Source of the DNA: Curtobacterium sp. MR_MD2014
Lineage (GTDB): Bacteria; Actinomycetota; Actinomycetes; Actinomycetales; Microbacteriaceae
Direction: 5' to 3'
Length of the DNA: 64,000 bases
NCBI RefSeq assembly: GCF_000772085.1
Contig: NZ_CP009755.1
Span: forward strand, 2,480,001 to 2,544,000
The translations under genes and the position numbers were made by a program. Shown here one piece after another: positions 1 to 64,000 of the stretch. Position 1 is the stretch's first letter; each line of letters starts with the position of its first letter. A model generated the notes under the pieces. The model was not told the DNA's origin. It was given only the letters and a program-made list of their open reading frames with translations, and did not search any database.

Positions 1-172
1 ACGGCTCGCGCCGTTCGACGGCCGGCCGCACTGGGGCAAGACGAGCTCGCTCGACGCCGACGCGGTCGAGGCCCTCTGGCCGCGCCTGCCGGACTTCCGC
101 AGGCTGGTGGCGGCGGCCGATCCGGAGCGGCGGTTCGCGTCCGTGTTCGGTGAGCGGGTGCTGCGGACCTGA
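1..172 (+). CDS. FAD-linked sugar-lactone oxidase, C-terminal end (partial)
   Basis: Only the last 56 codons are in the window; the reading frame begins upstream and stops with TGA at 170-172. The segment contains RPHWGKT followed by a PRLPDFRRL stretch and ends near FGERVLRT. This matches the C-terminus of the D-arabinono-1,4-lactone oxidase / L-gulonolactone oxidase family, where an HWGK motif precedes a final helix and an R-F-x-N/S-x-(Y/F) segment. Such enzymes are FAD-dependent and oxidise sugar lactones or alditols. The FAD-binding half is not visible, so the substrate cannot be judged. Confidence 0.7.
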   Translation, partial: RLAPFDGRPHWGKTSSLDADAVEALWPRLPDFRRLVAAADPERRFASVFGERVLRT

Positions 173-199
173 GCCGCGCCTCCCGACCGGGGCCACCCC

Positions 200-691
200 T
201 CACGCGACGGGGGTGACCGTCTTCGTCTCGCCGTCCCAGTGGCGGACCCCGCCGACGGTCAGGGTCTCCGGCAGCGGGGTCGCCCGGAGCGCCGCGACCG
301 CGGCGGGCAGGTCCTCGTCGCGCACCCGACGGGCGAAGGTGACGTGCGGCGACCAGCCGCCGGGCAGCGAGGTCTCCACGGCGCCGGGTGCCCGCCGGTG
401 CACCGCCGCGTGGAAGGCCGCGAGGACCGGGTCCACGACGACGGCACGGACGAGCACGGACCGCCCGGCGCCGGCGGGGAACAGCAGGAGGCCACCGAGC
501 CGGAGCGTCGTCGGCACCGCGGCGTCGAACCCCTCCGGGACCGGCAGCGCGTCGCCGGCCGCGAGGGTGACGTGCGGGTCGTTCGTCCCCGACCGGCCGA
601 GGCTCGGCAGGTCGGCTGCCGTCAGGGCGTCCCACGCGGCGCGCACGGCGGCGTCGGAGTCGGGGTCGAGGACGAGTTCGAGGCTGCGCAC
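200..691 (-). CDS. 2'-5' RNA ligase / 2H phosphoesterase family protein
   Basis: A 163-residue protein with the two HxT signatures of the 2H phosphoesterase fold, PHVTLA near residue 48 and PHVTFA near residue 124. Known members hydrolyse 2',3'-cyclic phosphates or reversibly ligate 2'-5' RNA. The frame stays open upstream, but the GTG at 691 gives the natural family length, beginning RSLELVLD, which is the first beta strand. It is convergent with the upstream oxidase and divergent from metQ. The physiological substrate cannot be told from sequence. Confidence 0.8.
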   Translation of the reverse strand: MRSLELVLDPDSDAAVRAAWDALTAADLPSLGRSGTNDPHVTLAAGDALPVPEGFDAAVPTTLRLGGLLLFPAGAGRSVLVRAVVVDPVLAAFHAAVHRRAPGAVETSLPGGWSPHVTFARRVRDEDLPAAVAALRATPLPETLTVGGVRHWDGETKTVTPVA

Positions 692-928
692 GCTCCGAGT
701 CAACCAAGCCCCGCAGCGCCCGGTGCTCGCCGTGCGGCACCTGTGGAGAACGGCACGGATGTAACACGGCGGAACGGATCGTGCGTGTCGCGCCGCGGGC
801 AGCCACACTCGGAACCTGGCCGCGGCATCCCGCGGCTCCCCACGCACCGCCCGTGCACGCCGCCGTCCGGGCTCGCCCCGCCCGGCCCCGCCCCACCCGT
901 CCGGGCACGTCCCCCACGAGGAGCACCC

Positions 929-1879
929 ATGTCCGCAGCACCCGTCCTGCCCCAGAAGCCGAAGGGCAGGCGCCCCGTCGGCTGGATCATCGCCGCCGCG
1001 GTCGTCGTGGTCGCGATCGTCGCCGCCGTCGTCGTGGCGGCCGTCCGCTCCGGCGGGTCCGAGGGCGCTGCCTCCGGTGACGGCGCCGGGAAGACCGTGA
1101 CGATCGGCGTCGCCGACAAGTCGCTCGGCTACTGGAGCACGTACACGAAGCTCGCGAAGGACGAGCTCGGCGTGACGGTGGAGCTCACCAACTTCTCGGA
1201 CTACTCGCTGCCGAACCCCGCGCTCAAGGACGGCCAGCTGGACATCAACCAGTTCCAGCACATCCAGTACCTGGCGGACTACAACGTCACCTCGGACGAC
1301 GACCTGCAGCCGATCGGCTCCACCGCCGTGTACCCGCTGCCGCTGTACGCCACGCAGTACTCGAAGCCGAGCGAGCTGCCCGAGGGTGCGAAGGTCGCGA
1401 TCCCGAACGACTCGATCAACCAGGCGCGCGCGCTCCTCATCCTGCAGTCCGCGAAGCTCCTCGAGCTCAAGGACGGCGGCTCGGCCTTCTCGACCACGAC
1501 CGACATCGAGTCGTCGAAGGTCGACGTCCAGCCCCTCGACGCCTCGCAGACCGCGAACGCGCTCCAGCAGGGCTCCGTCGCCGCCGCGGTCGTGAACAAC
1601 AACTTCGCCACCGCCGCGAAGCTCCCGACCAGCGACATCGTCTTCCAGGACGACCCGGCCAGTGCGAGCGCCGCCCCGTACGTGAACGTCTTCGCGGTGC
1701 GCGACGCCGACAAGGACAACAAGACCTACCTCGACCTGGCGAAGCTGTTCCAGGACCCGGCGGTGCAGAAGGCCTTCGCCAAGGACCTGCCCGAGGCCGT
1801 CGCCCGCGACGAGAGCGCCACGAAGCTCCAGGCCGAGCTCGCGACGGTCGAGCAGGACGCGAAGGCGGCCAAGCAGTAG
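929..1879 (+). CDS. metQ: MetQ/NlpA-family substrate-binding protein of a methionine ABC importer
   Basis: A 316-residue substrate-binding protein for a MetNIQ-type importer of methionine or related compounds. Residues 18-39 form one hydrophobic segment (WIIAAAVVVVAIVAAVVVAA). There is no lipobox cysteine, so it appears tethered by a transmembrane helix, unlike the usual lipoprotein. The mature part starts with VTIGVADK and contains NPALKDGQLDINQFQH, typical of NlpA proteins. The ATG at 929 follows a GAGGAG ribosome-binding site. The stop overlaps the GTG of metN by one base. The 692-928 upstream region shows no S-box or other riboswitch that I can recognise. Confidence 0.88.
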   Translation: MSAAPVLPQKPKGRRPVGWIIAAAVVVVAIVAAVVVAAVRSGGSEGAASGDGAGKTVTIGVADKSLGYWSTYTKLAKDELGVTVELTNFSDYSLPNPALKDGQLDINQFQHIQYLADYNVTSDDDLQPIGSTAVYPLPLYATQYSKPSELPEGAKVAIPNDSINQARALLILQSAKLLELKDGGSAFSTTTDIESSKVDVQPLDASQTANALQQGSVAAAVVNNNFATAAKLPTSDIVFQDDPASASAAPYVNVFAVRDADKDNKTYLDLAKLFQDPAVQKAFAKDLPEAVARDESATKLQAELATVEQDAKAAKQ

Positions 1880-2919
1880 TGCCCGCCCTCGTCGAACTCC
1901 GCGGCGTCTCGAAGCACTACCGCCGCGCCGACACCGGCGAGACCGTGGTGGCCGTCGAGGACGTCTCCCTGGACGTGCACCAGGGAGAGGTCCTCGGCGT
2001 CATCGGGTACTCCGGTGCCGGCAAGTCCACCCTCGTCCGCCTCGTGAACGCCCTCGAGCTCCCCTCGTCCGGCACGGTCACCGTCGGCGGCAGGGAGCTC
2101 ACCGCGATCCCGGAGAAGGAACGCCGCCTGGCCCGCCGGAAGATCGGCATGATCTTCCAGCAGTTCAACCTGTTCCGCTCGCGGACCATCGCCGGCAACG
2201 TCGCGTACCCGCTCAAGGTCGCGGGTGTCGCGAAGGCCGAGCGGGACCGCCGTGTGGCCGAACTCCTCGACTTCGTCGGGCTGCTCGAGCGCGCGCACGC
2301 GTACCCCGAGCAGCTGTCCGGCGGGCAGAAGCAGCGCGTCGGCATCGCCCGCGCGCTCGCCTCGAACCCCGAGCTGCTCCTCGCCGACGAGGCCACGAGC
2401 GCCCTCGACCCGGACACCACCTCCGAGGTGCTCGCGCTCCTCCGTCGCGTGAACCGCGAGCTCGGTGTCACCATCGTCGTCATCACGCACGAGATGGACG
2501 CGGTCCGCCGGATCGCCGACCGGGTCGCCGTGATGGAGAACGGCCGCGTGGTCGAGGTCGGCGACGTCTACGACGTGTTCGCCTCGCCGCAGACCGGTGC
2601 GGCGCAGCGCTTCGTGCGCACCGCCCTGCACGACCGCCCCTCGGCGGAGCAGCTGGCGCGGCTGCGGGAACACCACCGCGGCCGCCTGGTCACGGTGCAG
2701 ATCACCGACGAGGTCGGCCTGCAGAACCGGATCGACGCGGCCTTCCGCACCGCCGGGGTGTCGGCCGAGCTCGTGTTCGGCGGCGTCGGCGAGATCCGCG
2801 AACGCCGCATCGGGTCGCTGACCTACGAGTTGACCGCGGACGACCCCGCCGCCATCGACCGCGCGATCGGGGCACTGCGCGACGGACACGTCACCGTCGA
2901 CGAGGAGGTCGCAGCATGA
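1879..2919 (+). CDS. metN: Methionine ABC transporter ATP-binding protein MetN
   Basis: A 346-residue ATPase that powers the MetNIQ importer at the inner face of the membrane. Walker A is GYSGAGKS (residues 43-50), the signature is LSGGQKQRVG, Walker B is LLLADEATSALDP, and the switch histidine sits in VVITHEM. Residues after about 250 form the C-terminal NIL domain, which in MetN proteins binds methionine and inhibits transport when cell methionine is high. The GTG start overlaps the metQ stop and the TGA overlaps the metI ATG (ATGA), so the three genes are one coupled operon. Confidence 0.93.
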   Translation: MPALVELRGVSKHYRRADTGETVVAVEDVSLDVHQGEVLGVIGYSGAGKSTLVRLVNALELPSSGTVTVGGRELTAIPEKERRLARRKIGMIFQQFNLFRSRTIAGNVAYPLKVAGVAKAERDRRVAELLDFVGLLERAHAYPEQLSGGQKQRVGIARALASNPELLLADEATSALDPDTTSEVLALLRRVNRELGVTIVVITHEMDAVRRIADRVAVMENGRVVEVGDVYDVFASPQTGAAQRFVRTALHDRPSAEQLARLREHHRGRLVTVQITDEVGLQNRIDAAFRTAGVSAELVFGGVGEIRERRIGSLTYELTADDPAAIDRAIGALRDGHVTVDEEVAA

Positions 2920-3590
2920 ACGGCAACGGCTTCCAGAGCGTGATCGACACGTCCGACGTGTTCCTCGCCGCGATCCGCGACACCCTCGTGATGACGCTGG
3001 TCTCCCTCGTCTTCGCGGGCGTGATCGGCCTCGCGCTCGGACTGGTCCTCTACGCCACCCGTCCGGGCAACCTGCTCGGCAACCGGGCGGTGTACACGGT
3101 CGTCAACGTGCTCGTGAACATCGTGCGCCCGATCCCGTTCGTGATCTTCCTGGCCGCGATCGCACCGCTGTCGCGCGTCGCCGTGCAGACCACGATCGGC
3201 GTCCCCGCGGTGACGTTCGCGATCTCGCTCGCGGCGTCCTTCGCGGTGTCCCGGATCGTCGAGCAGAACCTGCTCGCCGTCGACCCGGGCGTGGTCGAGG
3301 CCGCACGGGCATCCGGCGCGCACCCCGTGTCGATCCTGCTGACGGTGCTCATCCCCGAGGGCGTCGGACCGCTCATCCTCGGCTACACGTTCATCTTCGT
3401 GGGCATCGTCGACATGACCGCGCAGGGAGCCCTGATCGGTGGCGGTGGCCTGGGCGAGTACGCGATCGTGTACGGCTCGCAGCGGTACGACTGGTGGATC
3501 GTCTACGTGTCCGTGGCGGCGATCGTGGTGATCGTCCAGCTCGGGCAGTTCATCGGCAACCGGCTCGCGCGGGCGACGCTGCGTCGCTGA
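2916..3590 (+). CDS. metI: Methionine ABC transporter permease MetI
   Basis: A 224-residue polytopic membrane protein with about five helices and the permease EAA loop (EAARASGA, residues 128-135) that docks on MetN. Length and sequence fit the MetI family. Its ATG overlaps the metN stop. It is the last gene of the operon and is followed by a perfect 50-bp palindrome that should terminate transcription. Confidence 0.92.
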   Translation: MNGNGFQSVIDTSDVFLAAIRDTLVMTLVSLVFAGVIGLALGLVLYATRPGNLLGNRAVYTVVNVLVNIVRPIPFVIFLAAIAPLSRVAVQTTIGVPAVTFAISLAASFAVSRIVEQNLLAVDPGVVEAARASGAHPVSILLTVLIPEGVGPLILGYTFIFVGIVDMTAQGALIGGGGLGEYAIVYGSQRYDWWIVYVSVAAIVVIVQLGQFIGNRLARATLRR

Positions 3591-3618
3591 GGTGCGAATC
3601 GGTCGCCCCGGCGACCGA

Positions 3619-3668
3619 CGACGGACGGGAGGCACGGTGCCAGCTGGCACCGTGCCTCCCGTCCGTCG
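3619..3668. terminator. Perfect 50-bp palindrome, probable bidirectional terminator
   Basis: The arms start CGACGGACGGGAGGC and meet at a central AGCT with no mismatch. It lies 29 bases after metI and faces the convergent phosphatase gene. Nearly the same arm sequence recurs at 25299-25346, 51940-51981 and 61546-61593. Confidence 0.8.
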
Positions 3669-3694
3669 TGCAGTACCGTCCCGCCGCGGGTGGG

Positions 3695-3754
3695 GTCGAG
3701 CGGGCACGATCCGTCACGCCAGGCGGTGCTGGCAGCCGAACGTGCCCGCTCGAC
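3695..3754. repeat. 14-bp inverted repeat with 32-nt loop
   Basis: GTCGAGCGGGCACG at 3695-3708 is exactly complementary to CGTGCCCGCTCGAC at 3741-3754. The loop contains smaller complementary pieces. It sits between the metI terminator and the stop of the convergent phosphatase gene, so it may be that gene's terminator. The rest of 3591-3838 shows no gene. Confidence 0.6.
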
Positions 3755-3838
3755 GGACGGACACGGCATGTCACGCCCGTTCGGCGGGACGGTGCCGGAA
3801 CGCGGGCGAGGGACAGCGAGCACCCGGCCGTGGCGGCC

Positions 3839-4618
3839 TCAGGCGGCGGGGGTCTCCGGGACCTCGACGGCGGCGGTCGCGACGCCGGGGTGCTCGTAGT
3901 GCGCGCGGACCAGGATCGGCCGGTGGTCGGAGATGCCCGCGGGCAGGGTCTCGACGCCGGCGATGTGCAGCCCGACACTCGTCGCGAAGTCGAAGTGGCC
4001 GGTGAACTTGCGGTAGCGCAGGTAGGTCGGCTGGTCGGACAGCGACAGCGCGAAGCCGTGCTCCTCGATCTTCCGGCGCAGGTTCGTCTGGAACCACGGG
4101 TAGTTGAAGTCGCCGACCATGATCGCCGGAGCCTCGTCGGACAGCTCACGGACGAACTGGTGGGCCGCCTCGATCTGCTTGCGTCGCAGGGAGTTCGTGG
4201 CCGTCAGCGGCGAGGCGTGGAACGAGGCCACGATGACCTCCGTCTCGGCCTCGGTGTCGCGGAGCCGCATCGCGATGAGCCGTTCGTGCGCGGGGGCGAG
4301 CACCCGGTCGTGCAGCGACTTCTGCAGCGAGTGGATGCTGAAGTCCTGCACCTCGAAGCGGTCGTCGCGCTTGTAGATCGCGAGACCGAGTCGGTTGGCC
4401 TTCGTGGAGGCGGCGAGCGACAGCCCGGCGACCTCCGGCGCGAGGTCGTTGCTGTCGCACTCCTGCACGCAGATCACGTCCGCCTGCGACGCTTCCGCCA
4501 GGGCGGCGAGCTCGCTGTTGGCGGTGTGCTCGCGGAGGTTGTAGCTGACGACGCGCAGCTCGGTCGGCTGCACGGCGGTGTCGTCGGTGATCGTCCCCTG
4601 CTGCTGTGGCCCGGCCAT
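3839..4618 (-). CDS. Endonuclease/exonuclease/phosphatase family protein
   Basis: A 259-residue soluble enzyme of the EEP (DNase I-like) fold. Visible catalytic signatures are SYNLRE (Asn27), VQECD (metal-binding Glu53), GDFNYPW (residues 169-175) and the terminal SDHRPI (Asp231-His232). Family members hydrolyse phosphodiesters of nucleic acids, phosphoinositides or sphingomyelin. No signal peptide is seen. The ATG at 4618 is chosen because GGAAGG precedes it by five bases. The frame remains open far upstream, but that extension is low-complexity antisense of the MFS gene. Confidence 0.82.
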   Translation of the reverse strand: MAGPQQQGTITDDTAVQPTELRVVSYNLREHTANSELAALAEASQADVICVQECDSNDLAPEVAGLSLAASTKANRLGLAIYKRDDRFEVQDFSIHSLQKSLHDRVLAPAHERLIAMRLRDTEAETEVIVASFHASPLTATNSLRRKQIEAAHQFVRELSDEAPAIMVGDFNYPWFQTNLRRKIEEHGFALSLSDQPTYLRYRKFTGHFDFATSVGLHIAGVETLPAGISDHRPILVRAHYEHPGVATAAVEVPETPAA

Positions 4619-4809
4619 GCTGCCTTCCGTCCTGGGTGTCTCGGTCACCCTGCCGCGGCAACCGTACTCGGCTGTCGCGGGCAGTTGCTGTGACCGTAGC
4701 GCACCCGGGGTCCCGATCGTGTGACCGTGTCGCGAACGGACAGCGGACAGCCGACAGCCCCCGGACAGCCGACGGCTGACAGCCCCGCCGGACAGCGGGA
4801 CGGCGCCGG

Positions 4810-6222
4810 TCAGCGCGCCGCGGCCCGCACCCGTCGCGCCGGTCGCACCGTGTCCCCCGCGGTCCGGCTCATCAGGACACCCTCGACACAGGCCACCACG
4901 AGGAGCACGGCGATCACCCAGAAGGCCACGTCGTAGGGCCCGGTCCCGCCGAGCCCGGCCGCAGCCCGGATGGCCACGGCGGCGACGGCGACCCCGAAGC
5001 CCGCTGCGACCTGCTGCAGCGTCGACGAGAGCGTGTTCGCCGGCGTCATGTCCGCCTGCTCGACGTCGGCGAAGGCGATCGTGTTGTACGCCGTGAAGCC
5101 GACCGACCGCGCGGCGCCGCTCACCACGAGCAGCACGGCGAGCAGCCAGAACGGGGTGTCCTCGGTCAGGAACACCATCGCGACGACGCTCAGCGCTGCG
5201 ATCGCGCTCGACACGACGATCACCGGCCGGTAGCCGAACCAGCGGAGGAACGGCGTGGTCATCGGCTTGATCCCGAGGTTGCCGACGAAGACCCACAGCA
5301 CCGCGGACCCGGCGAGCACCGCGCTCCAGCCCCAGGCGTCCTGGAAGAGCAGCGGCAGCACGAACGGCACGGCCGACACGGCGAGCCGGAACAGGCTGCC
5401 CCCGGCGTGCGAGACGCGGAAGGTCTCGAGCCGGAACGACCCGAGGCCCATGATCGGGTGCGGGGCCCGACGGAAGTGCCGCACGGCGAGCCAGCAGCAG
5501 ACGCCCCCGACCACGCCCGACACGACGACCGCGACCAGGGGGATCTCGTCGAGTGCGAGCAGGGACGCCATCACCACGAGCGAGCCGAGTCCGAGGCAGG
5601 CGAGCAGCGACCCACGCCAGTCGAACGGGACGCGTTCCGGAGCGCGCTCCTGCGGCACGAGGACCAGTGCGGCGACGAAGGCGATCACCCCGAGCGGGAT
5701 GTTGACGAGGAAGATCCAGTGCCAGCTGAGGGTGTCGACGAGCACGCCGCCGACGAACGGGGCGATGATCGGTGCCGCGAGTGCGGGCCAGGTGAGGATC
5801 GCGATGGCGGTGACGAGCTGTTCGCGTCCGGCACTCCGCAGGACGACGAGCCGTCCGACGGGCACCATGAGTGCTCCGCCGAGCCCCTGCAGGATCCGCC
5901 AGAGCGTCAGCTCGACGAGCCCCTCCGACGCCGCGCACAGGGCGGAGGCCACCGTGAAGAGCGCGATCGCGCCGGTGAAGACCGTGCGGGAGCCGACCCG
6001 GTCGGTGAGCCAGCCGCTGACCGGGATGAACACCGCGAGCGTGACGAGGTAGGCGGTGATCGCGACACCGATCGCGGCGGAGTCGACGCCGAGGTCGCGG
6101 CCCATCGCCGGGGCTGCGGTCGCGAGGATCGTGCCGTCCAGGAGCTCCATGAAGAAGGTGCCCGCGACGAGCACGGCCACCGCCGTGCTCCCCCGTCGTC
6201 GTGTCGTCGTCATCGTCGTCAT
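4810..6222 (-). CDS. MFS transporter, DHA2 (EmrB/QacA-like) family
   Basis: A 470-residue inner-membrane transporter. The first helix carries FMELLDGTILATAAPAM, the hallmark of the DHA2 drug:proton antiporters, and the loop after helix 2 carries SGWLTDRVGSR (motif A). About 12-14 hydrophobic segments are present. The start is the ATG at 6222, eight bases after a TAGCAT -10 box on the minus strand, suggesting a leaderless mRNA. It is divergent from the amino-sugar-acid operon and shares its 164-bp promoter region, so it could move a related compound, though drug efflux is the default guess. Confidence 0.85.
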   Translation of the reverse strand: MTTMTTTRRRGSTAVAVLVAGTFFMELLDGTILATAAPAMGRDLGVDSAAIGVAITAYLVTLAVFIPVSGWLTDRVGSRTVFTGAIALFTVASALCAASEGLVELTLWRILQGLGGALMVPVGRLVVLRSAGREQLVTAIAILTWPALAAPIIAPFVGGVLVDTLSWHWIFLVNIPLGVIAFVAALVLVPQERAPERVPFDWRGSLLACLGLGSLVVMASLLALDEIPLVAVVVSGVVGGVCCWLAVRHFRRAPHPIMGLGSFRLETFRVSHAGGSLFRLAVSAVPFVLPLLFQDAWGWSAVLAGSAVLWVFVGNLGIKPMTTPFLRWFGYRPVIVVSSAIAALSVVAMVFLTEDTPFWLLAVLLVVSGAARSVGFTAYNTIAFADVEQADMTPANTLSSTLQQVAAGFGVAVAAVAIRAAAGLGGTGPYDVAFWVIAVLLVVACVEGVLMSRTAGDTVRPARRVRAAAR

Positions 6223-6289
6223 CACGTCGAATGCTATGCCCGCTCGGTTTCTGCCCGACGCAGCCGGCAGGCGCCGGGGCGTACCACCG

Positions 6290-6304
6290 TTCTGCACCGC
6301 AGAA
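6290..6304. promoter_or_regulatory. Candidate IclR-type operator
   Basis: The 15-mer TTCTGCACCGCAGAA is a perfect 6-bp inverted repeat around ACC. It lies about 80 bases before the first gene of an operon whose second gene is an IclR regulator, and about 70 bases before the divergent MFS start. IclR-family sites are often short palindromes of this size. The pairing of site and regulator is inference. Confidence 0.55.
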
Positions 6305-6386
6305 TGGGCGGGACGAGGACGTTGCCCGGTGGACCCGGCACCGGGATCGTTGCCCCAGGAGCACACCGCACGACGCAGGAGGACCG

Positions 6387-7619
6387 ATGACGACCACCCC
6401 CGCAGCAGCAGGGCACCCCGTCCGCCCGCCCGGCACCGTCACGACGAAGGGCGCAGCCGACCCCGCCGCCCCCGTCCTCGGCCGGCACGTCCTCGACCAC
6501 GCGCACCTCCCGGTGATGACGCTCCGCGAGTCCGCCCTCGCCCACAACACCGCCGTCATGCAGTCGTACGTCGACCGCCACGGGCTGCTGCTCGCCCCGC
6601 ACATGAAGACGCACATGGCCCCGGCCCTCGCCGACCGCCAGGTCCGTGCCGGCGCCTGGGGCGTCACGGTCGCCTCCGTCCAGCAGGCCATGGTCGCGTG
6701 GGCACACGGCGTGCACCGGATCCTCGTCGCCAACGAGGTCCTCGACCCCGCCGGCCTCGCCTGGCTCGCCTCCCGCCGGAGCGTCGACCCCGACGCCGAC
6801 GTGCTCTGCAACGTCGACTCCGTCGCCGGTGTCACCGCGGCGGCGAGCGCCGCCCGCTCCGTCGGCGGCACCGTCCACGTGCTGGTCGAGGTCGGGTTCC
6901 CCGGCGGCCGGACGGGCGTGCGCTCGGCCGAGCAGGCGCGCGAGGTCGCCGTCGCGGCGCACGACGCGGGTCTCGTCCTCCGCGGGGTGACCGGGTACGA
7001 GGGGGGCCTGCCCGACGTCGACACCGCACGCGCCTGGGTCGCCGAGGTCCTCGCGATCGCCAGCGACGTGCGTCGTCTCGTCGCCGGCCGCACCCTGCTC
7101 AGCATGGGCGGCAGCGCCTGGTTCGACGGGGTGGTCGACGCCGTGGAGGGCCGTCCGGACGACGTCGACGTGCTCCTGCGCTCGGGCGCCTACCTCACGC
7201 ACGACGACGGCTTCTACGCCGAGCGCACGCCGTTCGGCCGCCGCCCGGAGGAGGGCTCGCTCCGCCCGGCGATCGAGGTGTGGGGCCGCGTCACGTCCTG
7301 CCCGGAGCCGGGCCGCGCGCTGGTCGCGGTCGGCAAGCGCGACGTCTCGTTCGACGAGGGCCTGCCGGTGGTGCGCGGCGTCCGGCCGGGAGGCACGGCA
7401 CACGACCCGCAGGTCGTCCCACCCGGGGCGGTCACCGTCACCCGCCTCGACGACCAGCACTGCTACCTCGCCCTGGGTGACGGGGCGCCCGGGCTGACGC
7501 CCGGCGACGTCGTCGTGCTCGGGGTCTCCCACCCGTGCACGGTCTTCGACAAGTGGCGGCAGGTGCAGGTGCTCGCGGACGACGACACGGTCACCGAGAC
7601 GATCGCGACGTGGTTCTGA
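6387..7619 (+). CDS. PLP-dependent DSD1-family enzyme (amino-acid deaminase / D-threonine aldolase-like)
   Basis: A 410-residue fold-type III PLP enzyme. The alanine-racemase-like barrel holds the Schiff-base lysine in APHMKTH (Lys74). The C-terminal domain ends with SHPCTVFDKW, giving His382 and Cys384 as an HxC metal pair. As I recall, D-serine dehydratases use His and Cys for zinc, while D-threonine aldolases use His and Asp, so beta-elimination with ammonia release is favoured here. It is the first gene of an operon with IclR, KDG kinase, KDPG aldolase and D-aminoacylase genes. I infer deamination of a 3-hydroxy D-amino acid such as D-glucosaminate. The ATG follows AGGAGG at 6376-6382. 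Confidence 0.78.
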   Translation: MTTTPAAAGHPVRPPGTVTTKGAADPAAPVLGRHVLDHAHLPVMTLRESALAHNTAVMQSYVDRHGLLLAPHMKTHMAPALADRQVRAGAWGVTVASVQQAMVAWAHGVHRILVANEVLDPAGLAWLASRRSVDPDADVLCNVDSVAGVTAAASAARSVGGTVHVLVEVGFPGGRTGVRSAEQAREVAVAAHDAGLVLRGVTGYEGGLPDVDTARAWVAEVLAIASDVRRLVAGRTLLSMGGSAWFDGVVDAVEGRPDDVDVLLRSGAYLTHDDGFYAERTPFGRRPEEGSLRPAIEVWGRVTSCPEPGRALVAVGKRDVSFDEGLPVVRGVRPGGTAHDPQVVPPGAVTVTRLDDQHCYLALGDGAPGLTPGDVVVLGVSHPCTVFDKWRQVQVLADDDTVTETIATWF

Positions 7620-8470
7620 TGCCCGACGACGAGCAGTCGCCGCCGTCGCCCGTGCCCGCGCGGAACGCCGCACTGTCGCTCCGCCGGGGCCTGACGGTCC
7701 TCGACCACGTGGCCGACCGCACCCGGAACGGCGCCGCCTCGGTGTCGCTCGGCGAGCTCGCGACGACCCTGGGCACCGCGAAGTCGACCGTGCTGCGCCT
7801 GACCGCGCCGATGGTCGAGACCGACCTGCTCCGCCGCACCCCGGACGCCGGCTTCACCCTCGGGCTCGGCGCACTGCTGCTCGGCCAGAGCTACCTCGAG
7901 GGCATCGACCTGCGCGCCGCAGCGGCGCCGTTCATGCGGCGCACCGCGGAGTCGACCGGCCTGACCTGTCACCTGGTGGTGCCGGACGGCACGGACATCG
8001 TCTACGTCGACAAGGTCGAGACCCGCGGAACGGTCCGGATGGGGTCACGCATCGGCCACCGCCTGCCGATGCGGAACACCGCCTCCGGCAAGGCGATCGT
8101 GGCGTTCGGCGACCCCGGGCTCCTCGGCGCGGTGCTCGCCGTGCCCGCGACCGCGATGACCGACCAGTCGATCACCGACGACGGACGCTGGCGGCAGGAG
8201 GTCGACCGCACCCGGGCGCGCGGGTACGGGATCGACGACCGCGAGAACGAGCCGGGCATCCGCTGCGTGGCCGCACCCGTGCTCGACCACGCGAACCAGG
8301 TCGTCGGCGCGATGAGCATCTCGGGGCTGGCGTCCCGCTTCCCGGCGGCGGCGGTCCGCGAGCTCGGCGACGGTGTCGTGCGGACCGCGCTCGAGATCTC
8401 GGTCGCGCTCGGGTCCTCGTCGGCACAGCTCGCCCTGCGTCGCACGGCACCGGGTGGGGTGACCCGGTGA
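7619..8470 (+). CDS. IclR family transcriptional regulator
   Basis: A 283-residue regulator with an N-terminal winged helix-turn-helix (roughly residues 20-85, containing LATTLGTAKSTVLRL) and a C-terminal effector domain with the family's typical IGHRLPMRNTASGKAIVAF region. The ATG overlaps the stop of the preceding enzyme gene (TGATG) and its stop overlaps the next GTG, so it is made in step with the pathway it presumably controls. The palindrome at 6290-6304 is its likely site. The ligand is probably a pathway intermediate such as KDG, which is inference. Confidence 0.87.
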   Translation: MPDDEQSPPSPVPARNAALSLRRGLTVLDHVADRTRNGAASVSLGELATTLGTAKSTVLRLTAPMVETDLLRRTPDAGFTLGLGALLLGQSYLEGIDLRAAAAPFMRRTAESTGLTCHLVVPDGTDIVYVDKVETRGTVRMGSRIGHRLPMRNTASGKAIVAFGDPGLLGAVLAVPATAMTDQSITDDGRWRQEVDRTRARGYGIDDRENEPGIRCVAAPVLDHANQVVGAMSISGLASRFPAAAVRELGDGVVRTALEISVALGSSSAQLALRRTAPGGVTR

Positions 8471-9549
8471 GCGCGCACACGGGGGTCCTCACCCTCGGCG
8501 AGACGATGCTCCTGCTGGCCGGCCCCGGTGTCGGCGAGGTGTGCGACCTCGACCACATGCGCGTCGACACCGGCGGGGCGGAGAGCAACGTCGCGATCGG
8601 GCTGGTCCGCGCGGGTGTCCCGGCCACGTGGGTCGGACGCGTGGGGGCGGACCCCGCCGGTGACCGGGTCCTGCGGGACGTCGGGCAGGCCGGCGTCGAG
8701 GTCGCCGCGGTCGTCGACCCCGAGCGTTCGACCGGGCTCATGATGAAGGAACGACTGCGGGACGGCCGGACCCGCGTGACCTACCACCGTCGACACTCCG
8801 CGGGCTCGGCGCTCGCACCGGAGGACGTCCCCGCCGGGCTCGTCGAGCGGTCGGCGCTCGTCCACGTCAGCGGCATCACGCTCGCGCTCTCGGAGTCCGC
8901 CCGGCGGACCGTCACCACGGTGCTCGACCGCGCCGAGGCCGCCGGGGTCCCGGTGTCCTTCGACGTGAACCACCGGCAGAAGCTGCTCGACGCCGCGGTC
9001 GCCCGGGAGCACTACCGCGCCGTCGCCGCCCGTGCCGCGGTGGTCTTCGCCGGCGACGACGAGGCCCGCATCCTGCTCGGTGCCCCGGACGGTGCCGGGG
9101 ACGACGGGGCGAGCCCGCTGCAGTCCGACGAGGACCTCGCCCGTGGGCTCGCCGACCTGGCCCGTGGTCGTGCCGTGGTGAAGCTCGGCTCCCGCGGCGC
9201 CGTCTCGGTCGTGGACGGGCGGACGACCCGCCGCGCGGCGACACCGGTCCGGGTCGTCGACCCGGTCGGTGCCGGTGACGCGTTCGTGGCGGCCTGGCTC
9301 GCGGCGACGCTCACGGGGGCCGACGCGGACAGCGCGCTCGACCGGGCCGCCGACGCCGGAGCGCTCGCCTGCACCGTCCCGGGCGACTGGCGGTTGCCGG
9401 TCCCCGGCGCGAGCCCCGACACGCTCACCGCTGACGCGTCGGACCCGTCCGATCCGTCCGACCCGTCAGACCCGTCGGACCCGTCAGACCCGGCCGGCCC
9501 CCGAGCAGCCGCGATCGACACCGCGGTGCACGACCGCGTCGACCGCTGA
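8467..9549 (+). CDS. PfkB-family sugar kinase, probable 2-keto-3-deoxygluconate kinase
   Basis: A 360-residue ribokinase-fold enzyme. The N-terminus TLGETMLLLAG and GGAESNVAIGL, and the C-terminal ATP/anion motif DPVGAGDAF with the catalytic Asp, define the PfkB family. The neighbouring KDPG-type aldolase makes KDG the most likely substrate, giving KDPG. The GTG start overlaps the IclR stop (GTGA). After the catalytic domain the last 45 or so residues are an unusual tail with repeated Asp-Pro-Ser triplets (see repeat at 9439-9492), which family members do not need. Confidence 0.82.
   Translation: MSAHTGVLTLGETMLLLAGPGVGEVCDLDHMRVDTGGAESNVAIGLVRAGVPATWVGRVGADPAGDRVLRDVGQAGVEVAAVVDPERSTGLMMKERLRDGRTRVTYHRRHSAGSALAPEDVPAGLVERSALVHVSGITLALSESARRTVTTVLDRAEAAGVPVSFDVNHRQKLLDAAVAREHYRAVAARAAVVFAGDDEARILLGAPDGAGDDGASPLQSDEDLARGLADLARGRAVVKLGSRGAVSVVDGRTTRRAATPVRVVDPVGAGDAFVAAWLAATLTGADADSALDRAADAGALACTVPGDWRLPVPGASPDTLTADASDPSDPSDPSDPSDPSDPAGPRAAAIDTAVHDRVDR
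9439..9492 (+). repeat. 9-bp tandem repeat encoding Asp-Pro-Ser triplets
   Basis: About six copies of a GACCCGTCN unit (variants end in C, G or A) lie in frame near the 3' end of the kinase gene and encode (DPS)n. Unit-to-unit differences are mostly third-position changes. The tail is dispensable in appearance and could vary in copy number between strains. Confidence 0.75.
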
Positions 9550-9605
9550 CCGCGACCACCACCCGTCCGGCACGAACCCGCCCGACCGATCCGAGGAGCC
9601 CCACC

Positions 9606-10274
9606 GTGAGCACCCACCACACGTCCACCGGCGACAGCCCGTCGGTGCCGCACCACGGCACCCGGCACGGCGCGGGTCCGGCCGTCGCGATCCTCCGCGG
9701 CGGCACGGGCGAGCACGTCGAGGCGGTCGTCGACACCCTGGTGGGCGCCGGCGTCCGCGCGGTCGAGCTCACCACGAACACCCCGCGCTGGCGCGAGGGC
9801 ACCGCCTGGACCGCGCGACGGTTCGGCGACGGCGTCTCCGTCGGGGTGGGCACGGTCCTCGACCCGGAACAGGTCGACGACGCTGCCGACCTGGGGGCGT
9901 CCTTCGTCGTCAGCCCGCACCTCGACCCCGCGATCGGCGAGCGTGCCCACGAGCGGGGCCTCGGCTGGTACCCGGGGGCAGCGACGCCGACCGAGATCGT
10001 GCGGGCGTGGCGGCTCGGCGCCCGGGCGGTGAAGGTGTTCCCGGCGGCACAGCTCGGCGGCCCCGCGTACCTGCGGCAGGTGCTCGCCCCGCTCGACTTC
10101 GTCGACGTGGTCCCGACCGGCGGCATCGGGATCGACGATGCCGCCGACTACCTGGCAGCCGGTGCGGTGGCGGTCGGACTCGGCTCCCCCCTGGTCGGTG
10201 ACGCCCTGGGCACCGGGGACACGGTCGCGCTGCGGTCCCGCGCGGAGCGGCTCGTCGCGGGGCTCGCCCGGTGA
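9606..10274 (+). CDS. eda: KDPG/KHG aldolase (bifunctional 4-hydroxy-2-oxoglutarate / 2-keto-3-deoxy-6-phosphogluconate aldolase)
   Basis: A 222-residue class I aldolase that splits KDPG to pyruvate and glyceraldehyde-3-phosphate. The Schiff-base lysine is in ARAVKVFPAAQLGG; the strand AVELTTNTP holds the catalytic Glu; GGIGIDDAADYLAAG is the phosphate-binding C-terminal loop. A GAGGAG ribosome-binding site precedes the GTG start. The 56-base gap after the kinase gene is the only real gap in the operon. The stop overlaps the start of the D-aminoacylase gene. Confidence 0.88.
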   Translation: MSTHHTSTGDSPSVPHHGTRHGAGPAVAILRGGTGEHVEAVVDTLVGAGVRAVELTTNTPRWREGTAWTARRFGDGVSVGVGTVLDPEQVDDAADLGASFVVSPHLDPAIGERAHERGLGWYPGAATPTEIVRAWRLGARAVKVFPAAQLGGPAYLRQVLAPLDFVDVVPTGGIGIDDAADYLAAGAVAVGLGSPLVGDALGTGDTVALRSRAERLVAGLAR

Positions 10275-11884
10275 CCACCACCGCGGAGACCGGTGCGCCG
10301 CTCGTGCTCCGCGGCGGGTCCGTCGTCGACCGGGACGGCCCCACCCGCGCGGACGTGCTCGTGGAATGCGGTCGGATCACGGCGGTCGGTGCGACGGTTC
10401 CCGTGCCGGACGACGCCAGCACGATCGACTGCGGTGGCCGCACGGTCCTCCCCGGGGCCGTCGACGCGCACTCGCACGCCGGGTCCCGGGTCTTCGACGA
10501 GGACGTCCAGCTCGCGCTGCTCCGTCAGGGCGTCACGTCGATCGTCACCGGCCAGGACGGCGTCGGCCCGGCCCCCGGCGACGGCAGGTGGGCGGGCCGG
10601 TACTTCGCGGCGATCGACGGCCCGCACCCCCGGTACCGCGGCGGCGGCACCGCCGGCCTGCTGGCGACGTACGACGGCACCACGCCGCTGAACGTCGCGA
10701 CCCTGGTGCCCGCCGGGACGATCCGGCACGAGGTGCTGGGCGACGAGGACCGACCCGCGACCGCCGAGGAGACCACGGCGATGGGCGCGCTCGTCCGCCG
10801 CGGGCTCGCCGAGGGAGCGCTCGGGCTCGCCACCGGGCTCGACTACGTGCCGGGGCTGTACGCCGACACCGCCGAGCTCGCGGCGCTCTGCGCGGAGGTC
10901 GCCGCCGTCGACGGCGTCTACGTGTCGCACGTCCGCGGCGGGTACGAGGCGAACCTCCGCGTCGGGCTCGAGGAGGTCGCCGAGATCGTCCGGTCGAGCG
11001 GGGTCCGTGCGCACGTGTCGCACCTGCACGCTCCGGTCGACACGGCCCTCGGCGTGCTCGAGGACCTGGCGGCCGCGGGGGTACGGCTGACCTTCGACGC
11101 GTACCCGTACTCCCGCGGGTGCACGATCCTGTCGATGCTGCTGCTCCCCGCCGCACTCGCGCGCCCCGGCACCGACGACCTCGCCCGCGCGGTCGCCGAC
11201 GACGCCGGACGCCGCCGGGTCCGCACCGCCGTGCTCGACCGGGTCACCGCGCGCCCGGACCTCGGACCGGGCTGGGCGGACCAGGTCACGCTCTCCCACG
11301 TGCCCTCACCGGCGCACCACGACCTGCAGGGCCGCACCCTGACCGACGCCGCGACGGTGCGACGCACCGAACCCGTGGACCTGGCGATCGACCTGCTCGT
11401 CGCCTCCGACCTGCAGGTGACCGCGATCATGCGCGTCCCGCACCCGCGCTCCCCCGCCGACCTCGCGCCGCTCGTCCGGCACCCCGGGCACACCGCGGGG
11501 TCGGACGGCATCCACGTCGGCACGCACCCGCACCCGCGGGCCACCGGCACCGTGGCGCGGTACCTCGGCGACTTCGTGCGTGCCGGGCTGCTGTCGTGGC
11601 CGGACGCCCAGCGGCACCTGTCGACCACCGCCGTCGAGCACCTGCGGCTGGGCGACCGCGGGGTCGTGCGTGCGGGGGCGGTCGCCGACCTCGCGGTGGT
11701 CGACCCCGAGCGGGTGGCGGCGCGGTCGACCTACGACGACCCGACGGCCACGGCTGTGGGGACGGACGACGTCCTGGTGGCGGGCGTGCCGGTGCTCGCT
11801 GCCGGACGTCTGACGGGCACCACCCCGGGCGCCGGGATCCGGCGTGCGGGCGCGACGGCACCGAGGGGCACCGGAGGTCGGTGA
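10271..11884 (+). CDS. N-acyl-D-amino-acid deacylase (D-aminoacylase) family amidohydrolase
   Basis: A 537-residue metal-dependent amidohydrolase. The HxH motif is in VDAHSHAG (near residue 66), metal-ligand histidines follow in VSHVRGG and HVSHLHAP, and the late Asp is in HTAGSDGIHVG; the following HPRATGTVARYLGDFVR is typical of D-aminoacylases. Such enzymes remove N-acyl groups from D-amino acids. D-glucosaminate is formally a D-amino acid, so in this operon it may deacetylate an N-acetylated amino-sugar acid, feeding the PLP enzyme. The GTG start overlaps the eda stop. A short hairpin (CCGCTC/GAGCGG, 11889-11903) follows. Confidence 0.82.
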   Translation: MTTTAETGAPLVLRGGSVVDRDGPTRADVLVECGRITAVGATVPVPDDASTIDCGGRTVLPGAVDAHSHAGSRVFDEDVQLALLRQGVTSIVTGQDGVGPAPGDGRWAGRYFAAIDGPHPRYRGGGTAGLLATYDGTTPLNVATLVPAGTIRHEVLGDEDRPATAEETTAMGALVRRGLAEGALGLATGLDYVPGLYADTAELAALCAEVAAVDGVYVSHVRGGYEANLRVGLEEVAEIVRSSGVRAHVSHLHAPVDTALGVLEDLAAAGVRLTFDAYPYSRGCTILSMLLLPAALARPGTDDLARAVADDAGRRRVRTAVLDRVTARPDLGPGWADQVTLSHVPSPAHHDLQGRTLTDAATVRRTEPVDLAIDLLVASDLQVTAIMRVPHPRSPADLAPLVRHPGHTAGSDGIHVGTHPHPRATGTVARYLGDFVRAGLLSWPDAQRHLSTTAVEHLRLGDRGVVRAGAVADLAVVDPERVAARSTYDDPTATAVGTDDVLVAGVPVLAAGRLTGTTPGAGIRRAGATAPRGTGGR

Positions 11885-11918
11885 GGTTCCGCTCAGGGAG
11901 CGGGACGGCGGGTGACGA

Positions 11919-12305
11919 TCAGGAGGCGCTGGGCAGCACCGCGACGACGTCGATCTCCACGAGGATCCCGGCCAGGTGCGACTGCACGGTCGTGCGGACC
12001 GGGTACGGCTCCGAGAAGTGCTTCGCGTACTCCTCGTTGAAGGCGGCGAAGTCCCGGTCCGAGTGCTCGAGGTGGACGGTCGACTTCACGACGTCGTCGA
12101 GGGTCGCGCCGTGCTCGGCGAGGACGGCGGCGACGTTGGCCAGCACCTGGGCGGTCTGTCCGGCGACGTCGTCGGCCATCGCCCCCGTCGCCGGGTCCTG
12201 CGGCCCGAAGCCCGCGGTGTAGAGGAACCCGCCGGCCACGATGCCCTGGCTGTACGGGCCGGCGGGTGCCGGGGCGTTCGCGGTGACGATGGCGGTCTTC
12301 GGCAC
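11919..12305 (-). CDS. RidA family imine/enamine deaminase
   Basis: A 128-residue protein of the RidA (YjgF) family, which hydrolyses reactive 2-aminoacrylate-type imines released by PLP dehydratases. Visible landmarks are APAPAGPYSQG near the start, the active-site arginine in YPVRTTVQ and the glutamate in LVEIDVVA. The GTG start is supported by GAGGAG just upstream, and a TAGCCT -10 box lies about 50 bases further. It converges on the D-aminoacylase gene. Its closeness to a putative amino-acid dehydratase suggests it clears the imine that this enzyme releases. Confidence 0.9.
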   Translation of the reverse strand: MPKTAIVTANAPAPAGPYSQGIVAGGFLYTAGFGPQDPATGAMADDVAGQTAQVLANVAAVLAEHGATLDDVVKSTVHLEHSDRDFAAFNEEYAKHFSEPYPVRTTVQSHLAGILVEIDVVAVLPSAS

Positions 12306-12513
12306 GGGGACTCCTCTGGTCGTCGGACGCGGTCCGTCCGGGTGGGCCTCCAGGCTAGGGCCGGCCCCACTGCGCGGACCGACCACCCGCCGGAGCCGTT
12401 GCGGTGTGCAGAACGCGGGACGGGCCTCCCGGCCGACCACCGACGACCGACCCGTCCGCGACCGGCCACCGGCGTGCCGGAGGGTGCCAGGCGACGGTCG
12501 GTACGCTCGGTCC

Positions 12514-12555
12514 GTGCCCACCGAGAGCCCTGCGCCCGCCGGAGCGGGCCGGTGA
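12514..12555 (+). CDS. Possible 13-codon leaderless leader ORF
   Basis: GTG CCC ACC GAG continues for 13 codons to a TGA at 12553-12555 that overlaps the GTG of the mannosyltransferase gene (GTGA). A TACGCT -10 box at 12502-12507 places the expected transcript start at or beside the GTG. If real, its translation would deliver ribosomes to the next gene, which has no good ribosome-binding site of its own. The peptide is Pro/Ala/Gly-rich (PTESPAPAGAGR) and has no recognisable function. Similarity searches cannot settle something this short. Confidence 0.4.
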   Translation: MPTESPAPAGAGR

Positions 12556-13805
12556 GCCGCACCGACGGCGCCGTCACCGGGACGCTCGCGAACGGTCGAC
12601 GTCGCATCGTCGACCTGGCGACGAGCCTGCCCGTCTGGGCCGCGGTGCTGCTGGTGTGGGGCGGCGGCCGTCTCGTCTCCACGGTCTGGCTGGCGCTCGC
12701 CTACCCGCTGATGGCCCGGCAGATGCCGGACAACGCCATCTGGGGCAACGAGCACGGGTTCGGGTCGTTCCTCACCGCGTGGGACGGCCAGTACTACGAG
12801 CAGATCTCGGTGCACGGCTACCCGACGACGTTGCCGCTCGACGCCGCCGGGCACGTCGCCCAGAACGCGTGGGCCTTCCTCCCGGCGTTCCCCTTCGCCA
12901 TCCGCATGCTGACGGCCTCGACCGGGGTGCCGTTCGCCGTGGGGGCGCCCCTCGTCGCGCTGGCCGCCGGGCTCGTGGCGACGTTCCTGCTGCACCGGCT
13001 GGTGAGCGACCGTGCCGGCAACGCCGCGGGCATGTGGGCGGTCTTCTTCTTCACGTGCGGTCCGCTGTCGTTCCTGCTGCAGGTCGGCTACGCGGAGAGC
13101 ACGTTCCTGGCACTGACGTTCGGCGCCCTGCTGGCGCTCGAACGACGGCGCTACGGCCTGCTGACGGTGCTCGGCGTGGTCGCGGCGTTCACCCGTCCCG
13201 GGGCGCTCGCGCTGCCGCTCCTGCTCGGGGTCGTCGCACTCGTCCGCTGGGTGCGTGCACGACGAGCCGCCGCGGGCACCGGTGTGCGGTCCCTCGAGGC
13301 CTTCCCGGTGGCGGAACGCGTCCGGGTCGTCGCCGCCGGCGTGGTGATGGCTGCGGCGGGTCTGGCGTGGCCGGTCATCGCGGCGCACGTCACCGGGCGG
13401 TCGGACGCCTACCTGGAGACCGAGATGTCCTGGTGGGTGAACTTCATCGGGCGGGTCGACTTCACACCGATGACGCCCTGGTTCCTGATCGCCGGGCGGT
13501 GGCTCGGGGTCGGTGGGGTCCTGATCGTGGTCGTCCTGCTCGTGGCGTACCCCGTCTGGCTGCTGCGGCGCTCGACCCGGGCGCTTGGCTCGACGACCGT
13601 GCTGTACTCGGCCGCCTACGCGCTCTACATCTTCGCGGTGTCCCTGCCGATGGCGTCCACCCCGCGGCTCCTCATGCCGCTCGCGCCGTTGTTCGGCTCC
13701 CCCGAGCTCGTCGCCCGGCCCTGGATGCGCTGGACGTTCGTGAGCTGTGCGCTCCTCGGGCAGCCGGTGCTCGTCGCGGTGCTCTGGCTGCTCGGCCCGC
13801 CCTGA
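12552..13805 (+). CDS. PIG-V-like membrane mannosyltransferase / GT-C glycosyltransferase
   Basis: A 417-residue protein with about nine to ten hydrophobic helices. The first outer loop holds AWDGQYYEQISVHGYP, closely resembling the (W)DG-x-(W/Y)Y-x-x-I-x-x-x-GYP region of PIG-V mannosyltransferases and related GT-C enzymes, which take sugars from polyprenyl-phosphate donors. GYAEST and FTRPGALALPLL are also typical. It probably adds mannose to a cell-envelope glycan, lipid or protein. The GTG at 12552 is the first good start of the conserved region. Confidence 0.75.
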   Translation: MSRTDGAVTGTLANGRRRIVDLATSLPVWAAVLLVWGGGRLVSTVWLALAYPLMARQMPDNAIWGNEHGFGSFLTAWDGQYYEQISVHGYPTTLPLDAAGHVAQNAWAFLPAFPFAIRMLTASTGVPFAVGAPLVALAAGLVATFLLHRLVSDRAGNAAGMWAVFFFTCGPLSFLLQVGYAESTFLALTFGALLALERRRYGLLTVLGVVAAFTRPGALALPLLLGVVALVRWVRARRAAAGTGVRSLEAFPVAERVRVVAAGVVMAAAGLAWPVIAAHVTGRSDAYLETEMSWWVNFIGRVDFTPMTPWFLIAGRWLGVGGVLIVVVLLVAYPVWLLRRSTRALGSTTVLYSAAYALYIFAVSLPMASTPRLLMPLAPLFGSPELVARPWMRWTFVSCALLGQPVLVAVLWLLGPP

Positions 13806-13850
13806 CCCCAGCGGTACGCTCGACGGAAGGCTCGCGGCACGCTCGCGAAA

Positions 13851-13908
13851 CGCAACGTCGGCGGTTCCTCGCAGGGCTGTACCGCTGCGAGGGACCGCCG
13901 ACGTTGCG
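13851..13908. repeat. 58-bp imperfect inverted repeat between convergent genes
   Basis: CGCAACGTCGGCGGT at the left pairs with ACCGCCGACGTTGCG at the right, and the inner parts (CTCGCAG/CTGCGAG) pair as well with small mismatches. It lies between the ends of the mannosyltransferase and FMN-binding protein genes, so a bidirectional terminator is likely. A TACGCT box at 13815 has no ORF after it. Confidence 0.65.
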
Positions 13909-13928
13909 TGGTGCGGAAGGGGGACGGG

Positions 13929-14420
13929 CTAGAGCTCGACGGTGCCGTGGTGGCCGGTGTCGGGCTGGCTCTGCTTGCCGATCGCGGCCTTCAGGGTCTG
14001 CACGAGGCTGCCGACCGGGCCGGTGTCCTGCGTCCAGTACTCGACCGAGTCGCCCTCGACGGTGAGGAGTCGGATGGTCGGGTCCTCTCGGCCGTCCGGG
14101 AACCACGCCTCGGCGAACGGGGACCAGAGTTCGTCGATGACGGACTCGTCGCGGGTGACCGTCGCCGTGCCCGCGATCGACAGGTACCCGCCCTGCGACT
14201 CGATGGCGACGTTGACGTGCGGGTTGCGCGCGATGTCCTCCACCTTCTCGCTGCCGTCCTGCACCAGGAAGCGGAGGGTCCCGTTGAACGCCTTGTCCTG
14301 CACGGCCAGCGGACGGGCGTGCAGCTGGCCGTCGTCGCTGACGGTGGTGAGCAGGGCGGTTCGAGCGCCGTGGACGATGTCCGAGATGGCTGCGCGGTGG
14401 TCTGCCTGCGTGTCGGTCAT
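13929..14420 (-). CDS. Pyridoxamine 5'-phosphate oxidase-like FMN-binding protein (general stress 26-like)
   Basis: A 163-residue split-barrel protein. RTALLTTVSDDGQLHARPLAVQ, the strand LRFLVQDGSEKVEDI and the GTATVTRD stretch match the general stress protein 26 branch of the PNPOx-like family, which binds FMN or F420 and reduces small molecules. The ATG at 14420 follows AGGAG by five bases. The long open frame upstream crosses the tandem repeat array and is not taken as coding. Function in the cell is unknown. Confidence 0.82.
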   Translation of the reverse strand: MTDTQADHRAAISDIVHGARTALLTTVSDDGQLHARPLAVQDKAFNGTLRFLVQDGSEKVEDIARNPHVNVAIESQGGYLSIAGTATVTRDESVIDELWSPFAEAWFPDGREDPTIRLLTVEGDSVEYWTQDTGPVGSLVQTLKAAIGKQSQPDTGHHGTVEL

Positions 14421-14584
14421 GATGCTCCTGTTCGTCGTGCGCCCCGTTGTGCTCGACGTCCGGCCGGGCACTGCCCGGGCGCGTTCCGTTCCCGCCAGTG
14501 TGCCCCTCGTCGCTGGGACCTGCCCGCCCGGGTTCCGGCCCCCGCACGAGTGGCTGCGGCGCGGACGCGTGCCGCGCGGGACCG

Positions 14585-14815
14585 GGCGTGCAGGGCGGGA
14601 ACGGGCGCACCTGGCGAGAACGGCGCACCTGGCGAGAACGGCGCACCTGGCGAGAACGCGCGTCCCTGGCGAGAACGGACGTCCCTGGCGAGAACGGACG
14701 TCCCTGGCGAGGACTGGCGTACCTGGCGAGGACTGGCGCACTTGGCGAGGACGGGCGCACTTGGCGAGGACGGGCGCACTTTGCGGGAACGGGCGTACCT
14801 GGCCGTCCGAGAACG
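14585..14815. repeat. Minisatellite of about eleven 18/19-bp units
   Basis: Tandem units follow the consensus GGCGCACCTGGCGAGAACG. Three early units are identical 18-mers; later units are 19-mers that vary at the ACCTGG (CCCTGG, ACTTGG) and AGAACG (AGGACT, AGGACG) positions. No spacer separates units, so it is not a CRISPR array. The array lies in a 519-base gap between two minus-strand genes. The flanks (14421-14584 and 14816-14939) hold no gene I can support. Confidence 0.9.
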
Positions 14816-14939
14816 GGAGGTACGCCCGGAACGATCAGGTATCGCGGTCGTCATGGGAAGGAACGGGCACGGACGGACACCCACACGCTCCGACCCAGCG
14901 GCCCCACACCGCGCCGCCCCCGGGGCCGAGGGTGACGCG

Positions 14940-15566
14940 TCAGGCGGCGGGCTCGCGGATCGTCGTCTCGACGTCGACGACCTGCGGGACGCGCGGCATC
15001 GAGGCGAAGCCGAACGCCACGGGCGGGTCGAGCGGGGCCAGGGACCCGAGCGGTTCCCCCGCCCAGGACCCCGAGACGCCGGTGACGTCGTGCGCGCCGG
15101 TCACGCCGTAGTACTCGCGGCGGCCACCTCCTGCGGTCCCGGCCGTGCCCGCGCCGGGAGCGACCAGTCGTGCGACCGGGTCGATCACGCTGAGCCACCG
15201 GGGATCACGCGCGATCGGCTTCGGCACGATGCGGAGCACCCGCCCGAGCGGTGAGATGGATCCGACGTCGATCGAGGCGCGGAGCGGGCCGGCGTCGAGC
15301 TCGAGACCACGAGCGGTGCGGCGGGCGTCGATGTCGACCACCGACACCGTGTCGAAGCGGTAGGTCCCGGAGACGTACGCGGCGACGATCTCGTCCGGCG
15401 CGAGGAGCACGCTCGACCCGTCCGGCTGCTCCAGGAAGACGTCCGTGAAGGCTCCGAACGGCGACCGGTCCCACATGCCGACGACGAACCGCACACCGGA
15501 CGTCGTGCCGACGCCCATGATGCGACCACGGAACCGACGCTCGACGATGTTGGGGCGGGGCGACAT
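14940..15566 (-). CDS. Conserved hypothetical protein, unknown function
   Basis: A 208-residue soluble protein with no signal peptide or membrane helix. It is rich in beta-type segments (GRIMGVGTTSGVRFVVGMWD, then SVLLAPDEIVAAYVSGTYRFD) and has a Gly/Ala-rich loop in the last third (GAGTAGTAGGGRREYYG). Codon use is like its neighbours, and a TACCGT box seven bases before the ATG suggests leaderless expression, so I take it as real. I recall similar unannotated proteins in Microbacteriaceae but cannot name a family. The tandem array lies directly downstream. Confidence 0.6.
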   Translation of the reverse strand: MSPRPNIVERRFRGRIMGVGTTSGVRFVVGMWDRSPFGAFTDVFLEQPDGSSVLLAPDEIVAAYVSGTYRFDTVSVVDIDARRTARGLELDAGPLRASIDVGSISPLGRVLRIVPKPIARDPRWLSVIDPVARLVAPGAGTAGTAGGGRREYYGVTGAHDVTGVSGSWAGEPLGSLAPLDPPVAFGFASMPRVPQVVDVETTIREPAA

Positions 15567-15651
15567 GCGGTGGACGGTACCCGGCGCTGCCGTGAGTCAG
15601 CGTGGCGGCGGTGGGGCGCGCCTCCCGGCCGACGGGACGCTGCCGGACCCG

Positions 15652-15711
15652 GCACAACGGGAAGCACCCCGCGCCACGGGATCCCGTGGTGCGGGGTGCT
15701 TCTCGTTGTGC
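15652..15711. terminator. Long hairpin downstream of the LLM oxidoreductase gene
   Basis: GCACAACGGGAAGCACCCCG pairs with CGGGGTGCTTCTCGTTGTGC almost perfectly, and the inner CCACGGGATCCCGTGG is a perfect palindrome. It lies 109 bases past the stop of the minus-strand gene at 15820, beyond the 20-bp repeats, and is best explained as its terminator. Confidence 0.7.
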
Positions 15712-15712
15712 A

Positions 15713-15806
15713 CGAGCAGGCCGCACCGGCCCGCCCCGAGCAGCACCGGCCCGCCCCGAGCAGCACCGAGCCGCCCCGAGCCGCACCGGCCCGCCGGCCC
15801 ACCCCG
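15713..15806. repeat. Four to five copies of a 20-bp tandem repeat
   Basis: The consensus is CCCCGAGCAGCACCGGCCCG with variants (GAGCCGCACC, GCACCGAGCC). It lies between the hairpin at 15652-15711 and the stop of the LLM gene. It does not resemble the 18/19-bp array at 14585. Confidence 0.75.
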
Positions 15807-15819
15807 AGGAGGCGTCCGC

Positions 15820-16929
15820 CTACGGCACCGGCACCGGCTCGGCGAGCAGCTCGCGCACCCGCGGTGCGACCCGCGTGCCGTAGAGCTCGATCGACCGCAT
15901 CATGTCCTCGTGCGGCAGGCGACCCGTCGCGTACCGCATGTCGAAGCGCGAGACGCCGAGGATCCGCATGTTCCGGGCGATCTTCCGCGCCACCGTCTCC
16001 GGCGACCCGACGTACAGCGACCCGCCGGCGGACAGTCCCGCCTGGTACTGCGCGGCGTCGAGGGGCGGCCAGCCGCGCTCGCGGCCCAGCCGGTCGGTGA
16101 CGGCCTTGTGGTACGGCCAGTAGCGCTCGGCTGCCTCGGCGTCGGTCTCGGCGACGAAGCCCGGCGAGTGCATCGCGATGGGCTGCTGCGGGAGCTCGAG
16201 CTGCGTGAGCGCCTGGCGGTACAGCCGCGAGAACGGGGCGAACTGCGCCGGCTGCCCGCCGATGATCGCGAGGAACAGCGGCAGGCCGTAGGACGCCGCA
16301 CGGATGACGGACTGCGGCGAGCCGCCGACGCCGATCCAGGTCGGGATCGGGCCGTGCTCGAGCTTGGGGAAGACGTCCTGGTCGACGAGCGCCGCGCGCT
16401 TCGTGCCGGACCACGTCACCGCGTCCCCACCGCGCAGGGCGTTCCAGAGCTGCAGCTTCTCCTCGAACAGGACCTCGTAGTCGGCCAGGTCGTAGCCGAA
16501 CAGCGGGAAGGACTCCGTGAACGAGCCGCGGCCGAGGATCACCTCGGCGCGCCCGTCCGACAGGGCGTCCACGGTGGCGAAGCGCTCGTACACGCGCACC
16601 GGGTCGTCCGAGGACAGGACGGTGACGGCGGAGCCCATGCGGATCGACGAGGTGCGGGCGGCGATGGCGGCGAGGACGACCTCGGGGGCGCTGACCACGA
16701 AGTCCTCGCGGTGGTGCTCCCCGACGCCGATGAAGTCGATCCCGACCTGGTCCGCGAGGACGGCTTGGTCGACGACGTCGCGGATGCTCTGCGCGTCCGA
16801 GCGGAGCGACCCGTCGGCACGCTCGGTGACGTCTCCGAAGGTGTCGAGGCCGAGCTGGACCGGCCCGATGCGCTCGGGTGCGGGCGGCGGGACGTCCGAC
16901 GGGCGGTCGGTGCCGAATGCGTTGCTCAT
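15820..16929 (-). CDS. LLM class flavin-dependent oxidoreductase
   Basis: A 369-residue luciferase-like monooxygenase-fold protein. Typical blocks are GVGEHHREDFVVSAPEVVLAA near residue 75, VRVYERFATVDALSDGR, EVILGRGSFTESFPLFG, and IPTWIGVGGSPQSV. Members use FMNH2 or F420; the substrate is unknown. The ATG is preceded by AGGAGG. In the promoter, TACAGT serves as a plausible -10 box and ATGC-AAAC-GCAT forms a small palindrome just after it, a possible repressor site. Confidence 0.85.
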   Translation of the reverse strand: MSNAFGTDRPSDVPPPAPERIGPVQLGLDTFGDVTERADGSLRSDAQSIRDVVDQAVLADQVGIDFIGVGEHHREDFVVSAPEVVLAAIAARTSSIRMGSAVTVLSSDDPVRVYERFATVDALSDGRAEVILGRGSFTESFPLFGYDLADYEVLFEEKLQLWNALRGGDAVTWSGTKRAALVDQDVFPKLEHGPIPTWIGVGGSPQSVIRAASYGLPLFLAIIGGQPAQFAPFSRLYRQALTQLELPQQPIAMHSPGFVAETDAEAAERYWPYHKAVTDRLGRERGWPPLDAAQYQAGLSAGGSLYVGSPETVARKIARNMRILGVSRFDMRYATGRLPHEDMMRSIELYGTRVAPRVRELLAEPVPVP

Positions 16930-17043
16930 GTGCGCCTCCTGATCGATGCGTTTGCATGAACTGTAGCACCGCGGGAGCCGGACGTACAGCCCCGACGGCG
17001 CGCGCCCGGCGGGTCACCAGACCGCCGGCGTACCGTGCCGCGC

Positions 17044-17973
17044 ATGGCGAACATCCCCGACCAGACCGGCCGTCGCATCGTCGTGACCGGCGCGAACAGC
17101 GGCACGGGCAAGGAGACCGCGAAGCGGCTCGCCGGTGCCGGCGCGAGCGTCGTGCTCGCCGTCCGCACCACCGCGAAGGGCGAGGACGCCGCGACCGAGA
17201 TCCGCCGGGAGCACCCGGGCGCCGACCTCGAGGTGCGCGAGCTCGACCTCGCCGACCTCGCCAGCGTCCGCCGGTTCGCCGCGGGCATCGCCGACGACGG
17301 CCGTCCCCTCCACGTCCTGGTGAACAACGCCGGCGTGATGGCCCCGCCCGAGCGCTTCGAGACCGCGGACGGCTTCGAGCTGCAGTTCGGCACGAACTTC
17401 CTGGGACACCTGGCGCTCACGAACCTGCTGCTGCCGACGTTGCTCGGCACGGCCGCGGGCAGCGACGACGCCCGGCCCCCGCGCGTCGCGACGATGTCGA
17501 GCCTCGCCGCCATCCCCGGCAGCATCCGCTTCACCGACCCGCAGTGGGAGCGCGGCTACAACGGCTGGCGGGCCTACTCGCAGTCCAAGCTGGCCGACCT
17601 GCTCCTCGCGCTGCACCTGCACCGGCTGTCCGTCGAGCGGGACTGGCCACTCGTCAGCACGGCGGCCCACCCCGGCTACACGCGCACGAACCTGCAGTCC
17701 ACCGGCCGCTCGCTCGGCCGGTCGCGTCCGGTCCGCGCGAGCGACCGCGCGCTCCCCTTCACGCAGGCGGTGGAGCAGGGCGCGGAGCCGCTCCTGTACG
17801 CCGCCGTCGGTCCGGCCGCGGTCGGCGGGGCCTACTACGGGCCGTCCGGGTTCGGGGGCCTGACCGGACCGACCACGACGGTCTCGGTGCCGCGCTCGGC
17901 GCGCAGTGCGGACCTCGCCCGGTCGCTCTGGGCGGTCGCCGAGGACCTCACCGACACGCACGCGCCCGCCTGA
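17044..17973 (+). CDS. Short-chain dehydrogenase/reductase (retinol dehydrogenase-like)
   Basis: A 309-residue NAD(P)-dependent oxidoreductase. The cofactor loop is TGANSGTGKET (near residue 16), followed by NNAGVM and the catalytic Ser (ATMSSLA) and YxxxK as YSQSK. Length and the HPGYTRTNLQ stretch fit the SDR subgroup annotated as retinol or protochlorophyllide-type dehydrogenases. A TACCGT box lies before the ATG at 17044. The genes around it give no clue to its substrate. Confidence 0.88.
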   Translation: MANIPDQTGRRIVVTGANSGTGKETAKRLAGAGASVVLAVRTTAKGEDAATEIRREHPGADLEVRELDLADLASVRRFAAGIADDGRPLHVLVNNAGVMAPPERFETADGFELQFGTNFLGHLALTNLLLPTLLGTAAGSDDARPPRVATMSSLAAIPGSIRFTDPQWERGYNGWRAYSQSKLADLLLALHLHRLSVERDWPLVSTAAHPGYTRTNLQSTGRSLGRSRPVRASDRALPFTQAVEQGAEPLLYAAVGPAAVGGAYYGPSGFGGLTGPTTTVSVPRSARSADLARSLWAVAEDLTDTHAPA

Positions 17974-18031
17974 CCGCTGGCTCGGCACCCGCACCGGCCG
18001 GGAGGCACGACCCGACCGCGTCCCGTCGGCG

Positions 18032-18799
18032 TCAGAACCGCAGGTGGTCGCGTGCGAACGCGTCGATCACCCCCGCCTCGAGGGCACGCTGTCCGCGGGC
18101 GGTCGGGTGCACGTCGTCGGACTGCATCCACTCCGGGTGGCCGGACAGCGGCTGCCCGATGTCGACGTAGGTGCCGCCGTCGCGCCGGGTCGCCCGCTGC
18201 AGGGCGTGCGAGATCGTCGCCAGCTGCGCCGGCGGGGCCTGCTCGTTCCACACGGCGCTCAGCCCCACCACCCGGGCTCCGGGCAGGTCGCGGTGGACGA
18301 GGGCCACGAGCTGGTCGGTGGCGCTCGTCACCTGTGCGTCGTCCTCGCCCAGGTCGTTCGAGCTCGCCTGCACGAAGACGACCCGGGGGCGCAGGTCGAC
18401 CGCACGCTTGACGAGCCCCGGGTAGGCACTGGCGCACGCGTCCGGGTCCCCCGTGGCGACGACGCCGGCCCCGTCGCAGGACAGGTTCGTCAGCTGCCAC
18501 CGTTCGGTCCGGGCGAGGAGCGCGGGCCAGGCCTGCTCCGGCGTCAGGCCGTGGCCGCCGCTCACCGAGTCGCCGATGACGACGATCCGCTCCCCCGGGG
18601 CGTGGTCCCAGGCGCGGCCGGTCGGGCTCGGCGAGGAGGCCGCGGCCACCGAGGAGTCCTCGCTGCAGCCGACGAGGGCGAGCGCGGTGAGGGCGGCGAG
18701 CGTCGTCGCGAGGACGGCTCGACCGCGGGGACGGCGCCGCGGAGCGGGGTCACCGATGCCCGCGACGGTGCGCGGGGACGGCCGTGTGGTCGGGGTCAC
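18032..18799 (-). CDS. SGNH/GDSL hydrolase lipoprotein
   Basis: A 255-residue exported esterase-like protein. After a long Arg/Pro-rich N-terminus comes a hydrophobic signal with the lipobox LVGC (Cys near residue 48), so it is probably a lipoprotein on the outer face of the membrane. SGNH blocks are visible: GDSVSGGHG with the nucleophile Ser, QASSND for block III, and DDVHPT with catalytic Asp and His. The GTG at 18799 is chosen because a TACGGT -10 box (18807-18812) ends seven bases before it; an upstream GTG at 18859 is possible. Confidence 0.82.
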   Translation of the reverse strand: MTPTTRPSPRTVAGIGDPAPRRRPRGRAVLATTLAALTALALVGCSEDSSVAAASSPSPTGRAWDHAPGERIVVIGDSVSGGHGLTPEQAWPALLARTERWQLTNLSCDGAGVVATGDPDACASAYPGLVKRAVDLRPRVVFVQASSNDLGEDDAQVTSATDQLVALVHRDLPGARVVGLSAVWNEQAPPAQLATISHALQRATRRDGGTYVDIGQPLSGHPEWMQSDDVHPTARGQRALEAGVIDAFARDHLRF

Positions 18800-18886
18800 G
18801 ACGGGGACCGTACGCCGCCGGACCACGGCGGGACCGGCCGGTGCGCTGCTGCTCCTCACAGCATCGGGGACGTCCGGGCGGGACGA

Positions 18887-19675
18887 TCACGCCCGGTGCA
18901 GCTCCACCGAGCCGTCGAGGCGTCCCGGGTGGGCGAGCCGCGCGTGCTGCAGCACCGTCCGACCGGGCCCGACCGCAGCGGCGACGACGGACAGCGTCGC
19001 GACGTGGCCGTCCGGCTCGACCGCGTCGCGCAGGATCGCGTCCGGGTGGTCCGGGGGCAGGGCCGCGGAGTCGGCGAGCACGCCGAACCAGCCGCTCCAG
19101 CCGCCGCCCGCCTCGTCGCCGAGGTCGGCGGTGCGGAGTTCGTCGAACGGGCCGAGCGCCGGCGGCCCGGCCGGCGCCGGGGCCGCGCGGAAGGCCTCGA
19201 GCCACCGGCCGACCCGCGGCGCGGCGGGGTCGTCCGGGGCCCCGTGGGTCACCATGTGCACGCCGGGCTCGAGCAGGGTCGTCCGCACCGCCCTGCCGTC
19301 CCAGGTGTCGACGGCGGCGCCCTCGGCCGTGGCCCGCACCAGGTTGAACGCACGCGTGGTCGGGAGCGAGCCGCCCGCGCCCGGCGCCGCGCCGGTCAGC
19401 GCGTCGAGCGGCAGCACGCCGCGGGTGGTCCAGGTGCCGTCGTCGCTCGGCACCGGTTCGGCACGGTTCAGCACGACGGCGAGCCCCGCGGCGTCGGACG
19501 CGGCGAGCCACGCTCCGCCGGCCGACCGGTCGCGCACACCCCGGACGGCGGGGTCGAGCTCGGGCCACCAGGCGGCGGGCGGGTCCCAGGGACGGTCGGG
19601 CGACTCGTCACGGAGCGCCAGCACGGTGACGGGCCACGCGGCGCCGGGGTCGACGCGGACGACGACGGTGCACAT
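18887..19675 (-). CDS. NRDE/TANGO2 family protein
   Basis: A 262-residue protein beginning MCTVVVRV, the invariant N-terminal cysteine region of the TANGO2 (NRDE) family; the signature appears as ALRDE, followed by GGAWLAAS and the AVVLNR strand. The family resembles N-terminal nucleophile hydrolases, and eukaryotic members have been linked to heme or lipid handling. The bacterial role is unknown. It is divergent from coaBC, 41 bases away, and each gene has its own close promoter. Confidence 0.78.
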   Translation of the reverse strand: MCTVVVRVDPGAAWPVTVLALRDESPDRPWDPPAAWWPELDPAVRGVRDRSAGGAWLAASDAAGLAVVLNRAEPVPSDDGTWTTRGVLPLDALTGAAPGAGGSLPTTRAFNLVRATAEGAAVDTWDGRAVRTTLLEPGVHMVTHGAPDDPAAPRVGRWLEAFRAAPAPAGPPALGPFDELRTADLGDEAGGGWSGWFGVLADSAALPPDHPDAILRDAVEPDGHVATLSVVAAAVGPGRTVLQHARLAHPGRLDGSVELHRA

Positions 19676-19716
19676 GGGCTCGATCCTCGCACGGCCGTCC
19701 GGGTAGCGTGACCGAC

Positions 19717-21027
19717 GTGGATGCTGCAGCAGGTCGCCGTCTGTCCGTCGTCGTCGGGATCACCGGGGGCATCGCCGCCTACAAGGCCGTGGGGGTCGTC
19801 CGCGACCTCGTCAAGCGCGGCCACGACGTGCACGTCGTCCCGACCGAGGGTGCACTCCGCTTCGTCGGACTGCCGACGCTCGAGGCGCTGAGCCGGAACC
19901 CGGTCACGACGAGCGTCTGGGACGACGTGGCCGAGGTGCGGCACGTGGCGCTCGGACGCCGGGCGGACCTGGTCGTCGTCGCGCCCGCGACCGCCGACTC
20001 CCTGGCGCGGATGGCCCACGGACTCGCCGGGGACCTGCTCGGGACGACGCTGCTCGCGACCGAGGCGCCCGTGGTCGTCGCCCCCGCGATGCACCCGCAG
20101 ATGTGGGAGCACCCCGCGACCCGGGCGAACGTCCGGACCCTGCGCGACCGCGGGGTGCACTTCGTCGGGCCGGTGGTCGGCGCGCTGACGGGTGACGACG
20201 CCGGGATCGGCCGGATGGCGGAACCCGAGGACATCGCGGCCGCGGCGCTGGCGGTGCTCGACCGACCGACCGAGGCGGGCCGACGGGACCCGGGCGGGGC
20301 GGGCCTCCCGGCCGGTGCCGCAGCGGGGTCGGGGACGGGGGCGCGGGGCGACCAGGGCGACCTCGCCGGGGTGCGTGTCGTCGTGAGCGCGGGAGGGACG
20401 CGCGAGCCGTTCGACCCGGTGCGCTTCGTCGGCAACCGGTCGAGCGGACGCCAGGGCGTGGCGATCGCCGCGGACGCCGTCCGACGCGGCGCGACCGTGA
20501 CGCTCGTCGCCGCGAACGTGGACGCCGGGCTCACCGCGGAGCTCGGTGCGACCGTGGTGCCCGTCGGGTCCGCCCAGGAACTCGCCGACGCGGTGCACGC
20601 CGCGGCGGTCGACGCCGACGTGGTGGTGATGACCGCCGCGGTCGCGGACTACCGACCGGCCGAGGTCCGCCCCGACAAGCTGAAGAAGGACGACCAGGGC
20701 GACACCATGACCCTCGAGCTCGTCCGCAACCCCGACGTGCTGGCCGACCTCGTCCGAGCACGCCGCACGGGTCAGGTCATCGTCGGGTTCGCCGCGGAGA
20801 CCGAGCCCGACAGAGAGGCCCGGATCGCCCTCGGACGCGCCAAGATCGCCCGGAAGCCGGCCGACCTGCTCGTCGTGAACCACGTCGGGTGGGACGCGGG
20901 CTTCGAACGCGAGGAGAACGCGATCGAGGTGCTCGTGCCCGGCGGCGACGTCGTCCGGGAGACCTCCGGCAGCAAGGCGGACGTCGCCACGGCGGTGCTC
21001 GACCTCGTCGCGACCGCCCTGACCTGA
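19717..21027 (+). CDS. coaBC: Bifunctional phosphopantothenoylcysteine decarboxylase / phosphopantothenate-cysteine ligase
   Basis: A 436-residue enzyme for two steps of coenzyme A synthesis. The CoaC half has GITGGIAAYK, FMN contacts and PAMHPQMWEHP. The CoaB half begins with VVVSAGGTREPFDPVRF and contains GNRSSGRQG and the DKLKKDD lysine motif. A Gly-rich linker of about 30 residues joins them. The usual CoaC cysteine (ACGD) is absent: the equivalent stretch reads GALTGDDAGIGRM, which I believe is normal in Actinobacteria. I chose the GTG at 19717 because TAGCGT (19704-19709) precedes it; a GTG at 19708 is in the same frame. Confidence 0.92.
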   Translation: MDAAAGRRLSVVVGITGGIAAYKAVGVVRDLVKRGHDVHVVPTEGALRFVGLPTLEALSRNPVTTSVWDDVAEVRHVALGRRADLVVVAPATADSLARMAHGLAGDLLGTTLLATEAPVVVAPAMHPQMWEHPATRANVRTLRDRGVHFVGPVVGALTGDDAGIGRMAEPEDIAAAALAVLDRPTEAGRRDPGGAGLPAGAAAGSGTGARGDQGDLAGVRVVVSAGGTREPFDPVRFVGNRSSGRQGVAIAADAVRRGATVTLVAANVDAGLTAELGATVVPVGSAQELADAVHAAAVDADVVVMTAAVADYRPAEVRPDKLKKDDQGDTMTLELVRNPDVLADLVRARRTGQVIVGFAAETEPDREARIALGRAKIARKPADLLVVNHVGWDAGFEREENAIEVLVPGGDVVRETSGSKADVATAVLDLVATALT

Positions 21028-21072
21028 GCGACGCCCGACACCCGCTCGGGCGAGGGCGTGCACGATGGGCGC

Positions 21073-21471
21073 ATGCGACGACGCGAGCGCGCCCGACGTG
21101 CCACCCGGACCGCCACCATGCTCGCCGTGCTCCTCGGCGGAGCCGGCGTCACCCACTTCCTGCGCCCGCGGGGCTACGACCGGATCGTGCCGGAGGGCCT
21201 CCCCCCGCGCCTGACCACGGTCGCCTCCGGCGTGGCCGAGCTCGGCATCGCCGCCGGACTCGCCGTGCCGGCCACCCGTCGCGCGTCCGGCTGGGCGGCA
21301 GCGGCACTGTTCCTGGCGGTCTTCCCCGCGAACGTCAAGATGGCCGCCGACCTCCTCGACAGCCCACGCGCAGGGCGCGCCGCACGGCTGGTCGGCGTCG
21401 CGCGGCTCCCCCTGCAGGCGCCGCTCGTGGCCTGGGCCGTGCGCGTCGGACGACACGCGCCACGACGGTGA
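21073..21471 (+). CDS. DoxX-family membrane protein
   Basis: A 132-residue protein with four predicted helices. GAGVTHFLRPRGYDRIVPEGLP near the N-terminus is typical of small DoxX-like proteins. Role unknown; relatives are often linked to redox stress. The ATG at 21073 lies six bases after a CACGAT box. Its stop overlaps the GTG of the next gene, beginning a run of three coupled genes. Confidence 0.75.
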   Translation: MRRRERARRATRTATMLAVLLGGAGVTHFLRPRGYDRIVPEGLPPRLTTVASGVAELGIAAGLAVPATRRASGWAAAALFLAVFPANVKMAADLLDSPRAGRAARLVGVARLPLQAPLVAWAVRVGRHAPRR

Positions 21472-22265
21472 CCGACGCGGTCCGCCAGCGGGCGGCGGTC
21501 CCGCTCGTGCACCGGCCCGTCGCCGTGCACGCGTGGGAGGACATCGTGTTCGCGCACTGGCGGCGGGACCCGGCCTCGCTCGCCCGGCTCGTGCCACGCG
21601 GCACCCGGCCCGACGTGGTCGACGGCAGCGCGTGGGTGGGTCTGACCGCCTACGTGTTCCGCGAGACGGCCCTCCCGCCGCTCCCGCCCTCACGACGACT
21701 CGGTTCGATGACCGAGGTCACGATCGAGATCGCGACCGTCGACACCAGGGGTCGCCACGGCATCGTCTACCGCACCGTCGACACCGGCCACGTCCCCGCC
21801 ATCGTCGCCGCGAACACGCTGCTCGGCGTGCCGTACACGTTCTCCCACGTCCGGGCGACGCGTCGCGGGGACACCCTCGACCACCGGTCGGTCCGGCACC
21901 CGGCCCGGGCGACGCACCCTGTCCGCTGGGCGCGGGCGCTCGTGCACGCGGGGAACGCACGCCCGCCGCGACCCCGCCCGCGGCACGACGTCCTCGTCCG
22001 GGTCACCGCGGGCGACGTCGTGGACACGCCGCTCGCCGCCGCGCTCACCACGCGCGCCGGCATCCACGCGCGGCACCTGGCGCAGACGCTCTTCTGGCAG
22101 CGGCAGCACGCGCCGCTGACCGTCCGCAGCGCCCGGCTCGAGCGGCTCGAGGGCGACCTACCGGACGCCGTCGGGCTGCCCGGGCTCCTCGACCGCGACC
22201 CCGACTCACTGCTCGTCGTGGACGCGACGACCGTGCGCTACGCGTGGGGCGAGGTGGTCCGGTGA
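21468..22265 (+). CDS. DUF2071 (YqjF-like) family protein
   Basis: A 265-residue protein of the DUF2071/YqjF family: WEDIVFAHWRRDPASLARLVP near residue 22, GSAWVGLTAYVFRE, and the late VRYAWGEVVR fit. Members are often described as acetoacetate-decarboxylase-fold proteins without a known reaction. The GTG start overlaps the upstream stop and its TGA overlaps the next GTG. Confidence 0.78.
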   Translation: MTDAVRQRAAVPLVHRPVAVHAWEDIVFAHWRRDPASLARLVPRGTRPDVVDGSAWVGLTAYVFRETALPPLPPSRRLGSMTEVTIEIATVDTRGRHGIVYRTVDTGHVPAIVAANTLLGVPYTFSHVRATRRGDTLDHRSVRHPARATHPVRWARALVHAGNARPPRPRPRHDVLVRVTAGDVVDTPLAAALTTRAGIHARHLAQTLFWQRQHAPLTVRSARLERLEGDLPDAVGLPGLLDRDPDSLLVVDATTVRYAWGEVVR

Positions 22266-22693
22266 GCGACGACCCGTTCGACCTCGACCGGTTCGTGCGT
22301 GCGCAGGAGGGCGTCCACGAGCAGGCACTCGCGGAGCTGGCGGCCGGCCGGAAGCGGTCGCACTGGATGTGGTTCGTGTTCCCGCAGCTCGCCGGCCTCG
22401 GGCGCAGTGCGACGGCGCAGCGGTACGCGATCGAGGGGCTCGCCGAGGCGCGGGCGTTCCTGGCACACCCCGTGCTCGGTCCGCGCCTGCTCGAGGCTGC
22501 CCGCACCGTCGTCGACGCACCGGCCCGGAGCGCGGACGACCTGTTCGGTGGGATCGACGCGCTGAAGGCGCGGTCGTCGGCGACCCTGTTCGCCAGGGCC
22601 GCCGAGGACCCGGCTCCGTTCCGTGCCCTGCTGGACCGGTGGTTCGACGGGACCGAGGACCCGGTGACGGTCCGGCTGCTCGACGCCACCTGA
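22262..22693 (+). CDS. DUF1810 family protein
   Basis: A 143-residue protein of the DUF1810 family. The family signature is clear in RKRSHWMWFVFPQLAGLGRS, followed by YAIEGLAEARAFLAHPVLG and the FGGIDALKARSS region. These proteins are related to NADAR/calpastatin-like folds, with no firmly assigned role. It is the third gene of the coupled DoxX-DUF2071-DUF1810 set. Confidence 0.85.
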   Translation: MSDDPFDLDRFVRAQEGVHEQALAELAAGRKRSHWMWFVFPQLAGLGRSATAQRYAIEGLAEARAFLAHPVLGPRLLEAARTVVDAPARSADDLFGGIDALKARSSATLFARAAEDPAPFRALLDRWFDGTEDPVTVRLLDAT

Positions 22694-22800
22694 GGCACGG
22701 CGGCCGACGGACGACCGTTCACATATCAGGTACGGTGATCAGGCGTCGACACCGACCGGTCCGGCGCTCCCGACCGTCCACCGAGAACGAGGACACCCGC

Positions 22801-23463
22801 ATGCCGGTCCCCAGCAGCGCCCCCACCGAGCACCAGCTGCTCCGCGACACCGTCCGCCACAAGATCCACGCCGCGATCATGGACGGCACGCTCGAGCCCG
22901 GTGAACGCCTCAACGACGACGAGCTCATCGCCTGGCTCGGCGTCTCCCGCACCCCGATCCGCGAGGCCCTCAGCCAGCTCGCCCGCGCCGGTCTCATCGA
23001 GATGGCACCGAACCGGTACACCCGGGTCACCACCCCGAAGGCCGAGGAGGTCGTCGAGGCGATGCAGACCCTCGGCGTGCTGTTCGGCGGGGTCGTCCGG
23101 CTGGCCGTCCCCCGGCTCACCGCGCCGACGCGGAAGAAGATCCTGGCGCAGCTCGACCGCACGATCACCGAGCTCGACGCGCACGACGTCCCCGCCGTCA
23201 ACCACGACGCGCTCTCGGTCTTCGGGCTGTACGTCGACGCCTGCGGCAACGAGAACCTGCAGCGGGTGTGCCGCGACACGACCGACGGTCTCGCGTTCCG
23301 CCTGCGCCTGCCGAACCTCGACGAGCTCATCGACTGGGACCAGCTGACCGCGGACTTCCGCCGGCTGCGCGACGCGACCGAGAGCGGTGACAACATCGCC
23401 GCCGAGCTCGCGACCGAGGCGATCCACCTGCTCCCGGGCGAGAAGCGGCACCGCTCCAGCTGA
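22801..23463 (+). CDS. GntR family transcriptional regulator
   Basis: A 220-residue regulator. The winged helix (residues 10-75) includes LEPGERLNDDELIAWLGVSRTPIREAL, the classic GntR pattern; the rest is an all-helical FCD-like effector domain, somewhat degenerate in metal ligands. The ATG at 22801 lies about 60 bases after a TACGGT -10 box (22731-22736) flanked by ATCA and TGAT half-sites, which may be its own operator. A strong hairpin follows the gene. No metabolic gene is adjacent, so the target is unknown. Confidence 0.85.
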   Translation: MPVPSSAPTEHQLLRDTVRHKIHAAIMDGTLEPGERLNDDELIAWLGVSRTPIREALSQLARAGLIEMAPNRYTRVTTPKAEEVVEAMQTLGVLFGGVVRLAVPRLTAPTRKKILAQLDRTITELDAHDVPAVNHDALSVFGLYVDACGNENLQRVCRDTTDGLAFRLRLPNLDELIDWDQLTADFRRLRDATESGDNIAAELATEAIHLLPGEKRHRSS

Positions 23464-23482
23464 GCGCACCTGTCACGTCGTA

Positions 23483-23521
23483 CAGGAACGCCCGTCCCGG
23501 ACCTCGGGACGGGCGTTCCTG
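23483..23521. terminator. Rho-independent-type hairpin after the GntR gene
   Basis: CAGGAACGCCCGTCCCG pairs perfectly with CGGGACGGGCGTTCCTG around a 5-base loop, 19 bases after the stop. A T-rich tail is absent, as is common in high-GC actinobacteria. Confidence 0.85.
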
Positions 23522-23629
23522 CACCCGGCGTCAGCACCCCGCACGGCACTCGGTCACACGCCCGTGGGGACCGGTAGCATCGCTCCGACCCGCTCGAACA
23601 GCCTCGACCCGACGACCCGGGAGCACCGC

Positions 23630-24091
23630 ATGAGCCACCGCCAGCCGGACCGCACCGAGATCGCCGCGCGCCTCGCCGCCGCCGTCGGACGCATCAACCG
23701 CCGTGCGCGCACCGACTCGGCCGCGCTGGGCTACGGGCTCGTCTCCGCACTCGCGACGATCCAGGCCGAGGGACCCCTGCGCCCCGGCGACCTGTCGCGG
23801 ATCGAGGTCGTCACGAAGCCCACGATGACGCGCATCCTCACCGAGCTCGAGCAGCGCGGCTTCATCGAACGCGAGGCCGACCCGCGGGACGGCCGGGCGT
23901 TCATGGTGTCGGCCACCCCCGCTGGCATCGCTGCCGTCGAACGGGCCCGCTCCGACCGCACCGGCATCGTCGCCGGGCTCATCGCGGACCTGCCCGACGA
24001 CGACGTCGACTCCATCGCCGCCGCCCTTGCCGCCCTCGAACGGATCGGCCAGGGCGAGCGCTCCCAGGAAGCACACACCTCCGGGCGCTGA
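23630..24091 (+). CDS. MarR family transcriptional regulator
   Basis: A 153-residue winged-helix regulator. The recognition region is LRPGDLSRIEVVTKPTMTRILTELEQRGFIER and the wing is ADPRDGRAFMVSAT; an N-terminal helix and two C-terminal helices form the usual dimer. MarR proteins usually respond to phenolic or oxidative signals and control adjacent genes, but here neighbours are a GntR regulator and a cell-wall enzyme. The target is not evident. Confidence 0.87.
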   Translation: MSHRQPDRTEIAARLAAAVGRINRRARTDSAALGYGLVSALATIQAEGPLRPGDLSRIEVVTKPTMTRILTELEQRGFIEREADPRDGRAFMVSATPAGIAAVERARSDRTGIVAGLIADLPDDDVDSIAAALAALERIGQGERSQEAHTSGR

Positions 24092-24106
24092 TCCGGCGGC
24101 GTCAGC

Positions 24107-24126
24107 ACCGTTACCGAACCGTTACC
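24107..24126. promoter_or_regulatory. MtrA-like direct repeat upstream of a cell-wall hydrolase
   Basis: ACCGTTACC occurs twice with an 11-base period (24107-24115 and 24118-24126). On the minus strand this reads GGTAACGGTTCGGTAACGG, two GTAAC half-sites one helical turn apart. As I recall, the actinobacterial response regulator MtrA binds such GTAAC direct repeats before cell-wall hydrolase genes. The rest of 24092-24386 is GC-rich and holds no clear gene. Confidence 0.45.
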
Positions 24127-24386
24127 AAGGGGTGGACGGACGGTTCTGCCAGGGCTTCCGGACGGGCTGTCCAGGCTGACACGTCATCGTGACGGCTTCG
24201 CCCGAGCAGGCGGCCACCCGGTCGCCCAGCGGCGGACGGACGGGCCCCACACCACCGTCCGGTCCTCCCCCGGCTCGCGGCTCCCCCACGACGGCCGTCC
24301 CGACGGTCGTGCACGCTCCCCCACACCCGCGTGCCCGATCCGGCGTGCCCGGGAGTCGCCCTCCAGCCGGCCGACCACCGGAACCG

Positions 24387-25268
24387 ATGACGCGAACCAC
24401 CCCCGAAGCCCCCTTCACCGCGACCACCCGACGCCAGGCGCTCGACTCCCCGAGCCGCCGTGTCCGCCGTGCGCTCCGCAGTCGCTCCGCCCTCGTCGTC
24501 GGGGGCGTTGCCGCCGTCGCCCTCGTCGGCGGACTCGCCACCGTCGGCACACAGCCGGCCATCGGCGAGGCCATCGGCGTCCCCTCCGCGAGCGCCTCGG
24601 CCACCCCCGCGCTGCACGGCGCGGACCTCGACCGCGCCCAGGCCGCCGCGACCATCGCGACCGCCCGCACGGTGCTCGCCGACGCGAACGACAAGACCGA
24701 CACGCGCGCCCTCGAACGCCAGGTCGCAGCCCTGTCGGACTACCGCGGCATGTCCGGCTCCGCGATCACCACCCGCATCGCCTCGACCGTCGACGCCACG
24801 ACGCAGGTCGCCGACGAGAGCGCGTCCCAGGACAAGGCGGACGCCGACGCGGCGGCAGCGGCAGCAGCGCAGGCGAAGGCCGACGCCGAGGCGAAGGCCG
24901 CAGCCGAGCGTGCGGCAGCGGAGGCCGCGGCAGCAGCCGAGCGCCTCGCCGCTGCGAACACCGTCGCCGGCGCCAAGGCCACGGCGTCCTCGATGGCGTC
25001 GTCGCAGTACGGCTGGGGCTCCGCGCAGTTCCAGTGCCTCGACAACCTGTGGACCAAGGAGTCCGGCTGGAACTACCGGGCCGTCAACCCGAACGGTGGC
25101 GCGACGGGCATCCCGCAGGCGCTCCCCGGCTCGAAGATGGCCACGGTCGCGGCCGACTGGCAGACCAACGCCACCACCCAGATCACCTGGGGGCTGCGGT
25201 ACATCAGCGCGGCCTACGGCACGCCCTGTGCCGCGTGGGCCCACTCGCAGGCGAACAACTTCTACTGA
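24387..25268 (+). CDS. APF-type lytic transglycosylase-like secreted or membrane-anchored protein
   Basis: A 293-residue envelope protein. One hydrophobic segment (near residues 32-50, ALVVGGVAAVALVGG) acts as anchor or signal, followed by a helical region with a long Ala-rich coiled coil (KADAEAKAAAERAAAEAAAA). The C-terminal 80 residues contain FQCLDNLWTKESGWNY with the catalytic Glu, then NPNGGATGIPQALPGSKM, which match aggregation-promoting-factor type transglycosylases that cut peptidoglycan. The ATG at 24387 is chosen; an in-frame GTG at 24189 would add a Pro-rich, low-complexity extension. Confidence 0.82.
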   Translation: MTRTTPEAPFTATTRRQALDSPSRRVRRALRSRSALVVGGVAAVALVGGLATVGTQPAIGEAIGVPSASASATPALHGADLDRAQAAATIATARTVLADANDKTDTRALERQVAALSDYRGMSGSAITTRIASTVDATTQVADESASQDKADADAAAAAAAQAKADAEAKAAAERAAAEAAAAAERLAAANTVAGAKATASSMASSQYGWGSAQFQCLDNLWTKESGWNYRAVNPNGGATGIPQALPGSKMATVAADWQTNATTQITWGLRYISAAYGTPCAAWAHSQANNFY

Positions 25269-25298
25269 GCCGCGAGCGGGTGACGGGCGTCACCGGAT

Positions 25299-25346
25299 GA
25301 CGGACGGGAGGCACGGTGCCGGCGGGCGCCGTGCCTCCCGTCCGTC
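25299..25346. terminator. Hairpin of the GACGGACGGGAGGC family
   Basis: The left arm GACGGACGGGAGGCACGGTG pairs with its complement across a short GC loop, with one G-T wobble. It lies 30 bases after the transglycosylase gene and 50 bases before the stop of the convergent Asp23-operon, so it can serve both. Confidence 0.85.
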
Positions 25347-25395
25347 CCGTGGTCCGTCGTCGTCGCCCTGCCGCCGTGCGAGCGAGCCCGTCCGG

Positions 25396-25704
25396 TCAGC
25401 CGACGCGCGCGATGCGCACGTCCACGCGGCCGAGCGCGAGCCCGCGCTCGCTCGCGACGCGGAGCGCGGCGTCGTGCGCCGCACGCGCCGCAGCCCGCGC
25501 GGGAGCCGATCCGTCGGTGCCGATGACGACGCGGAGGACGTCGTCGTCGAGCACCACCCGGGACACCGGCGCACGCGAGGCGAGCCGCCGGGCGGACTCG
25601 ACCGCGCTGCCGAGGGTCGGCCGCGCACGGTACAGGTCGGCGACGCCGGGCGCCGCGAGGACCGCGGCCTCGATCGCCGCGGCCGTCTCGTCGTCGATGC
25701 TCAT
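25396..25704 (-). CDS. Short Asp23-like protein, third gene of the sigma operon
   Basis: A 102-residue protein with no membrane segment. The order of segments (EAAVLAAPGVADLYR, then VVLDDDVLRVVIGTDGSAPA, a helix, and GRVDVRIARVG) resembles a minimal Asp23/Gls24 domain. Its ATG overlaps the stop of the larger Asp23 gene (ATGA), so it is translated with that gene and the sigma factor. Role inferred: part of an envelope-stress module. Confidence 0.65.
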   Translation of the reverse strand: MSIDDETAAAIEAAVLAAPGVADLYRARPTLGSAVESARRLASRAPVSRVVLDDDVLRVVIGTDGSAPARAAARAAHDAALRVASERGLALGRVDVRIARVG

Positions 25705-26369
25705 GCGCGGCCCTCCTCGTCGGTCGCTCCTGGCGCTGCCTGGTCCCCGTCGTGCGCGGGCGGGAGCGGGGGCAGGAGGTCACGGACGTGCACGTCGACC
25801 GCCGCGACACGGAGGTCGGTCTGCTCGGCGAGGATCTCGGCGACGGCCTGGCGGACGTGCTCGGCGGTGGCGTGGATCGGTGCCCCGGACCGGATCGCCA
25901 GCTCGACCAGGACCCGGACGGGTGCATCGAGCAGCGTGACGTCGCCCTGCAGCGCGCAGCGGGCGATCACGACACCGGGGACGACGTCCCCGGCCGTCCG
26001 GACCAGGGACCGGATGGCTCCCTCGGTCATCACGGGACGCTCGGTCGGGACGGACGGGCGCAGCGGGACGTCGCGACCGGCGCGGGCCTCGAGCGAGATG
26101 TTCGCCAGGACACCGCCGATCCACGACTCGTCCGCGGGTGCCTCCTGAGCAGCGGCGGTGTCGAGCGAGCCGAGGGACGACTGTCGGAGCCGGACGAGTG
26201 CGGCGAGCGCGTTCTGGCACGCCGCGGAGTCGTCGATGCTCGGGTCGGCCGGTTGCATCCCGGCGTCCAGGTAGTCCGCGAGCTCGTCGATGGTGTGGCC
26301 GTCGAGGTCCTCGGGTTCGAGCGCGTCGAGCGGTACGTCGTCGGGGCGCGTGCGGTCGGGTCCGGTCAT
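25701..26369 (-). CDS. Asp23/Gls24 family envelope stress protein with N-terminal anti-sigma-like region
   Basis: A 222-residue protein. Roughly residues 120-210 form an Asp23 domain (TEGAIRSLVRTAGDVVPGV, then VRVLVELAIRSGAPIHATAEHVRQAV and RVAAVDVHVRDLLP). The first 90 residues contain HTIDELADYLDAGMQPADPSIDDS, a small helical region with one Cys. The ATG at 26369 overlaps the stop of the sigma gene, which suggests direct functional coupling; it may bind or regulate the sigma factor. The alternative ATG at 26375 would leave only one base after GGAGG. Confidence 0.75.
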   Translation of the reverse strand: MTGPDRTRPDDVPLDALEPEDLDGHTIDELADYLDAGMQPADPSIDDSAACQNALAALVRLRQSSLGSLDTAAAQEAPADESWIGGVLANISLEARAGRDVPLRPSVPTERPVMTEGAIRSLVRTAGDVVPGVVIARCALQGDVTLLDAPVRVLVELAIRSGAPIHATAEHVRQAVAEILAEQTDLRVAAVDVHVRDLLPPLPPAHDGDQAAPGATDEEGRA

Positions 26370-26920
26370 CGCCATGCCTCCATGAGACGGATCATGTTCT
26401 TCCTCGCACGCGAGAGCAGGCCACGCACGGTCGACACCGGCAGGTCGAGCTCCTCGGCGATGTCCTCGTAGCGGTACTCGAGCATCTCCTTCATCACCCA
26501 GCACCGCCGCTGCGCCTCGGGGAGCTCGGCGAGGGCGGTCTCGACCGCCTCCTCGCGGGACCGGGCCTCGGCGACCCGCTCGGGAGCGTCGTCCCGCGGT
26601 GCCGCGACCTCGAGCTCGGTGACGTCGAGGTGCTCGCGCCGCGCCCGGATGCGGTCGATGCACTTGCGACTGAGGATCCGCATGAGCCACGACTTGACCT
26701 TGGCGCCGTCGTCGAGCGCGTCGAGCCGGTTCCACGCGGTGATGAAGGTCTCCTGCACGACGTCGTCGAGCTCGTCGGTCGATCCGAGGGTCCGCCGGGC
26801 GTAGGCCCGGAGCAGGGGTGTGTACCGCCGGATCAGGACCTCGAACGCCCGGACGTCGCCGTCGGACGAGCGGCCCGCGAGGACGGCGTCGTCGAGGTCG
26901 GCGAGGGGCTGGTACGGCAC
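26366..26920 (-). CDS. ECF-type RNA polymerase sigma factor
   Basis: A 184-residue sigma-70 family protein of ECF size. Region 2 includes FEVLIRRYTPLLRAYARRTLG and DVVQETFITAWNRLD; KSWLMRILSRKCIDRIR follows; region 4 is LPEAQRRCWVMKEMLEYRYEDIAEELDLPVSTVRGLLSRAR. It starts with GTG at 26920, with AGAAGGGTGG just upstream. It leads a three-gene operon with two Asp23-type proteins, so an envelope-stress regulon is plausible. I could not find an ECF-type -35 GGAAC motif before it. Confidence 0.87.
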   Translation of the reverse strand: MPYQPLADLDDAVLAGRSSDGDVRAFEVLIRRYTPLLRAYARRTLGSTDELDDVVQETFITAWNRLDALDDGAKVKSWLMRILSRKCIDRIRARREHLDVTELEVAAPRDDAPERVAEARSREEAVETALAELPEAQRRCWVMKEMLEYRYEDIAEELDLPVSTVRGLLSRARKNMIRLMEAWR

Positions 26921-27018
26921 ACCACCCTTCTACCGGTCAGTGGTGGAGGAAGTCTGGGCGGGTGGCCGCGCACGACGGTGGGCTCGGCTCCGTGACCCCG
27001 GTGCGCCAGGATGTGGGC

Positions 27019-27654
27019 ATGAGCCACGTCACCGCCGTCTGCCGCGTCGACCAGCTGCTCCGCGACGCAGGCACGATCGGCATCACCGCCATCGACAAGC
27101 GCCCGGTCGTGGGGCCCGTCCGTGTCCGCCCGCTCGGGCTCCACGCCGACGTGCAGGCGGACCGCAAGCACCACGGCGGCGAGGACCAGGCGGTGTACGC
27201 CTACGCCGACGAGGACGCCGCGTACTTCGCCGAGGCCCTGGAGCGCGACGTCCCACCCGGGCTGTTCGGCGAGAATCTCCGCACGAGCGGGGTCGACGTC
27301 ACGGGTGCCGTCACGGGCGAGCGGTGGCGCATCGGCGAGACGCTCGAACTCGAGGTGACCATCCCACGGGTGCCGTGCGGGACCTTCGCCCGCCGGATGG
27401 GGATCCCCGGCTGGGTGAAGCGGTTCGCCGCGGAGAACCGGCCGGGTGCCTACCTCCGGGTCCTGCACAGCGGACCGGTGGCAGCCGGCGACCCGGTGGT
27501 CGTCACACACCGCCCGGAGCACGGCGTCACGATCGGCGAGATCTCGGCCGGCCCGTCAGCCGAGCGGGCCCGCGCGGTGCTGGACTCCGGCGACCGACTC
27601 GCCCCGACGGTCGTCCGTGACCTCGCGAAGGTCCTCGCGCGCGGCCGGGTCTGA
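27019..27654 (+). CDS. MOSC domain-containing protein
   Basis: A 211-residue MOSC protein, a family that carries sulfur on a cysteine for molybdenum-cofactor chemistry or N-oxide reduction. Landmarks are HADVQADRKHHGGEDQAVYAY, GLFGENLRTSG and the conserved cysteine in PRVPCGTFARRMG. The ATG lies six bases after a CAGGAT box, suggesting leaderless expression. Its last 99 bases are antisense to the 3' end of the convergent YjbR gene. Confidence 0.87.
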   Translation: MSHVTAVCRVDQLLRDAGTIGITAIDKRPVVGPVRVRPLGLHADVQADRKHHGGEDQAVYAYADEDAAYFAEALERDVPPGLFGENLRTSGVDVTGAVTGERWRIGETLELEVTIPRVPCGTFARRMGIPGWVKRFAAENRPGAYLRVLHSGPVAAGDPVVVTHRPEHGVTIGEISAGPSAERARAVLDSGDRLAPTVVRDLAKVLARGRV

Positions 27655-28038
27655 CCCTTCCGCCCGACGGCGCGCTGCCGGGTCGAGGGGGCGCCGGTTC
27701 CGCGGGAGACCGGCGACGACCAGGTCGTACGAGTTCGCCACGAGGTCCTCGACCATGGTCTCGTCGAGACCGTCCCCCGGTGACAGCGTGATCCAGTGAC
27801 GCTTGTCCATGTGCCACCCCGGGCTGATCTCGGCGTGGTCGCGGACGAGTGCCGCCCCGTGCGGCGGCGCGCACTTCAGGTTGACGATGGGCACCCCGCG
27901 CAACGTCGTGGCGAGCACGAACATCCGGCCGACCACCTTGTGGACGACGGACTGCTCGCCGAAGGGCTGCGTCTCCTCGACCGCGGGCAGGGCCAGTGCC
28001 GTCCGGAAGGTCACCTCGTGCAGTGCTGCGCCGTCCAT
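27556..28038 (-). CDS. MmcQ/YjbR family protein with a C-terminal extension
   Basis: A 160-residue protein. The MmcQ/YjbR core is clear: EVTFRTALALPAVEETQPFG, FVLATTLRGVPIVNLKC, PGWHMDKRHWITLSPG and VEDLVANSYDLVVAGLPRN. Family members are about 115-125 residues, so the last 40 residues (PLDPAARRRAEGSD onward) are extra; they are encoded where the gene runs into the MOSC gene on the other strand. The native stop may have been lost. Function of the family is uncertain; a DNA-binding-like fold is reported. Confidence 0.8.
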   Translation of the reverse strand: MDGAALHEVTFRTALALPAVEETQPFGEQSVVHKVVGRMFVLATTLRGVPIVNLKCAPPHGAALVRDHAEISPGWHMDKRHWITLSPGDGLDETMVEDLVANSYDLVVAGLPRNRRPLDPAARRRAEGSDPAAREDLREVTDDRRGESVAGVQHRAGPLG

Positions 28039-28169
28039 CGCACCAGCATGCCGCACACGCCTCGTTCGGGGGGATCAAGGAATGAGTGCTGCTCGGGTAC
28101 GCTCGGTCCGCCGTGCACCCGACGCGGCGGCCGCGCGAGCGGTCACGACCCGTCCCAGGGGAAGAACCC

Positions 28170-28469
28170 GTGCGCATCATCCACAGCCTCGGCGTCGCCG
28201 CCGTCACCACCGCTCTCGCCGCGTCCGTCGTGCTCGGCGGCGCGACCACCGCCTCCGCCGCGCCGAAGACCTACGCGAACTGCACCGCCGTCCACAAGGT
28301 GTACTCCGGTGGCATCGCGAAGAAGTCGGTGACGAAGAACCGGGTGACCTCCGGCGGGAAGACCACCTACCGCGCACTCAAGGGCACCGTCAAGAAGGAC
28401 GACGCGCTCTACGGGGCCAACAAGAAGATGGACCGCGACGGCGACGGGATCGCCTGCGAGAAGAGCTGA
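28170..28469 (+). CDS. Secreted excalibur calcium-binding domain protein
   Basis: A 99-residue exported protein. A signal peptide (hydrophobic stretch then TTASAAP, cleavage near residue 30) is followed by YANCTAVHKVYSGGIAKKSV and the excalibur end KMDRDGDGIACE, a DxDxDG calcium-binding loop with paired cysteines. The GTG at 28170 gives a normal signal peptide and has AGGGGA upstream. An in-frame GTG at 28113 sits behind a TACGCT box (28098-28103) and would add 19 Arg/Pro-rich residues, so both starts are possible. Confidence 0.85.
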   Translation: MRIIHSLGVAAVTTALAASVVLGGATTASAAPKTYANCTAVHKVYSGGIAKKSVTKNRVTSGGKTTYRALKGTVKKDDALYGANKKMDRDGDGIACEKS

Positions 28470-28570
28470 CGTCCGACGGACCGAGCGGCCGGCCAGCCCG
28501 GCGACGGACCGCTCGGTCGACCGGGGCGCTCGATCGCCCGGCGCTCGCGGCCGCCCGCGGCCGCCCGCGG

Positions 28571-29155
28571 TCAGAGCGTCGGGACGCCCTCGTGCCCCGA
28601 CCTCGGCCGGGCCGTACCGGCGACGCCGGTGACGACGGAGCCCGCGGGGACGTCCTTCGTCACGACCGTGTTCGCGCCGACCACGGAGTCCGCGCCGATC
28701 GTGATCGCGCCGATCAGCGACGACCCGGCACCGAGCACCACGCGGTCACCCACGGTCGGGTGCCGCCGCCGCCCCGGACCGTGCTCGCCCCCGCGCCCGC
28801 CGAGCGTGACGCCGTGGAACACCAGCACGTCGTCACCGATGACCGCCGTCTCCCCGATCACGACGCCGAGGCCGTGGTCGATGAAGAAGCGCCGGCCGAT
28901 GCGGGCGCCGGGGTGGATCTCGATGCCCGTGATCGATCGAGCGACCTGCGCGACCACCCGGGCCGCGAACCGGGATCCAGGGAGACCACGCGCGAGCCAC
29001 AACCGGTGCGTGAACCGGTAGGTCCAGATCGCGTGCAGCCCCGAGTAGACCACCGCGTTCTCCAGGTCACCCCGGGCAGCGGGGTCACCGCGGCGTGCCG
29101 CAGCGAGGTCCTCGCGGACCCGCCACAGCACGCCGCGTCGGACGGCACGCGTCAC
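28571..29155 (-). CDS. cysE: Serine O-acetyltransferase
   Basis: A 194-residue left-handed beta-helix acetyltransferase that converts serine and acetyl-CoA to O-acetylserine. RSITGIEIHPGARIGRRFFIDHG, VVIGETAVIGDDVLVFHGVTLGG and GAGSSLIGAITIGADSVVGAN are diagnostic hexapeptide regions; the catalytic His is in IDHGLG. It is the short EpsC/CysE form. The GTG start overlaps the cysK stop (GTGA), so the two steps of cysteine synthesis are coupled. Confidence 0.93.
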   Translation of the reverse strand: MTRAVRRGVLWRVREDLAAARRGDPAARGDLENAVVYSGLHAIWTYRFTHRLWLARGLPGSRFAARVVAQVARSITGIEIHPGARIGRRFFIDHGLGVVIGETAVIGDDVLVFHGVTLGGRGGEHGPGRRRHPTVGDRVVLGAGSSLIGAITIGADSVVGANTVVTKDVPAGSVVTGVAGTARPRSGHEGVPTL

Positions 29156-30090
29156 GCAGTGAGTCCCTCGAACAGCGGCGTGGACAGGTAGCGCTCGCCG
29201 GTGTCGCACACGATCGCGACCACGCGCTTGCCGGCGTTCTCCGGACGGGCGGCGATCTCGACGGCGGCGTGGATGATCGCGCCCGACGAGATGCCGGCCA
29301 GGATGCCCTCCTCGGTCCCGAGCGCGCGGGCGACCCGGAGTGCGTCGTCGAGCTCGACGTCGAACACCTCGTCGATGACCTCACGGTCGAGGACCTCGGG
29401 GACGAAGTTGGCGCCGATCCCCTGGATCTTGTGCGGCCCCGCCTTGCCCTCCGTCAGCAGCGGGGAGTCCTTTGGCTCGACGGCGACGATCTGCACGCCC
29501 GGCACGCGCTCCTTGAGCACCTGACCGACACCCGTGATCGTCCCGCCGGTCCCGACACCGGCGACGAAGACGTCGACGTGGCCCTCGGTGTCGCGGAGGA
29601 TCTCCTCCGCCGTGGTCCTGCGGTGGATCGCGGCGTTCGCGGCCGTCTCGAACTGGTGGGCCAGGATCGCGCCGGGGGTCTCGTCGACGATCTGGCCCGC
29701 GCGCGCCACGGCGCCCTTCATGCCCTCGGAACCCGGGGTCAGGACGATCTCGGCGCCGAAGGCACGGATCAGGGCACGCCGCTCGACGCTCATCGTCTCG
29801 GGCATCGTGATGACGACGCGGTAGCCGCGGGCGGCGCCGACCAGCGCCAGGGCGATGCCGGTGTTGCCGGACGAGCCCTCGACGACGGTGCCGCCGGGGC
29901 GCAGCTCGCCGGACTCCTCGGCCGCGTCGATGATCGCGACACCGAGGCGGTCCTTGACGCTCGAGCCCGGGTTGTAGAACTCGAGCTTCGCGAGGACCTC
30001 GGCGCCGTCGGCCTTCGGCAGGCGGTTGAGCCGGACGAGCGGGGTGTTGCCGAACGCCTGCGAGATGTTGTCGTAGATGGTGCCGGTCAT
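29152..30090 (-). CDS. cysK: Cysteine synthase A (O-acetylserine sulfhydrylase)
   Basis: A 312-residue PLP enzyme that makes cysteine from O-acetylserine and sulfide. The Schiff-base lysine is in NPGSSVKDRLG, the substrate loop is EGSSGNTGIALA, and the phosphate loop is GVGTGGTITG. The ATG follows GGAGG by eight bases. A TAGGAT -10 box on the minus strand (30153-30158) lies about 65 bases upstream. It is transcribed with cysE downstream. Confidence 0.95.
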   Translation of the reverse strand: MTGTIYDNISQAFGNTPLVRLNRLPKADGAEVLAKLEFYNPGSSVKDRLGVAIIDAAEESGELRPGGTVVEGSSGNTGIALALVGAARGYRVVITMPETMSVERRALIRAFGAEIVLTPGSEGMKGAVARAGQIVDETPGAILAHQFETAANAAIHRRTTAEEILRDTEGHVDVFVAGVGTGGTITGVGQVLKERVPGVQIVAVEPKDSPLLTEGKAGPHKIQGIGANFVPEVLDREVIDEVFDVELDDALRVARALGTEEGILAGISSGAIIHAAVEIAARPENAGKRVVAIVCDTGERYLSTPLFEGLTA

Positions 30091-30262
30091 CCGTTGTCGT
30101 CCTCCGGGTCGAGTTCTCACGCCGTCGGTGGCGGCGCTGCGGTCCGCTCGCGATCCTAGCGACGGCGCCCGGTGTTCCCCTGTCGATGACGCCCCTTGAC
30201 ACGGCGGGCGCACACCGCGCCTCCCGGCCACCCCTGCCCCACCGCGCCCGCGCCCGCGCGGC

Positions 30263-31297
30263 TCAGCGCAGCGCGCTCCGCGCGAACCGCTCGTCCGTCG
30301 CCTCGAGGACCCGCAGCACGTTCCCCCCGGCGAGCGCCCGCAGGTCGTCGTCACCCCAGCCGCGTCGGCGCAGCTCCTCCGCGAGCACCGGGTACCGCGA
30401 CACGTCCCGCAGGTCCGACGGCAGCACGGGCGTGCCGTCGTAGTCGCCACCGAGGCCCAGGTGGGCCGCGCCCGCGACCTCACGGGCGTGGTCGACGTGG
30501 TCGGCGACGTCCCCCACCGTGACGAGCGGCGGTTCCCCCTCGGACCCCGCTTCCTCCCAGTCGGCCCACGCGCGGGAGACGAACTTCGGCACGAAGGTGA
30601 TCATCACGACGCCCCCGTTGTCGGCGAGCCGGGCAAGCACGTCGTCGGGCACGTTCCGCGGGTGGTCGTCGACGGCGACGGTGGACGAGTGGCTGAACAC
30701 GACCGGTTGCGTCGCGACGTCGAGGGTGTCGCGCATCGTCGCCGGCGCGGTGTGCGACAGGTCGACGAGCATGCCGATCCGCTCCATCTCGGCGACGACC
30801 TCGCGTCCGCGGTCGGTCAGGCCGCCGTGTGCCCGGGCGCCGGTGGCCGAGTCGGCCCAGGTCGTGTCGTCGTTGTGCGTCAGCGTCATGTAGCGGACGC
30901 CGAGCCGGGCGAAGGACCGGAGCACCGCGAGGTCGTCGCCGATGGAGTGCCCGCCCTCGGCGCCGAGCAGCGACGCGATCCGTCCGGCGTCGACGGCGGT
31001 GCGCAGTTCGGCAGCGGTGCGGACGAAGGTCAGGTCGTCGGGGTACCGCGCGATGATCCGGTGCGCGGTGTCGATCTGCTGCAGGGTGGTGCGCACCGGG
31101 TCCGGGTCGTCCGACGGCACGAACACCGACCAGAACTGGCCCACGACACCGCCGGCCCGGAGCTTCGGCAGGTCGGTGTGCAGCGTGCCCTGTCCGCGGT
31201 CGATGCCCTCGACGCCGGAGTCGTGCGACTCGCGGCGCTCCCACGGGAGGTCGTTGTGTCCGTCGATGACCGGGAAGGCGAGGGTGTCAGACGTCAT
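30263..31297 (-). CDS. Membrane dipeptidase-like peptidase, M19 family
   Basis: A 344-residue zinc dipeptidase of the renal dipeptidase family. Metal and catalytic residues are visible: HxD in VIDGHNDLPW, the bridging Glu in LLGAEGGHSIG, His in LVDLSHTA and VVFSHSS, and Asp in GGDYDGTP. Members cleave dipeptides, often with a C-terminal D-residue. No signal peptide is seen. A TAGCGT box seven bases before the ATG indicates leaderless expression; the divergent GNAT gene begins 45 bases away. Confidence 0.9.
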   Translation of the reverse strand: MTSDTLAFPVIDGHNDLPWERRESHDSGVEGIDRGQGTLHTDLPKLRAGGVVGQFWSVFVPSDDPDPVRTTLQQIDTAHRIIARYPDDLTFVRTAAELRTAVDAGRIASLLGAEGGHSIGDDLAVLRSFARLGVRYMTLTHNDDTTWADSATGARAHGGLTDRGREVVAEMERIGMLVDLSHTAPATMRDTLDVATQPVVFSHSSTVAVDDHPRNVPDDVLARLADNGGVVMITFVPKFVSRAWADWEEAGSEGEPPLVTVGDVADHVDHAREVAGAAHLGLGGDYDGTPVLPSDLRDVSRYPVLAEELRRRGWGDDDLRALAGGNVLRVLEATDERFARSALR

Positions 31298-31342
31298 GTC
31301 GCCGACGCTACCGCGTGGTCGCGCCGTCGCTAGGCTCGCGGT

Positions 31343-31915
31343 GTGCTCCCCGTGACGCTCCGGACCGACCGGCTCGTGCTCTCCGCGCCGGGTCCAGCCG
31401 ATGCGGAGGCCGTCATCGCGTACGCGAACGACCCGGACGTCATCGCGTTCACCCCGGTCCCCGTGCCGTACGGGCACGCCGAGGCCCGTCAGTGGCTCGA
31501 CCTGGTCGAGGTCGGGTGGCGTGACGACACCCGGTACGACTTCGGGATCCGCCGTGCGGAGGACCCCCGGCTGCTCGGTACCGTCGGCGTCTTCGGCTTC
31601 GTGGACGGCGCCGGCGAGATCGGCTGGGCGCTGCACCCCGACGGCCGCGGGCAGGGCCTGATGGCCGAGGCCGCCGATCGTGTGCTGGCGTGGGCGTTCG
31701 CCGCACCGCCGGACGGGCTCGGCCTGGTGCGGGTGCAGTGGCGCGCACTCGGGACGAACGCCGCGTCGTCCGCGACGGCCCGGCGGATCGGCATGCGCTT
31801 CGAGGGTCGGTCCCGATCAGCCGTCGTGCACCGGGGCGCCCGCCACGACCAGCTGCTCGCCGCGGTGCTGCGCGACGACGACCGCACGGTGCCGCAGGTC
31901 TGGCCGGACGCGTGA
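31343..31915 (+). CDS. GNAT family N-acetyltransferase
   Basis: A 190-residue acetyltransferase of the RimJ/RimL type: LRTDRLVLSAPGPADAEAVIAY at the start, the acetyl-CoA loop WALHPDGRGQGLMAEAADRVL, and NAASSATARRIGMRFEG. The substrate is unknown. The GTG at 31343 lies six bases after a TAGGCT -10 box (31331-31336). The stop overlaps the GTG of the next gene. Confidence 0.87.
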   Translation: MLPVTLRTDRLVLSAPGPADAEAVIAYANDPDVIAFTPVPVPYGHAEARQWLDLVEVGWRDDTRYDFGIRRAEDPRLLGTVGVFGFVDGAGEIGWALHPDGRGQGLMAEAADRVLAWAFAAPPDGLGLVRVQWRALGTNAASSATARRIGMRFEGRSRSAVVHRGARHDQLLAAVLRDDDRTVPQVWPDA

Positions 31916-32406
31916 CCGTCGCCTTCCGGGTGGTCACCGAGATCGCCGCTCCGGTGGAGCGCGTCTTCGCGCTGTCGCTCGACATCGGCGCGCACGAACG
32001 CTCGATGGCCGATACCGACGAACGCGCCGTGGCCGGGACGACGTCCGGCACGATCGGGCTCGGCGAGAGCGTCACGTGGCGCGCGCGGCACTTCGGGATC
32101 GTCTGGTCGATGACGAGCAGGGTCACCGCCCTGGAGGCTCCGGGTCGCTTCGTCGACGAGCAGGTGCGTGGTCCGTTCGCCCGGTTCCGGCACGAGCACC
32201 GGTTCGAGCCGTCGGCCGACGGGACGCGGATGGTCGACGAGGTCGTCTTCCGGGCGCCCCTCGGCCCGCTCGGCTGGCTGGCCGAGCGGGTAGCGCTCGC
32301 CCGCTACCTGCCGCGGTTGATCGCCGCGCGCAACGCATCGCTGCGCGACGAGCTCGAGCGGGACGGGGACGGTCAGCGGGGGGCGAGCTCCCCGAGTGCG
32401 TCGTAG
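31912..32406 (+). CDS. SRPBCC family protein
   Basis: A 164-residue START/Bet v1-like protein: FRVVTEIAAPVERVFALSLDIGAHERS at the N-terminus and the strand RFRHEHRFEPSADGTRMVDEV are typical. Ligand unknown. The GTG overlaps the GNAT stop. Its final 34 bases overlap the end of the convergent RpiR gene, so its low-complexity tail (GDGQRGASSPSAS) may be non-essential. Confidence 0.8.
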   Translation: MTVAFRVVTEIAAPVERVFALSLDIGAHERSMADTDERAVAGTTSGTIGLGESVTWRARHFGIVWSMTSRVTALEAPGRFVDEQVRGPFARFRHEHRFEPSADGTRMVDEVVFRAPLGPLGWLAERVALARYLPRLIAARNASLRDELERDGDGQRGASSPSAS

Positions 32407-33203
32407 GCCGCCGCCACGGCGTCCACCCGGGCACGCCCTGCCGGCCCGGAGGCCTCGTACACGTCGTTCGCGATCGCTGCGACGACCGCGAAGAGCGCCG
32501 CCATCGAGTCGAACGCCGACGGCGAGTCCACCGGGCAGAGCACCGCGGTCGCCGCGGGCGCCGCGATCACGGCTGCGGTCGGGTCGCCGAGCACGACCAC
32601 GTCGGCGCCGGTCGCGACGCAGTGCCGCACGAGCCGTTCGGCACCCGCCGCGTGCCGCCTGACCGTGACGAGCACGACGAGGTCGCGGCGGTCGAGGTCG
32701 GCGACCTCCTCGCCCAGGCGCTGCCCCGGTGCCGGACCGATCCGGACGTCCGGTCGCACCTGGGCCAGCTGCGACCGGAGCTGCATGGCGACGGGGTGCG
32801 CGCCGCGTTCCCCGAAGACGAGCACCCGCCGGGCACGGACGATCCGGCGGGCGAGCCGGACGCGGTCGGCCCGGGCGAGCGAGGCGAACGCGGCGTCGAG
32901 GTTGCGTGCCTCGACGGCCCGCTGGTCGACGTGCGCGGCGTCCTCGGCGGCCCACGGCAGGCCGCTCCCCCGCGCGGACATGAGCTCCTGGCGGACCTCG
33001 GCGGCGTCCTGGAACCCCAGGGACCGGACGAGCCGCGAGACGGTGGCCTTCGACGTGCCCGACTCGGCCGCGAGCTCGGCGGAGGTGCCGACGAGCAGCA
33101 GCTCCGGATCGTGCCGGACCATCGCGGCGACCCGGCGTTCCGCGGGCGACAGGCGGTCCCAGACGGCGTCCACCCGGGCACGGACGTCCGGCGCGGCGCT
33201 CAC
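32373..33203 (-). CDS. MurR/RpiR family transcriptional regulator of the allantoin operon
   Basis: A 276-residue regulator with an N-terminal HTH_6 domain (residues 5-80, with LAAESGTSKATVSRLVRSLG) and a C-terminal SIS phosphosugar-type domain (RRVLVFGERGAH, LVVLVTVRRHAAGAERLV). RpiR proteins usually bind phosphosugars. Here it is the last gene of the allantoin operon with a GTGA overlap, so it probably senses an allantoin-pathway compound. The ligand is unknown. Confidence 0.82.
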   Translation of the reverse strand: MSAAPDVRARVDAVWDRLSPAERRVAAMVRHDPELLLVGTSAELAAESGTSKATVSRLVRSLGFQDAAEVRQELMSARGSGLPWAAEDAAHVDQRAVEARNLDAAFASLARADRVRLARRIVRARRVLVFGERGAHPVAMQLRSQLAQVRPDVRIGPAPGQRLGEEVADLDRRDLVVLVTVRRHAAGAERLVRHCVATGADVVVLGDPTAAVIAAPAATAVLCPVDSPSAFDSMAALFAVVAAIANDVYEASGPAGRARVDAVAAAYDALGELAPR

Positions 33204-34501
33204 CGGGTCTCCGCACGGTCGTCGGCGATGCGCTCGACGGCGACGGCCAGCGCGTCGAGGCCGAGCGCGACGTCGTCCTCGGAGACGAACTCGTCCGGGT
33301 GATGGCTGATGCCGTCGGGGTTGCGCAGGAACAGCATCGCGACGTCGGTGACCAGCCCGAGGGACATCGCGTCGTGCCCGGCGCGCGAGAAGAGCTCCGC
33401 TGGTGTGGCCTCCCCGGTCGCGGCGATCCCCGCACGGACGGCGTCCATCAACGCCGGGGCACAGAACACCGCCGGGGCACGGTGCACCTCGGTCGGCGAC
33501 ACGGTCACGCCACGACGGGCTCCGATCTCGTCGAAGACCGCCGTGATCGACTCCCAGACGCGGTCACGTCCCTCGTCGAACTCCCCCCGCAGGTCGACGC
33601 TGAACCGGGCCAGGCCGGGGACGACGTTGACCGCCCCGGGCTCGACGGACATCGTGCCGACGGTGCCGACGTGCTGCTCGGCGCGACAGATCCGCTCGAC
33701 GGCGAGCGCCGCCTCGGCCGCGGCGAGCAGCGCGTCGTGACGCCGCTCGTACGGGGTGCCGCCGGCGTGCCGTGCCTCGCCGACGGCCTCGACGGTGAAC
33801 CGCCGGGCGCTCGCGATGCTCGTGACGACACCGAGCGCCTGCCCCGCCTGCTCGAGGTGGGGGCCCTGCTCGATGTGCGCCTCGAGGTAGCCGACGAGCC
33901 GCTCCGGGGGCAGTGCCGCCTCGCCGACGCGTTCCGGATCGAGCCCGAAGTCGGTGAAGGCCCGGCGGAGCGTGACACCGTCGCCGTCCTCGAGGTCCCA
34001 CCACGCGTCGTCCCAGACCCCCGCCACGGCCGACGAGCCCAACAGTGCCTTGCCGAAGCGCGTCCCTTCCTCGTCGGAGAACGCGATCACCTGCAGCGCG
34101 AAGGGCAGCGGGCCGGAGGCCGTGAGCCGCGCGACCGTGCGGATCGCCATGAGCACGCCGACCACTCCGTCGTACCGGCCGGCGTCCACCACGGTGTCGA
34201 GGTGTGAGCCGAGCAGCAGCACGGGTGCGTCCGGCGTCGCACCGTCGACGATGCCGTGCAGGTTGCCCGCGGCGTCCTGCCAGGTGCGGAGTCCGGCGTC
34301 GCGCATCCACTCCGCGACCACGGCGTTCACCCGGGCGTGCTCCGGCGACAGGTAGACGCGGGTGGTGCGTCCGTCGTCCTGCGAGATCCCGGCGAGCGCG
34401 TCGCACCACCGGACGATCGTCGCGGCGTCGGCGATCGCCCGGGTGCTCGCGGTCGGCGCCGCGGGGGCCTCGGCCGTCGCGGGTCCGGTCGTCGTCGTCA
34501 C
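33200..34501 (-). CDS. M20-family allantoate/ureidoglycolate amidohydrolase
   Basis: A 433-residue metallo-amidase of the AllC/hydantoinase-carbamoylase group. The metal sites are visible in LLLGSHLDTVVDAGRYDGVVG, AFSDEEGTRFG and EAHIEQGPHLE, with RAGHDAMSLG and HHPDEFV near the end. In this operon the likely reaction is allantoate to ureidoglycine, ammonia and carbon dioxide, or the next ureido hydrolysis. It overlaps both neighbours by four bases. Confidence 0.85.
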   Translation of the reverse strand: MTTTTGPATAEAPAAPTASTRAIADAATIVRWCDALAGISQDDGRTTRVYLSPEHARVNAVVAEWMRDAGLRTWQDAAGNLHGIVDGATPDAPVLLLGSHLDTVVDAGRYDGVVGVLMAIRTVARLTASGPLPFALQVIAFSDEEGTRFGKALLGSSAVAGVWDDAWWDLEDGDGVTLRRAFTDFGLDPERVGEAALPPERLVGYLEAHIEQGPHLEQAGQALGVVTSIASARRFTVEAVGEARHAGGTPYERRHDALLAAAEAALAVERICRAEQHVGTVGTMSVEPGAVNVVPGLARFSVDLRGEFDEGRDRVWESITAVFDEIGARRGVTVSPTEVHRAPAVFCAPALMDAVRAGIAATGEATPAELFSRAGHDAMSLGLVTDVAMLFLRNPDGISHHPDEFVSEDDVALGLDALAVAVERIADDRAETR

Positions 34502-35739
34502 AGGGCTGCCCCGACCGGCGCGACGCGGCCGGCGTGGACGTCGAGCGCGGCGTCGACCCCGGCGCCCTGCGGGACGGCGTGCCCGGCCCGGCGCAGGCAG
34601 TGTTCGAGGGCGGCCAGCGTGCGCACGACGGTGTCCTTGCGGGCGTTGTAGCCCATCGTGCCGATGCGCCAGACCCGTCCGTGCAGCGGCCCGAACGAGG
34701 TCCCGATCTCGATGCCGTGGTCCTCGAGCATCGCGCCGCGGACCTCGTCGCCGACGACGCCGTCCGGGATCTCCACGGCGACCACGTTGTGCATCTTGTG
34801 CGCGACGTCACCGAACACCTGCAGTCCGAGCGCCTCGACCCCGGCGAGCATCGCGCGACCGGCGATCGCGTGGCGCTCGACCACGGCGTCCCGCCCCTCC
34901 TCGAGCAGGATGCGGGCGCACTCGTTCGCGGCGTAGAGCATCGACGCGGCCTCGGTGTGGTGGTTGAGGCGCCGCGGGCCCCAGTAGTCGAGGATCATCG
35001 CGAGGTCGAGGTAGTTCGAGCGGATCGGGTCGTCGGACACGACGTCGTCGGCCTCGCGGATGCCGGCCTCGATGCTGCGGCGACCGTCGAGCACGGCCAC
35101 GGCACGCGGCGACAGGGTGATCGGTGCAGTGCCGGAGGGGCCGCCCAGGCACTTCTGCAGGCCGGCGCTCACGACGTCGATGCCCCAAGCGTCGGTCTCG
35201 AGCGGGTTGCCGCCGATGCTCGCCGTCGCGTCGGTGTAGAGGAGGGCGCCGTGCCGGTCGCAGATCGCCCCGAGCTCGTCGAGCGGCTGGTTCATCGTCG
35301 TCGAGGTGTCGCCCTGCACGATCGCCAGGACCTTCGGTCGGACCCGGCGCACCGCGTCCTCGATCACGGACGGCGGGAAGATCTGCCCCCACGCGGTCTC
35401 GATGGTGTGCACCTCGGCACCGGCACGGGTCGCGATCTCGGCGAGCAGGTGCCCGAAGCGTCCGAAGACCGGCACGAGCACCCGGTCCCCCGGGGCGAGC
35501 AGTGACACCAGGGCCGCTTCGATGCCCGCGCGGGACGTGCCGTCGACGAGCACGGTGGCGTCGTTCCGTGTCCCGAAGACCTGGCGGTAGAGCTCCTGCG
35601 TCGCGGTCATCGTCGTCGTCATCCACGGGTCGTACTGCCCGACGAGCGGGGTCGACAGCGCGCGGAGCACGCGGGGGTCGGCGTCGATCGGCCCCGGTCC
35701 CATCAGGAGTCGGGCGGGTGGGTTGACTGGCTGCGTCAT
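34498..35739 (-). CDS. Class V aminotransferase, probable ureidoglycine-glyoxylate aminotransferase
   Basis: A 413-residue PLP enzyme of the alanine/serine-glyoxylate aminotransferase family. PARLLMGPGPIDADPRVL starts the fold and the cofactor lysine is in VSAGLQKCLGGPSG. Placed between allantoinase and the M20 amidase, it most likely acts as PucG, moving the amino group of ureidoglycine to glyoxylate and producing oxalurate and glycine. Alanine-glyoxylate transfer is the alternative. It has GGAGG before the ATG and a TACGCT box further up, so an internal promoter is possible. Confidence 0.8.
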   Translation of the reverse strand: MTQPVNPPARLLMGPGPIDADPRVLRALSTPLVGQYDPWMTTTMTATQELYRQVFGTRNDATVLVDGTSRAGIEAALVSLLAPGDRVLVPVFGRFGHLLAEIATRAGAEVHTIETAWGQIFPPSVIEDAVRRVRPKVLAIVQGDTSTTMNQPLDELGAICDRHGALLYTDATASIGGNPLETDAWGIDVVSAGLQKCLGGPSGTAPITLSPRAVAVLDGRRSIEAGIREADDVVSDDPIRSNYLDLAMILDYWGPRRLNHHTEAASMLYAANECARILLEEGRDAVVERHAIAGRAMLAGVEALGLQVFGDVAHKMHNVVAVEIPDGVVGDEVRGAMLEDHGIEIGTSFGPLHGRVWRIGTMGYNARKDTVVRTLAALEHCLRRAGHAVPQGAGVDAALDVHAGRVAPVGAAL

Positions 35740-37142
35740 GATGCCTCCGTTCCGGGAACGAGCGTAGCGAAACGTCCGTTTCGTGCGTGTTGCGGCGCCG
35801 CGGGGCGGTCGAGCAGGACCCCCTCGACGGCGGTGACCCCGTGGCCGGCCGTCGCCACGAGCCGCCCGCGGAGCCAGGTCTCGGTGACGACCCCGAGCGT
35901 GTGCAGGCCGGCGTACGCGGACACCGGGTTGCGGTGGGCCAGGGCCGACACCTCGACGACGCCCTCGGCCGCCGGGTCGAGGACGGCGAGGTGCGCGACC
36001 GCACCCGGCGCGATCCGACCGCGGTCGTGGAAGCCGACGATCGCCGCGGGGCCGGTCGTGAACCAGGGCAGGACGGCGTCGAGCGGGAGCCCCCGGCGCA
36101 CGGCCTCGGTCCAGACCGCCCGGAAGCCCACCTGGAGTCCGGCGATGCCGCCCCACGCCGACCCCCAGTCGTCGGTCTTCAGGTCGGCTGTGGACGGCGA
36201 GTGGTCCGACACGACGCAGTCGATCGTGCCGTCGAGCAGCCCCGCCCAGAGCGCGTCGCGGTTCGCGTCGTCGCGGATCGGCGGGCAGCACTTGAACTCG
36301 GTCGCGCCGTCCGGGATCGACCCGGCCTCGAACGCCAGGTAGTGCGGACACGTCTCGACGGTCACCCGGACCCCGTCGGCCTTCGCGGCGCGGATCATCG
36401 GGAGGACCCCGGCGTCGGACAGGTGCAGCACGTGCACGCGGGCACCCGTCGACCGCGCGCCGTCGAGGACCCGCGCGACCGCGGACTGCTCGGCGCTGCT
36501 CGGACGGGTGGCGAGGAAGTCGGCGTACCGTCCGCCGAGCGTCTCGTGCGGCACGAGGTGGTCCGGGTCCTCGGCGTGCACGATGAGCAGGGCGTCGAGC
36601 TCGGCGACCTCCTCGATCGCCGCTCGGAGCTGTACCGGGTCGAGGTGCGGGAACTCGTCCACACCGCTCGGCGCGGTGAAGCACTTGAAGCCGAAGACCC
36701 CGGCGTCGTGCAGCGGACCGCGTGCTCCGGCGTTCGCGGGGACCGCGCCGCCCCAGAACCCGACGTCCACCGCGACCCGGCCCGCGGCGCTCGCCCGCTT
36801 CACCGCGAGGGCGTCGACGTCGACCGTGGCCGGGATCGAGTTGAGCGGCATGTCGATGATCGTGGTCACGCCGCCGAGGGCCGCCGCCCGCGTGGCCGAG
36901 GCGAAGCCCTCCCATTCGGTGCGACCGGGTTCGTTGACGTGCACGTGCGTGTCGACGAGCCCGGGCAGGAGCACGTGCTCGTCGGGCACGGTGCGGTCGA
37001 GCGAGGCCGCGACCGCGGCACCGAACGGCAGGACCGCGTCGACCACGCCGTCGCGGACCACCACCGCGGCCGGGCGGAGGACGCCGTCGACCCACGCCCG
37101 CCGAGCGCGGAGCACCAGGTCGGCGCCCACCGCGGCGCTCAT
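35736..37142 (-). CDS. allB: Allantoinase
   Basis: A 468-residue cyclic amidohydrolase that opens the allantoin ring to allantoate. The HxH motif is in LPGLVDTHVHVNEPGRTEWEG, the bridging lysine in GVFGFKCFTAPSG, and further ligands in HVLHLSDAG, ETCPHYL and VVSDHSPS. Length and the NEPGRTEWEGF stretch distinguish it from dihydropyrimidinases. The ATG overlaps the stop of the racemase gene and its stop overlaps the aminotransferase ATG. Confidence 0.92.
   Translation of the reverse strand: MSAAVGADLVLRARRAWVDGVLRPAAVVVRDGVVDAVLPFGAAVAASLDRTVPDEHVLLPGLVDTHVHVNEPGRTEWEGFASATRAAALGGVTTIIDMPLNSIPATVDVDALAVKRASAAGRVAVDVGFWGGAVPANAGARGPLHDAGVFGFKCFTAPSGVDEFPHLDPVQLRAAIEEVAELDALLIVHAEDPDHLVPHETLGGRYADFLATRPSSAEQSAVARVLDGARSTGARVHVLHLSDAGVLPMIRAAKADGVRVTVETCPHYLAFEAGSIPDGATEFKCCPPIRDDANRDALWAGLLDGTIDCVVSDHSPSTADLKTDDWGSAWGGIAGLQVGFRAVWTEAVRRGLPLDAVLPWFTTGPAAIVGFHDRGRIAPGAVAHLAVLDPAAEGVVEVSALAHRNPVSAYAGLHTLGVVTETWLRGRLVATAGHGVTAVEGVLLDRPAAPQHARNGRFATLVPGTEAS
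35768..35783. promoter_or_regulatory. Candidate operator next to an internal promoter
   Basis: CGAAACGTCCGTTTCG is a perfect 7-bp inverted repeat around TC. It lies at the 3' end of allB, beside a TACGCT -10 box (minus strand, 35761-35766) and 29 bases before the aminotransferase ATG. The adjacent CGTTCCGGGAACG (35748-35760) is another palindrome. A related site is at 39712-39725. The RpiR protein is the likely binder, by inference only. Confidence 0.4.
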
Positions 37143-37915
37143 GCCGAGGCCCCCGCGAGCACGATCGGCGCGGAGACGTCGGACCTCTGCAGCGTGAACC
37201 CGGACAGGAGCCCGGTCACCGGCTTCGGTGGCGGAGGCGCGTACTCGCCGGTCTTGCCCGTGCGCAGCCCGAGCCGGACGAGCGACTCCGCGAGCACCGT
37301 CGCCGCAGCCACCCCGTCGACCACCGGCGCACCGATCTCGCGCGAGACCTCGGCACAGAACGCGGCCATGCCCGCGCAGCCGAGCACCACCGCATCGGCG
37401 CCGCCGGCGAGCACGGCGCGGCACTCCTCGACGACGAGCTCCCGGGCGCCCGACGTCGGATCGTCGAGCTGCAGCACCGGCACCTCGCACGCACGGACCT
37501 CGGTCACCAGGGACGCGAACCCGTAGCGCTCCGCGAGCTCCCACGCCCGTCCGGTCGTGCGCGCCAGCGTCGTGACGACCCCGAACCGGCGCCCCAGCAT
37601 CGCAGCGGCGTGGAAGCCGGCCTCGGCGATCCCGAGCACCGGCCCGACGGCCAGCTCGCGCGCGGCGTCGAGACCCGGGTCGCCGAAGCACGCGACGACG
37701 TACGCGTCGACACCCTCCTGCTCGCCGAGCGCGATCTGCTCCAGGAGCCCGGGGACCGCCAGGGCCTCCTCGTAGTGACTCTCGATCGAGGCGGGTCCGG
37801 TGATGGGCGTCACCGCCTCGACGACGGTGCCGGTTCCGGCGACCGCGGCCGCGGCGCGGCCGATCGAGGCCGTCATCGACGGGGTGGTGTTGGGGTTGAC
37901 GACGCGGATGCGCAA
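37139..37915 (-). CDS. Allantoin (hydantoin) racemase, Asp/Glu racemase family
   Basis: A 258-residue racemase of the HyuA/HpxA group: MRIRVVNPNTTPSMT at the start and the two catalytic cysteines in YVVACFGDPG and VLGCAGMA. It interconverts allantoin enantiomers so that allantoinase can use both. The start is a rare TTG at 37915, preceded by GAGAGG; no ATG or GTG in frame gives the conserved beginning. The gene leads the tightly overlapped operon. Confidence 0.85.
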   Translation of the reverse strand: MRIRVVNPNTTPSMTASIGRAAAAVAGTGTVVEAVTPITGPASIESHYEEALAVPGLLEQIALGEQEGVDAYVVACFGDPGLDAARELAVGPVLGIAEAGFHAAAMLGRRFGVVTTLARTTGRAWELAERYGFASLVTEVRACEVPVLQLDDPTSGARELVVEECRAVLAGGADAVVLGCAGMAAFCAEVSREIGAPVVDGVAAATVLAESLVRLGLRTGKTGEYAPPPPKPVTGLLSGFTLQRSDVSAPIVLAGASA

Positions 37916-37976
37916 GCGGGGCCTCTCAGGCGGGGGTGGGGACGAGGAGGAGGTGGTGGACCCGGGCGGCGACGGT

Positions 37977-38009
37977 CCGGCCGGGAGGCGTGTCGCGCCT
38001 CCCGGCCGG
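37977..38009. terminator. Hairpin between the permease and racemase genes
   Basis: CCGGCCGGGAGGCG pairs perfectly with CGCCTCCCGGCCGG around TGTCG. It lies 26 bases after the permease stop and 61 bases before the racemase TTG. I see no clear promoter between it and the racemase, so it may be a partial terminator that lowers enzyme expression relative to the permease. Confidence 0.7.
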
Positions 38010-38035
38010 GGTCGGTGCAGGGGTGTGGCGGACGG

Positions 38036-39598
38036 TCAGTCGCGTCCTGCAGCCGCGCCGTCGTCGACCGTCGGATCCTCCGATGCCAGCACCGGCATCC
38101 GCGGCGACCGACGCTCGAGCGCCCAGAAGACGACCAGCCCGAGCCCGCAGCCGATGAACCAGCTGTAGTTGCTCAACCACGGCAGGACACCCGTCGCGGG
38201 CGGCAGCACCGCGCTGGCGACCGACACCGCGCCGGCGAGCAGCAGGGTCCACATCGCGTTCGGGTTCCAGCCCGCGCGGTACCAGTACCGGGCGGTGGGC
38301 TCCTTCGTGTACATGTCGTCGACCGCCACCCGCTGCTTCGCGACCAGGTAGTAGCCGGCGATCAGGATCCCGAACAGCGGGCCGATCAGCGCGCCGAGGA
38401 TGCCGAGCGTGTAGAGGATCGCCTGGTCGTTGCCGTACCAGTTCCACGGCGTCAGCAGCACGGAGCCGACCGCGGCGATCATGCCGCCCGTCCGCCAGCT
38501 GATCCTCCGCGGGGCGACGTTCGAGAAGTCGAACGCGGGGCTGATGAAGTTCGCGACGATGTTGATGCCGACCGTCGCGGTGACGAACGTCAGGCCGCCG
38601 AGCAGGATCGCGAACGGTGCGTCGATCGCTTGGACCGTCTCGATCGGGTCGGTGATGAGCTTGCCGAACACCGGGACCGTCGCGCTCGCGCAGAGCACGG
38701 TGAGCACCGAGAAGAACAGGAAGTTGATCGGCAGGCCCCAGAGGTTGCCGCGCTTGACGGCTCGGAACGAGCGACCGTAGCGCGAGAAGTCACCGAAGTT
38801 CAGCATCGGACCGGAGAAGTAGCTGACGACGATCGCCACGGCCGAGAGCATGACCGGGATCGAGGCACCGAACGACATGGGCGCGCCCGTGTGCAGCGTC
38901 AGCGAGATGTTGCCGATGCCGGCCCGGGCGACGAGGTAGACGGCGAGCGCGATCATCACGACGTAGACGGCCGGACCGGCGAAGTCGATGAAGCGGCGGA
39001 TCGCCTCCATGCCCATCGAGAAGAGCGCGGCCTGCGCGACCCAGAGGATGCCGTACGAGATCCACCCCAGCGCGGAGAGCCCGAGGAACGAGTGGTCGAG
39101 CAGCGCCGCTGTGCCCGGGACGAACTTCAGGAACACGATGTTGAGCGACTGCGCGGCGAGGAAGGTCTGCACGCCGTACCAGGCCGTCGCGATCAGGCCG
39201 CGGATGACGGCGGGGACGTTCGCCCCGATGACGCCGAACACCGCGCGGTTGATGACCGGGTACGGCACCCCGGTGCGCTGGGACGGCTTCGCGACGAGGT
39301 TCGCGAACACCTGCACGATGAGGATGCCGACGACCAGGGCGACGAGCACCTGCCAGCTCGCGATGCCGAGCGCGAAGAGCGACCCGGCGGTGACGTACCC
39401 GCCGACCGAGTGCACGTCGGACATCCAGAAGGCGAAGATGTTGTAGCTCGTCCATCGCTGCTCGCGCAGCGGGGCGAGGTCCTCGTTGGTGAGCGCCGGG
39501 TCGTACCCGGGCTTGACGATGCCGGCGCCGGCGGCTGCCGACGACGTCGTCCGGGGGGCGTGGGGCGCGGCGACCGGGGTCGCGATCTCTGTGACCAA
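38036..39598 (-). CDS. NCS1-family allantoin/purine permease
   Basis: A 520-residue transporter with about 12 helices. NEDLAPLREQRWTSYNIFAFWMSDVHSVGGY is the hallmark N-terminal region of NCS1 (PucI/Fur-type) nucleobase and allantoin permeases, followed by FGVIGANVPAVIRGLIATAWYGVQ and SYFSGPMLNFGDFSRYG. Genome context makes allantoin the likely substrate. The start is TTG at 39598, five bases after GGAGG. A TAGCGT -10 box on the minus strand (39645-39650) lies further up. Confidence 0.9.
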   Translation of the reverse strand: MVTEIATPVAAPHAPRTTSSAAAGAGIVKPGYDPALTNEDLAPLREQRWTSYNIFAFWMSDVHSVGGYVTAGSLFALGIASWQVLVALVVGILIVQVFANLVAKPSQRTGVPYPVINRAVFGVIGANVPAVIRGLIATAWYGVQTFLAAQSLNIVFLKFVPGTAALLDHSFLGLSALGWISYGILWVAQAALFSMGMEAIRRFIDFAGPAVYVVMIALAVYLVARAGIGNISLTLHTGAPMSFGASIPVMLSAVAIVVSYFSGPMLNFGDFSRYGRSFRAVKRGNLWGLPINFLFFSVLTVLCASATVPVFGKLITDPIETVQAIDAPFAILLGGLTFVTATVGINIVANFISPAFDFSNVAPRRISWRTGGMIAAVGSVLLTPWNWYGNDQAILYTLGILGALIGPLFGILIAGYYLVAKQRVAVDDMYTKEPTARYWYRAGWNPNAMWTLLLAGAVSVASAVLPPATGVLPWLSNYSWFIGCGLGLVVFWALERRSPRMPVLASEDPTVDDGAAAGRD

Positions 39599-39711
39599 GG
39601 CGTCCTCCGTGGGAGTGTGCGGCGGGGGTCCCCGCTCGAGGACGACGCTACGAAGGCACTTCGCGTCGCCCGTTTCCCTCGTGTAACGGTCGTGTGACAC
39701 GGACAGCCGCT

Positions 39712-39725
39712 GGAACGCTCGTTCC
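39712..39725. promoter_or_regulatory. Candidate operator upstream of the permease
   Basis: GGAACGCTCGTTCC is a perfect 6-bp inverted repeat around CT, and fits G(G/A)AACG-N2-CGTT(C/T)C shared with the site at 35768-35783. It lies about 115 bases before the permease start and about 90 before the divergent VOC gene. CCGTT and AACGG arms nearby (39670-39690) form another imperfect repeat. Confidence 0.4.
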
Positions 39726-39812
39726 GGGCGGCAGCTGCGGGATGCCGCAGGGAACGCCGCAGGTCCTGCCCCAAGCCCGTCCAGGCCGCCCGACCGGCTC
39801 CATCATCGAGGG

Positions 39813-40367
39813 ATGACCACGGGCATCCGGATCGACCACGTCGGCGTCACCGTGCCGGACGTGGAGGCCGCCACGGCGTTCTTCGCGAACGCCTTCGACG
39901 CCGTCGTGCTGTACGACGTGCGCCGGACCACCGACGAGCCGAACGGCACACCGGAGGCCCACCGCTACCTCGGCATCCCGTCGTCGATGGCGCAGGGCGC
40001 GATCCGCATGCTCGCGCTGCCCGAGGGACCCGGACTCGAGCTCTTCGAGTACCGCGGGCCCGACCAGCGCGCCGCCGCGCACCCGTCGGACCTCGGGTGG
40101 CAGCACCTGGCGCTGTACGTCGACGACCTCGACGCAGCCCTCGCCCGCGCGGAGTCCGCCGGTGCCGTCCGCAACTCGGACCCGCGGCCGCTGCGCGGCG
40201 AGGAGGCCGGGGAGGGCAACCGGTTCGTCTACACGCGCACCCCGTGGGGGTCGACGCTCGAGATGGTCACCTACCCGACGCCGCAGCCGTACCTGCTGCA
40301 CGCGCCGCGGGCGAAGTGGGCGCCGTGGCCGGACGTCGCCCAGCTCCGGCAACTGGACCGGGCCTGA
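39813..40367 (+). CDS. VOC family protein (glyoxalase-like)
   Basis: A 184-residue vicinal-oxygen-chelate fold protein with two beta-alpha-beta-beta-beta units: IRIDHVGVTVPDVEAATAFFANAF at the start, GWQHLALYVDDLDAALARA in the middle, and RTPWGSTLEMVTYP giving the usual metal-binding Glu. Substrate unknown. It is divergent from the permease, so a link with allantoin use is possible but unsupported. Confidence 0.83.
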   Translation: MTTGIRIDHVGVTVPDVEAATAFFANAFDAVVLYDVRRTTDEPNGTPEAHRYLGIPSSMAQGAIRMLALPEGPGLELFEYRGPDQRAAAHPSDLGWQHLALYVDDLDAALARAESAGAVRNSDPRPLRGEEAGEGNRFVYTRTPWGSTLEMVTYPTPQPYLLHAPRAKWAPWPDVAQLRQLDRA

Positions 40368-40464
40368 CCGCATCCGGCTCGTGACCGGTCTGGAGGCACG
40401 GCTCGCGGCCGCCCCGCCGGTCACGGCGGGCGCCGGGTCGCGTCCACGTCGAGAGGCGGACGGG

Positions 40465-41040
40465 TCAGCGGGACGGCTCGACGAGCAGGTCGGCAGCGTC
40501 GCGGGGCGCGAAGCGCTGCGCGAAGTCCCGGTCGTTCGGGATCCAGACGTCGCGCCAGAGCGCGTCGTGACTGCGGCCGAGTGCCCGGTCGCGGGCCGTA
40601 CCGCGGCGAGCTGCGGTGTCGAGGTCGACGTCGCACCAGACGGTCGCGTCGATCGCGGGCAACGCCTCGGGGTGGAAGAGTCCGATGAGGTCCAGGACGA
40701 GGATCCTCGCCTGCGGGAGCGGTTCCTCGGGACCGAGGGCCCGCCGTGCCCAGTCGTACCGCTGGAAGTGCCCGGGCCGTCCTCCTCGGAACGGTTCCAG
40801 TACCGTCGAGACCAGGCGGTCGCGCTCCACTCCGTCCCAGTCCGAGGAACGGCGGTGCGATCGAGCGGGGTCCAGGAAGTCGTCGCCGCGGAGCCGCACG
40901 GCATCGGGCAGTGCTGCGACGAGGCCGCGTGCGAGCGTCGACTTGCCGGAGCCGCAGAAGCCGGAGATGCCGACGACCAGCGGGTGCCCCACGACCCGCG
41001 ATCGCTCGGCGATGTGCTCGAGGACGGTGTCCTGGTCCAT
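40465..41040 (-). CDS. Uridine kinase-like P-loop kinase
   Basis: A 191-residue P-loop kinase. Walker A is GISGFCGSGKST (near residue 23); RLRGDDFLDP resembles the uridine kinase / phosphoribulokinase loop, and ARILVLDLIGLFHPE the following strand. The substrate could be a nucleoside or a pantothenate-like compound. The ATG at 41040 is six bases after a TACACT box, so it looks leaderless. Confidence 0.8.
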   Translation of the reverse strand: MDQDTVLEHIAERSRVVGHPLVVGISGFCGSGKSTLARGLVAALPDAVRLRGDDFLDPARSHRRSSDWDGVERDRLVSTVLEPFRGGRPGHFQRYDWARRALGPEEPLPQARILVLDLIGLFHPEALPAIDATVWCDVDLDTAARRGTARDRALGRSHDALWRDVWIPNDRDFAQRFAPRDAADLLVEPSR

Positions 41041-41199
41041 CCGGCGAGTGTACGAGGAGCGGTCACTCCCGACGTCGACCCGGTGCGCCTCCACTCACCG
41101 ACCGGGACGGAACTGCACCTGGTCGGAGGTCGATGACGAGCAGCGCAGTGGCGGTGGGCATGCCCGATCCTCTCACCGGGCGGTTCCGGGAGGGACCGG

Positions 41200-41715
41200 C
41201 TACCGGGAGTCCTCGGACGTCGTCGCGCGGAGGCGGTCGTCGACCTCGCGAGCTTCGGCGGACGACCCGAACGCGAGGGTGACCTCACCGCCGGTGAGGG
41301 GTTCCATGACCTGGGGCGCCGAGATCACCCTGCCGTCGAGGAGGATCGCCATGCGCTCGTCGATCGTCTCGCGGGTGGCCGAGGCCAGGACATCGCTGTC
41401 GGTCCTGTCCAACTGCAACACGATCGACCCGCCCGCGCCTTCGCCGTCGGAGAGGTGCGCGGAGGTCGGCGTGATCGACCCGAGCGACTTCGCCAACCGG
41501 TAGGTGGTCGCGCCGTCCTGGTCACACGCCGACGCTGCGACGTCAGTGGTGACCGGCGGCGCAGTGCACGCCTCCTCGACCTCCGACACGACGGCTCGGA
41601 GCTGCAGCGACTTCATCGCCGGACCGTCAGCAGGCGGCGCCTGGGTCGCGCAACCGGTGAGGACCGCGACCAGGCCAGCGGCGGCCGCGAGGCGGGTGAA
41701 CCGTGGACCCTTCAT
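41200..41715 (-). CDS. Lipoprotein with a SecD/SecF P1-head-like domain
   Basis: A 171-residue lipoprotein: a signal with the lipobox LTGC (Cys22), then a periplasm-side domain. Residues 95-160 (SIVLQLDRTDSDVLAS, then RMAILLDGRVISAPQVMEPLTGGEVTLAF) clearly resemble the P1 head subdomain of SecD, which binds emerging preproteins. Here the domain stands alone without SecDF membrane helices. Function unknown. A TACCCT box six bases before the ATG suggests leaderless expression. Confidence 0.75.
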   Translation of the reverse strand: MKGPRFTRLAAAAGLVAVLTGCATQAPPADGPAMKSLQLRAVVSEVEEACTAPPVTTDVAASACDQDGATTYRLAKSLGSITPTSAHLSDGEGAGGSIVLQLDRTDSDVLASATRETIDERMAILLDGRVISAPQVMEPLTGGEVTLAFGSSAEAREVDDRLRATTSEDSR

Positions 41716-41787
41716 CGCACCAGGGTAGGACTCGACGGGAACGCACGACAGTCCCCCGTCCTCCGGCTGCCCCGTAGTGTCGTGCTG

Positions 41788-42363
41788 ATGTCAGACATTC
41801 CGTACGGCGAAGTCCCCGCCCTGCCCGTTGCATCCGTCTTCGGCATCATCGTCTTCGTCGTGCACCTGGTGTTCCTGCTCCGGTCCGGACGGTTCACCTG
41901 GCAGCGCGCGACCGTCGCTGGGGTGATCGCTGTCTACGCCGCGGGCATCCTCGCGAACACCGTCTTCCCCGTGTTCCTCGATCCACTCCCCGACGCTGAG
42001 CCGTGGACGCCAGCGCTGGCGCTGATCCCGTTCTCCGACTACGAAGCTGCGGACGCGGTGACCAACGTGGTCGTGTTCGCCCCGCTGGGCGTCCTGATCC
42101 CGCTCCTGATGCGCCGCCCGTCCTGGTGGAAGGTCCTCCTCGCCGCCGCGGCGGTGAGCCTGGCGATCGAACTGCTGCAGCTTGCTGCGCAGCGGCTCTT
42201 CTCCGGTGGCCACGTCGCCGACGTCAACGACTTCATCTGGAACACCGTCGGTGGGGTCCTCGGCTACGCGGTCTTCGTCCTGGCGTCACGGACGCCGGGC
42301 CTGTCCCGTCTCCTCGACGTCTTCCGCTGGCACCCGGCACCGAGGGAAGAACACGTCGCCTGA
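41788..42363 (+). CDS. VanZ family membrane protein
   Basis: A 191-residue protein with four or five helices. LIPFSDYEAADAVTNVVVFAPLGVLIPLL and SLAIELLQLAAQRLFSGGHVADVNDFIWNTVGGVLGY match the VanZ-like family, including its conserved E-x-x-Q and D-x-N/D pattern. VanZ gives low-level teicoplanin resistance in enterococci, but most homologues have no known role. A TAGTGT box (41775-41780) lies seven bases before the ATG. Confidence 0.87.
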   Translation: MSDIPYGEVPALPVASVFGIIVFVVHLVFLLRSGRFTWQRATVAGVIAVYAAGILANTVFPVFLDPLPDAEPWTPALALIPFSDYEAADAVTNVVVFAPLGVLIPLLMRRPSWWKVLLAAAAVSLAIELLQLAAQRLFSGGHVADVNDFIWNTVGGVLGYAVFVLASRTPGLSRLLDVFRWHPAPREEHVA

Positions 42364-42379
42364 GATCGTACGATGCGGC

Positions 42380-42859
42380 ATGGTTGCTGCTGTGGAACCG
42401 TGGACCTGGGCGACGACCTACAAGCTCGTCCTGACGAGCTACATCTGGCTCGCTGGAGCTGTCGCTCCGACCGGTGCGGTCATCACCTGCATCGTCATCG
42501 CCATCCGGGGCGGTGTCTCGCTCGACGGAGCCGCCAGCGCCCTCCTGTTCGTCGTCGTCTTCATCGTCGTCTTCGCCGTGATCGCCGCCGTCGGCGCTGC
42601 CGTGGCGCTGCCGTTCACCCAGCTCCTCGGCCGCGCGCTCCGACGCACTCGGAGCCGTGCCGTCCGTGTGAGCGCACATGCCGTCCTCGGCGGAACACTC
42701 GCCGCGATCGGCATGCAGGTGCTCCTGCTGGCCTTCGAGGACGACCACCTCACTTGGCAGTACCCACTGGCCGTCTCGGTCCCCGCAGGGATCGCGGCTG
42801 CCATCGGCCGCTGGCGACTCGACGAAGCGGAACGCCGCCGGTCGTTGCTGTCCGAGTAG
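42380..42859 (+). CDS. Small hypothetical membrane protein
   Basis: A 159-residue protein with four hydrophobic segments and a basic C-terminus (RWRLDEAERRRSLLSE). I do not recognise a family. A TACGAT box (42369-42374) five bases before the ATG supports expression as a leaderless transcript. It follows VanZ by 16 bases but has its own promoter. Confidence 0.6.
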   Translation: MVAAVEPWTWATTYKLVLTSYIWLAGAVAPTGAVITCIVIAIRGGVSLDGAASALLFVVVFIVVFAVIAAVGAAVALPFTQLLGRALRRTRSRAVRVSAHAVLGGTLAAIGMQVLLLAFEDDHLTWQYPLAVSVPAGIAAAIGRWRLDEAERRRSLLSE

Positions 42860-42882
42860 CCGATCGGGTACCGAGTCCCGCG

Positions 42883-43416
42883 TCAGCGCTCGTCGCTTGC
42901 TGGTGGTCGCTCCCGCCAGAGGACCTCGTCGTCGCAACGGGTGCTCGTCGGGTGCATCCCGATCCGCAGGGCGACACGTGCTGAGGCTCCGTGCTCCGGG
43001 TGGATCCGCGCCCTGAGCTCCCGCACGTCGACCGAGCGCAGCCACGTCGCTGCGCGCTCCGCGGATTCGGTCGCGAACCCGTGCCCTTGCCCGCTCGGCG
43101 TGACGAGCCAGGCGAGGTCCGCCGTCGTGACCTGGGCGGTCCGGTGCAGGGTCGCCTGCACGAACCCGATCGGCGCGCGGCCCTGGCGGGGGCGGATGAT
43201 CCAGTTCAGCCACCCTGCGGTGCCGTCCTGGGACCGACCCCGGACCTGACGGGTGTAGCGCGCACGGAGTTCCTCCAGGCTCGGCGGTCCGCCGCCGGTG
43301 AAGTGGTACAGCTCCACCGGCGCGAGCACGTCCACCATCACGTCGGCGTGTTCGACGGTCAGGGGTTCGAGGCAGAGACGGTCTGCGCTGAGCGGGACGG
43401 CGCGCGGCCACGGCAT
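42883..43416 (-). CDS. GNAT family N-acetyltransferase
   Basis: A 177-residue RimJ/RimL-like acetyltransferase: LSADRLCLEPLTVEHADVMVDVL, the CoA-binding stretch WLVTPSGQGHGFATESAERAATWL and the final RVALRIGMHPT. Substrate unknown. It starts 20 bases after the stop of the VOC gene on the same strand, with an AAGGAT box just before the ATG. Confidence 0.82.
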   Translation of the reverse strand: MPWPRAVPLSADRLCLEPLTVEHADVMVDVLAPVELYHFTGGGPPSLEELRARYTRQVRGRSQDGTAGWLNWIIRPRQGRAPIGFVQATLHRTAQVTTADLAWLVTPSGQGHGFATESAERAATWLRSVDVRELRARIHPEHGASARVALRIGMHPTSTRCDDEVLWRERPPASDER

Positions 43417-43436
43417 GCTCGCATCCTTCCAGCTGT

Positions 43437-44126
43437 TCAGTCGGTCACCGGACGTCCGCCGAGACCAGCAGTCACGGGCCGGAGGCGTTTCCCAGCACCG
43501 AGCGTCACCTCCTGCTGCACGGAGGTGCGCACCGTGACGGCGGTGTCCGCGACGTGACGCGTGCTGGTCGGGAACCACGCGCGGCCGGGGGTGACCAGGA
43601 TGAGGAGACCGTCGACGTCTCCGACGGCAGCGAACTCGCTGGTGGGCTCGTTCCCGTAGGGCTGGAGGTCTGCTGCTCGCAGGGTCGCGACCGCGGCGAG
43701 GACGTCCGGGACTGCCACGCCGATCTCGCTCACGCAGACGAGATCGTCAGCGGCGAAGGAATCCACCTCTCGGGGAGGCAGGGCTCGACGTTCGATGAGT
43801 TCCAGTACCTGGTCATCAGGGCCGTCGAAGTACATCGACCGCGAGTCCCACGACGGGGGTCCTCCGAACTCCGTCCGATCGTCGACCGACAGGAGCAGCA
43901 CGCGCTGTCCGAGCCACCGGCGGGCCAGGTCGAACGACCCGGTCGGGATGGTGAACGCGAGGTGGTGCGCGCCCTCGAAGTCGCTCTCCACGAAGCGCAG
44001 CCGGCTCAGGCCGATGGCCACGGTCACGCTCGGACCGTCCCGCTCGACCTCACACCCGAGTCGGTCGAAGAACCCGGCAACGACCGACGCGGACCGTGTG
44101 GGCAACAGGGCTTCTTCGATCTGCAT
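43437..44126 (-). CDS. VOC family protein, two-domain
   Basis: A 229-residue protein with two VOC-like units: IEEALLPTRSASVVAGFFDRLG and a second beginning CVSEIGVAVPDVLAAVATL. DGPDDQVLELIERR resembles the end of a VOC repeat. Substrate unknown. GAGGTGG lies before the ATG. It sits next to a GNAT remnant and a second VOC gene. Confidence 0.75.
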   Translation of the reverse strand: MQIEEALLPTRSASVVAGFFDRLGCEVERDGPSVTVAIGLSRLRFVESDFEGAHHLAFTIPTGSFDLARRWLGQRVLLLSVDDRTEFGGPPSWDSRSMYFDGPDDQVLELIERRALPPREVDSFAADDLVCVSEIGVAVPDVLAAVATLRAADLQPYGNEPTSEFAAVGDVDGLLILVTPGRAWFPTSTRHVADTAVTVRTSVQQEVTLGAGKRLRPVTAGLGGRPVTD

Positions 44127-44161
44127 GCGTCCACCTCACACCCGTGGCCCTGGACCATCGA

Positions 44162-44360
44162 TCACCGGACGCGCACCATGAGCTCGGACGGGTCAGCCGA
44201 CGGTGCGAAGCCGAACTGCGCGGAGAGACCGTGTGCATCTCGGTCGACGGGAGCGTGCGCTCCAGGCCGGGCGGTCCGAGGTCCTCGACCACGGCAGCGA
44301 GGAGCATCCCGCCCTCTCCTCGACCACGTACTCCCGGTGCGACGAAGGTCGTCGTTCCGT
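44162..44360 (-). pseudogene. GNAT acetyltransferase remnant, truncated and frameshifted
   Basis: The minus strand encodes FVAPGVRGRGEGGMLLAAVV, the acetyl-CoA loop of GNAT enzymes, then GLERTLPSTE. At about 44239-44243 the match moves to another frame and continues DAHGLSAQFGFAPSADP and ELMVRVR with a stop at 44162. One base lost from a GAN codon would restore STEDAHGL, the standard family sequence. The N-terminal half is missing, because the VOC gene at 44448 begins where it should be. This explains the otherwise empty 44127-44447 gap. Confidence 0.7.
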
Positions 44361-44447
44361 GCCCCTCGGCTCCGGTTGCTCGCACGTCGTGATCGCGACG
44401 ACAGTGCCCGTGGGCCGAGCTGTCCGGTGGAGCGCGATACTGATCGG

Positions 44448-44903
44448 ATGACAGCACCACTCGTCTCGGACGTCGCTCACGCCGGGCTCACCGTGGACGA
44501 CCTCGACGACGCGCTGGTGCTGTGGTGCTCCGGTCTCGGCTTCGCGCTCGGACGGACCTTCACGCTCGACACGCGGACCACGACTGCGACCACCGGTGTC
44601 CAGGGATCCACCATCCGTGCAGCCACGGTCACGCTCGGGGACCAACGGATCGAACTGCTGCAGTACGACCCTCCCCGCTCGGGTCGAGCATCCGACTCCC
44701 CCGCGCACACCGGCACGGTCCACATCGCGCTGACCGTCTCGGACCTCGACCGCGTGCTCGACCTCTGCGCAGCACACGGCTGGCGGCCCGTCGGGGAACC
44801 GCACGAGATGACCAGTGGCGCCCGGACCGGCACACGGATCATCTACCTCGAGGGGGCGCTCGGCGGCTTCCTCGAACTGATCGCCCCACCGCAGCTTCCC
44901 TGA
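44448..44903 (+). CDS. VOC family protein
   Basis: A 151-residue single-chain VOC protein: VAHAGLTVDDLDDALVLWCSGLGF, HIALTVSDLDRVLDLCAAHGWRP and RIIYLEGALGGFLELI, the last giving the metal-ligand Glu. It resembles lactoylglutathione lyase-like and dioxygenase-like members; the substrate is unknown. A GATACT box lies six bases before the ATG. Confidence 0.82.
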   Translation: MTAPLVSDVAHAGLTVDDLDDALVLWCSGLGFALGRTFTLDTRTTTATTGVQGSTIRAATVTLGDQRIELLQYDPPRSGRASDSPAHTGTVHIALTVSDLDRVLDLCAAHGWRPVGEPHEMTSGARTGTRIIYLEGALGGFLELIAPPQLP

Positions 44904-45002
44904 CGCCACGAGCGGGGACGGTTTCGGATCGCTCCCCGGAGCGCATCGCCCTGACGCGAGTGGTCGATGATCGCGATCGCAGACTCGACCGTGCCCGTCC
45001 GG

Positions 45003-45734
45003 TCAGAGCGCGTGCGTCCCGAGCAGCGCCCCGGCCACGTAGGTCGCCGCGAGCGCGAGCGCCCCGCCGACGACCACCCGCAGCGCCGCGCGACCCCGAC
45101 GGGCACCGCCGAGCACCGCACCGGTCGTGCCGGTCAGGGCGAGCGCGACGAGCGACGCGGTCACGGTGACCGGCACGCGGAGGGGTTCCGGCGCGAGCAG
45201 CATCGCGAGGAACGGCAGCAGTGCGCCGACCGTGAAGGTCGCCGCCGACACCCAGGCGGCACGCCAGGGGCTGACGATCTCGTCCTCGGCGTCGTGCAGG
45301 GCCGCTTCCGCGCGGCGACGACGGACCTCTGGCCGCGTCAGCTCCCGCGCGACGGCATCCGCGACGTCCCCCTCGACCCCGAGCGACCGGTAGTGCGCCG
45401 CGAGCGCCGGGGCGTCCTCGGCGTCGGCCTCGAGCTTCGCCTGCTCGGCGGCCTGCCCGGTGCGCTGCGCGTCGCGGGCACCGCTCACCGAGATGTACTC
45501 GCCGAGGGCCATCGAGATCGCCCCGCCGACGAGCGCCGCGGTGCCGGCGGCGACGATCGGTCCCGTGCCCGCGCCGGCTCCGGCGACCCCGACGAGCACG
45601 GCCGCGACGGACACGATGCCGTCGTTCGCGCCGAGCAGCCCGGCCCGGAGCCAGTTGAGCCGCGCGGCGCTGGTGGCGTCGTCGTGCTCGGAGGTGGGGA
45701 GCGAGAGGTCCGAAGCGGTCGACATGACGGCCAT
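45003..45734 (-). CDS. VIT1/CCC1 family iron/manganese transporter
   Basis: A 243-residue membrane protein with five helices. RLNWLRAGLLGANDGIVSVAAVLVGVAG and AISMALGEYISVSGARDAQ are diagnostic of the vacuolar iron transporter family, and the middle cytosolic helices carry many Glu/Asp residues that bind metal (EAKLEADAED type). It probably exports excess iron or manganese. Two DtxR-like boxes lie upstream at 45768-45781 and 45795-45817. A small inverted repeat, CGAACC/GGTTCG, lies at 45735-45756 beside the start. Confidence 0.88.
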   Translation of the reverse strand: MAVMSTASDLSLPTSEHDDATSAARLNWLRAGLLGANDGIVSVAAVLVGVAGAGAGTGPIVAAGTAALVGGAISMALGEYISVSGARDAQRTGQAAEQAKLEADAEDAPALAAHYRSLGVEGDVADAVARELTRPEVRRRRAEAALHDAEDEIVSPWRAAWVSAATFTVGALLPFLAMLLAPEPLRVPVTVTASLVALALTGTTGAVLGGARRGRAALRVVVGGALALAATYVAGALLGTHAL

Positions 45735-45767
45735 CGAACCACTCCCGAGCGGTTCGCGCCAGCAAGG

Positions 45768-45781
45768 TGAGGCAAGCCTGA
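45768..45781. promoter_or_regulatory. Secondary DtxR-like site
   Basis: TGAGGCAAGCCTGA pairs TGAGGC/TCAGGC halves around AA with a single mismatch and resembles the inner part of DtxR/IdeR boxes. It lies 34 bases before the VIT1 start, within the promoter region. Confidence 0.5.
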
Positions 45782-45794
45782 TCAGGGCTTTCGT

Positions 45795-45817
45795 GGTGAG
45801 GTGAGCCTCACCTCACC
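45795..45817. promoter_or_regulatory. DtxR/IdeR/MntR-type metal box
   Basis: A perfect 11-bp inverted repeat with arm GGTGAGGTGAG around one C. Its central 19 bases, TGAGGTGAGCCTCACCTCA, match the DtxR/IdeR consensus TTAGGTTAGGCTAACCTAA at 14 of 19 positions; four of the five differences are paired T-to-G and A-to-C changes. It overlaps the stop of the GNAT gene and lies 61 bases before the VIT1 start. Control of VIT1 by iron or manganese is the obvious inference. Confidence 0.7.
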
Positions 45818-46307
45818 GAACGGAGGCCGCCTGCCAGACCCGGGTCGGACGGCCGTTCAGCGCGTGCGGGAACGGGTCACCGACCGGTCGGAAGCCCGCG
45901 CTCGTGTAGAGCGCGAGGGCGGGTGCGTTGTCGTCCAGCGCGTGCAGCTCGCACCGGTCGTGCCCGGCGGCTGCGGCGGCGTCCACCGCGGCGGTGAGCA
46001 GTCGACGGCCGAGTCCGTGCCCCTGTGCCGCCGGCGCGACCGCGAGGAGGCTGAGGTACGCGCCGTCGCTCGGCGCGCCGCCGGTGCCGGGTGCGGTGAC
46101 GAGGGCGAACCCGAGCGGGGCGCCGCCGTCGTCGGCGACCACCAGGGCCACCCGCTCTGCGGCGAACTTCTCGTGCGCACGTGCGCGCACGGCGTCGGAG
46201 GCCGGCACCCCGTCCCGGTCCGCGACGGCGGCGACCCAGAGCGCGATGCACGCGGCCGCGGTCGCTTCGTCGTCCGCGGTGCGCACGACGAAGGACGACC
46301 CGATCAC
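45813..46307 (-). CDS. GNAT family N-acetyltransferase
   Basis: A 164-residue acetyltransferase: FVVRTADDEATAAACIALW, SLLAVAPAAQGHGLGRRLLTAAV (CoA loop) and LHALDDNAPALALYTSAGFRPVG. Substrate unknown. The GTG at 46307 is six bases after a TATGGT box. Its stop lies inside the DtxR-like box. Confidence 0.85.
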   Translation of the reverse strand: MIGSSFVVRTADDEATAAACIALWVAAVADRDGVPASDAVRARAHEKFAAERVALVVADDGGAPLGFALVTAPGTGGAPSDGAYLSLLAVAPAAQGHGLGRRLLTAAVDAAAAAGHDRCELHALDDNAPALALYTSAGFRPVGDPFPHALNGRPTRVWQAASVR

Positions 46308-46368
46308 CCGACCACCATACGTCGCACGCCCCGACGGGCGGTCAGGTCGGAGCCCGCCGCGCGATCGG

Positions 46369-47769
46369 TCAGACGGTCGCCCGCGAGCCGACCCGGTACC
46401 GGGCGCCGCGGTGCTCCTCCGGCAGCCGGTCGCCGCGGCCGTGCAGCTTGTGACGGAGCGACCCCTCGACGTACTCGTCCGGGTAGGCACCGCGCGCGCG
46501 GAGCTCGGGCACGACGAACTCGATGACGTCCTCCCACGTGCCGGGGGTCACCGCGTACGCCAGGTTGAACCCGTCCACGTCGGTCTGCTCCTGGATGTCG
46601 ATCAGCTGCTGGGCGATCGTCGCCCCGGAACCGACGGCCACCGGACCGAGGCCGCCGATCGCCGTGTGCTCCGCGATGTCCCGGACCGTCCAGTTCGACC
46701 CGTCCTCCCCCGTCGCCGCGGACAGGTTCGCCGCCGCCGACTGGATCGCGTTCGACTCGATGTTGCCGAGCGGCTCGTCCAGGTCGTACTGCGACAGGTC
46801 GACGCCCATCCAGCCGGAGTTGAGCACGAGCGCGCCCTCGGCCGACGCGTACGACCGGTAGTCGCGGTACTTGGCCTGGGCTGCCTCGTCGGTCTCGTCG
46901 GTGATGACGGTGAGCAGCGTGTAGACGCGGGCGGCGTAGCGGTCGCGACCAGCGGCCTCCAGGGCGTCACGGATCCTGCCGACGGTCGCGGCGAGCTGCG
47001 GGATGGTCGGCGCGCCGACGAAGACCGCCTCGGCGTTCTCGGCGGCGAAGCGGATGCCGCGGGGCGAGGCGCCCGCCTGGTAGACCACGGGGCTCCGCTG
47101 GACCGAGGGCTCGGTCAGGTGGATGCCGGGGACGTCGAAGTGCGTGCCGTGGTGCTCGATCGGGTGCACCTTCGACGGGTCGGTGAAGACACCGGTCTCG
47201 CGGTCCTCGACGACGGCGTCGTCCTCCCACGAGCCCTCCCACAGCTTGTAGAGCACCTCGAGGTACTCGTCGGCGACGTCGTAGCGGTCGTCGTGGGAGA
47301 GCTGGTCGGTCTGCCCCATGTTGCGCGCGGCGCTCGGCAGGTACCCGGTGACGACGTTCCAGCCGATGCGGCCCTTCGTCAGGTGGTCGAGCGTCGAGAT
47401 GCGCCGGGCGAACGGGTACGGGTGCTCGTAGGCGGTGCCCGCGGTGATGCCGAAGCCGAGGTGCTCCGTCACGGCGGCCATCGCGGAGACGAGCAGGATC
47501 GGGTCGTTCACCGGCACCTGCGAACCGGTGCGGAGCGCGGCCTCGTTCGTCCCGCCGTACACGTCGTAGGTGCCGAGGACGTCGGCGATGAAGATGCCGT
47601 CGAAGCGCCCGCGCTCGAGCAGCTGCGCCAGGTCCGTCCAGTACGACAGGTCGTTGTAGTGCCGCGAACGGTCGCGGGGGTGGCGCCACAGCCCCGAGGA
47701 CTGGTGCGCGACGCAGTTCATGTCGAACGCGTTGAAACGGATCTGCCGGGTCTCGTTCGTCGAGGTCAC
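46369..47769 (-). CDS. NtaA/SnaA/DszA-family FMN-dependent monooxygenase
   Basis: A 466-residue luciferase-fold monooxygenase of the nitrilotriacetate/dibenzothiophene-sulfone group: FNAFDMNCVAHQSSGLWRHP, LLERGRFDGIFIADVLGTYDVY, GITAGTAYEHPYPFARRISTLDHLTKGRIGWNVVTG. These use FMNH2 from a partner reductase, which is not present nearby. Possible roles are C-S or C-N bond cleavage in sulfur or nitrogen scavenging. The GTG lies six bases after a TAGCTT box. Confidence 0.88.
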   Translation of the reverse strand: MTSTNETRQIRFNAFDMNCVAHQSSGLWRHPRDRSRHYNDLSYWTDLAQLLERGRFDGIFIADVLGTYDVYGGTNEAALRTGSQVPVNDPILLVSAMAAVTEHLGFGITAGTAYEHPYPFARRISTLDHLTKGRIGWNVVTGYLPSAARNMGQTDQLSHDDRYDVADEYLEVLYKLWEGSWEDDAVVEDRETGVFTDPSKVHPIEHHGTHFDVPGIHLTEPSVQRSPVVYQAGASPRGIRFAAENAEAVFVGAPTIPQLAATVGRIRDALEAAGRDRYAARVYTLLTVITDETDEAAQAKYRDYRSYASAEGALVLNSGWMGVDLSQYDLDEPLGNIESNAIQSAAANLSAATGEDGSNWTVRDIAEHTAIGGLGPVAVGSGATIAQQLIDIQEQTDVDGFNLAYAVTPGTWEDVIEFVVPELRARGAYPDEYVEGSLRHKLHGRGDRLPEEHRGARYRVGSRATV

Positions 47770-47882
47770 GCGGCGAAGCTACGTCCAGCAGCCCGACGCG
47801 TCACGTGAGGTGACGCCGTGTGACGCCCGCCCGACGCACGGCGCCTCGGACCTGAGTCGATCTCGCGTGGCAGCATGGCGGC

Positions 47883-48371
47883 GTGCCCGTCGTCGAGTCC
47901 CGCTGCGTCGTCCCCGTCCCCGTCGCGGTCGCCTTCGCCGTGTCGCAGGTGCAGGGACCGGTCCGGAAGCGCTGGGACCCCTTCATCCGTCGACAGCACC
48001 TCATCGGCGCCGACGCGCCGGCGAAGGGCGTCCGGACCTTCACGGTGCAGCGCTCGGGCCTGCGGATGGAGAGCGAGTACGTCTCGTACAACCCGCCCTC
48101 GAACGTCGGCATGAAGATGACGAAGGGCTCGTGGTTCTTCGAGAAGATGGGCGGTGGGTGGCGCTTCACGCCGGTGGAGGGCGAGCCGGGCCGCACGCTG
48201 GCGGTGTGGCGCTACAACTTCACGTGCCGACCCGCCTGGCTCGCACCGCTGGCCGAGCGCATCGGCGCGTTCGTCCTGCAACGCGACATCGACCGACGGA
48301 TCGCCGGGTTCGCCCGGGGGTGCAGCGACCCGGTCGTGCTCGCACACGTCGGTGCCGCTCCTGGGAGCTGA
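47883..48371 (+). CDS. SRPBCC family protein
   Basis: A 162-residue START-like protein: ESRCVVPVPVAVAFAVSQVQGPVRKRWDPFI, GVRTFTVQRSGLRMESEYVSYNP and the long C-terminal helix. Members are polyketide cyclases or lipid binders; no ligand can be assigned. The GTG is six bases after CAGCAT. It converges on sufU with an 11-base gap. Confidence 0.75.
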   Translation: MPVVESRCVVPVPVAVAFAVSQVQGPVRKRWDPFIRRQHLIGADAPAKGVRTFTVQRSGLRMESEYVSYNPPSNVGMKMTKGSWFFEKMGGGWRFTPVEGEPGRTLAVWRYNFTCRPAWLAPLAERIGAFVLQRDIDRRIAGFARGCSDPVVLAHVGAAPGS

Positions 48372-48381
48372 CCGGACCGGT

Positions 48382-48828
48382 TCAGACCGCGGTGGCCTCG
48401 CGGACGGCAGCCTCGGCAGCCACCCAGGCGAGCATCCCGCACTTCACCCGCATGACGAACTTCGAGACGCCGTGGAAGGCGACGAGGTCCTCGAGGACGT
48501 CCTCGTCGGGCTCCCCGGCCCCGCGCGACCGCATCATCGTGCGGAAGGACTCGGTGAGCTCGAGCAGCTCCGGGACGGTCCGGCCGACGGCCATGTCGGT
48601 CAGCACCGACGCCGAGGCCATCGAGATCGAGCACCCGTCGCCCTGCCAGCCGATGGCCGCGATGCGGTCCGACCCGGGCTCGAGCCGCACGCTGACGGTG
48701 ATCTCGTCGCCGCAGGTGGGGTTCCGTTCGAAGTGCGACGCGTCGGCGCCGTCGAGCACGCCGTCGCCGTGCCGCGCCTTCGCGTGGTCGAGGATGACCT
48801 GCTGGTAGAGGGAGTCGAGGCCGTTCAC
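48382..48828 (-). CDS. sufU: Fe-S cluster assembly scaffold SufU
   Basis: A 148-residue IscU-like protein. The three conserved cysteines are in RNPTCGDEIT, WQGDGCSIS and RVKCGMLAW, with the SufU-type insertion between the second and third. In Gram-positive bacteria SufU is a zinc protein that accepts persulfide from SufS. The GTG overlaps the sufS stop (GTGA). The SufBCD scaffold is not in the window. Confidence 0.92.
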   Translation of the reverse strand: MNGLDSLYQQVILDHAKARHGDGVLDGADASHFERNPTCGDEITVSVRLEPGSDRIAAIGWQGDGCSISMASASVLTDMAVGRTVPELLELTESFRTMMRSRGAGEPDEDVLEDLVAFHGVSKFVMRVKCGMLAWVAAEAAVREATAV

Positions 48829-50126
48829 GAGGCCGCTCCGAAGTACCCGCGGACCTCGCCGACGGCGGTCAGGAAGCGATCGACGTCCTGCTCGGTCGTG
48901 TACACGTAGGTGCTCGCCCGGCTGGTCGCGACGAGTCCGAGCCGACGGTGCAGCGGCTGGGCACAGTGGTGCCCGGACCGGACCGCGATGCCCTGCGCGT
49001 CGAGGTACTGCGAGACGTCGTGGGCGTGCACCCCGTCGACGTCGAAGGACACGAGTCCGGAGCGCGGCACCCCGGCGGGCGGGCCGACGACGCGGATGCC
49101 CGGCACCGCCGCCAGACCGTCGAGCATCCGGCGGGCGAGGTGCTCCTCGTGGGCGCGGACGCGTTCCATGCCGATGGCCTGCAGGTAGCGGACCGCCTCG
49201 GCGAGTGCGACGGCCTGGGACACCGGCTGCGTCCCGGCCTCGAAGCGCTCGGGCGCCGGCATGTACTCCGACGACTCCATCGTCACGGTCGTGATCATCG
49301 ATCCACCGGTGCGGAACGGCGGCAGGGCGTCGAGGAGTTCCCCGCGACCCCACAGGACGCCGATGCCGTTCGGCCCGAGCATCTTGTGCCCGGAGAACGC
49401 GGCGAAGTCGACGCCGAGCTCCTGCACGTCGAGGGGCCGGTGCGGCGCGGACTGGCACGCGTCGAGGACGACGAGGGCGCCGTGCGCGCGGGCCGCTGCC
49501 ACCACCGCGGCGACGGGCGCGACCATGCCGGTGACGTTCGAGACGTGCGCGAACGCCACGATCCTCGTGTGCTCGGTGATCCGGGAGACCGCGTCCTCGG
49601 CGGTCCAGGTGCCGTCGTCGGCCACCGGGACCCAGCGCAGGGTCGCACCGGTGAGCGCGGCGAGCTCCTGCCACGGCACGAGGTTCGCGTGGTGCTCGGC
49701 CTCGGTGACCAGGACCTCGTCGCCGGGACCGATGCGGAAGCGCTCCGCCGCCGCTCCCCCGCGTCCGCGGCTGGCGTTGGCGATGCCGTACGCCACGAGG
49801 TTCAGCGCGTCGGTGGCGTTCGCCGTCCAGACGACCTCGGACGGCGACGACGCCCCGACGAAGCCGGCGACCGTGGCCCGTGCGTCCTCGTAGGCGTCGG
49901 TGCTCAGGGCCGCGAGCGTGTGCGCACCGCGGTGGACGGCCGCGTTGTCGTGCTCCAGGAACCGTCGCTCGGCGTCGAGCACCTGCCGCGGCCGCTCGGC
50001 CGTCGCGCCGGAGTCGAGGTACGCGAGCGGCTGCCCGTTCACCTCCTGCTGGAGGATCGGGAAGTCCCGCTTGATCGCGGCGACCTCGGACTCGGTCAGC
50101 GGCTGGTTCGGGGCGAGCACGGTCAC
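48825..50126 (-). CDS. sufS: Cysteine desulfurase SufS
   Basis: A 433-residue group II cysteine desulfurase that supplies sulfur for Fe-S clusters. The PLP lysine is in FSGHKMLGPNGIG, the catalytic cysteine in VRSGHHCAQPLHRR, and TEAEHHANLVPW holds the stacking His. Start chosen at GTG 50126, behind an ACGATT box; an upstream start at 50180 would add a poorly conserved stretch. It is transcribed with sufU. Confidence 0.92.
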   Translation of the reverse strand: MTVLAPNQPLTESEVAAIKRDFPILQQEVNGQPLAYLDSGATAERPRQVLDAERRFLEHDNAAVHRGAHTLAALSTDAYEDARATVAGFVGASSPSEVVWTANATDALNLVAYGIANASRGRGGAAAERFRIGPGDEVLVTEAEHHANLVPWQELAALTGATLRWVPVADDGTWTAEDAVSRITEHTRIVAFAHVSNVTGMVAPVAAVVAAARAHGALVVLDACQSAPHRPLDVQELGVDFAAFSGHKMLGPNGIGVLWGRGELLDALPPFRTGGSMITTVTMESSEYMPAPERFEAGTQPVSQAVALAEAVRYLQAIGMERVRAHEEHLARRMLDGLAAVPGIRVVGPPAGVPRSGLVSFDVDGVHAHDVSQYLDAQGIAVRSGHHCAQPLHRRLGLVATSRASTYVYTTEQDVDRFLTAVGEVRGYFGAAS

Positions 50127-50218
50127 GCGGTCAATCGTGGTCGGTCCCGCCCCGTGCGTCCAATCGCCTGCAGCGGACAAGGAGCCGGAACGGCGGCGGG
50201 ACGCAGGCAGGCCGGCCG

Positions 50219-50431
50219 CTACTCGTTGCCGATGCGCTTGTCGGCCTGCTCGCGTGCGGCGTCGATCTTGTCGTCGTACTTGCCGCCCGTGGCCTTCTTC
50301 ACCGCGTCGGCCACACCGCCCAGGACCTTGTCGCTGACGTCCTCGGCCTTCTCGCTCTTCAGGGCGTCCTGGACCTTGCCGTCCTTCAGGAGCTCCTGTG
50401 CCTTCTTCGTGATGTCGTCGAACCCCGCCAT
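50219..50431 (-). CDS. Rv0909-type antitoxin family protein
   Basis: A 70-residue hydrophilic helical protein: MAGFDDITKKAQELLKDGKV, then DKVLGGVADAVKKATGGKYDDKIDAAREQADKRIG. This closely matches the Rv0909/MT0933 antitoxin family. No toxin gene adjoins it, so it may be a solitary member, possibly of stress-protein type. GAGGAGCC precedes the ATG. Confidence 0.8.
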   Translation of the reverse strand: MAGFDDITKKAQELLKDGKVQDALKSEKAEDVSDKVLGGVADAVKKATGGKYDDKIDAAREQADKRIGNE

Positions 50432-50584
50432 GGACGGCTCCTCACCTCGTGCGGGGCCCGTCGCCCCGACCTGCCGCCGATGGTAGGCGCGGCCCCGGCG
50501 CCTGTCCGGGTGTGCCGGCCCGGTGTCGCGGCTCCGGCGCCTGTCCGGTGTCGCGGCCGGCCCGACCCGGTCCGGACGGACGGC

Positions 50585-51880
50585 TCAGACCATCTGCGCG
50601 CTGCGTCGCCGCGCGAGCAGGTAGGAGACCGCGACCGAGCCCGTGATCGCCAGGAGCGACGGGATGAGGATGTCCGTGCCCTCCTGCGTGAACTCGACGA
50701 CGAGCACGAGCGCGGTGAACGGCGCCCGCATCGTGGTCGCCAGCAAGGCCGCCGCTCCGACGAACGCGAACGCCGCCAGGCTCGACCCGTCAGCGGGCCA
50801 GAGCAGCACCCACAGGCCGCCGAGCGCGGCGCCCACCGCGGAGCCGATGGCGATCGAGGGCGTCAGCGTGCCACCGACCGCACCGGCTCCGATGGTCGCC
50901 GAGGTCGTGATCGTGCGGATGATGCCGAGGAGGAGCAGGAACACGATCGGCGACAGCCCGGCGAACGTCGGCGCCTCGGTCGTGGCGTTCATCGCGACGA
51001 GGCCGAGCGCGCGCCCGTTGCCGAGGATCTCCGGGAACGGCACGGCGATGAGCCCGACCATCGCGAAGACGACGGGCAGCACGACGAGCAGGTGCCACCC
51101 CTTCGGCGCCATGCCCTGCAGCCGGTTCGTGAGCTTCACGAAGCCGACGCCCGCGAACCCGAGCAGCGGCCCGACGACGACCGCCCAGACCAGCAGCGAC
51201 GGCGACAGGTGCATCGCGGGCACGTCGTAGAGCACCTCGTCCGGGATCACGAGCCGTGCGGTGAACGCGGCGATCGCACTCGTCGCGAAGGCCGGCAGTG
51301 CGGTCGCGAACGTGAGTTCACCGAGCAGCACCTCGACCGCGAAGAGCGCGCCTCCGAGCGGCACGTCGTACACCGCCGCCAGGCCGGCAGCAGCACCGCA
51401 GGCGACGAGGATGCGCGTCTCGCGCCCCGTCAGGCCGGCACGAGCGGTGACGAGCTGGGACAGCCAGGCACCGATCTCGCGGGGCGCGACCTCCTTGCCG
51501 ATGGAGGCGCCGAGCCCGACGGCCAGGATCTGCACCGCGGCGTTCGCGACCGTGGCGAGCGCCGGCATCCGCTTGCCGTCGACCGCGCCGGTCACCGACA
51601 CCACGGGCTTCGCCCACCGCCGGAGCGCCCACCACGCGACGCCCGTGAGCACGCCGGCCGCGGCGAGCGCGAGGAAGCGGTTGAGCCCGGAGGGCGCATC
51701 GGCCGCCTCGCGGTGCCCGCCGAACGGGTACCCGAAGGCGACGAACTGGATGGCCTGCAGGGCGAGCCACACCGAGATGCCCGCGACGCCGCCGGCGATG
51801 CCGACGAGCCCGGTGATCACGGCGAGCTTGAGGGCCCAGACCGGCGTGGTCGTGCGTGTCGCGTTCCCGGTCTGCGGCAT
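50585..51880 (-). CDS. ClC-family chloride channel/antiporter
   Basis: A 431-residue membrane protein with the ClC layout. The region GASIGKEVAPREIG corresponds to the G(K/R)EGP filter with the gating Glu, CGAAAGLAAVYDVPLGGALFAVE is the next conserved block, and GAVGGTLTPSIAIGSAVGA stands for GxFxP, so both filter motifs are divergent. ATG at 51880, seven bases after TAGGCT. Confidence 0.87.
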   Translation of the reverse strand: MPQTGNATRTTTPVWALKLAVITGLVGIAGGVAGISVWLALQAIQFVAFGYPFGGHREAADAPSGLNRFLALAAAGVLTGVAWWALRRWAKPVVSVTGAVDGKRMPALATVANAAVQILAVGLGASIGKEVAPREIGAWLSQLVTARAGLTGRETRILVACGAAAGLAAVYDVPLGGALFAVEVLLGELTFATALPAFATSAIAAFTARLVIPDEVLYDVPAMHLSPSLLVWAVVVGPLLGFAGVGFVKLTNRLQGMAPKGWHLLVVLPVVFAMVGLIAVPFPEILGNGRALGLVAMNATTEAPTFAGLSPIVFLLLLGIIRTITTSATIGAGAVGGTLTPSIAIGSAVGAALGGLWVLLWPADGSSLAAFAFVGAAALLATTMRAPFTALVLVVEFTQEGTDILIPSLLAITGSVAVSYLLARRRSAQMV

Positions 51881-51939
51881 GACCGGAAGCCTAGCGGCGA
51901 TCGGGACCGGCCCACGGACGGCCGACGGCACCCGTGGAC

Positions 51940-51981
51940 GGACGGGAGGCCCGTGGCGGGGCCGCCACGGGCCTCCCGTCC
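51940..51981. terminator. Hairpin of the GACGGGAGGC family
   Basis: GGACGGGAGGCCCGTGGCGG pairs perfectly with its complement around GG. It lies 20 bases after the stop of the alpha-galactosidase gene (minus strand) and upstream of the ClC gene. Confidence 0.85.
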
Positions 51982-52001
51982 GGCTGCTGGTCGCGTCGCG
52001 G

Positions 52002-54122
52002 TCAGACGGCCGTCACGCGGAAGGGGACCACCTGGTCGGCCGGCAGGAGCGGGGGCTGGAGGCCGACCTGCTCGAGCACGCGGCCGCTGAAGACGCGGTC
52101 GCCGGCCCACCAGTCGGGCGCCCGGACCTCGTGGTCCTCGCCGACCAGGACCGGGTCGACGCGGTACCGCGTGTCCGGGTCGAGGTCACGGAGGACCACG
52201 CGCCCGATGCCCGACACCTCGGACCGGCCCGTGCTCGCGACGAAGAACACGGCCTGGCGGCGGTCCTCGGCGACCACGCCGTAGACCAGGCGCGTGGGGT
52301 CGACCTCGTCGACGCGGACGAGCAGGCCGCCGTGCAGGAGTGCGCGCCACTCCTTGTGCAGCGCGATCCACGACGCGAGGGTGCGCTCCTCGTCCGCGGT
52401 GGCCTGCGCGAGGTCCCACTCGATGCCGAAGTGCCCGATCAGCGCGGTGCCCGCACGGAAGGACACGTCGTGGAAGCGGCCCGTCGTGTGGTTCACCCCG
52501 CTGGCGACGTGCGCGCCGAGGAGCTCCGGCGGCAGCAGCTGCTGCGTCCAGCGGTGCATCTGCTGACGCTCGAAGGGGTCGATGTCGTCGGACACCCACA
52601 CGCGGTCGGTGTGCTCGATCACCGCGAGGTCGACACGCGCACCGCCGGACGAGCACGACTCGATCTCGAGCCCCGGGAAGCGTTCCTTGAGCGTCGCCAT
52701 CAGGCGGTAGGTGGCGAGGGTCTGCTCGTGCACGGCTGCCCCGCCGCCCGGGTGCCCGGCCTCGACCAGGTCGCGGTTGTGGTCCCACTTGACGTAGTCG
52801 ACGCCGTACTCGCCGATGATCGCGGTCATCCGCTCGAGCACGTACGCGTACGCGTCCGGGATCGCGAGGTTGAGCACCTGCTGGTCGCGCGAGCGGACGG
52901 GCAACCGGCCGTCCGCCTGCATGATCCACTCCGGGTGCGCCCGGGCGAGGTCGCTGTCCTCGTTCACCATCTCGGGCTCGAACCACAGCCCGAACTCCAT
53001 GCCGAGGGCACGGACACGGTCGACGATCGGACCGAGGCCGTCCGGCCAGACGTCCTCGTCGACGTACCAGTCACCGAGACCGGCGTGGTCGTCACGGCGA
53101 CCGCGGAACCAGCCGTCGTCGAGCACGTACCGCTCGACGCCGAGCCGGGCGGCCCGCTCGGCGAGGTCGGTGAGGCGGGCGAGGTCGTGGTCGAAGTAGA
53201 CCGCCTCCCAGACGTTGATCGTCACCGGCCGCGGGGTCGACGGGTGCTGCGGGCGGCTGCGGAGCCAGTGGTGGAACCGGCGGGCCTGGTCGTCGAGGCC
53301 GTCACCCCACGCGCCGTACACCCAGGGGCCCTCGTAGGTCTCGCCGGTGTCCAAGCGGACCTCGCCGGGGAGCACGAGCTCGCCACCACCGGCCACCTGG
53401 CGCCCGGTCGCGAGCCGCTCGGCGAAGTGACGGTGGTTCCCGCTCCACGCGGTGTGCACGCCCCAGACCTCACCGCGGGCGAACCCGAACCCGGGCTCCC
53501 CCACGCTGAGCACGGTCGCGGCGTCCGCTCCGGTGCGACCCTTGCGGCTGTCGCGCTCGTGCGTGCCGACGACGAGCTCGCGACGCTGCGGGGTGCGCTC
53601 CTTGCCCCAGCGGCCGGCGAAGTCGAGGACCTCGCGGGCGCGGGAGGGCACGGGCAGCGCCACGGTCAGGTCGTCCACCGTGTAGGTGCCGACGGCGGTG
53701 TTCGTGACGGCGGCGCGGGCGCGCACCAGGCCGGACACGAGCAGCTCGAGCGTCACGCGGACGGCGAGGCCCGCGGTGGTGTCCTCGGCCTCGGCGGTCA
53801 CGTGGGTGTCGTCGACGTCGATCGCCGTGACGGTGAAGGCCGGTGACCAGTCGCGACCACCACGGTGGCCGGAGAGCCCGGGGCGACCGGTCCACCCGCG
53901 GTGGGGCTCCGGCAGCAGTGCGAGGCGGACGGGCACGTCGGCCTCGTTGTTCGCGACCGGGGCCACGTCGGCGTCCGCGAGGGCGACGAGCTCGTCGAGG
54001 GCGAGCGGCCCGAGGGCAGCGCCCCAGTGCACGACGGCGGGCAGCGCGCCGTCGCGGCAGTCGAGCACGACGGACACCCCACCGGCGGTCAGGTGGACGA
54101 GGTCGTTCGTGGTGGTGGGCAT
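52002..54122 (-). CDS. Alpha-galactosidase, GH36 family
   Basis: A 706-residue glycoside hydrolase that removes alpha-galactose, for example from raffinose-type sugars. VLDDGWFRGRRDD and EFGLWFEPEMVNEDSDL are diagnostic; the nucleophile is the Asp in YVKWDHNRD and the acid/base is the Asp in SCSSGGARVD. No signal peptide, so it acts inside the cell. The ATG at 54122 has GGAG six bases upstream. No sugar transporter adjoins it. Confidence 0.93.
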   Translation of the reverse strand: MPTTTNDLVHLTAGGVSVVLDCRDGALPAVVHWGAALGPLALDELVALADADVAPVANNEADVPVRLALLPEPHRGWTGRPGLSGHRGGRDWSPAFTVTAIDVDDTHVTAEAEDTTAGLAVRVTLELLVSGLVRARAAVTNTAVGTYTVDDLTVALPVPSRAREVLDFAGRWGKERTPQRRELVVGTHERDSRKGRTGADAATVLSVGEPGFGFARGEVWGVHTAWSGNHRHFAERLATGRQVAGGGELVLPGEVRLDTGETYEGPWVYGAWGDGLDDQARRFHHWLRSRPQHPSTPRPVTINVWEAVYFDHDLARLTDLAERAARLGVERYVLDDGWFRGRRDDHAGLGDWYVDEDVWPDGLGPIVDRVRALGMEFGLWFEPEMVNEDSDLARAHPEWIMQADGRLPVRSRDQQVLNLAIPDAYAYVLERMTAIIGEYGVDYVKWDHNRDLVEAGHPGGGAAVHEQTLATYRLMATLKERFPGLEIESCSSGGARVDLAVIEHTDRVWVSDDIDPFERQQMHRWTQQLLPPELLGAHVASGVNHTTGRFHDVSFRAGTALIGHFGIEWDLAQATADEERTLASWIALHKEWRALLHGGLLVRVDEVDPTRLVYGVVAEDRRQAVFFVASTGRSEVSGIGRVVLRDLDPDTRYRVDPVLVGEDHEVRAPDWWAGDRVFSGRVLEQVGLQPPLLPADQVVPFRVTAV

Positions 54123-54258
54123 CGTTGCTCCGGTCGGCGTCGTCGACGCCTGTGCGTCGTGGGCACGACGAGCCTGGCTGGCGCGGCGCGTGCTGCGCAA
54201 CACGACGCGCGAGGGTCCGCGGAACCGGCGGGGCCGGGCCGTCCGGGACGGTGGGTCG

Positions 54259-55242
54259 TCAGAACCAGCGCTTCACCTTGAAGACGACGAACAGGATCGC
54301 GGCGAAGGCGATCATCGCGACGATCGACAGCGGGTACCCCCACGTCCACGACAGTTCGGGCATGTGCGTGAAGTTCATCCCGTAGATCGCCGCGATGAGC
54401 GTCGGCGCGAACAGGATCGCCGCCCAGCCCGAGATGCGCTTCGTGTCGTCGTTCTGCTTCTGCGCGGCGAGGGTCGAGTCGACCGTCAGCGCGTTCTGCA
54501 GCAGCTGTCGGAAGGTGTCGAGTCGCTCGACCGTGCGGATGACGTGGTCCAGGACGTCGCGGAAGCGGCGCTGCAGCTCCACCGGCAGGTGGTACTTCTC
54601 CGCGCCGCGGTGCAGGTTCTCGATGATGCCGATGAGCGGACGGGCCGCGCGTTGGAAGTCGACGACCTCGCCGAACAGCTCGTAGATGCGCCTCGACACC
54701 CCCGCCACCCCGGAGAACAGCTGGTCCTCGATCTGGTTGATGTCCTCCTCCAGGCCGTCGATCACCGGCGCGTAGCCGTCGACGATCGAGTCCATGAGCG
54801 CCCAGAGCTGCGCCTGCGGTCCCGCCGTCACGAGGGCCGGTTTGCCGCTGAGCCGTCGGAGCGCGTGCGGGACGGCTTGCGCGCCACGTGGGTCCGCCGG
54901 GACGACCGCCAGGAAGAAGTCCTGCCCGACGAAGGCATGCACCTCGCCGAACTCCACCTCCTCCGGGCCGTCGTGGTAGACCGCCGGCTTCAGCACCGTG
55001 AAGAGCGTCGAGCCGTAGCGTTCGAGCTTCGGGCGCTGGTGCCCCTCGGCGGCGTCCTCGACCGCGAGCTCGTGCAGCCCGAGGGCGACCGCGACGTCCC
55101 CGAGCTCCTCGGCGTCGGGGCGGTGCAGCACGATGCACGCGCTGGCGCCCTGCTCGCCGATCATCCGGAAGGTGTCGTCGAGCGACGGGCAGGCGATCGG
55201 GGCGATGCGGTCGACGTAGACGGTGTTGAGCTCGACGGTCAC
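54259..55242 (-). CDS. CorA-family magnesium/cobalt transporter
   Basis: A 327-residue divalent-cation channel. A long soluble domain is followed by the coiled helices (SRRIYELFGEVVDFQRAARPL, RFRDVLDHVIRTVERLDTFRQLLQNAL) and two C-terminal membrane helices with the selectivity motif GMNFTHMPEL. The GTG start lies six bases after a TACGGT box. Divergent from the TspO-like gene. Confidence 0.92.
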   Translation of the reverse strand: MTVELNTVYVDRIAPIACPSLDDTFRMIGEQGASACIVLHRPDAEELGDVAVALGLHELAVEDAAEGHQRPKLERYGSTLFTVLKPAVYHDGPEEVEFGEVHAFVGQDFFLAVVPADPRGAQAVPHALRRLSGKPALVTAGPQAQLWALMDSIVDGYAPVIDGLEEDINQIEDQLFSGVAGVSRRIYELFGEVVDFQRAARPLIGIIENLHRGAEKYHLPVELQRRFRDVLDHVIRTVERLDTFRQLLQNALTVDSTLAAQKQNDDTKRISGWAAILFAPTLIAAIYGMNFTHMPELSWTWGYPLSIVAMIAFAAILFVVFKVKRWF

Positions 55243-55362
55243 GATGCCACCGTACGCACCGCCCGTCGGCCCGTCCCCCGGCCACCTGGACGTCGGCTGC
55301 GTCCGACGCGACGGCACGGGCCTACCGTACGGGTCATCAGCATGCTGACGAACGGAGCGGAC

Positions 55363-56190
55363 ATGAAGAAGATCTGGAAGCGCATCGCGGTCGCCGTGAG
55401 CGCTGTGGTGGCAGTGGTCGGCGCCTTCGTCGGCTCGGGCGCAGCGGGCGGGACCCCCATCGCCGAAGCGGCCGGCGGTGCACTCTCGGCGTCGTCGACC
55501 GCGATCGCACCGGCCGGCCCCGCGTTCTCGATCTGGAGCGTCGTCTACGTCGGGTTGATCGCCTACACGGTGCGGCAGTTCTTCCGCACCGCCGACGACG
55601 AGCGCCACGAGCGCCTGTTCGTCCCCGCGGTGCTGTCGCTGCTGCTCAACGCGGCGTGGATCCTGTCCGTGCAGTTCGGGTTCCTGTGGGCGAGCGAGCC
55701 GATCATCGTCGCGCTGCTCGGCGTCCTGGTCTGGGCGTTCGCGGTGCTGCGGCGGACGCGTCCCTCGGGTGCCGTCGAGGCGATCGTGACCGACGGGACG
55801 TTCGGGCTCTACCTCGGGTGGGTCTGCGTCGCGACCGCGGCCAACACCGCAGCGGTGCTGACGGCCGCGGGCTTCCGGGGCTTCGGACTCGGGCAGGACG
55901 CCTGGGGCGTGCTCGTCGCCGCGGTCGCCGGGCTCGTCGGGGTGCTCCTGGCGATCTGGGGCGGCGGACGACTCGCACCGACCGCGGCGCTGTCCTGGGG
56001 TCTCGCGTGGGTCGCGGTCGGGCGGCTCGACGGGCCGCTCGTGTCCGTGCCGACGGCGGTCACGGCCGTCGTGGCGATCGCCGTTGCGGTCGTCGTCACC
56101 CTCGTGGTGCGCGCCCGGGTCGGCTGGGCCGCGCGCTCGCGCGGGGCGCGCGCCGCGGCCGGCGCCGCGGCCGCGGCCCGCGCGGCGTAG
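55363..56190 (+). CDS. TspO/MBR-related (tryptophan-rich sensory) membrane protein
   Basis: A 275-residue protein with seven or so helices. APAGPAFSIWSVVYVGLIAYTVRQF is typical of TspO/MBR family N-termini, and LLLNAAWILSVQFGFLWAS matches the second conserved region. Members bind porphyrins or act in stress signalling. ATG at 55363 with GGAG-CGGAC spacing; an in-frame ATG at 55342 follows a TACCGT box and is possible. The last 20 residues are Ala/Arg low-complexity. Confidence 0.78.
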   Translation: MKKIWKRIAVAVSAVVAVVGAFVGSGAAGGTPIAEAAGGALSASSTAIAPAGPAFSIWSVVYVGLIAYTVRQFFRTADDERHERLFVPAVLSLLLNAAWILSVQFGFLWASEPIIVALLGVLVWAFAVLRRTRPSGAVEAIVTDGTFGLYLGWVCVATAANTAAVLTAAGFRGFGLGQDAWGVLVAAVAGLVGVLLAIWGGGRLAPTAALSWGLAWVAVGRLDGPLVSVPTAVTAVVAIAVAVVVTLVVRARVGWAARSRGARAAAGAAAAARAA

Positions 56191-56222
56191 CCGCGGCGCC
56201 CGCGCGCCCGCGCGGCGCAGCC

Positions 56223-56292
56223 GCGAGACTCGGCTGGGCGGACACTTTCGTGGCGTTCCAGCCGCGAAAGTGTCCGCCAGGCCGAGTCTCGC
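56223..56292. repeat. 70-bp imperfect inverted repeat between convergent genes
   Basis: GCGAGACTCGGC pairs with GCCGAGTCTCGC and GGCGGACACTTTCG pairs with CGAAAGTGTCCGCC, around a 12-base loop. It ends 18 bases before the stop of the alanine dehydrogenase gene, so it is a likely bidirectional terminator. Its sequence is unrelated to the GACGGACGGGAGGC family. Confidence 0.7.
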
Positions 56293-56309
56293 TGCCTCGC
56301 GCCGGCGCG

Positions 56310-57410
56310 TCAGCGCGCGGCGGCCGCCAGGCCGTGCGCGGCCGCGACGGCCTCGTTCACGACCTGGCCGGCGTGCACGTTCACACCCTTCGCGAGGGCC
56401 GGGTCGACCTCGGTGGCCCGCTCCCACCCCTGGTCGGCGATCGCGAGGGCGTAGGGCAGCGTCGCGTTCGTCAACGAGATCGTGCTGGTGCGCGGGACGG
56501 CACCCGGCATGTTCGCGACGCAGTAGTAGACGGCGTCGTGCACACGGAAGGTCGGGTCGTCGTGCGTGGTCGGCCGCGAGCCCTCGAAGCAGCCGCCCTG
56601 GTCGATCGCGATGTCGACGAGCACCGACCCCTGCCGCATGTCCGCGACCATGGCGTCGGTCACGAGCTTGGGCGCCGAGGCACCGGGGATGAGCACCGAC
56701 CCCACGACGAGGTCCGCCTCGCGCAGCGCATCGGCGATCGCGTGCGACGACGACCGCAGCGTCGTGATCCGACCGTCGAACCGGGCGTCGAGCGCACGCA
56801 GCCGCGGCAGGCTGATGTCGAACACCGTGACCTCGGCGCCGAGCCCGAGGGCCATGGTCGCGGCGTGCTCCCCCGCGACCCCGCCGCCGATGACGACGAC
56901 CCGGCCGCGCGGCGTCCCGGGGACCCCGCCGAGGAGCAGCCCGCGGCCGCCCTTCGTGCGCATGAGCTGGTCGGCGCCGACCTGCACGGAGAGTCGCCCG
57001 GCGATCTCGGACATCGGCGAGAGCAGCGGCAGCGACCGGTCCGGCAGCTGCACGGTCTCGTAGGCGATCGCGGTCGCACCAGAGGCGACGAGCGCGTCGG
57101 TGAGCGGCCGGTCGGCAGCCAGGTGCAGGTAGGTGAAGAGCACCTGTCCCGGACGGATCGACGGGTACTCGGAGGCGACGGGCTCCTTCACCTTGAGGAC
57201 GAGCTCCGCCTGCTCCCAGACCTCGGCGGCCGTGCCGACGACGGTGGCTCCCGCAGCCCGGTACTCGTCGTCCGAGAAGGACGATCCGGCTCCGGCACCG
57301 GCCTGCACGAGCACGCGGTGACCGTGCAGCGCGAGCTCACCCACACCCGCCGGCGTGGCCGCGACGCGGTACTCGTTGTTCTTGACTTCGGTGGGGACGC
57401 CGATCAGCAT
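56310..57410 (-). CDS. ald: Alanine dehydrogenase
   Basis: A 366-residue NAD-dependent enzyme that converts alanine to pyruvate and ammonia reversibly. [17 protein letters not shown] begins the fold; Lys75 (KVKEP) and His96 (TYLHLA) are the catalytic pair in the usual positions, and [17 protein letters not shown] is the NAD loop. The ATG at 57410 has AAGGAG six bases upstream; an in-frame earlier start would add 31 poorly conserved residues. The 141-base region upstream shows no clear operator. Confidence 0.94.
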
Positions 57411-57551
57411 CACGGACTCCTTCGTGGGCGGTGCAGGACACTTCCACGATGCGCCGGAGTTCGTCTCGGATGGGTTTCCGCCGAACATCTGCACGGTCTC
57501 CACCGATACGGTCGCACGAGATTCGGCTCGGCCCGCGCACGCCCCGGGTGG

Positions 57552-58556
57552 TCAGTGCGCGCGGAGCGACTCGCTCGGCAGCTCGCCGAAGCGGGCGCGG
57601 TAGGTCGCCGAGAACCGGCCGAGGTGCCCGAACCCCCAGGCGCGAGCGATGTCCGCCACGCTGGTGTCGTCGCGGTCACCGCGGAGCAGGTCCCCCCGGG
57701 CGCCGTCGAGCCGCACGCTGCGCAGCAGGTCACCCGGCGTCTGGTCGAGGTGCCGCCGGAGCGACTGCTGGAGCCCACGCGGACTGAGCCCGGCCGCCGC
57801 AGCGATCTCGGCGGTCCCGATGGCGTCCCGCGCGTGGGCGTGCACGTACTCGAGCGCCAGCCGCAGTCGGGCGTGCTCCGGACCGTTGCCGGTGACCGTC
57901 GACTGCCAGCGCTCGCGGTGCGGGAAGGCGTCGACCGCCGCGGTCACGAAGGCGTCGACGATGCTGCGCCGTGCCGCCGGGCTGAGGTCGTTGTCGCTGT
58001 GCAACCAGGTCGACGAGTGCGCGCGCACGACCGACTGCCAGGTGCGCACGCCGTCGGCGGTCGGACGGTGCATCGCGTCGAACGTGAAGTCGGCATCGCC
58101 CACGAGCGACCTGACGTGCGCCTTGTCGAGCTGCACCAGGTTCAGCCCGATGTCGCGGTGGTGCAGTTCGTACGCATCGGGCAGGACCACGGGCACGCCG
58201 GGCTCGAGGTCGATGCTCCGGCCGCCGAAGGTGAGGGTACTGGACCCGGACCGCAACCACGCGACGAGGACCTGGTCGTCCACGACGCTCTCGGTCCGGA
58301 GGTCGACGAGGAACCGGGCCGTCCGCAGGGACAGCAGCCCGTCGCTCACCCCCGCGAAGTCCCACTGTGGGCGCTGTCGGGTCCGTCGGACCCGGGGCGC
58401 CCGGAAGTCGTAGTCGCCGGTGAAGAACGACAGGGCTTCATCCACGTCGGTGCCGGCGATGCGGCGGAAGGAGCGGCCGTCCGTCGCGGTCGCAGGTGCC
58501 GCCGGGACGGCGCCGTCGGACTCCACCCGATCGGGGTTCTCGTGAGAAGGCACCAT
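57552..58556 (-). CDS. AraC family transcriptional regulator
   Basis: A 334-residue regulator. The C-terminal 100 residues hold two helix-turn-helix units (IGTAEIAAAAGLSPRGLQQSLRRHLDQTPGDLLRSVRLDGAR, then SVADIARAWGFGHLGRFSATYRARFGELPSE). The N-terminus is a cupin-like ligand domain similar to AraC_binding_2 proteins. ATG at 58556, seven bases after TAGGTT. It lies upstream of ald on the same strand, but co-control is only a guess. Confidence 0.87.
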   Translation of the reverse strand: MVPSHENPDRVESDGAVPAAPATATDGRSFRRIAGTDVDEALSFFTGDYDFRAPRVRRTRQRPQWDFAGVSDGLLSLRTARFLVDLRTESVVDDQVLVAWLRSGSSTLTFGGRSIDLEPGVPVVLPDAYELHHRDIGLNLVQLDKAHVRSLVGDADFTFDAMHRPTADGVRTWQSVVRAHSSTWLHSDNDLSPAARRSIVDAFVTAAVDAFPHRERWQSTVTGNGPEHARLRLALEYVHAHARDAIGTAEIAAAAGLSPRGLQQSLRRHLDQTPGDLLRSVRLDGARGDLLRGDRDDTSVADIARAWGFGHLGRFSATYRARFGELPSESLRAH

Positions 58557-58617
58557 GGACCAGAACCTACGGGGCACCACCGACAAAGTAGGTCGGCACC
58601 TGACCCAAGCGGAGCGG

Positions 58618-59580
58618 TCAGGGCTGCAGGATCGCCTGCCCGACGCTCTCGTCCAGGATGAGGTCGGTGACCAGCCCGGCCGCGAGCGCACCCTTGAGCG
58701 ACGCCGCCTTCGAGCGCCCGGCCACCACGCAGACCCGACGCGGCGCCCGCTTGATCGTGTCGAGGTCCGGCGCACCGGCCCGGGTGTTCACGCCGATGTC
58801 CTTCCACGAGCCGTCGGCGCGGTAGAACACGGTCGAGACGTCCCCGACGACGCCGGCCTCGGTGAGCTCGTCGCGGTCGGACGGGTCGAGGTACCCGCCC
58901 GAGTACACGTGCGACGGCACCGGCGCCTGCGGGGCACCGACGCCGAACACGACGAGGTCCATCCGCTCGTGCAGGTCGAGGACGCGGCGGATCGAGCGCT
59001 CGCGGAACAGCGCCTCCTTCGTCGCCGGGTCGTCGAAGAACGCCGGCACCGGGAACTGCTGCACGAACGCGCCGTACGCCTCGCCGAACCGGCGCAGGAT
59101 CTCCGACGCGTAGACGATGCCCGTGGTGCGGGTGTTCGCGGCGCCGTTGATCTGCACCACGGTGGACCCGTGCGTCGTCTTCGGCACCAGGTAGCGGCTC
59201 ACCGCGCTGACGGTCGATCCCCACGAGATGCCGATCACCATGTTCGACTCGACGTACTGCGTCAGGATGCGCGCCGCGGACAGCGCCACCCGCTCCAGCC
59301 GGTCCACGTCGCTCGTGTGGTCCGGCACCGGCACGACGTGCGCGTGAACGCCGAACCGCGCGCGGATGTTGCGACTGAGCGCGGCGGCCTGGTCGAGGGG
59401 CGAGCGGATCTGGATGTCCACCAGCCCGGTGTCCCTGGCGTACTTCAGGAGGCGCGACACCGACGAGCGCGAGGTCCCCAGCTCGTCGGCGATGGCGTCC
59501 ATCGTCAGGTCCTGCAGGTAGTACAGGTGCGCGGCGCGCAGCGCCTGCTGCGTTCGCATCGGCTGCGCTGCGTCACTCAC
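58618..59580 (-). CDS. SorC/DeoR-type sugar-binding transcriptional regulator
   Basis: A 320-residue regulator. The N-terminal HTH (ALRAAHLYYLQDLTMDAIADELGTSRSSVSRLLKYAR) is followed by a sugar-phosphate-binding SorC domain (VIGISWGSTVSAVSRYLVP, VVFGVGAP). It is divergent from glpD. Two identical-type palindromes, TGCACG-N2-CGTGCA, lie in the shared 208-base region, one overlapping its own CATGCT -10 box, so it probably controls itself and glpD in response to glycerol-3-phosphate or a sugar phosphate. GTG 59580 chosen; ATG 59592 is possible. Confidence 0.87.
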   Translation of the reverse strand: MSDAAQPMRTQQALRAAHLYYLQDLTMDAIADELGTSRSSVSRLLKYARDTGLVDIQIRSPLDQAAALSRNIRARFGVHAHVVPVPDHTSDVDRLERVALSAARILTQYVESNMVIGISWGSTVSAVSRYLVPKTTHGSTVVQINGAANTRTTGIVYASEILRRFGEAYGAFVQQFPVPAFFDDPATKEALFRERSIRRVLDLHERMDLVVFGVGAPQAPVPSHVYSGGYLDPSDRDELTEAGVVGDVSTVFYRADGSWKDIGVNTRAGAPDLDTIKRAPRRVCVVAGRSKAASLKGALAAGLVTDLILDESVGQAILQP

Positions 59581-59591
59581 GGAACCGAGCA

Positions 59592-59605
59592 TGCACGGAC
59601 GTGCA
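59592..59605. promoter_or_regulatory. Operator copy 1, regulator side
   Basis: TGCACGGACGTGCA is a perfect 6-bp inverted repeat around GA. It begins 12 bases before the GTG of the SorC-type regulator and would block its promoter or start. Confidence 0.6.
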
Positions 59606-59699
59606 GGGCCTCTGCAACCCCTGTCGCGCCTCCCGGCCGTCGCCCCCGCACCCGCAGCGGCGTCGCGAGCCGCCCCGCCGACCCGGTCGACACGTGTGC

Positions 59700-59713
59700 T
59701 GCACGTTCGTGCA
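59700..59713. promoter_or_regulatory. Operator copy 2, glpD side
   Basis: TGCACGTTCGTGCA has the same arms as the site at 59592-59605, with TT at the centre. It lies 76 bases before the glpD ATG, where a repressor or activator of glpD could act. Confidence 0.6.
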
Positions 59714-59788
59714 CGCAAGTTGCCCGCCCTCCCACACAGGCGCACCATCGGAGGAGTCCCACGGAACCGACCAAGGAAGCGACGCACC

Positions 59789-61531
59789 ATGTCGAAGAAG
59801 ACGCAGCCCCGGAAGACGGTCAGCGCGCTCACCGAGCGCCCGAACGCACAGGTCCTCATCGTCGGTGGCGGCATCAACGGCATCGCCACCTTCCGCGACC
59901 TCGCCCTGCAGGGGGTCGACGTCGTGCTCGTCGAGCGCGGCGACTACGCCGGCGGGGCCTCGGCCGCGTCGAGCCACATGATCCACGGTGGCATCCGGTA
60001 CCTCGAGAACGGCGAGTTCCGTCTCGTGCGCGAGAGCGTGCAGGAGCGCAACGGCCTGATCCGCATCGCGCCGCACTACGTGAAGCCGCTGCAGACCACG
60101 ATGCCGATCTTCTCGACGTTCTCCGGCATCATGAACGCTCCGCTGCGCATGCTCACCCACAAGCAGCGCTCGACCAAGGAGCGCGGTGCCGCGCTCATCA
60201 AGATCGGCATGACGATCTACGACTCCTTCTCGCGTGACGGCGGCTCGGTGCCGAAGCACCGCTTCCTCACCAAGAAGGCCGCGCTGGCCGACATGCCGGC
60301 ACTCAACAAGGACCTCAAGTACACGGGCACCTACTACGACGCCTCGGTGCACGAGCCGGAGCGCCTGGCGCTCGACGTGCTCAAGGACGGCCTCGCCGCC
60401 GCGCAGGGCACCGGCAGCGCCGCGACCGCCCGCGCCGTCAACTACGTCGAGGCAGCCGGCACCCGTGACGGTGGCGTCGTCCTGCGTGATCTGGAGACCG
60501 GCGAGGACTTCGTGTTCACCGCCGACGTCGTCGTGAACGCGTCCGGCCCCTGGACCGACCTGACGAACCAGGCCTTCGGCGGCGAGACGAAGTTCATGGG
60601 CGGGACGAAGGGTTCCCACATCGTCGTCAAGAACGACGAGCTGCTCGAGGCGACCAAGGGCCGCGAGCTGTTCTTCGAGAACAACGACGGCCGCATCGTC
60701 CTCATCTACCCGCTCAAGGGCCGGGTGCTCATCGGGACGACGGACATCGACGCGGACCCGTCGAAGCCGGTGACCACGACGGAGGAGGAGATCGACTACT
60801 TCTTCGGCCTGGTGAAGCACGTCTTCCCGCAGATCGAGGTCACCCGCGACCACATCGTCTACAGCTACTCGGGCATCCGCCCGCTCCCCCGCCACGAGGA
60901 CACCGCCCCCGGCTTCGTGTCCCGCGACTACCGGATCGTCGACACTCCGATCGCCGGCCTCCCCGACACCACGGTGCTGAGCCTGGTCGGTGGCAAGTGG
61001 ACCACGTTCCGCGCCCTGGCCGCGCACCTGTCGAGCGACGTCACCACGAAGCTCGGCACCGCCCGGAAGGTCGACACGACCGGCATGGCGATCGGCGGTG
61101 GCAAGGACTTCCCGACGACCGACGCGCAGCGGGCGCTGTGGATCAAGTCGCACCGTGACGGCCTCGACGAGTCCGTCGTCGAGGGGCTGCTCGAGCGCTA
61201 CGGCACCCGTGCGGCCGAGGTCGTGGACGTCCTCACCGACGGCCCGGTCGTGCCCCTCGAGTCCGACCCGTCGCTCACGCGGGCCGAGGTCGCGTACTTC
61301 GCGCAGCACGAGCAGGCGGTCCACCTGGTCGACGTGGTGCTCCGACGCACGAACCTCGCCTTCGTCGGCGGCGTCACCATCGACCTGCTCGACGAGCTGG
61401 CGGACGTGCTCGCCGACACCCTGGGCTGGGACACCGAGGAGCGCGCGGACGAGGTCCAGCGCACGCTCGACGTCCTGCGCGAGTCGCACGGCGTGATCGT
61501 GCCGCTGCACACGACGGCGCAGCCCGCGTAG
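59789..61531 (+). CDS. glpD: Glycerol-3-phosphate dehydrogenase (FAD-dependent)
   Basis: A 580-residue membrane-associated flavoenzyme that oxidises glycerol-3-phosphate to dihydroxyacetone phosphate and passes electrons to quinone. VLIVGGGINGIATFRDLALQG is the FAD loop, SSHMIHGGIRYLE the conserved substrate-side block, and the C-terminal DAO_C-like helical domain starts near residue 430. The ATG follows a GGAAGC box. No glpF or glpK is nearby in the window. Confidence 0.94.
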   Translation: MSKKTQPRKTVSALTERPNAQVLIVGGGINGIATFRDLALQGVDVVLVERGDYAGGASAASSHMIHGGIRYLENGEFRLVRESVQERNGLIRIAPHYVKPLQTTMPIFSTFSGIMNAPLRMLTHKQRSTKERGAALIKIGMTIYDSFSRDGGSVPKHRFLTKKAALADMPALNKDLKYTGTYYDASVHEPERLALDVLKDGLAAAQGTGSAATARAVNYVEAAGTRDGGVVLRDLETGEDFVFTADVVVNASGPWTDLTNQAFGGETKFMGGTKGSHIVVKNDELLEATKGRELFFENNDGRIVLIYPLKGRVLIGTTDIDADPSKPVTTTEEEIDYFFGLVKHVFPQIEVTRDHIVYSYSGIRPLPRHEDTAPGFVSRDYRIVDTPIAGLPDTTVLSLVGGKWTTFRALAAHLSSDVTTKLGTARKVDTTGMAIGGGKDFPTTDAQRALWIKSHRDGLDESVVEGLLERYGTRAAEVVDVLTDGPVVPLESDPSLTRAEVAYFAQHEQAVHLVDVVLRRTNLAFVGGVTIDLLDELADVLADTLGWDTEERADEVQRTLDVLRESHGVIVPLHTTAQPA

Positions 61532-61545
61532 TCCACGCGAGCGCA

Positions 61546-61593
61546 GACGGACGGGAGGCGCGGTGCCGGCTGGCACCGCGCCTCCCGTCCGTC
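61546..61593. terminator. Hairpin of the GACGGACGGGAGGC family
   Basis: GACGGACGGGAGGCGCGGTG pairs perfectly with its complement around a GCCGGCTGGC centre. It begins 15 bases after glpD. Confidence 0.87.
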
Positions 61594-61645
61594 GCGTGGT
61601 CACGCACCCGCGCACCGCTCGGATCACCAGACGCCGCCGTCCCGC

Positions 61646-61675
61646 CGAGACGCCGCCGGATCGGGCGGCGTCTCG
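61646..61675. terminator. Second hairpin between glpD and the phosphatase gene
   Basis: CGAGACGCCGCC pairs with GGCGGCGTCTCG around a six-base loop; further copies of GCGTCTCG follow at about 61688 and 61705. It probably terminates the convergent phosphatase gene. Confidence 0.6.
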
Positions 61676-61728
61676 CTCGACTGCGGGCGTCTCGAGTCGA
61701 CGCCGGCGTCTCGGGCGCGGCTCGGCCG

Positions 61729-62385
61729 TCAGAACGCGTCGCCGGTGGGGTCCTGCGCCGTCCGGTCGATGAGGTCCTCGCCACCGACTGGCTCGCCCTC
61801 CCAGTCGACCAGGCGCCAGCCGTCCTCGAAGGACCCCTCGACCTCGACGATCCCGGTGTTCTCGAGGTGCCGCTTCGTGCCGAACTCGTCCGGGGTGTTC
61901 TGCGCGACCGCGCTGGCCCAGGTGCGGATCGCCGCGCCGTGGCTGAACGCAGCCGCGACCTCGACCCCGGTCGCGAGGATCTGCCGCACGGCGTCGTCGT
62001 AGCGCGCGAAGAAGTCATCGCCGCTCTCGGCACCGGGCATCCGGCCCGCGCGGTCCCCCGCCGACCAGCCGTGCACGGTCGAGATGTAGAGCTGCACCGA
62101 GGTCCGGTCGTGCTTGCCCTGCAGGTCGCCCGCCTCGATCTCACGGAGCCCCGGCAGCACGACGGGTTCGAGCCCGAGCGCCGCAGCGAGGGGCGCGGCG
62201 GTGTGCTGCGTCCGGACCATGGACGAGACGAAGAGCCGCTCGATCCCGCGGTCGGCCAGGGCCGCGGGCAGCGCGTCCGCCTGCTGCTGCCCGAGCTCGG
62301 TGAGCCCGGGCCCGGGCACCTCGGCGTCGAGGACACCGTTCACGTTCGCGGGGGTCTGGCCGTGCCGGATGAGCAGGAGTCGCAT
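61729..62385 (-). CDS. Histidine phosphatase family protein
   Basis: A 218-residue phosphoglycerate-mutase-like phosphatase. LLLIRHGQTPANVNG holds the nucleophilic His, LFVSSMVRTQHTAAPL the second Arg, and AAAFSHGAAIRTW the proton-relay His. Substrate unknown. ATG at 62385, six bases after a TAGGGT box. It lies 28 bases downstream of the L36 gene. Confidence 0.88.
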   Translation of the reverse strand: MRLLLIRHGQTPANVNGVLDAEVPGPGLTELGQQQADALPAALADRGIERLFVSSMVRTQHTAAPLAAALGLEPVVLPGLREIEAGDLQGKHDRTSVQLYISTVHGWSAGDRAGRMPGAESGDDFFARYDDAVRQILATGVEVAAAFSHGAAIRTWASAVAQNTPDEFGTKRHLENTGIVEVEGSFEDGWRLVDWEGEPVGGEDLIDRTAQDPTGDAF

Positions 62386-62412
62386 GACCCCACCCTACGG
62401 ACGGCCGGTGAC

Positions 62413-62535
62413 CTACCCCTGGCGGGCCTTCCAGCGTGGGTCGCGCTTGTTGATGACGTACACGCGACCGCGGCGACGCACGATCTGCGAGCCGGGGATC
62501 TTCTTGAGCGCCTTGAGCGAGTTGCGGACCTTCAC
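62413..62535 (-). CDS. rpmJ: 50S ribosomal protein L36, type B (zinc-independent)
   Basis: A 40-residue ribosomal protein, [19 protein letters not shown] through DPRWKARQG. It lacks the zinc-binding cysteines of standard L36, so it is the C-minus paralogue that replaces the zinc form during zinc starvation. The start is GTG at 62535, with GGAAGGAGA upstream. A Zur-like box sits 31 bases before it, between it and a divergent COG0523-like gene. Confidence 0.95.
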
Positions 62536-62565
62536 GGGGGTCTCCTTCCTGCACCGGCTCCTTGT

Positions 62566-62580
62566 TGAGAACGGTTGTCA
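62566..62580. promoter_or_regulatory. Zur-type operator in a bidirectional promoter
   Basis: TGAGAACGGTTGTCA fits the TGAnAAnnnTTnTCA palindrome of actinobacterial Zur boxes. It lies three bases before the TAGGGT -10 box (62583-62588) of the COG0523-like gene and 31 bases before the L36 start, so one bound dimer could silence both. Confidence 0.75.
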
Positions 62581-62595
62581 TGTAGGGTACTCGAC

Positions 62596-63633
62596 ATGCG
62601 CCCCGCAGCAACCACCCTCGTCACCGCCCTGCACGATGCCGACGCCGTCCGTGTCGCCGGCAGGATCAGCAGCGGCCACCGCATGCACGTCGCCGGCAAC
62701 GCCCTCGCCGCGGCCCGGGGCATCGCCGCGCGGCGCGACCAGCTCGACCGCGTGTGCGGACCCGACGCCGACCACGACCTCGTCGTGACGCTGGCGCCCG
62801 AGGTCGACGTCCGCGCGGTCGGCATGATGCTCGCGAACGCCGCGCGCTCGGAGACCGGGGACGACCGGATCCTGCGCCACGTGGTCGCCGTGCTCCGCGC
62901 GGACGACGTGGCCCACCTGCTCTGGTCCGACGTGGACGACGCCTTCGTCGCGGCCGAGCGGGTGGTCTCCGTCGTCGAGTACGCCACGGTGATCGCGCTC
63001 GACCGGGTCGAGCCGCTGTCCGGGCGACGACGTCGCGCCCTCGTGTCCCTCCTCCACCGCATGGCACCGCACGCGGTGATCGTCGCCGCGCCCGCCGTGC
63101 GCAGCGCCCTCGACCTGCCGGCGTCCAACGGCGGCGCAGCACGGCTGCTGGCCTCGGGGGCCGGGTGGATGCGCGCCCTGTCGTCCGACTCCGGCCGGAC
63201 CGACACCGGGCGCGGTCCGCGGGACGACCTGGTGACCGTGCGGTACCGGGAGCCCCTGCCGTTCCACCCGGGGCGGCTCGCCGACGTCATCGCCGACGAC
63301 CTCGCGGCGGGGGCGAACGGCCGGGTGCTGCGCTCGAAGGGCTTCTTCCGACTGGCGTCCCGGCCGGACCACGTCGGCTCGTGGTCGAGCTTCGGCGCGA
63401 TGCTGGCGCTCGACCCGACCGCGAACCCGTCGTGGGACGAGGACGCACCGGTCGGTCAGGCGATCTGGTTCGTCGGCGAGCGCCTCGACGTGCACGCCGT
63501 CGAACGCGCGCTGGACGGTGCGCTCCTCACCCCGGCGGAACTGCTCGCCGGGCCCGACGTGTGGCGTCGGTGGCCGGACCCGTTCCCGGTGTGGCCGGCG
63601 CTCGACCCGTCGCACGAGCACCGGCACGACTGA
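62596..63633 (+). CDS. COG0523 (CobW/ZigA)-like protein lacking a P-loop
   Basis: A 345-residue protein. The last 130 residues match the CobW C-terminal domain (VRYREPLPFHPGRLADVIAD, LRSKGFFRLASRPDHVGSWSSFG), ending in the His-rich HEHRHD. The N-terminal half follows the GTPase order but lacks GxxGxGK(S/T), the CxCC metal motif and NKxD, so it probably cannot bind GTP. It may be a zinc chaperone without GTPase action. Leaderless ATG at 62596, behind TAGGGT and next to the Zur box. Confidence 0.8.
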   Translation: MRPAATTLVTALHDADAVRVAGRISSGHRMHVAGNALAAARGIAARRDQLDRVCGPDADHDLVVTLAPEVDVRAVGMMLANAARSETGDDRILRHVVAVLRADDVAHLLWSDVDDAFVAAERVVSVVEYATVIALDRVEPLSGRRRRALVSLLHRMAPHAVIVAAPAVRSALDLPASNGGAARLLASGAGWMRALSSDSGRTDTGRGPRDDLVTVRYREPLPFHPGRLADVIADDLAAGANGRVLRSKGFFRLASRPDHVGSWSSFGAMLALDPTANPSWDEDAPVGQAIWFVGERLDVHAVERALDGALLTPAELLAGPDVWRRWPDPFPVWPALDPSHEHRHD

Positions 63634-63738
63634 GCACCGCGGACGGCCGCCGGCGCGGGCACCGGCGGCGGCACCGACGGCGGGGCACTGCTCGCCAGGG
63701 ACGTGGGAACGCCCGGAGACGCGGGTGACGCGCGAACC

Positions 63739-63776
63739 GCGACGTTGCACGCGTCGATCGACACGTGCAACGTCGC
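63739..63776. repeat. 13-bp inverted repeat with 12-nt loop
   Basis: GCGACGTTGCACG pairs with CGTGCAACGTCGC. It lies between the COG0523-like gene and the convergent gene at the window edge and is a likely terminator. The rest of 63634-63858 shows no gene. Confidence 0.65.
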
Positions 63777-63858
63777 GAACCTGGCACCTGGAACCGCGCG
63801 TCGGGCGCCGCGCGCCGCCCCGGGCCCCGGTCACCCGGCGCCGGTCAGCCGCACACCG

Positions 63859-64000
63859 TCAGCGCTCGGCGGCTGCTTCCGCCCGGTCCTGCGCCGCGAA
63901 CGGCAGGTCCCCCAGGTCGAGGTTCGGGTTCGTGTCCTGCGTGAGCACGAGCTCGCGGGCCTCGTCCTCGGACTCCACCGCGGGCATCGACCCCGGCAAC
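63859..64000 (-). CDS. C-terminal end of an unrecognised protein (partial)
   Basis: The minus strand is open from the window edge to TGA at 63859-63861, giving 46 residues. They are acidic, with ESEDEARELVLTQDTN and LDLGDLPFAAQDRAEAAAER. I do not recognise a family; the acidic, disordered look suggests a C-terminal tail. The start lies beyond the window. Confidence 0.5.
   Translation of the reverse strand, partial: LPGSMPAVESEDEARELVLTQDTNPNLDLGDLPFAAQDRAEAAAER

Follow-up and report, generated by a model that had tools for sequence, protein, structure and literature searches.

A conserved Curtobacterium gene cluster predicted to degrade N-acylated 2-amino-2-deoxy-hexonates

What does a compact set of genes for a PLP enzyme, a sugar kinase, an aldolase, an amidohydrolase and a RidA protein degrade in Curtobacterium sp. 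MR_MD2014? We analysed the 64,000-nucleotide stretch that harbours these genes (the window; NZ_CP009755.1, positions 2,480,001 to 2,544,000), for which an earlier note had proposed a route from an N-acylated amino-sugar acid to pyruvate and glyceraldehyde-3-phosphate. We favour the regulated catabolism of an N-acylated 2-amino-2-deoxy-hexonate, i.e. N-acetyl-D-glucosaminate (GlcNAc1A) or its galacto epimer, with RidA and an MFS transporter under the control of an IclR-type regulator (probability of roughly 0.6).

Gene order and conservation

Pfam searches placed all six genes in the families named in the earlier note, and the coordinates (Table 1) agree with the overlaps or short gaps that it described. 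A TGATG overlap joins the PLP and IclR genes, 4-nt overlaps join IclR to PfkB and aldolase to amidohydrolase, and gaps of 56 and 34 nt separate PfkB from aldolase and amidohydrolase from the convergent RidA gene, respectively. The proposed operon holds from the PLP gene to the amidohydrolase gene; RidA is outside it, with its own predicted operator copy.

Table 1. Features of the Curtobacterium sp. MR_MD2014 cluster, in window positions.
Feature	Position	Strand	Domain or remark
DHA2-type MFS transporter gene, divergent from the operon	4810..6222	-	PF07690; start codon inferred
Predicted operator GTTCTGCACCGCAGAAT, ~80 bp 5' of the PLP start	6289..6305	+	0 mismatches to GTTCTGCANNGCAGAAY
Fold-type III PLP enzyme, D-serine dehydratase-like	6387..7619	+	PF14031 + PF01168
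IclR-family regulator	7619..8470	+	PF09339 + PF01614
PfkB kinase, KDG/KDGal kinase-like	8467..9549	+	PF00294
KDPG/KDPGal-type class I aldolase	9606..10274	+	PF01081
Asp-type D-aminoacylase-like amidohydrolase	10271..11884	+	PF07969
Asp96 codon, aligned to zinc ligand Cys97 of PpOngB	10556..10558	+	alignment columns
RidA-type imine/enamine deaminase, convergent with the operon	11919..12305	-	PF01042
Second predicted operator, ~90 bp 5' of RidA	12398..12414	-	3 mismatches

All six genes are found together in 28 of the 31 Curtobacterium-type loci, the other three being at contig ends; thus, their grouping is not due to chance. ORF clustering of the best 80 of 144 amidohydrolase-anchored loci recovered the amidohydrolase in 78, RidA in 72, the PLP enzyme in 70, the aldolase in 60, the kinase in 52 and IclR in 47, counts that lean to close relatives, since a single scan, made with two motifs of the window enzyme's own clade, supplied the matches. 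The ORFs used for this clustering and for part of the neighbourhood work were predicted with a simple in-house caller.

The amidohydrolase is present in 55 of 299 Microbacteriaceae genomes, including five of the seven Curtobacterium genomes in this draw and missing from the other two. A KDPG-type aldolase is encoded near it in 34 of the 55 carriers, where ~0.3 would be expected by chance given 251 PF01081 matches in the 299 genomes. These 34 comprise 20 of 40 fetched neighbourhoods, four Curtobacterium genomes and ten cases identified by coordinates within 5 kb. We use this as the main figure because the 40 neighbourhoods, fetched out of the 55 carriers, are not random, the first 20 having been chosen as ones with no aldolase shown beside them. 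The 40 contain PLP enzymes in 38 cases, RidA in 32, the aldolase in 20 and both kinase and aldolase in 19. Eighteen have the PLP enzyme (16 of them also RidA), but the models used detect no PfkB kinase and no KDPG aldolase there; in two of these (G033 and G216) an aldolase is encoded 14-17 kb away. Twenty PLP neighbourhoods, hand-picked among 113 PLP-matching genomes of the class, include the amidohydrolase in 11 cases, the kinase in four and, by similarity, the KDPG aldolase in none. The PLP enzyme thus often stands alone outside Microbacteriaceae. The same enzyme kinds recur in many soil and plant actinobacteria.

Predicted enzymes

Relatives of the amidohydrolase with solved structures include 3gip, 1m7j, 9g5m and 9kb1. 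The last of these is PpOngB, a GlcNAc1A deacetylase (PMC12017989), which shares with the window enzyme the HxH motif, the two zinc-ligand His, the catalytic Asp and the equivalents of Tyr285 and Arg379. The HxH, zinc-ligand His and catalytic Asp residues (H67, H69, H220, H251 and D412) are retained in all 44 aligned rows. In contrast, alignment with PpOngB shows Asp in place of zinc ligand Cys97, His in place of Lys254 and Gly-Cys-Thr in place of Ser290-291-292, with an inserted segment after the Gly-Cys-Thr motif. Hence, of the subtype V features (Cys/His/His plus Asp), all but the Cys ligand are present. The Asp replacement and a GQDG motif occur in 120 of 120 relatives among the matches listed (799 found), and the former also in 39 of 39 actinobacterial tree rows; one Cys-type enzyme (G047) was found among the 40 fetched neighbourhoods. 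Orthology with OngB was rejected by a tree in which four rows, including that of the window, fail the composition test and one (L184) is on a long branch, and PRK09061 identity was rejected as well (142 bits for a cut-off of 340). An OngB-type N-acetyl-D-glucosaminate deacetylase is therefore not what this gene encodes, as Cys97, Lys254 and Ser290-291-292 are all replaced; we propose that it is an N-acyl-aminoaldonate deacylase. The first enzyme of the Curtobacterium route would thus differ from the marine one, and it is apparently unstudied.

The best solved relative of the PLP enzyme is 3gwq, annotated as 'D-serine deaminase' (254 bits). K74, which we take to be the PLP lysine, and H382 and C384, presumably the His-x-Cys metal site, are invariant in 17 of 17 aligned sequences, as in D-serine dehydratase-like proteins. 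The enzyme harbours an H-P-C metal motif, which is typical of dehydratases and not of threonine aldolases. This motif and a low BhcC score (100 bits for a cut-off of 690) led us to reject D-threonine or 3-hydroxyaspartate aldolase identity. We propose that it is a 2-amino-2-deoxy-hexonate dehydratase/deaminase. RidA scores slightly below the TIGR00004 cut-off (104.4 versus 106.25 bits) and contains the GPYSQG and PVRTTV motifs.

The PfkB kinase remains below the NCBIfam equivalog cut-offs (187.7 bits versus 440 for NF041332, 166.6 versus 400 for NF040938). Its best solved relative is the KDG kinase of Thermus thermophilus (1v19), with which it shares the fold family and, by pairwise alignment, the equivalents of Y103, R105, I134 and R167; Tyr103, Arg105 and Arg167 are, we assume, KDG contacts. 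DPS is repeated close to its C-terminus. The aldolase, the sole PF01081 match of its genome, scores 121.9 bits with that model (cut-off 27.8), 154.4 with TIGR01182 (cut-off 156.05) and 150.5 with PRK09140 (cut-off 207).

A palindrome upstream of the PLP and RidA genes

In 30 Curtobacterium-type loci (one of which, L010, is named Microbacteriaceae bacterium), the palindrome was found with at most three mismatches in 22 of 25 regions upstream of PLP genes and 23 of 27 upstream of RidA genes; for the four genes that follow in the operon, none of 116 regions has it. All other genes of these loci, counted as one class, gave 47 of 404, most of which probably belong to the divergent MFS and c10 genes next to the cluster. 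Outside Curtobacterium-type loci, the palindrome precedes none of 45 PLP genes at the same threshold and one of 44 RidA genes. In the window alone it is not significant (four matches, reached by 5 of 100 shuffles); its weight comes from its conservation in Curtobacterium-type loci. A genome-wide regulon was rejected: as both strands gave 15 matches with at most two mismatches versus 10 for the reversed control, we claim no further member. A one-mismatch site is located at genome position 498310.

The presence of the palindrome before both the PLP and RidA genes is a new observation, which would place RidA in the regulon of the operon. We infer that its reader is the IclR protein, which is below the cut-offs of all eight NCBIfam models that it matches. 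The predicted operator is in the 164-bp intergenic region common to the MFS and PLP genes, and the same MFS cluster adjoins the PLP gene in Curtobacterium loci. The MFS protein (TIGR00711, 213.9 bits for a cut-off of 230.2) is thus a candidate co-regulated transporter, and IclR could act through one palindrome on the operon, on RidA and on this divergent gene.

Substrate and relation to known pathways

The step order of the earlier note, i.e. deacylation, PLP-dependent beta-elimination, KDG phosphorylation and aldol cleavage, fits the enzyme families. The Asp-type amidohydrolase would remove the acyl group from an N-acyl-2-amino-2-deoxy-hexonate, and the PLP enzyme would remove water across C2-C3 of the hexosaminate. 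RidA may then hydrolyse the freed enamine/imine to 2-keto-3-deoxygluconate (or -galactonate) and ammonia, the kinase would phosphorylate C6 and the aldolase would yield pyruvate and glyceraldehyde-3-phosphate. The genes alone are equally compatible with GlcNAc1A, its galacto epimer and other acyl groups.

Neighbours in relatives bear on the substrate. In four loci the cluster has a GntP symporter gene beside it; two of these symporters exceed the gntP cut-off of 292.75 bits, at 394.6 and 372.9 (the DsdX model also matches, with lower scores below its own cut-off). Seven loci, from three lineages, carry a lactonase gene next to the cluster (assigned with Pfam for L050, L204, L212 and L214, by similarity for the rest), and an SDR gene separates the PLP and amidohydrolase genes in four (L050, L065, L212 and L214). 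The L212 SDR passes the loose cut-off of the broad 'glucose 1-dehydrogenase' subfamily (233.7 versus 215), and sugar ABC importer, ROK and SIS genes are next to that cluster. The GntP, lactonase and SDR neighbours make an N-acyl-2-amino aldonate the probable substrate. Other neighbours include a DHDPS-family protein (L215/L216), an MR_MLE enolase-type protein (L229), a ceramidase-like protein (L050 and L065) and, after RidA in L170, L116 and L168, a 394-residue protein with no Pfam match.

The hexonate pathway is favoured by the kinase, nearest to a solved KDG kinase and with its presumed substrate contacts kept, by the aldolase beside the amidohydrolase in 34/55 carriers, by the kinase-aldolase pair in 19/40 neighbourhoods, by the GntP, lactonase, SDR and DHDPS-family neighbours, by the H-P-C motif of the PLP enzyme and by the ong precedent described below. 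Against it are the amidohydrolase, in which residues used by PpOngB for substrate binding are missing, the 18/40 neighbourhoods without that pair, the 20 hand-picked PLP neighbourhoods without KDPG aldolase, the amino-acid-type binding protein and aminotransferase encoded at L215/L216, the D-serine transporter DsdX being a GntP family member, and the Curtobacterium cluster having no importer of known specificity. A rival reading is the salvage of N-acyl-D-amino acids such as N-acyl-D-Ser/Thr, with the amidohydrolase, the PLP dehydratase and RidA as the whole pathway and the kinase and aldolase serving otherwise. The same 18 neighbourhoods argue for it, as do aminotransferase genes adjoining this triad in L070 and L216 and a Comamonadaceae locus that joins a PLP enzyme and RidA to a Cys-type D-aminoacylase and an ABC transporter. 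Streptomyces Sco4986, reportedly assayed as an N-acetyl-D-Phe/Trp deacylase, may be in line with it too. OngC also deaminates D-Ser and D-Thr, according to the relevant passages of PMC9537276. We nevertheless regard salvage as unlikely, since it leaves unexplained the 19 kinase-aldolase pairs, the tight Curtobacterium operon and the lactonase and SDR neighbours.

The earlier note mentioned a similar set for oxidised chitin in marine bacteria, and the ong pathway of Pseudoalteromonas is indeed such a case: OngB, OngC and KdgK carry out deacylation, deamination and KDG phosphorylation (PMC9537276, relevant passages). The ong cluster of Pseudoalteromonas prydzensis shares with ours a D-aminoacylase-like deacylase, a fold-type III PLP deaminase, RidA and a PfkB KDG kinase, and some ong clusters also encode a KDPG aldolase; RidA is described as essential there, its role being left open by the authors (same passages). 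Compared with the system described there, the Curtobacterium deacylase belongs to another clade (27% identity), the PLP enzyme is 30% identical to OngC orthologues, the regulator is IclR and not MurR/RpiR, and the cluster is devoid of GH20, TonB receptor and SSS symporter genes (for GH20 and SSS, this covers the six genes plus the MFS gene). A true ong-type pathway for GlcNAc1A freed from chitin by an LPMO, which the matching enzyme kinds could suggest, is improbable: besides these missing parts and the non-OngB amidohydrolase, AA10 LPMOs are absent from the MR_MD2014 genome and from 51/55 carriers. Co-occurrence of the amidohydrolase with AA10 LPMOs, part of the genome survey that the earlier note suggested, is slightly above expectation and weak (4/55 carriers versus 5/244 other Microbacteriaceae genomes, one-sided p 0.06). 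As for novelty, our searches of the open-access literature turned up no actinobacterial case; the ong set was previously reported in terrestrial Gammaproteobacteria, so that a terrestrial occurrence as such is not new.

As a sub-case of the hexonate pathway, its odds overlapping with those of the latter, the core could serve a free N-acetyl amino sugar that a dehydrogenase and a lactonase first oxidise intracellularly; the genes of these two enzymes would lie elsewhere in Curtobacterium. The L212 cluster, with its SDR, lactonase, ABC sugar importer, ROK and SIS genes, the SDR and lactonase of L214 and L050, and a single PF10282 lactonase gene of MR_MD2014, unlinked to the cluster, point that way. 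We find this sub-case rather doubtful: in Curtobacterium neither gene is linked to the cluster, the SDR belongs to a broad subfamily, SDR and lactonase substrates are predicted, and GntP copies in other lineages suggest uptake of the acid itself. The De Ley-Doudoroff pathway comprises C1 oxidation, lactonase, dehydration, KDGal kinase and KDPGal aldolase steps. The SDR/lactonase variants share its logic, but the cluster would add deacylation and replace the metal dehydratase by PLP-based ammonia loss. A hypothetical glucosaminate route of Natrarchaeobius likewise combines amino sugar oxidation to the aldonate, deamination, an Entner-Doudoroff end, IclR and a RutC-family gene; it differs by initial CE14 deacetylation and a DGL-type lyase acting on glucosaminate-6-phosphate, and the relevant passages name no D-aminoacylase-like enzyme (PMC12343721).

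On a broader scale, and tentatively, with the odds somewhat against it, Actinomycetota may degrade N-acetyl amino sugars by an oxidative route that is widespread among them and so far undescribed. An intracellular dehydrogenase and a lactonase, or import of the acid, would supply the N-acetyl-hexosaminate to a new Asp-for-Cys amidohydrolase subtype, followed by PLP/RidA and Entner-Doudoroff-type cleavage; the route would be LPMO-independent, its deacylase having evolved separately from OngB. If so, an oxidised-amino-sugar pathway found in the literature only from Proteobacteria would reach a major phylum of soil and plant surfaces, and a large amidohydrolase clade now named by similarity alone (N-acyl-D-amino-acid deacylase) would gain a function. 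The Asp-for-Cys zinc ligand poses a clear structural question, and the common palindrome, with the link to RidA that it provides, is relevant to what RidA does.

Conservation of the six-gene set

The earlier note had described a set of genes for a PLP enzyme, an IclR regulator, a PfkB kinase, a KDPG-type aldolase, a D-aminoacylase-like amidohydrolase and RidA, and the coordinates and domain searches bear out that all six are present as described. The five plus-strand genes, from PLP to amidohydrolase, are joined by overlaps or, once, by a 56-nt gap. None of the NCBIfam matches shown for the six genes reached its cut-off; hence, the gene names rest on family, without curated function. The window spans G000:C1:2480001-2544000 of its host genome, a single contig of 3.44 Mb, and the closest named relatives of the window's proteins, among the matches listed, are from Curtobacterium. 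The window also harbours an array of a 19-bp unit, GGCGAGAACGGGCGCACCT, at 14594-14803 (11.2 copies, 89% matches).

Genes of the set and palindrome sites in the window
Feature	Position	Strand	Remark
Palindrome site 1	6289-6305		exact match
PLP enzyme	6387-7619	+	domain searches agree
IclR	7619-8470	+	domain searches agree
PfkB kinase	8467-9549	+	domain searches agree
KDPG-type aldolase	9606-10274	+	domain searches agree
Amidohydrolase	10271-11884	+	domain searches agree
RidA	11919-12305	-	domain searches agree
Palindrome site 2	12398-12414		3 mismatches

An alignment of the amidohydrolase was scanned against the genomes of named species, and the best 80 of 144 matches were kept. All six genes are present in 28 of the 31 Curtobacterium-type loci, and contig ends cut 3 of the 31. 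According to ORF clustering, the best 80 of the 144 loci contain the amidohydrolase (78), RidA (72), PLP (70), aldolase (60), kinase (52) and IclR (47) genes. Gene order is shuffled in those of other genera, which include Microbacterium, Brachybacterium, Sinomonas, Arthrobacter, Agromyces, Cryobacterium, Leifsonia and Leucobacter, among others. In Curtobacterium flaccumfaciens Sample7_18 (locus L007, 6278-8890), the PLP and kinase genes match partially, perhaps owing to frameshifts or sequencing errors.

Because this sample leans to close relatives, we also used 299 tool-drawn Microbacteriaceae genomes, 55 of which are carriers of the amidohydrolase (matches at E<=1e-60). Neighbourhoods of ~9 kb on either side, some cut by contig ends, were fetched for 40 of these carriers; PLP is found in 38, RidA in 32, the aldolase in 20 and the kinase together with the aldolase in 19. 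The aldolase gene lies, by coordinates, within 5 kb of the amidohydrolase gene in 10 of the remaining 15 carriers; another of the 15 (genome G258) has PLP, RidA and amidohydrolase only. Four of these 15 are Curtobacterium, window included, and all four have the kinase, aldolase, amidohydrolase and RidA; PLP is visible in the window alone, the other three stretches being short. Overall, the aldolase is near the amidohydrolase in 34 of the 55 carriers, against a chance expectation of ~0.3 (251 PF01081 matches in 299 genomes, ~0.005 per 19.7 kb). The six-gene set is a real unit.

The set is looser outside Microbacteriaceae. PLP matches (E<=1e-60) occur in 113 of 345 genomes of the class, and among 20 hand-picked PLP neighbourhoods of the class, 11 include the amidohydrolase and nine do not; the kinase is found in four (L173, L174, L178 and L183), and similarity detected the KDPG aldolase in none of the 20.

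Comparison with the oxidative chitin pathway of Pseudoalteromonas

OngB reference sequences were taken from the ong-type clusters of Pseudoalteromonas (loci L118 and L119); L119 OngB matches the GlcNAc1A deacetylase PpOngB (PDB 9kb1) with 823 bits. Like PpOngB, the window amidohydrolase keeps the zinc histidines H220 and H251, the HxH residues H67 and H69, the catalytic Asp412, Tyr278 and Arg423. In contrast, it has Asp96 where PpOngB has Cys97, His253 in place of Lys254 and Gly-Cys-Thr in place of Ser290-291-292. For PpOngB, PMC12017989 reports a zinc-binding Cys97, a carboxylate held by Lys254, Tyr285, Arg379 and Ser291, and an S292T variant that retains 1.3% of kcat/Km.

The Cys position is occupied by Asp in all 120 relatives examined among the matches listed (120 of 799 found). 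In a 44-row tree, the 39 actinobacterial rows likewise all have Asp there, and a branch with 100/100 support sets them apart from five Cys-type enzymes. Both main subclades include rows with kinase and aldolase, and one of the 55 carriers (G047) has a Cys-type amidohydrolase. Judged from its sequence, the window amidohydrolase belongs to a different, apparently uncharacterised group, although it may do the same job as OngB. Given the changes in ligand and contact residues and the separate clade, OngB is no guide to its substrate.

The window PLP enzyme is 30% identical to OngC orthologues, and all 17 relatives aligned with it retain the PLP lysine and the H-P-C metal motif. The residues that we take to contact KDG in the Thermus thermophilus KDG kinase (1v19) are kept in the alignment of the window kinase. 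The aldolase scores level with the KDPG (154.4 bits) and KDPGal (150.5 bits) models; hence, the scores do not set its C4 epimer. Near the C-terminus of the kinase, a (DPS)n stretch is encoded by a 9-bp repeat, GACCCGTCC (7.6 copies, window 9433-9500).

A palindrome common to the PLP and RidA genes

A 17-bp palindrome common to the upstream regions of the Curtobacterium PLP and RidA genes was spotted in their alignment and searched for as GTTCTGCANNGCAGAAY with <=3 mismatches. In Curtobacterium-type loci, it precedes PLP in 22 of 25 cases and RidA in 23 of 27, with none before IclR (0/29), kinase (0/29), aldolase (0/28) or amidohydrolase (0/30); it precedes 47 of 404 other genes, a class that includes both divergent neighbours. 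Thirty such loci (582,579 bases) contain 61 sites, 50 of them within the PLP-side and RidA-side intergenic regions. In the window, the intergenic region of site 1 is common to PLP and a divergent MFS gene (4810-6222). Outside Curtobacterium, the palindrome precedes PLP in 0 of 45 cases. We infer that IclR reads this palindrome; the resulting two-site regulon would include RidA.

Neighbouring genes, substrate and novelty

On a Tsukamurella plasmid, genes for RidA, IclR, a sugar kinase, PLP, a D-aminoacylase, a KDPG aldolase and an annotated gluconate:H+ symporter occur in a row. GntP-family symporters also adjoin the cluster in Arthrobacter sp. StoSoilB13 (L122), L178 (same class) and L229; the DsdX D-serine transporter model matches both tested symporters as well, with a lower score, below its cut-off. 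A lactonase adjoins the cluster in L050, L202, L203, L204, L212, L214 and L223 (Pfam-tested in L050, L204, L212 and L214), and in L050, L065, L212 and L214 the PLP and amidohydrolase genes flank an SDR gene. The L212 genes run PLP, SDR, amidohydrolase, RidA, lactonase, and divergent from them are genes for a sugar ABC importer and for ROK and SIS-domain proteins. The L212 SDR passes the NCBIfam cut-off for 'glucose 1-dehydrogenase', a broad subfamily (233.7 vs 215 bits); another SDR model scores higher, yet below its own cut-off. In L215 and L216, a gene for a DHDPS-family protein separates RidA from the amidohydrolase. Outside Curtobacterium, the cluster is often accompanied by an MFS metabolite:H+ symporter, of which the one copy tested scores 352.8 bits with TIGR00883 (cut-off 443.45). 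Together, these neighbours point to amino-sugar-derived aldonates as substrates. However, several observations speak against just one interpretation: in 18 of the 40 fetched neighbourhoods, PLP occurs without PfkB kinase or KDPG aldolase (RidA is present in 16 of them), aminotransferases accompany L070 and L216, and L215 has an amino-acid-type binding protein.

The window's own genome has one GntP-family gene (G000:C1:2011692-2013131), a possible importer of the acid, one PF10282 lactonase gene (558706-559749) and four MFS relatives, all unlinked to the cluster.

Additional genes adjoin the cluster in relatives. A YheO-type PAS and HTH_22 regulator gene adjoins that of the MFS symporter in 30 non-Curtobacterium loci (e.g. 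L056 5954-6670; one copy Pfam-tested). Directly after RidA, several loci of the class encode a conserved protein of ~394 residues (L170 10513-11697, L116 12041-13219, L168 7291-8487), with no NCBIfam match for three tested and no Pfam match for two. A protein weakly resembling the N-terminal region of alkaline ceramidase is encoded directly before PLP in two genera (L050 6493-7881, L065 6614-7831). In four genomes, all from a single genus, the gene after the lactonase encodes a baeRF-type release-factor-family protein (L202 15051-16145, the one Pfam-tested, L203, L204 and L223).

A survey of carriers for chitin-oxidising enzymes, as proposed in the earlier note, gave a slight excess of AA10 LPMOs (4/55 carriers vs 5/244 non-carriers, one-sided p 0.06); the window's own genome has none. 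Thus, a chitin-oxidation story is not needed for this cluster and is only weakly hinted at.

According to PMC9537276, the ong cluster occurs in Gammaproteobacteria from both marine and terrestrial habitats and in one Betaproteobacterium, with kdgA part of it in Vibrio, Klebsiella and Serratia. Among the matches listed for ong and oxidised-chitin terms, no title concerned Actinomycetota. The available portions of papers on Aeromonas (PMC11653859), Arthrobacter chitin (PMC13106269), archaeal glucosaminate (PMC12343721) and Streptomyces carbon metabolism (PMC7494193) describe no such cluster; the archaeal hypothesis includes IclR and a RutC-family gene (PMC12343721). The suggestion that the actinobacterial version is undescribed is therefore likely to hold.

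The route proposed at the outset, from an N-acylated amino-sugar acid to pyruvate and GAP as in marine oxidised-chitin use, is retained in part: the cluster appears to follow an ong-like logic, whereas its deacylase is of another clade than OngB. The advance over that proposal lies in this different clade, in a two-site regulon that would take in RidA and in a substrate that is probably an amino-aldonate.
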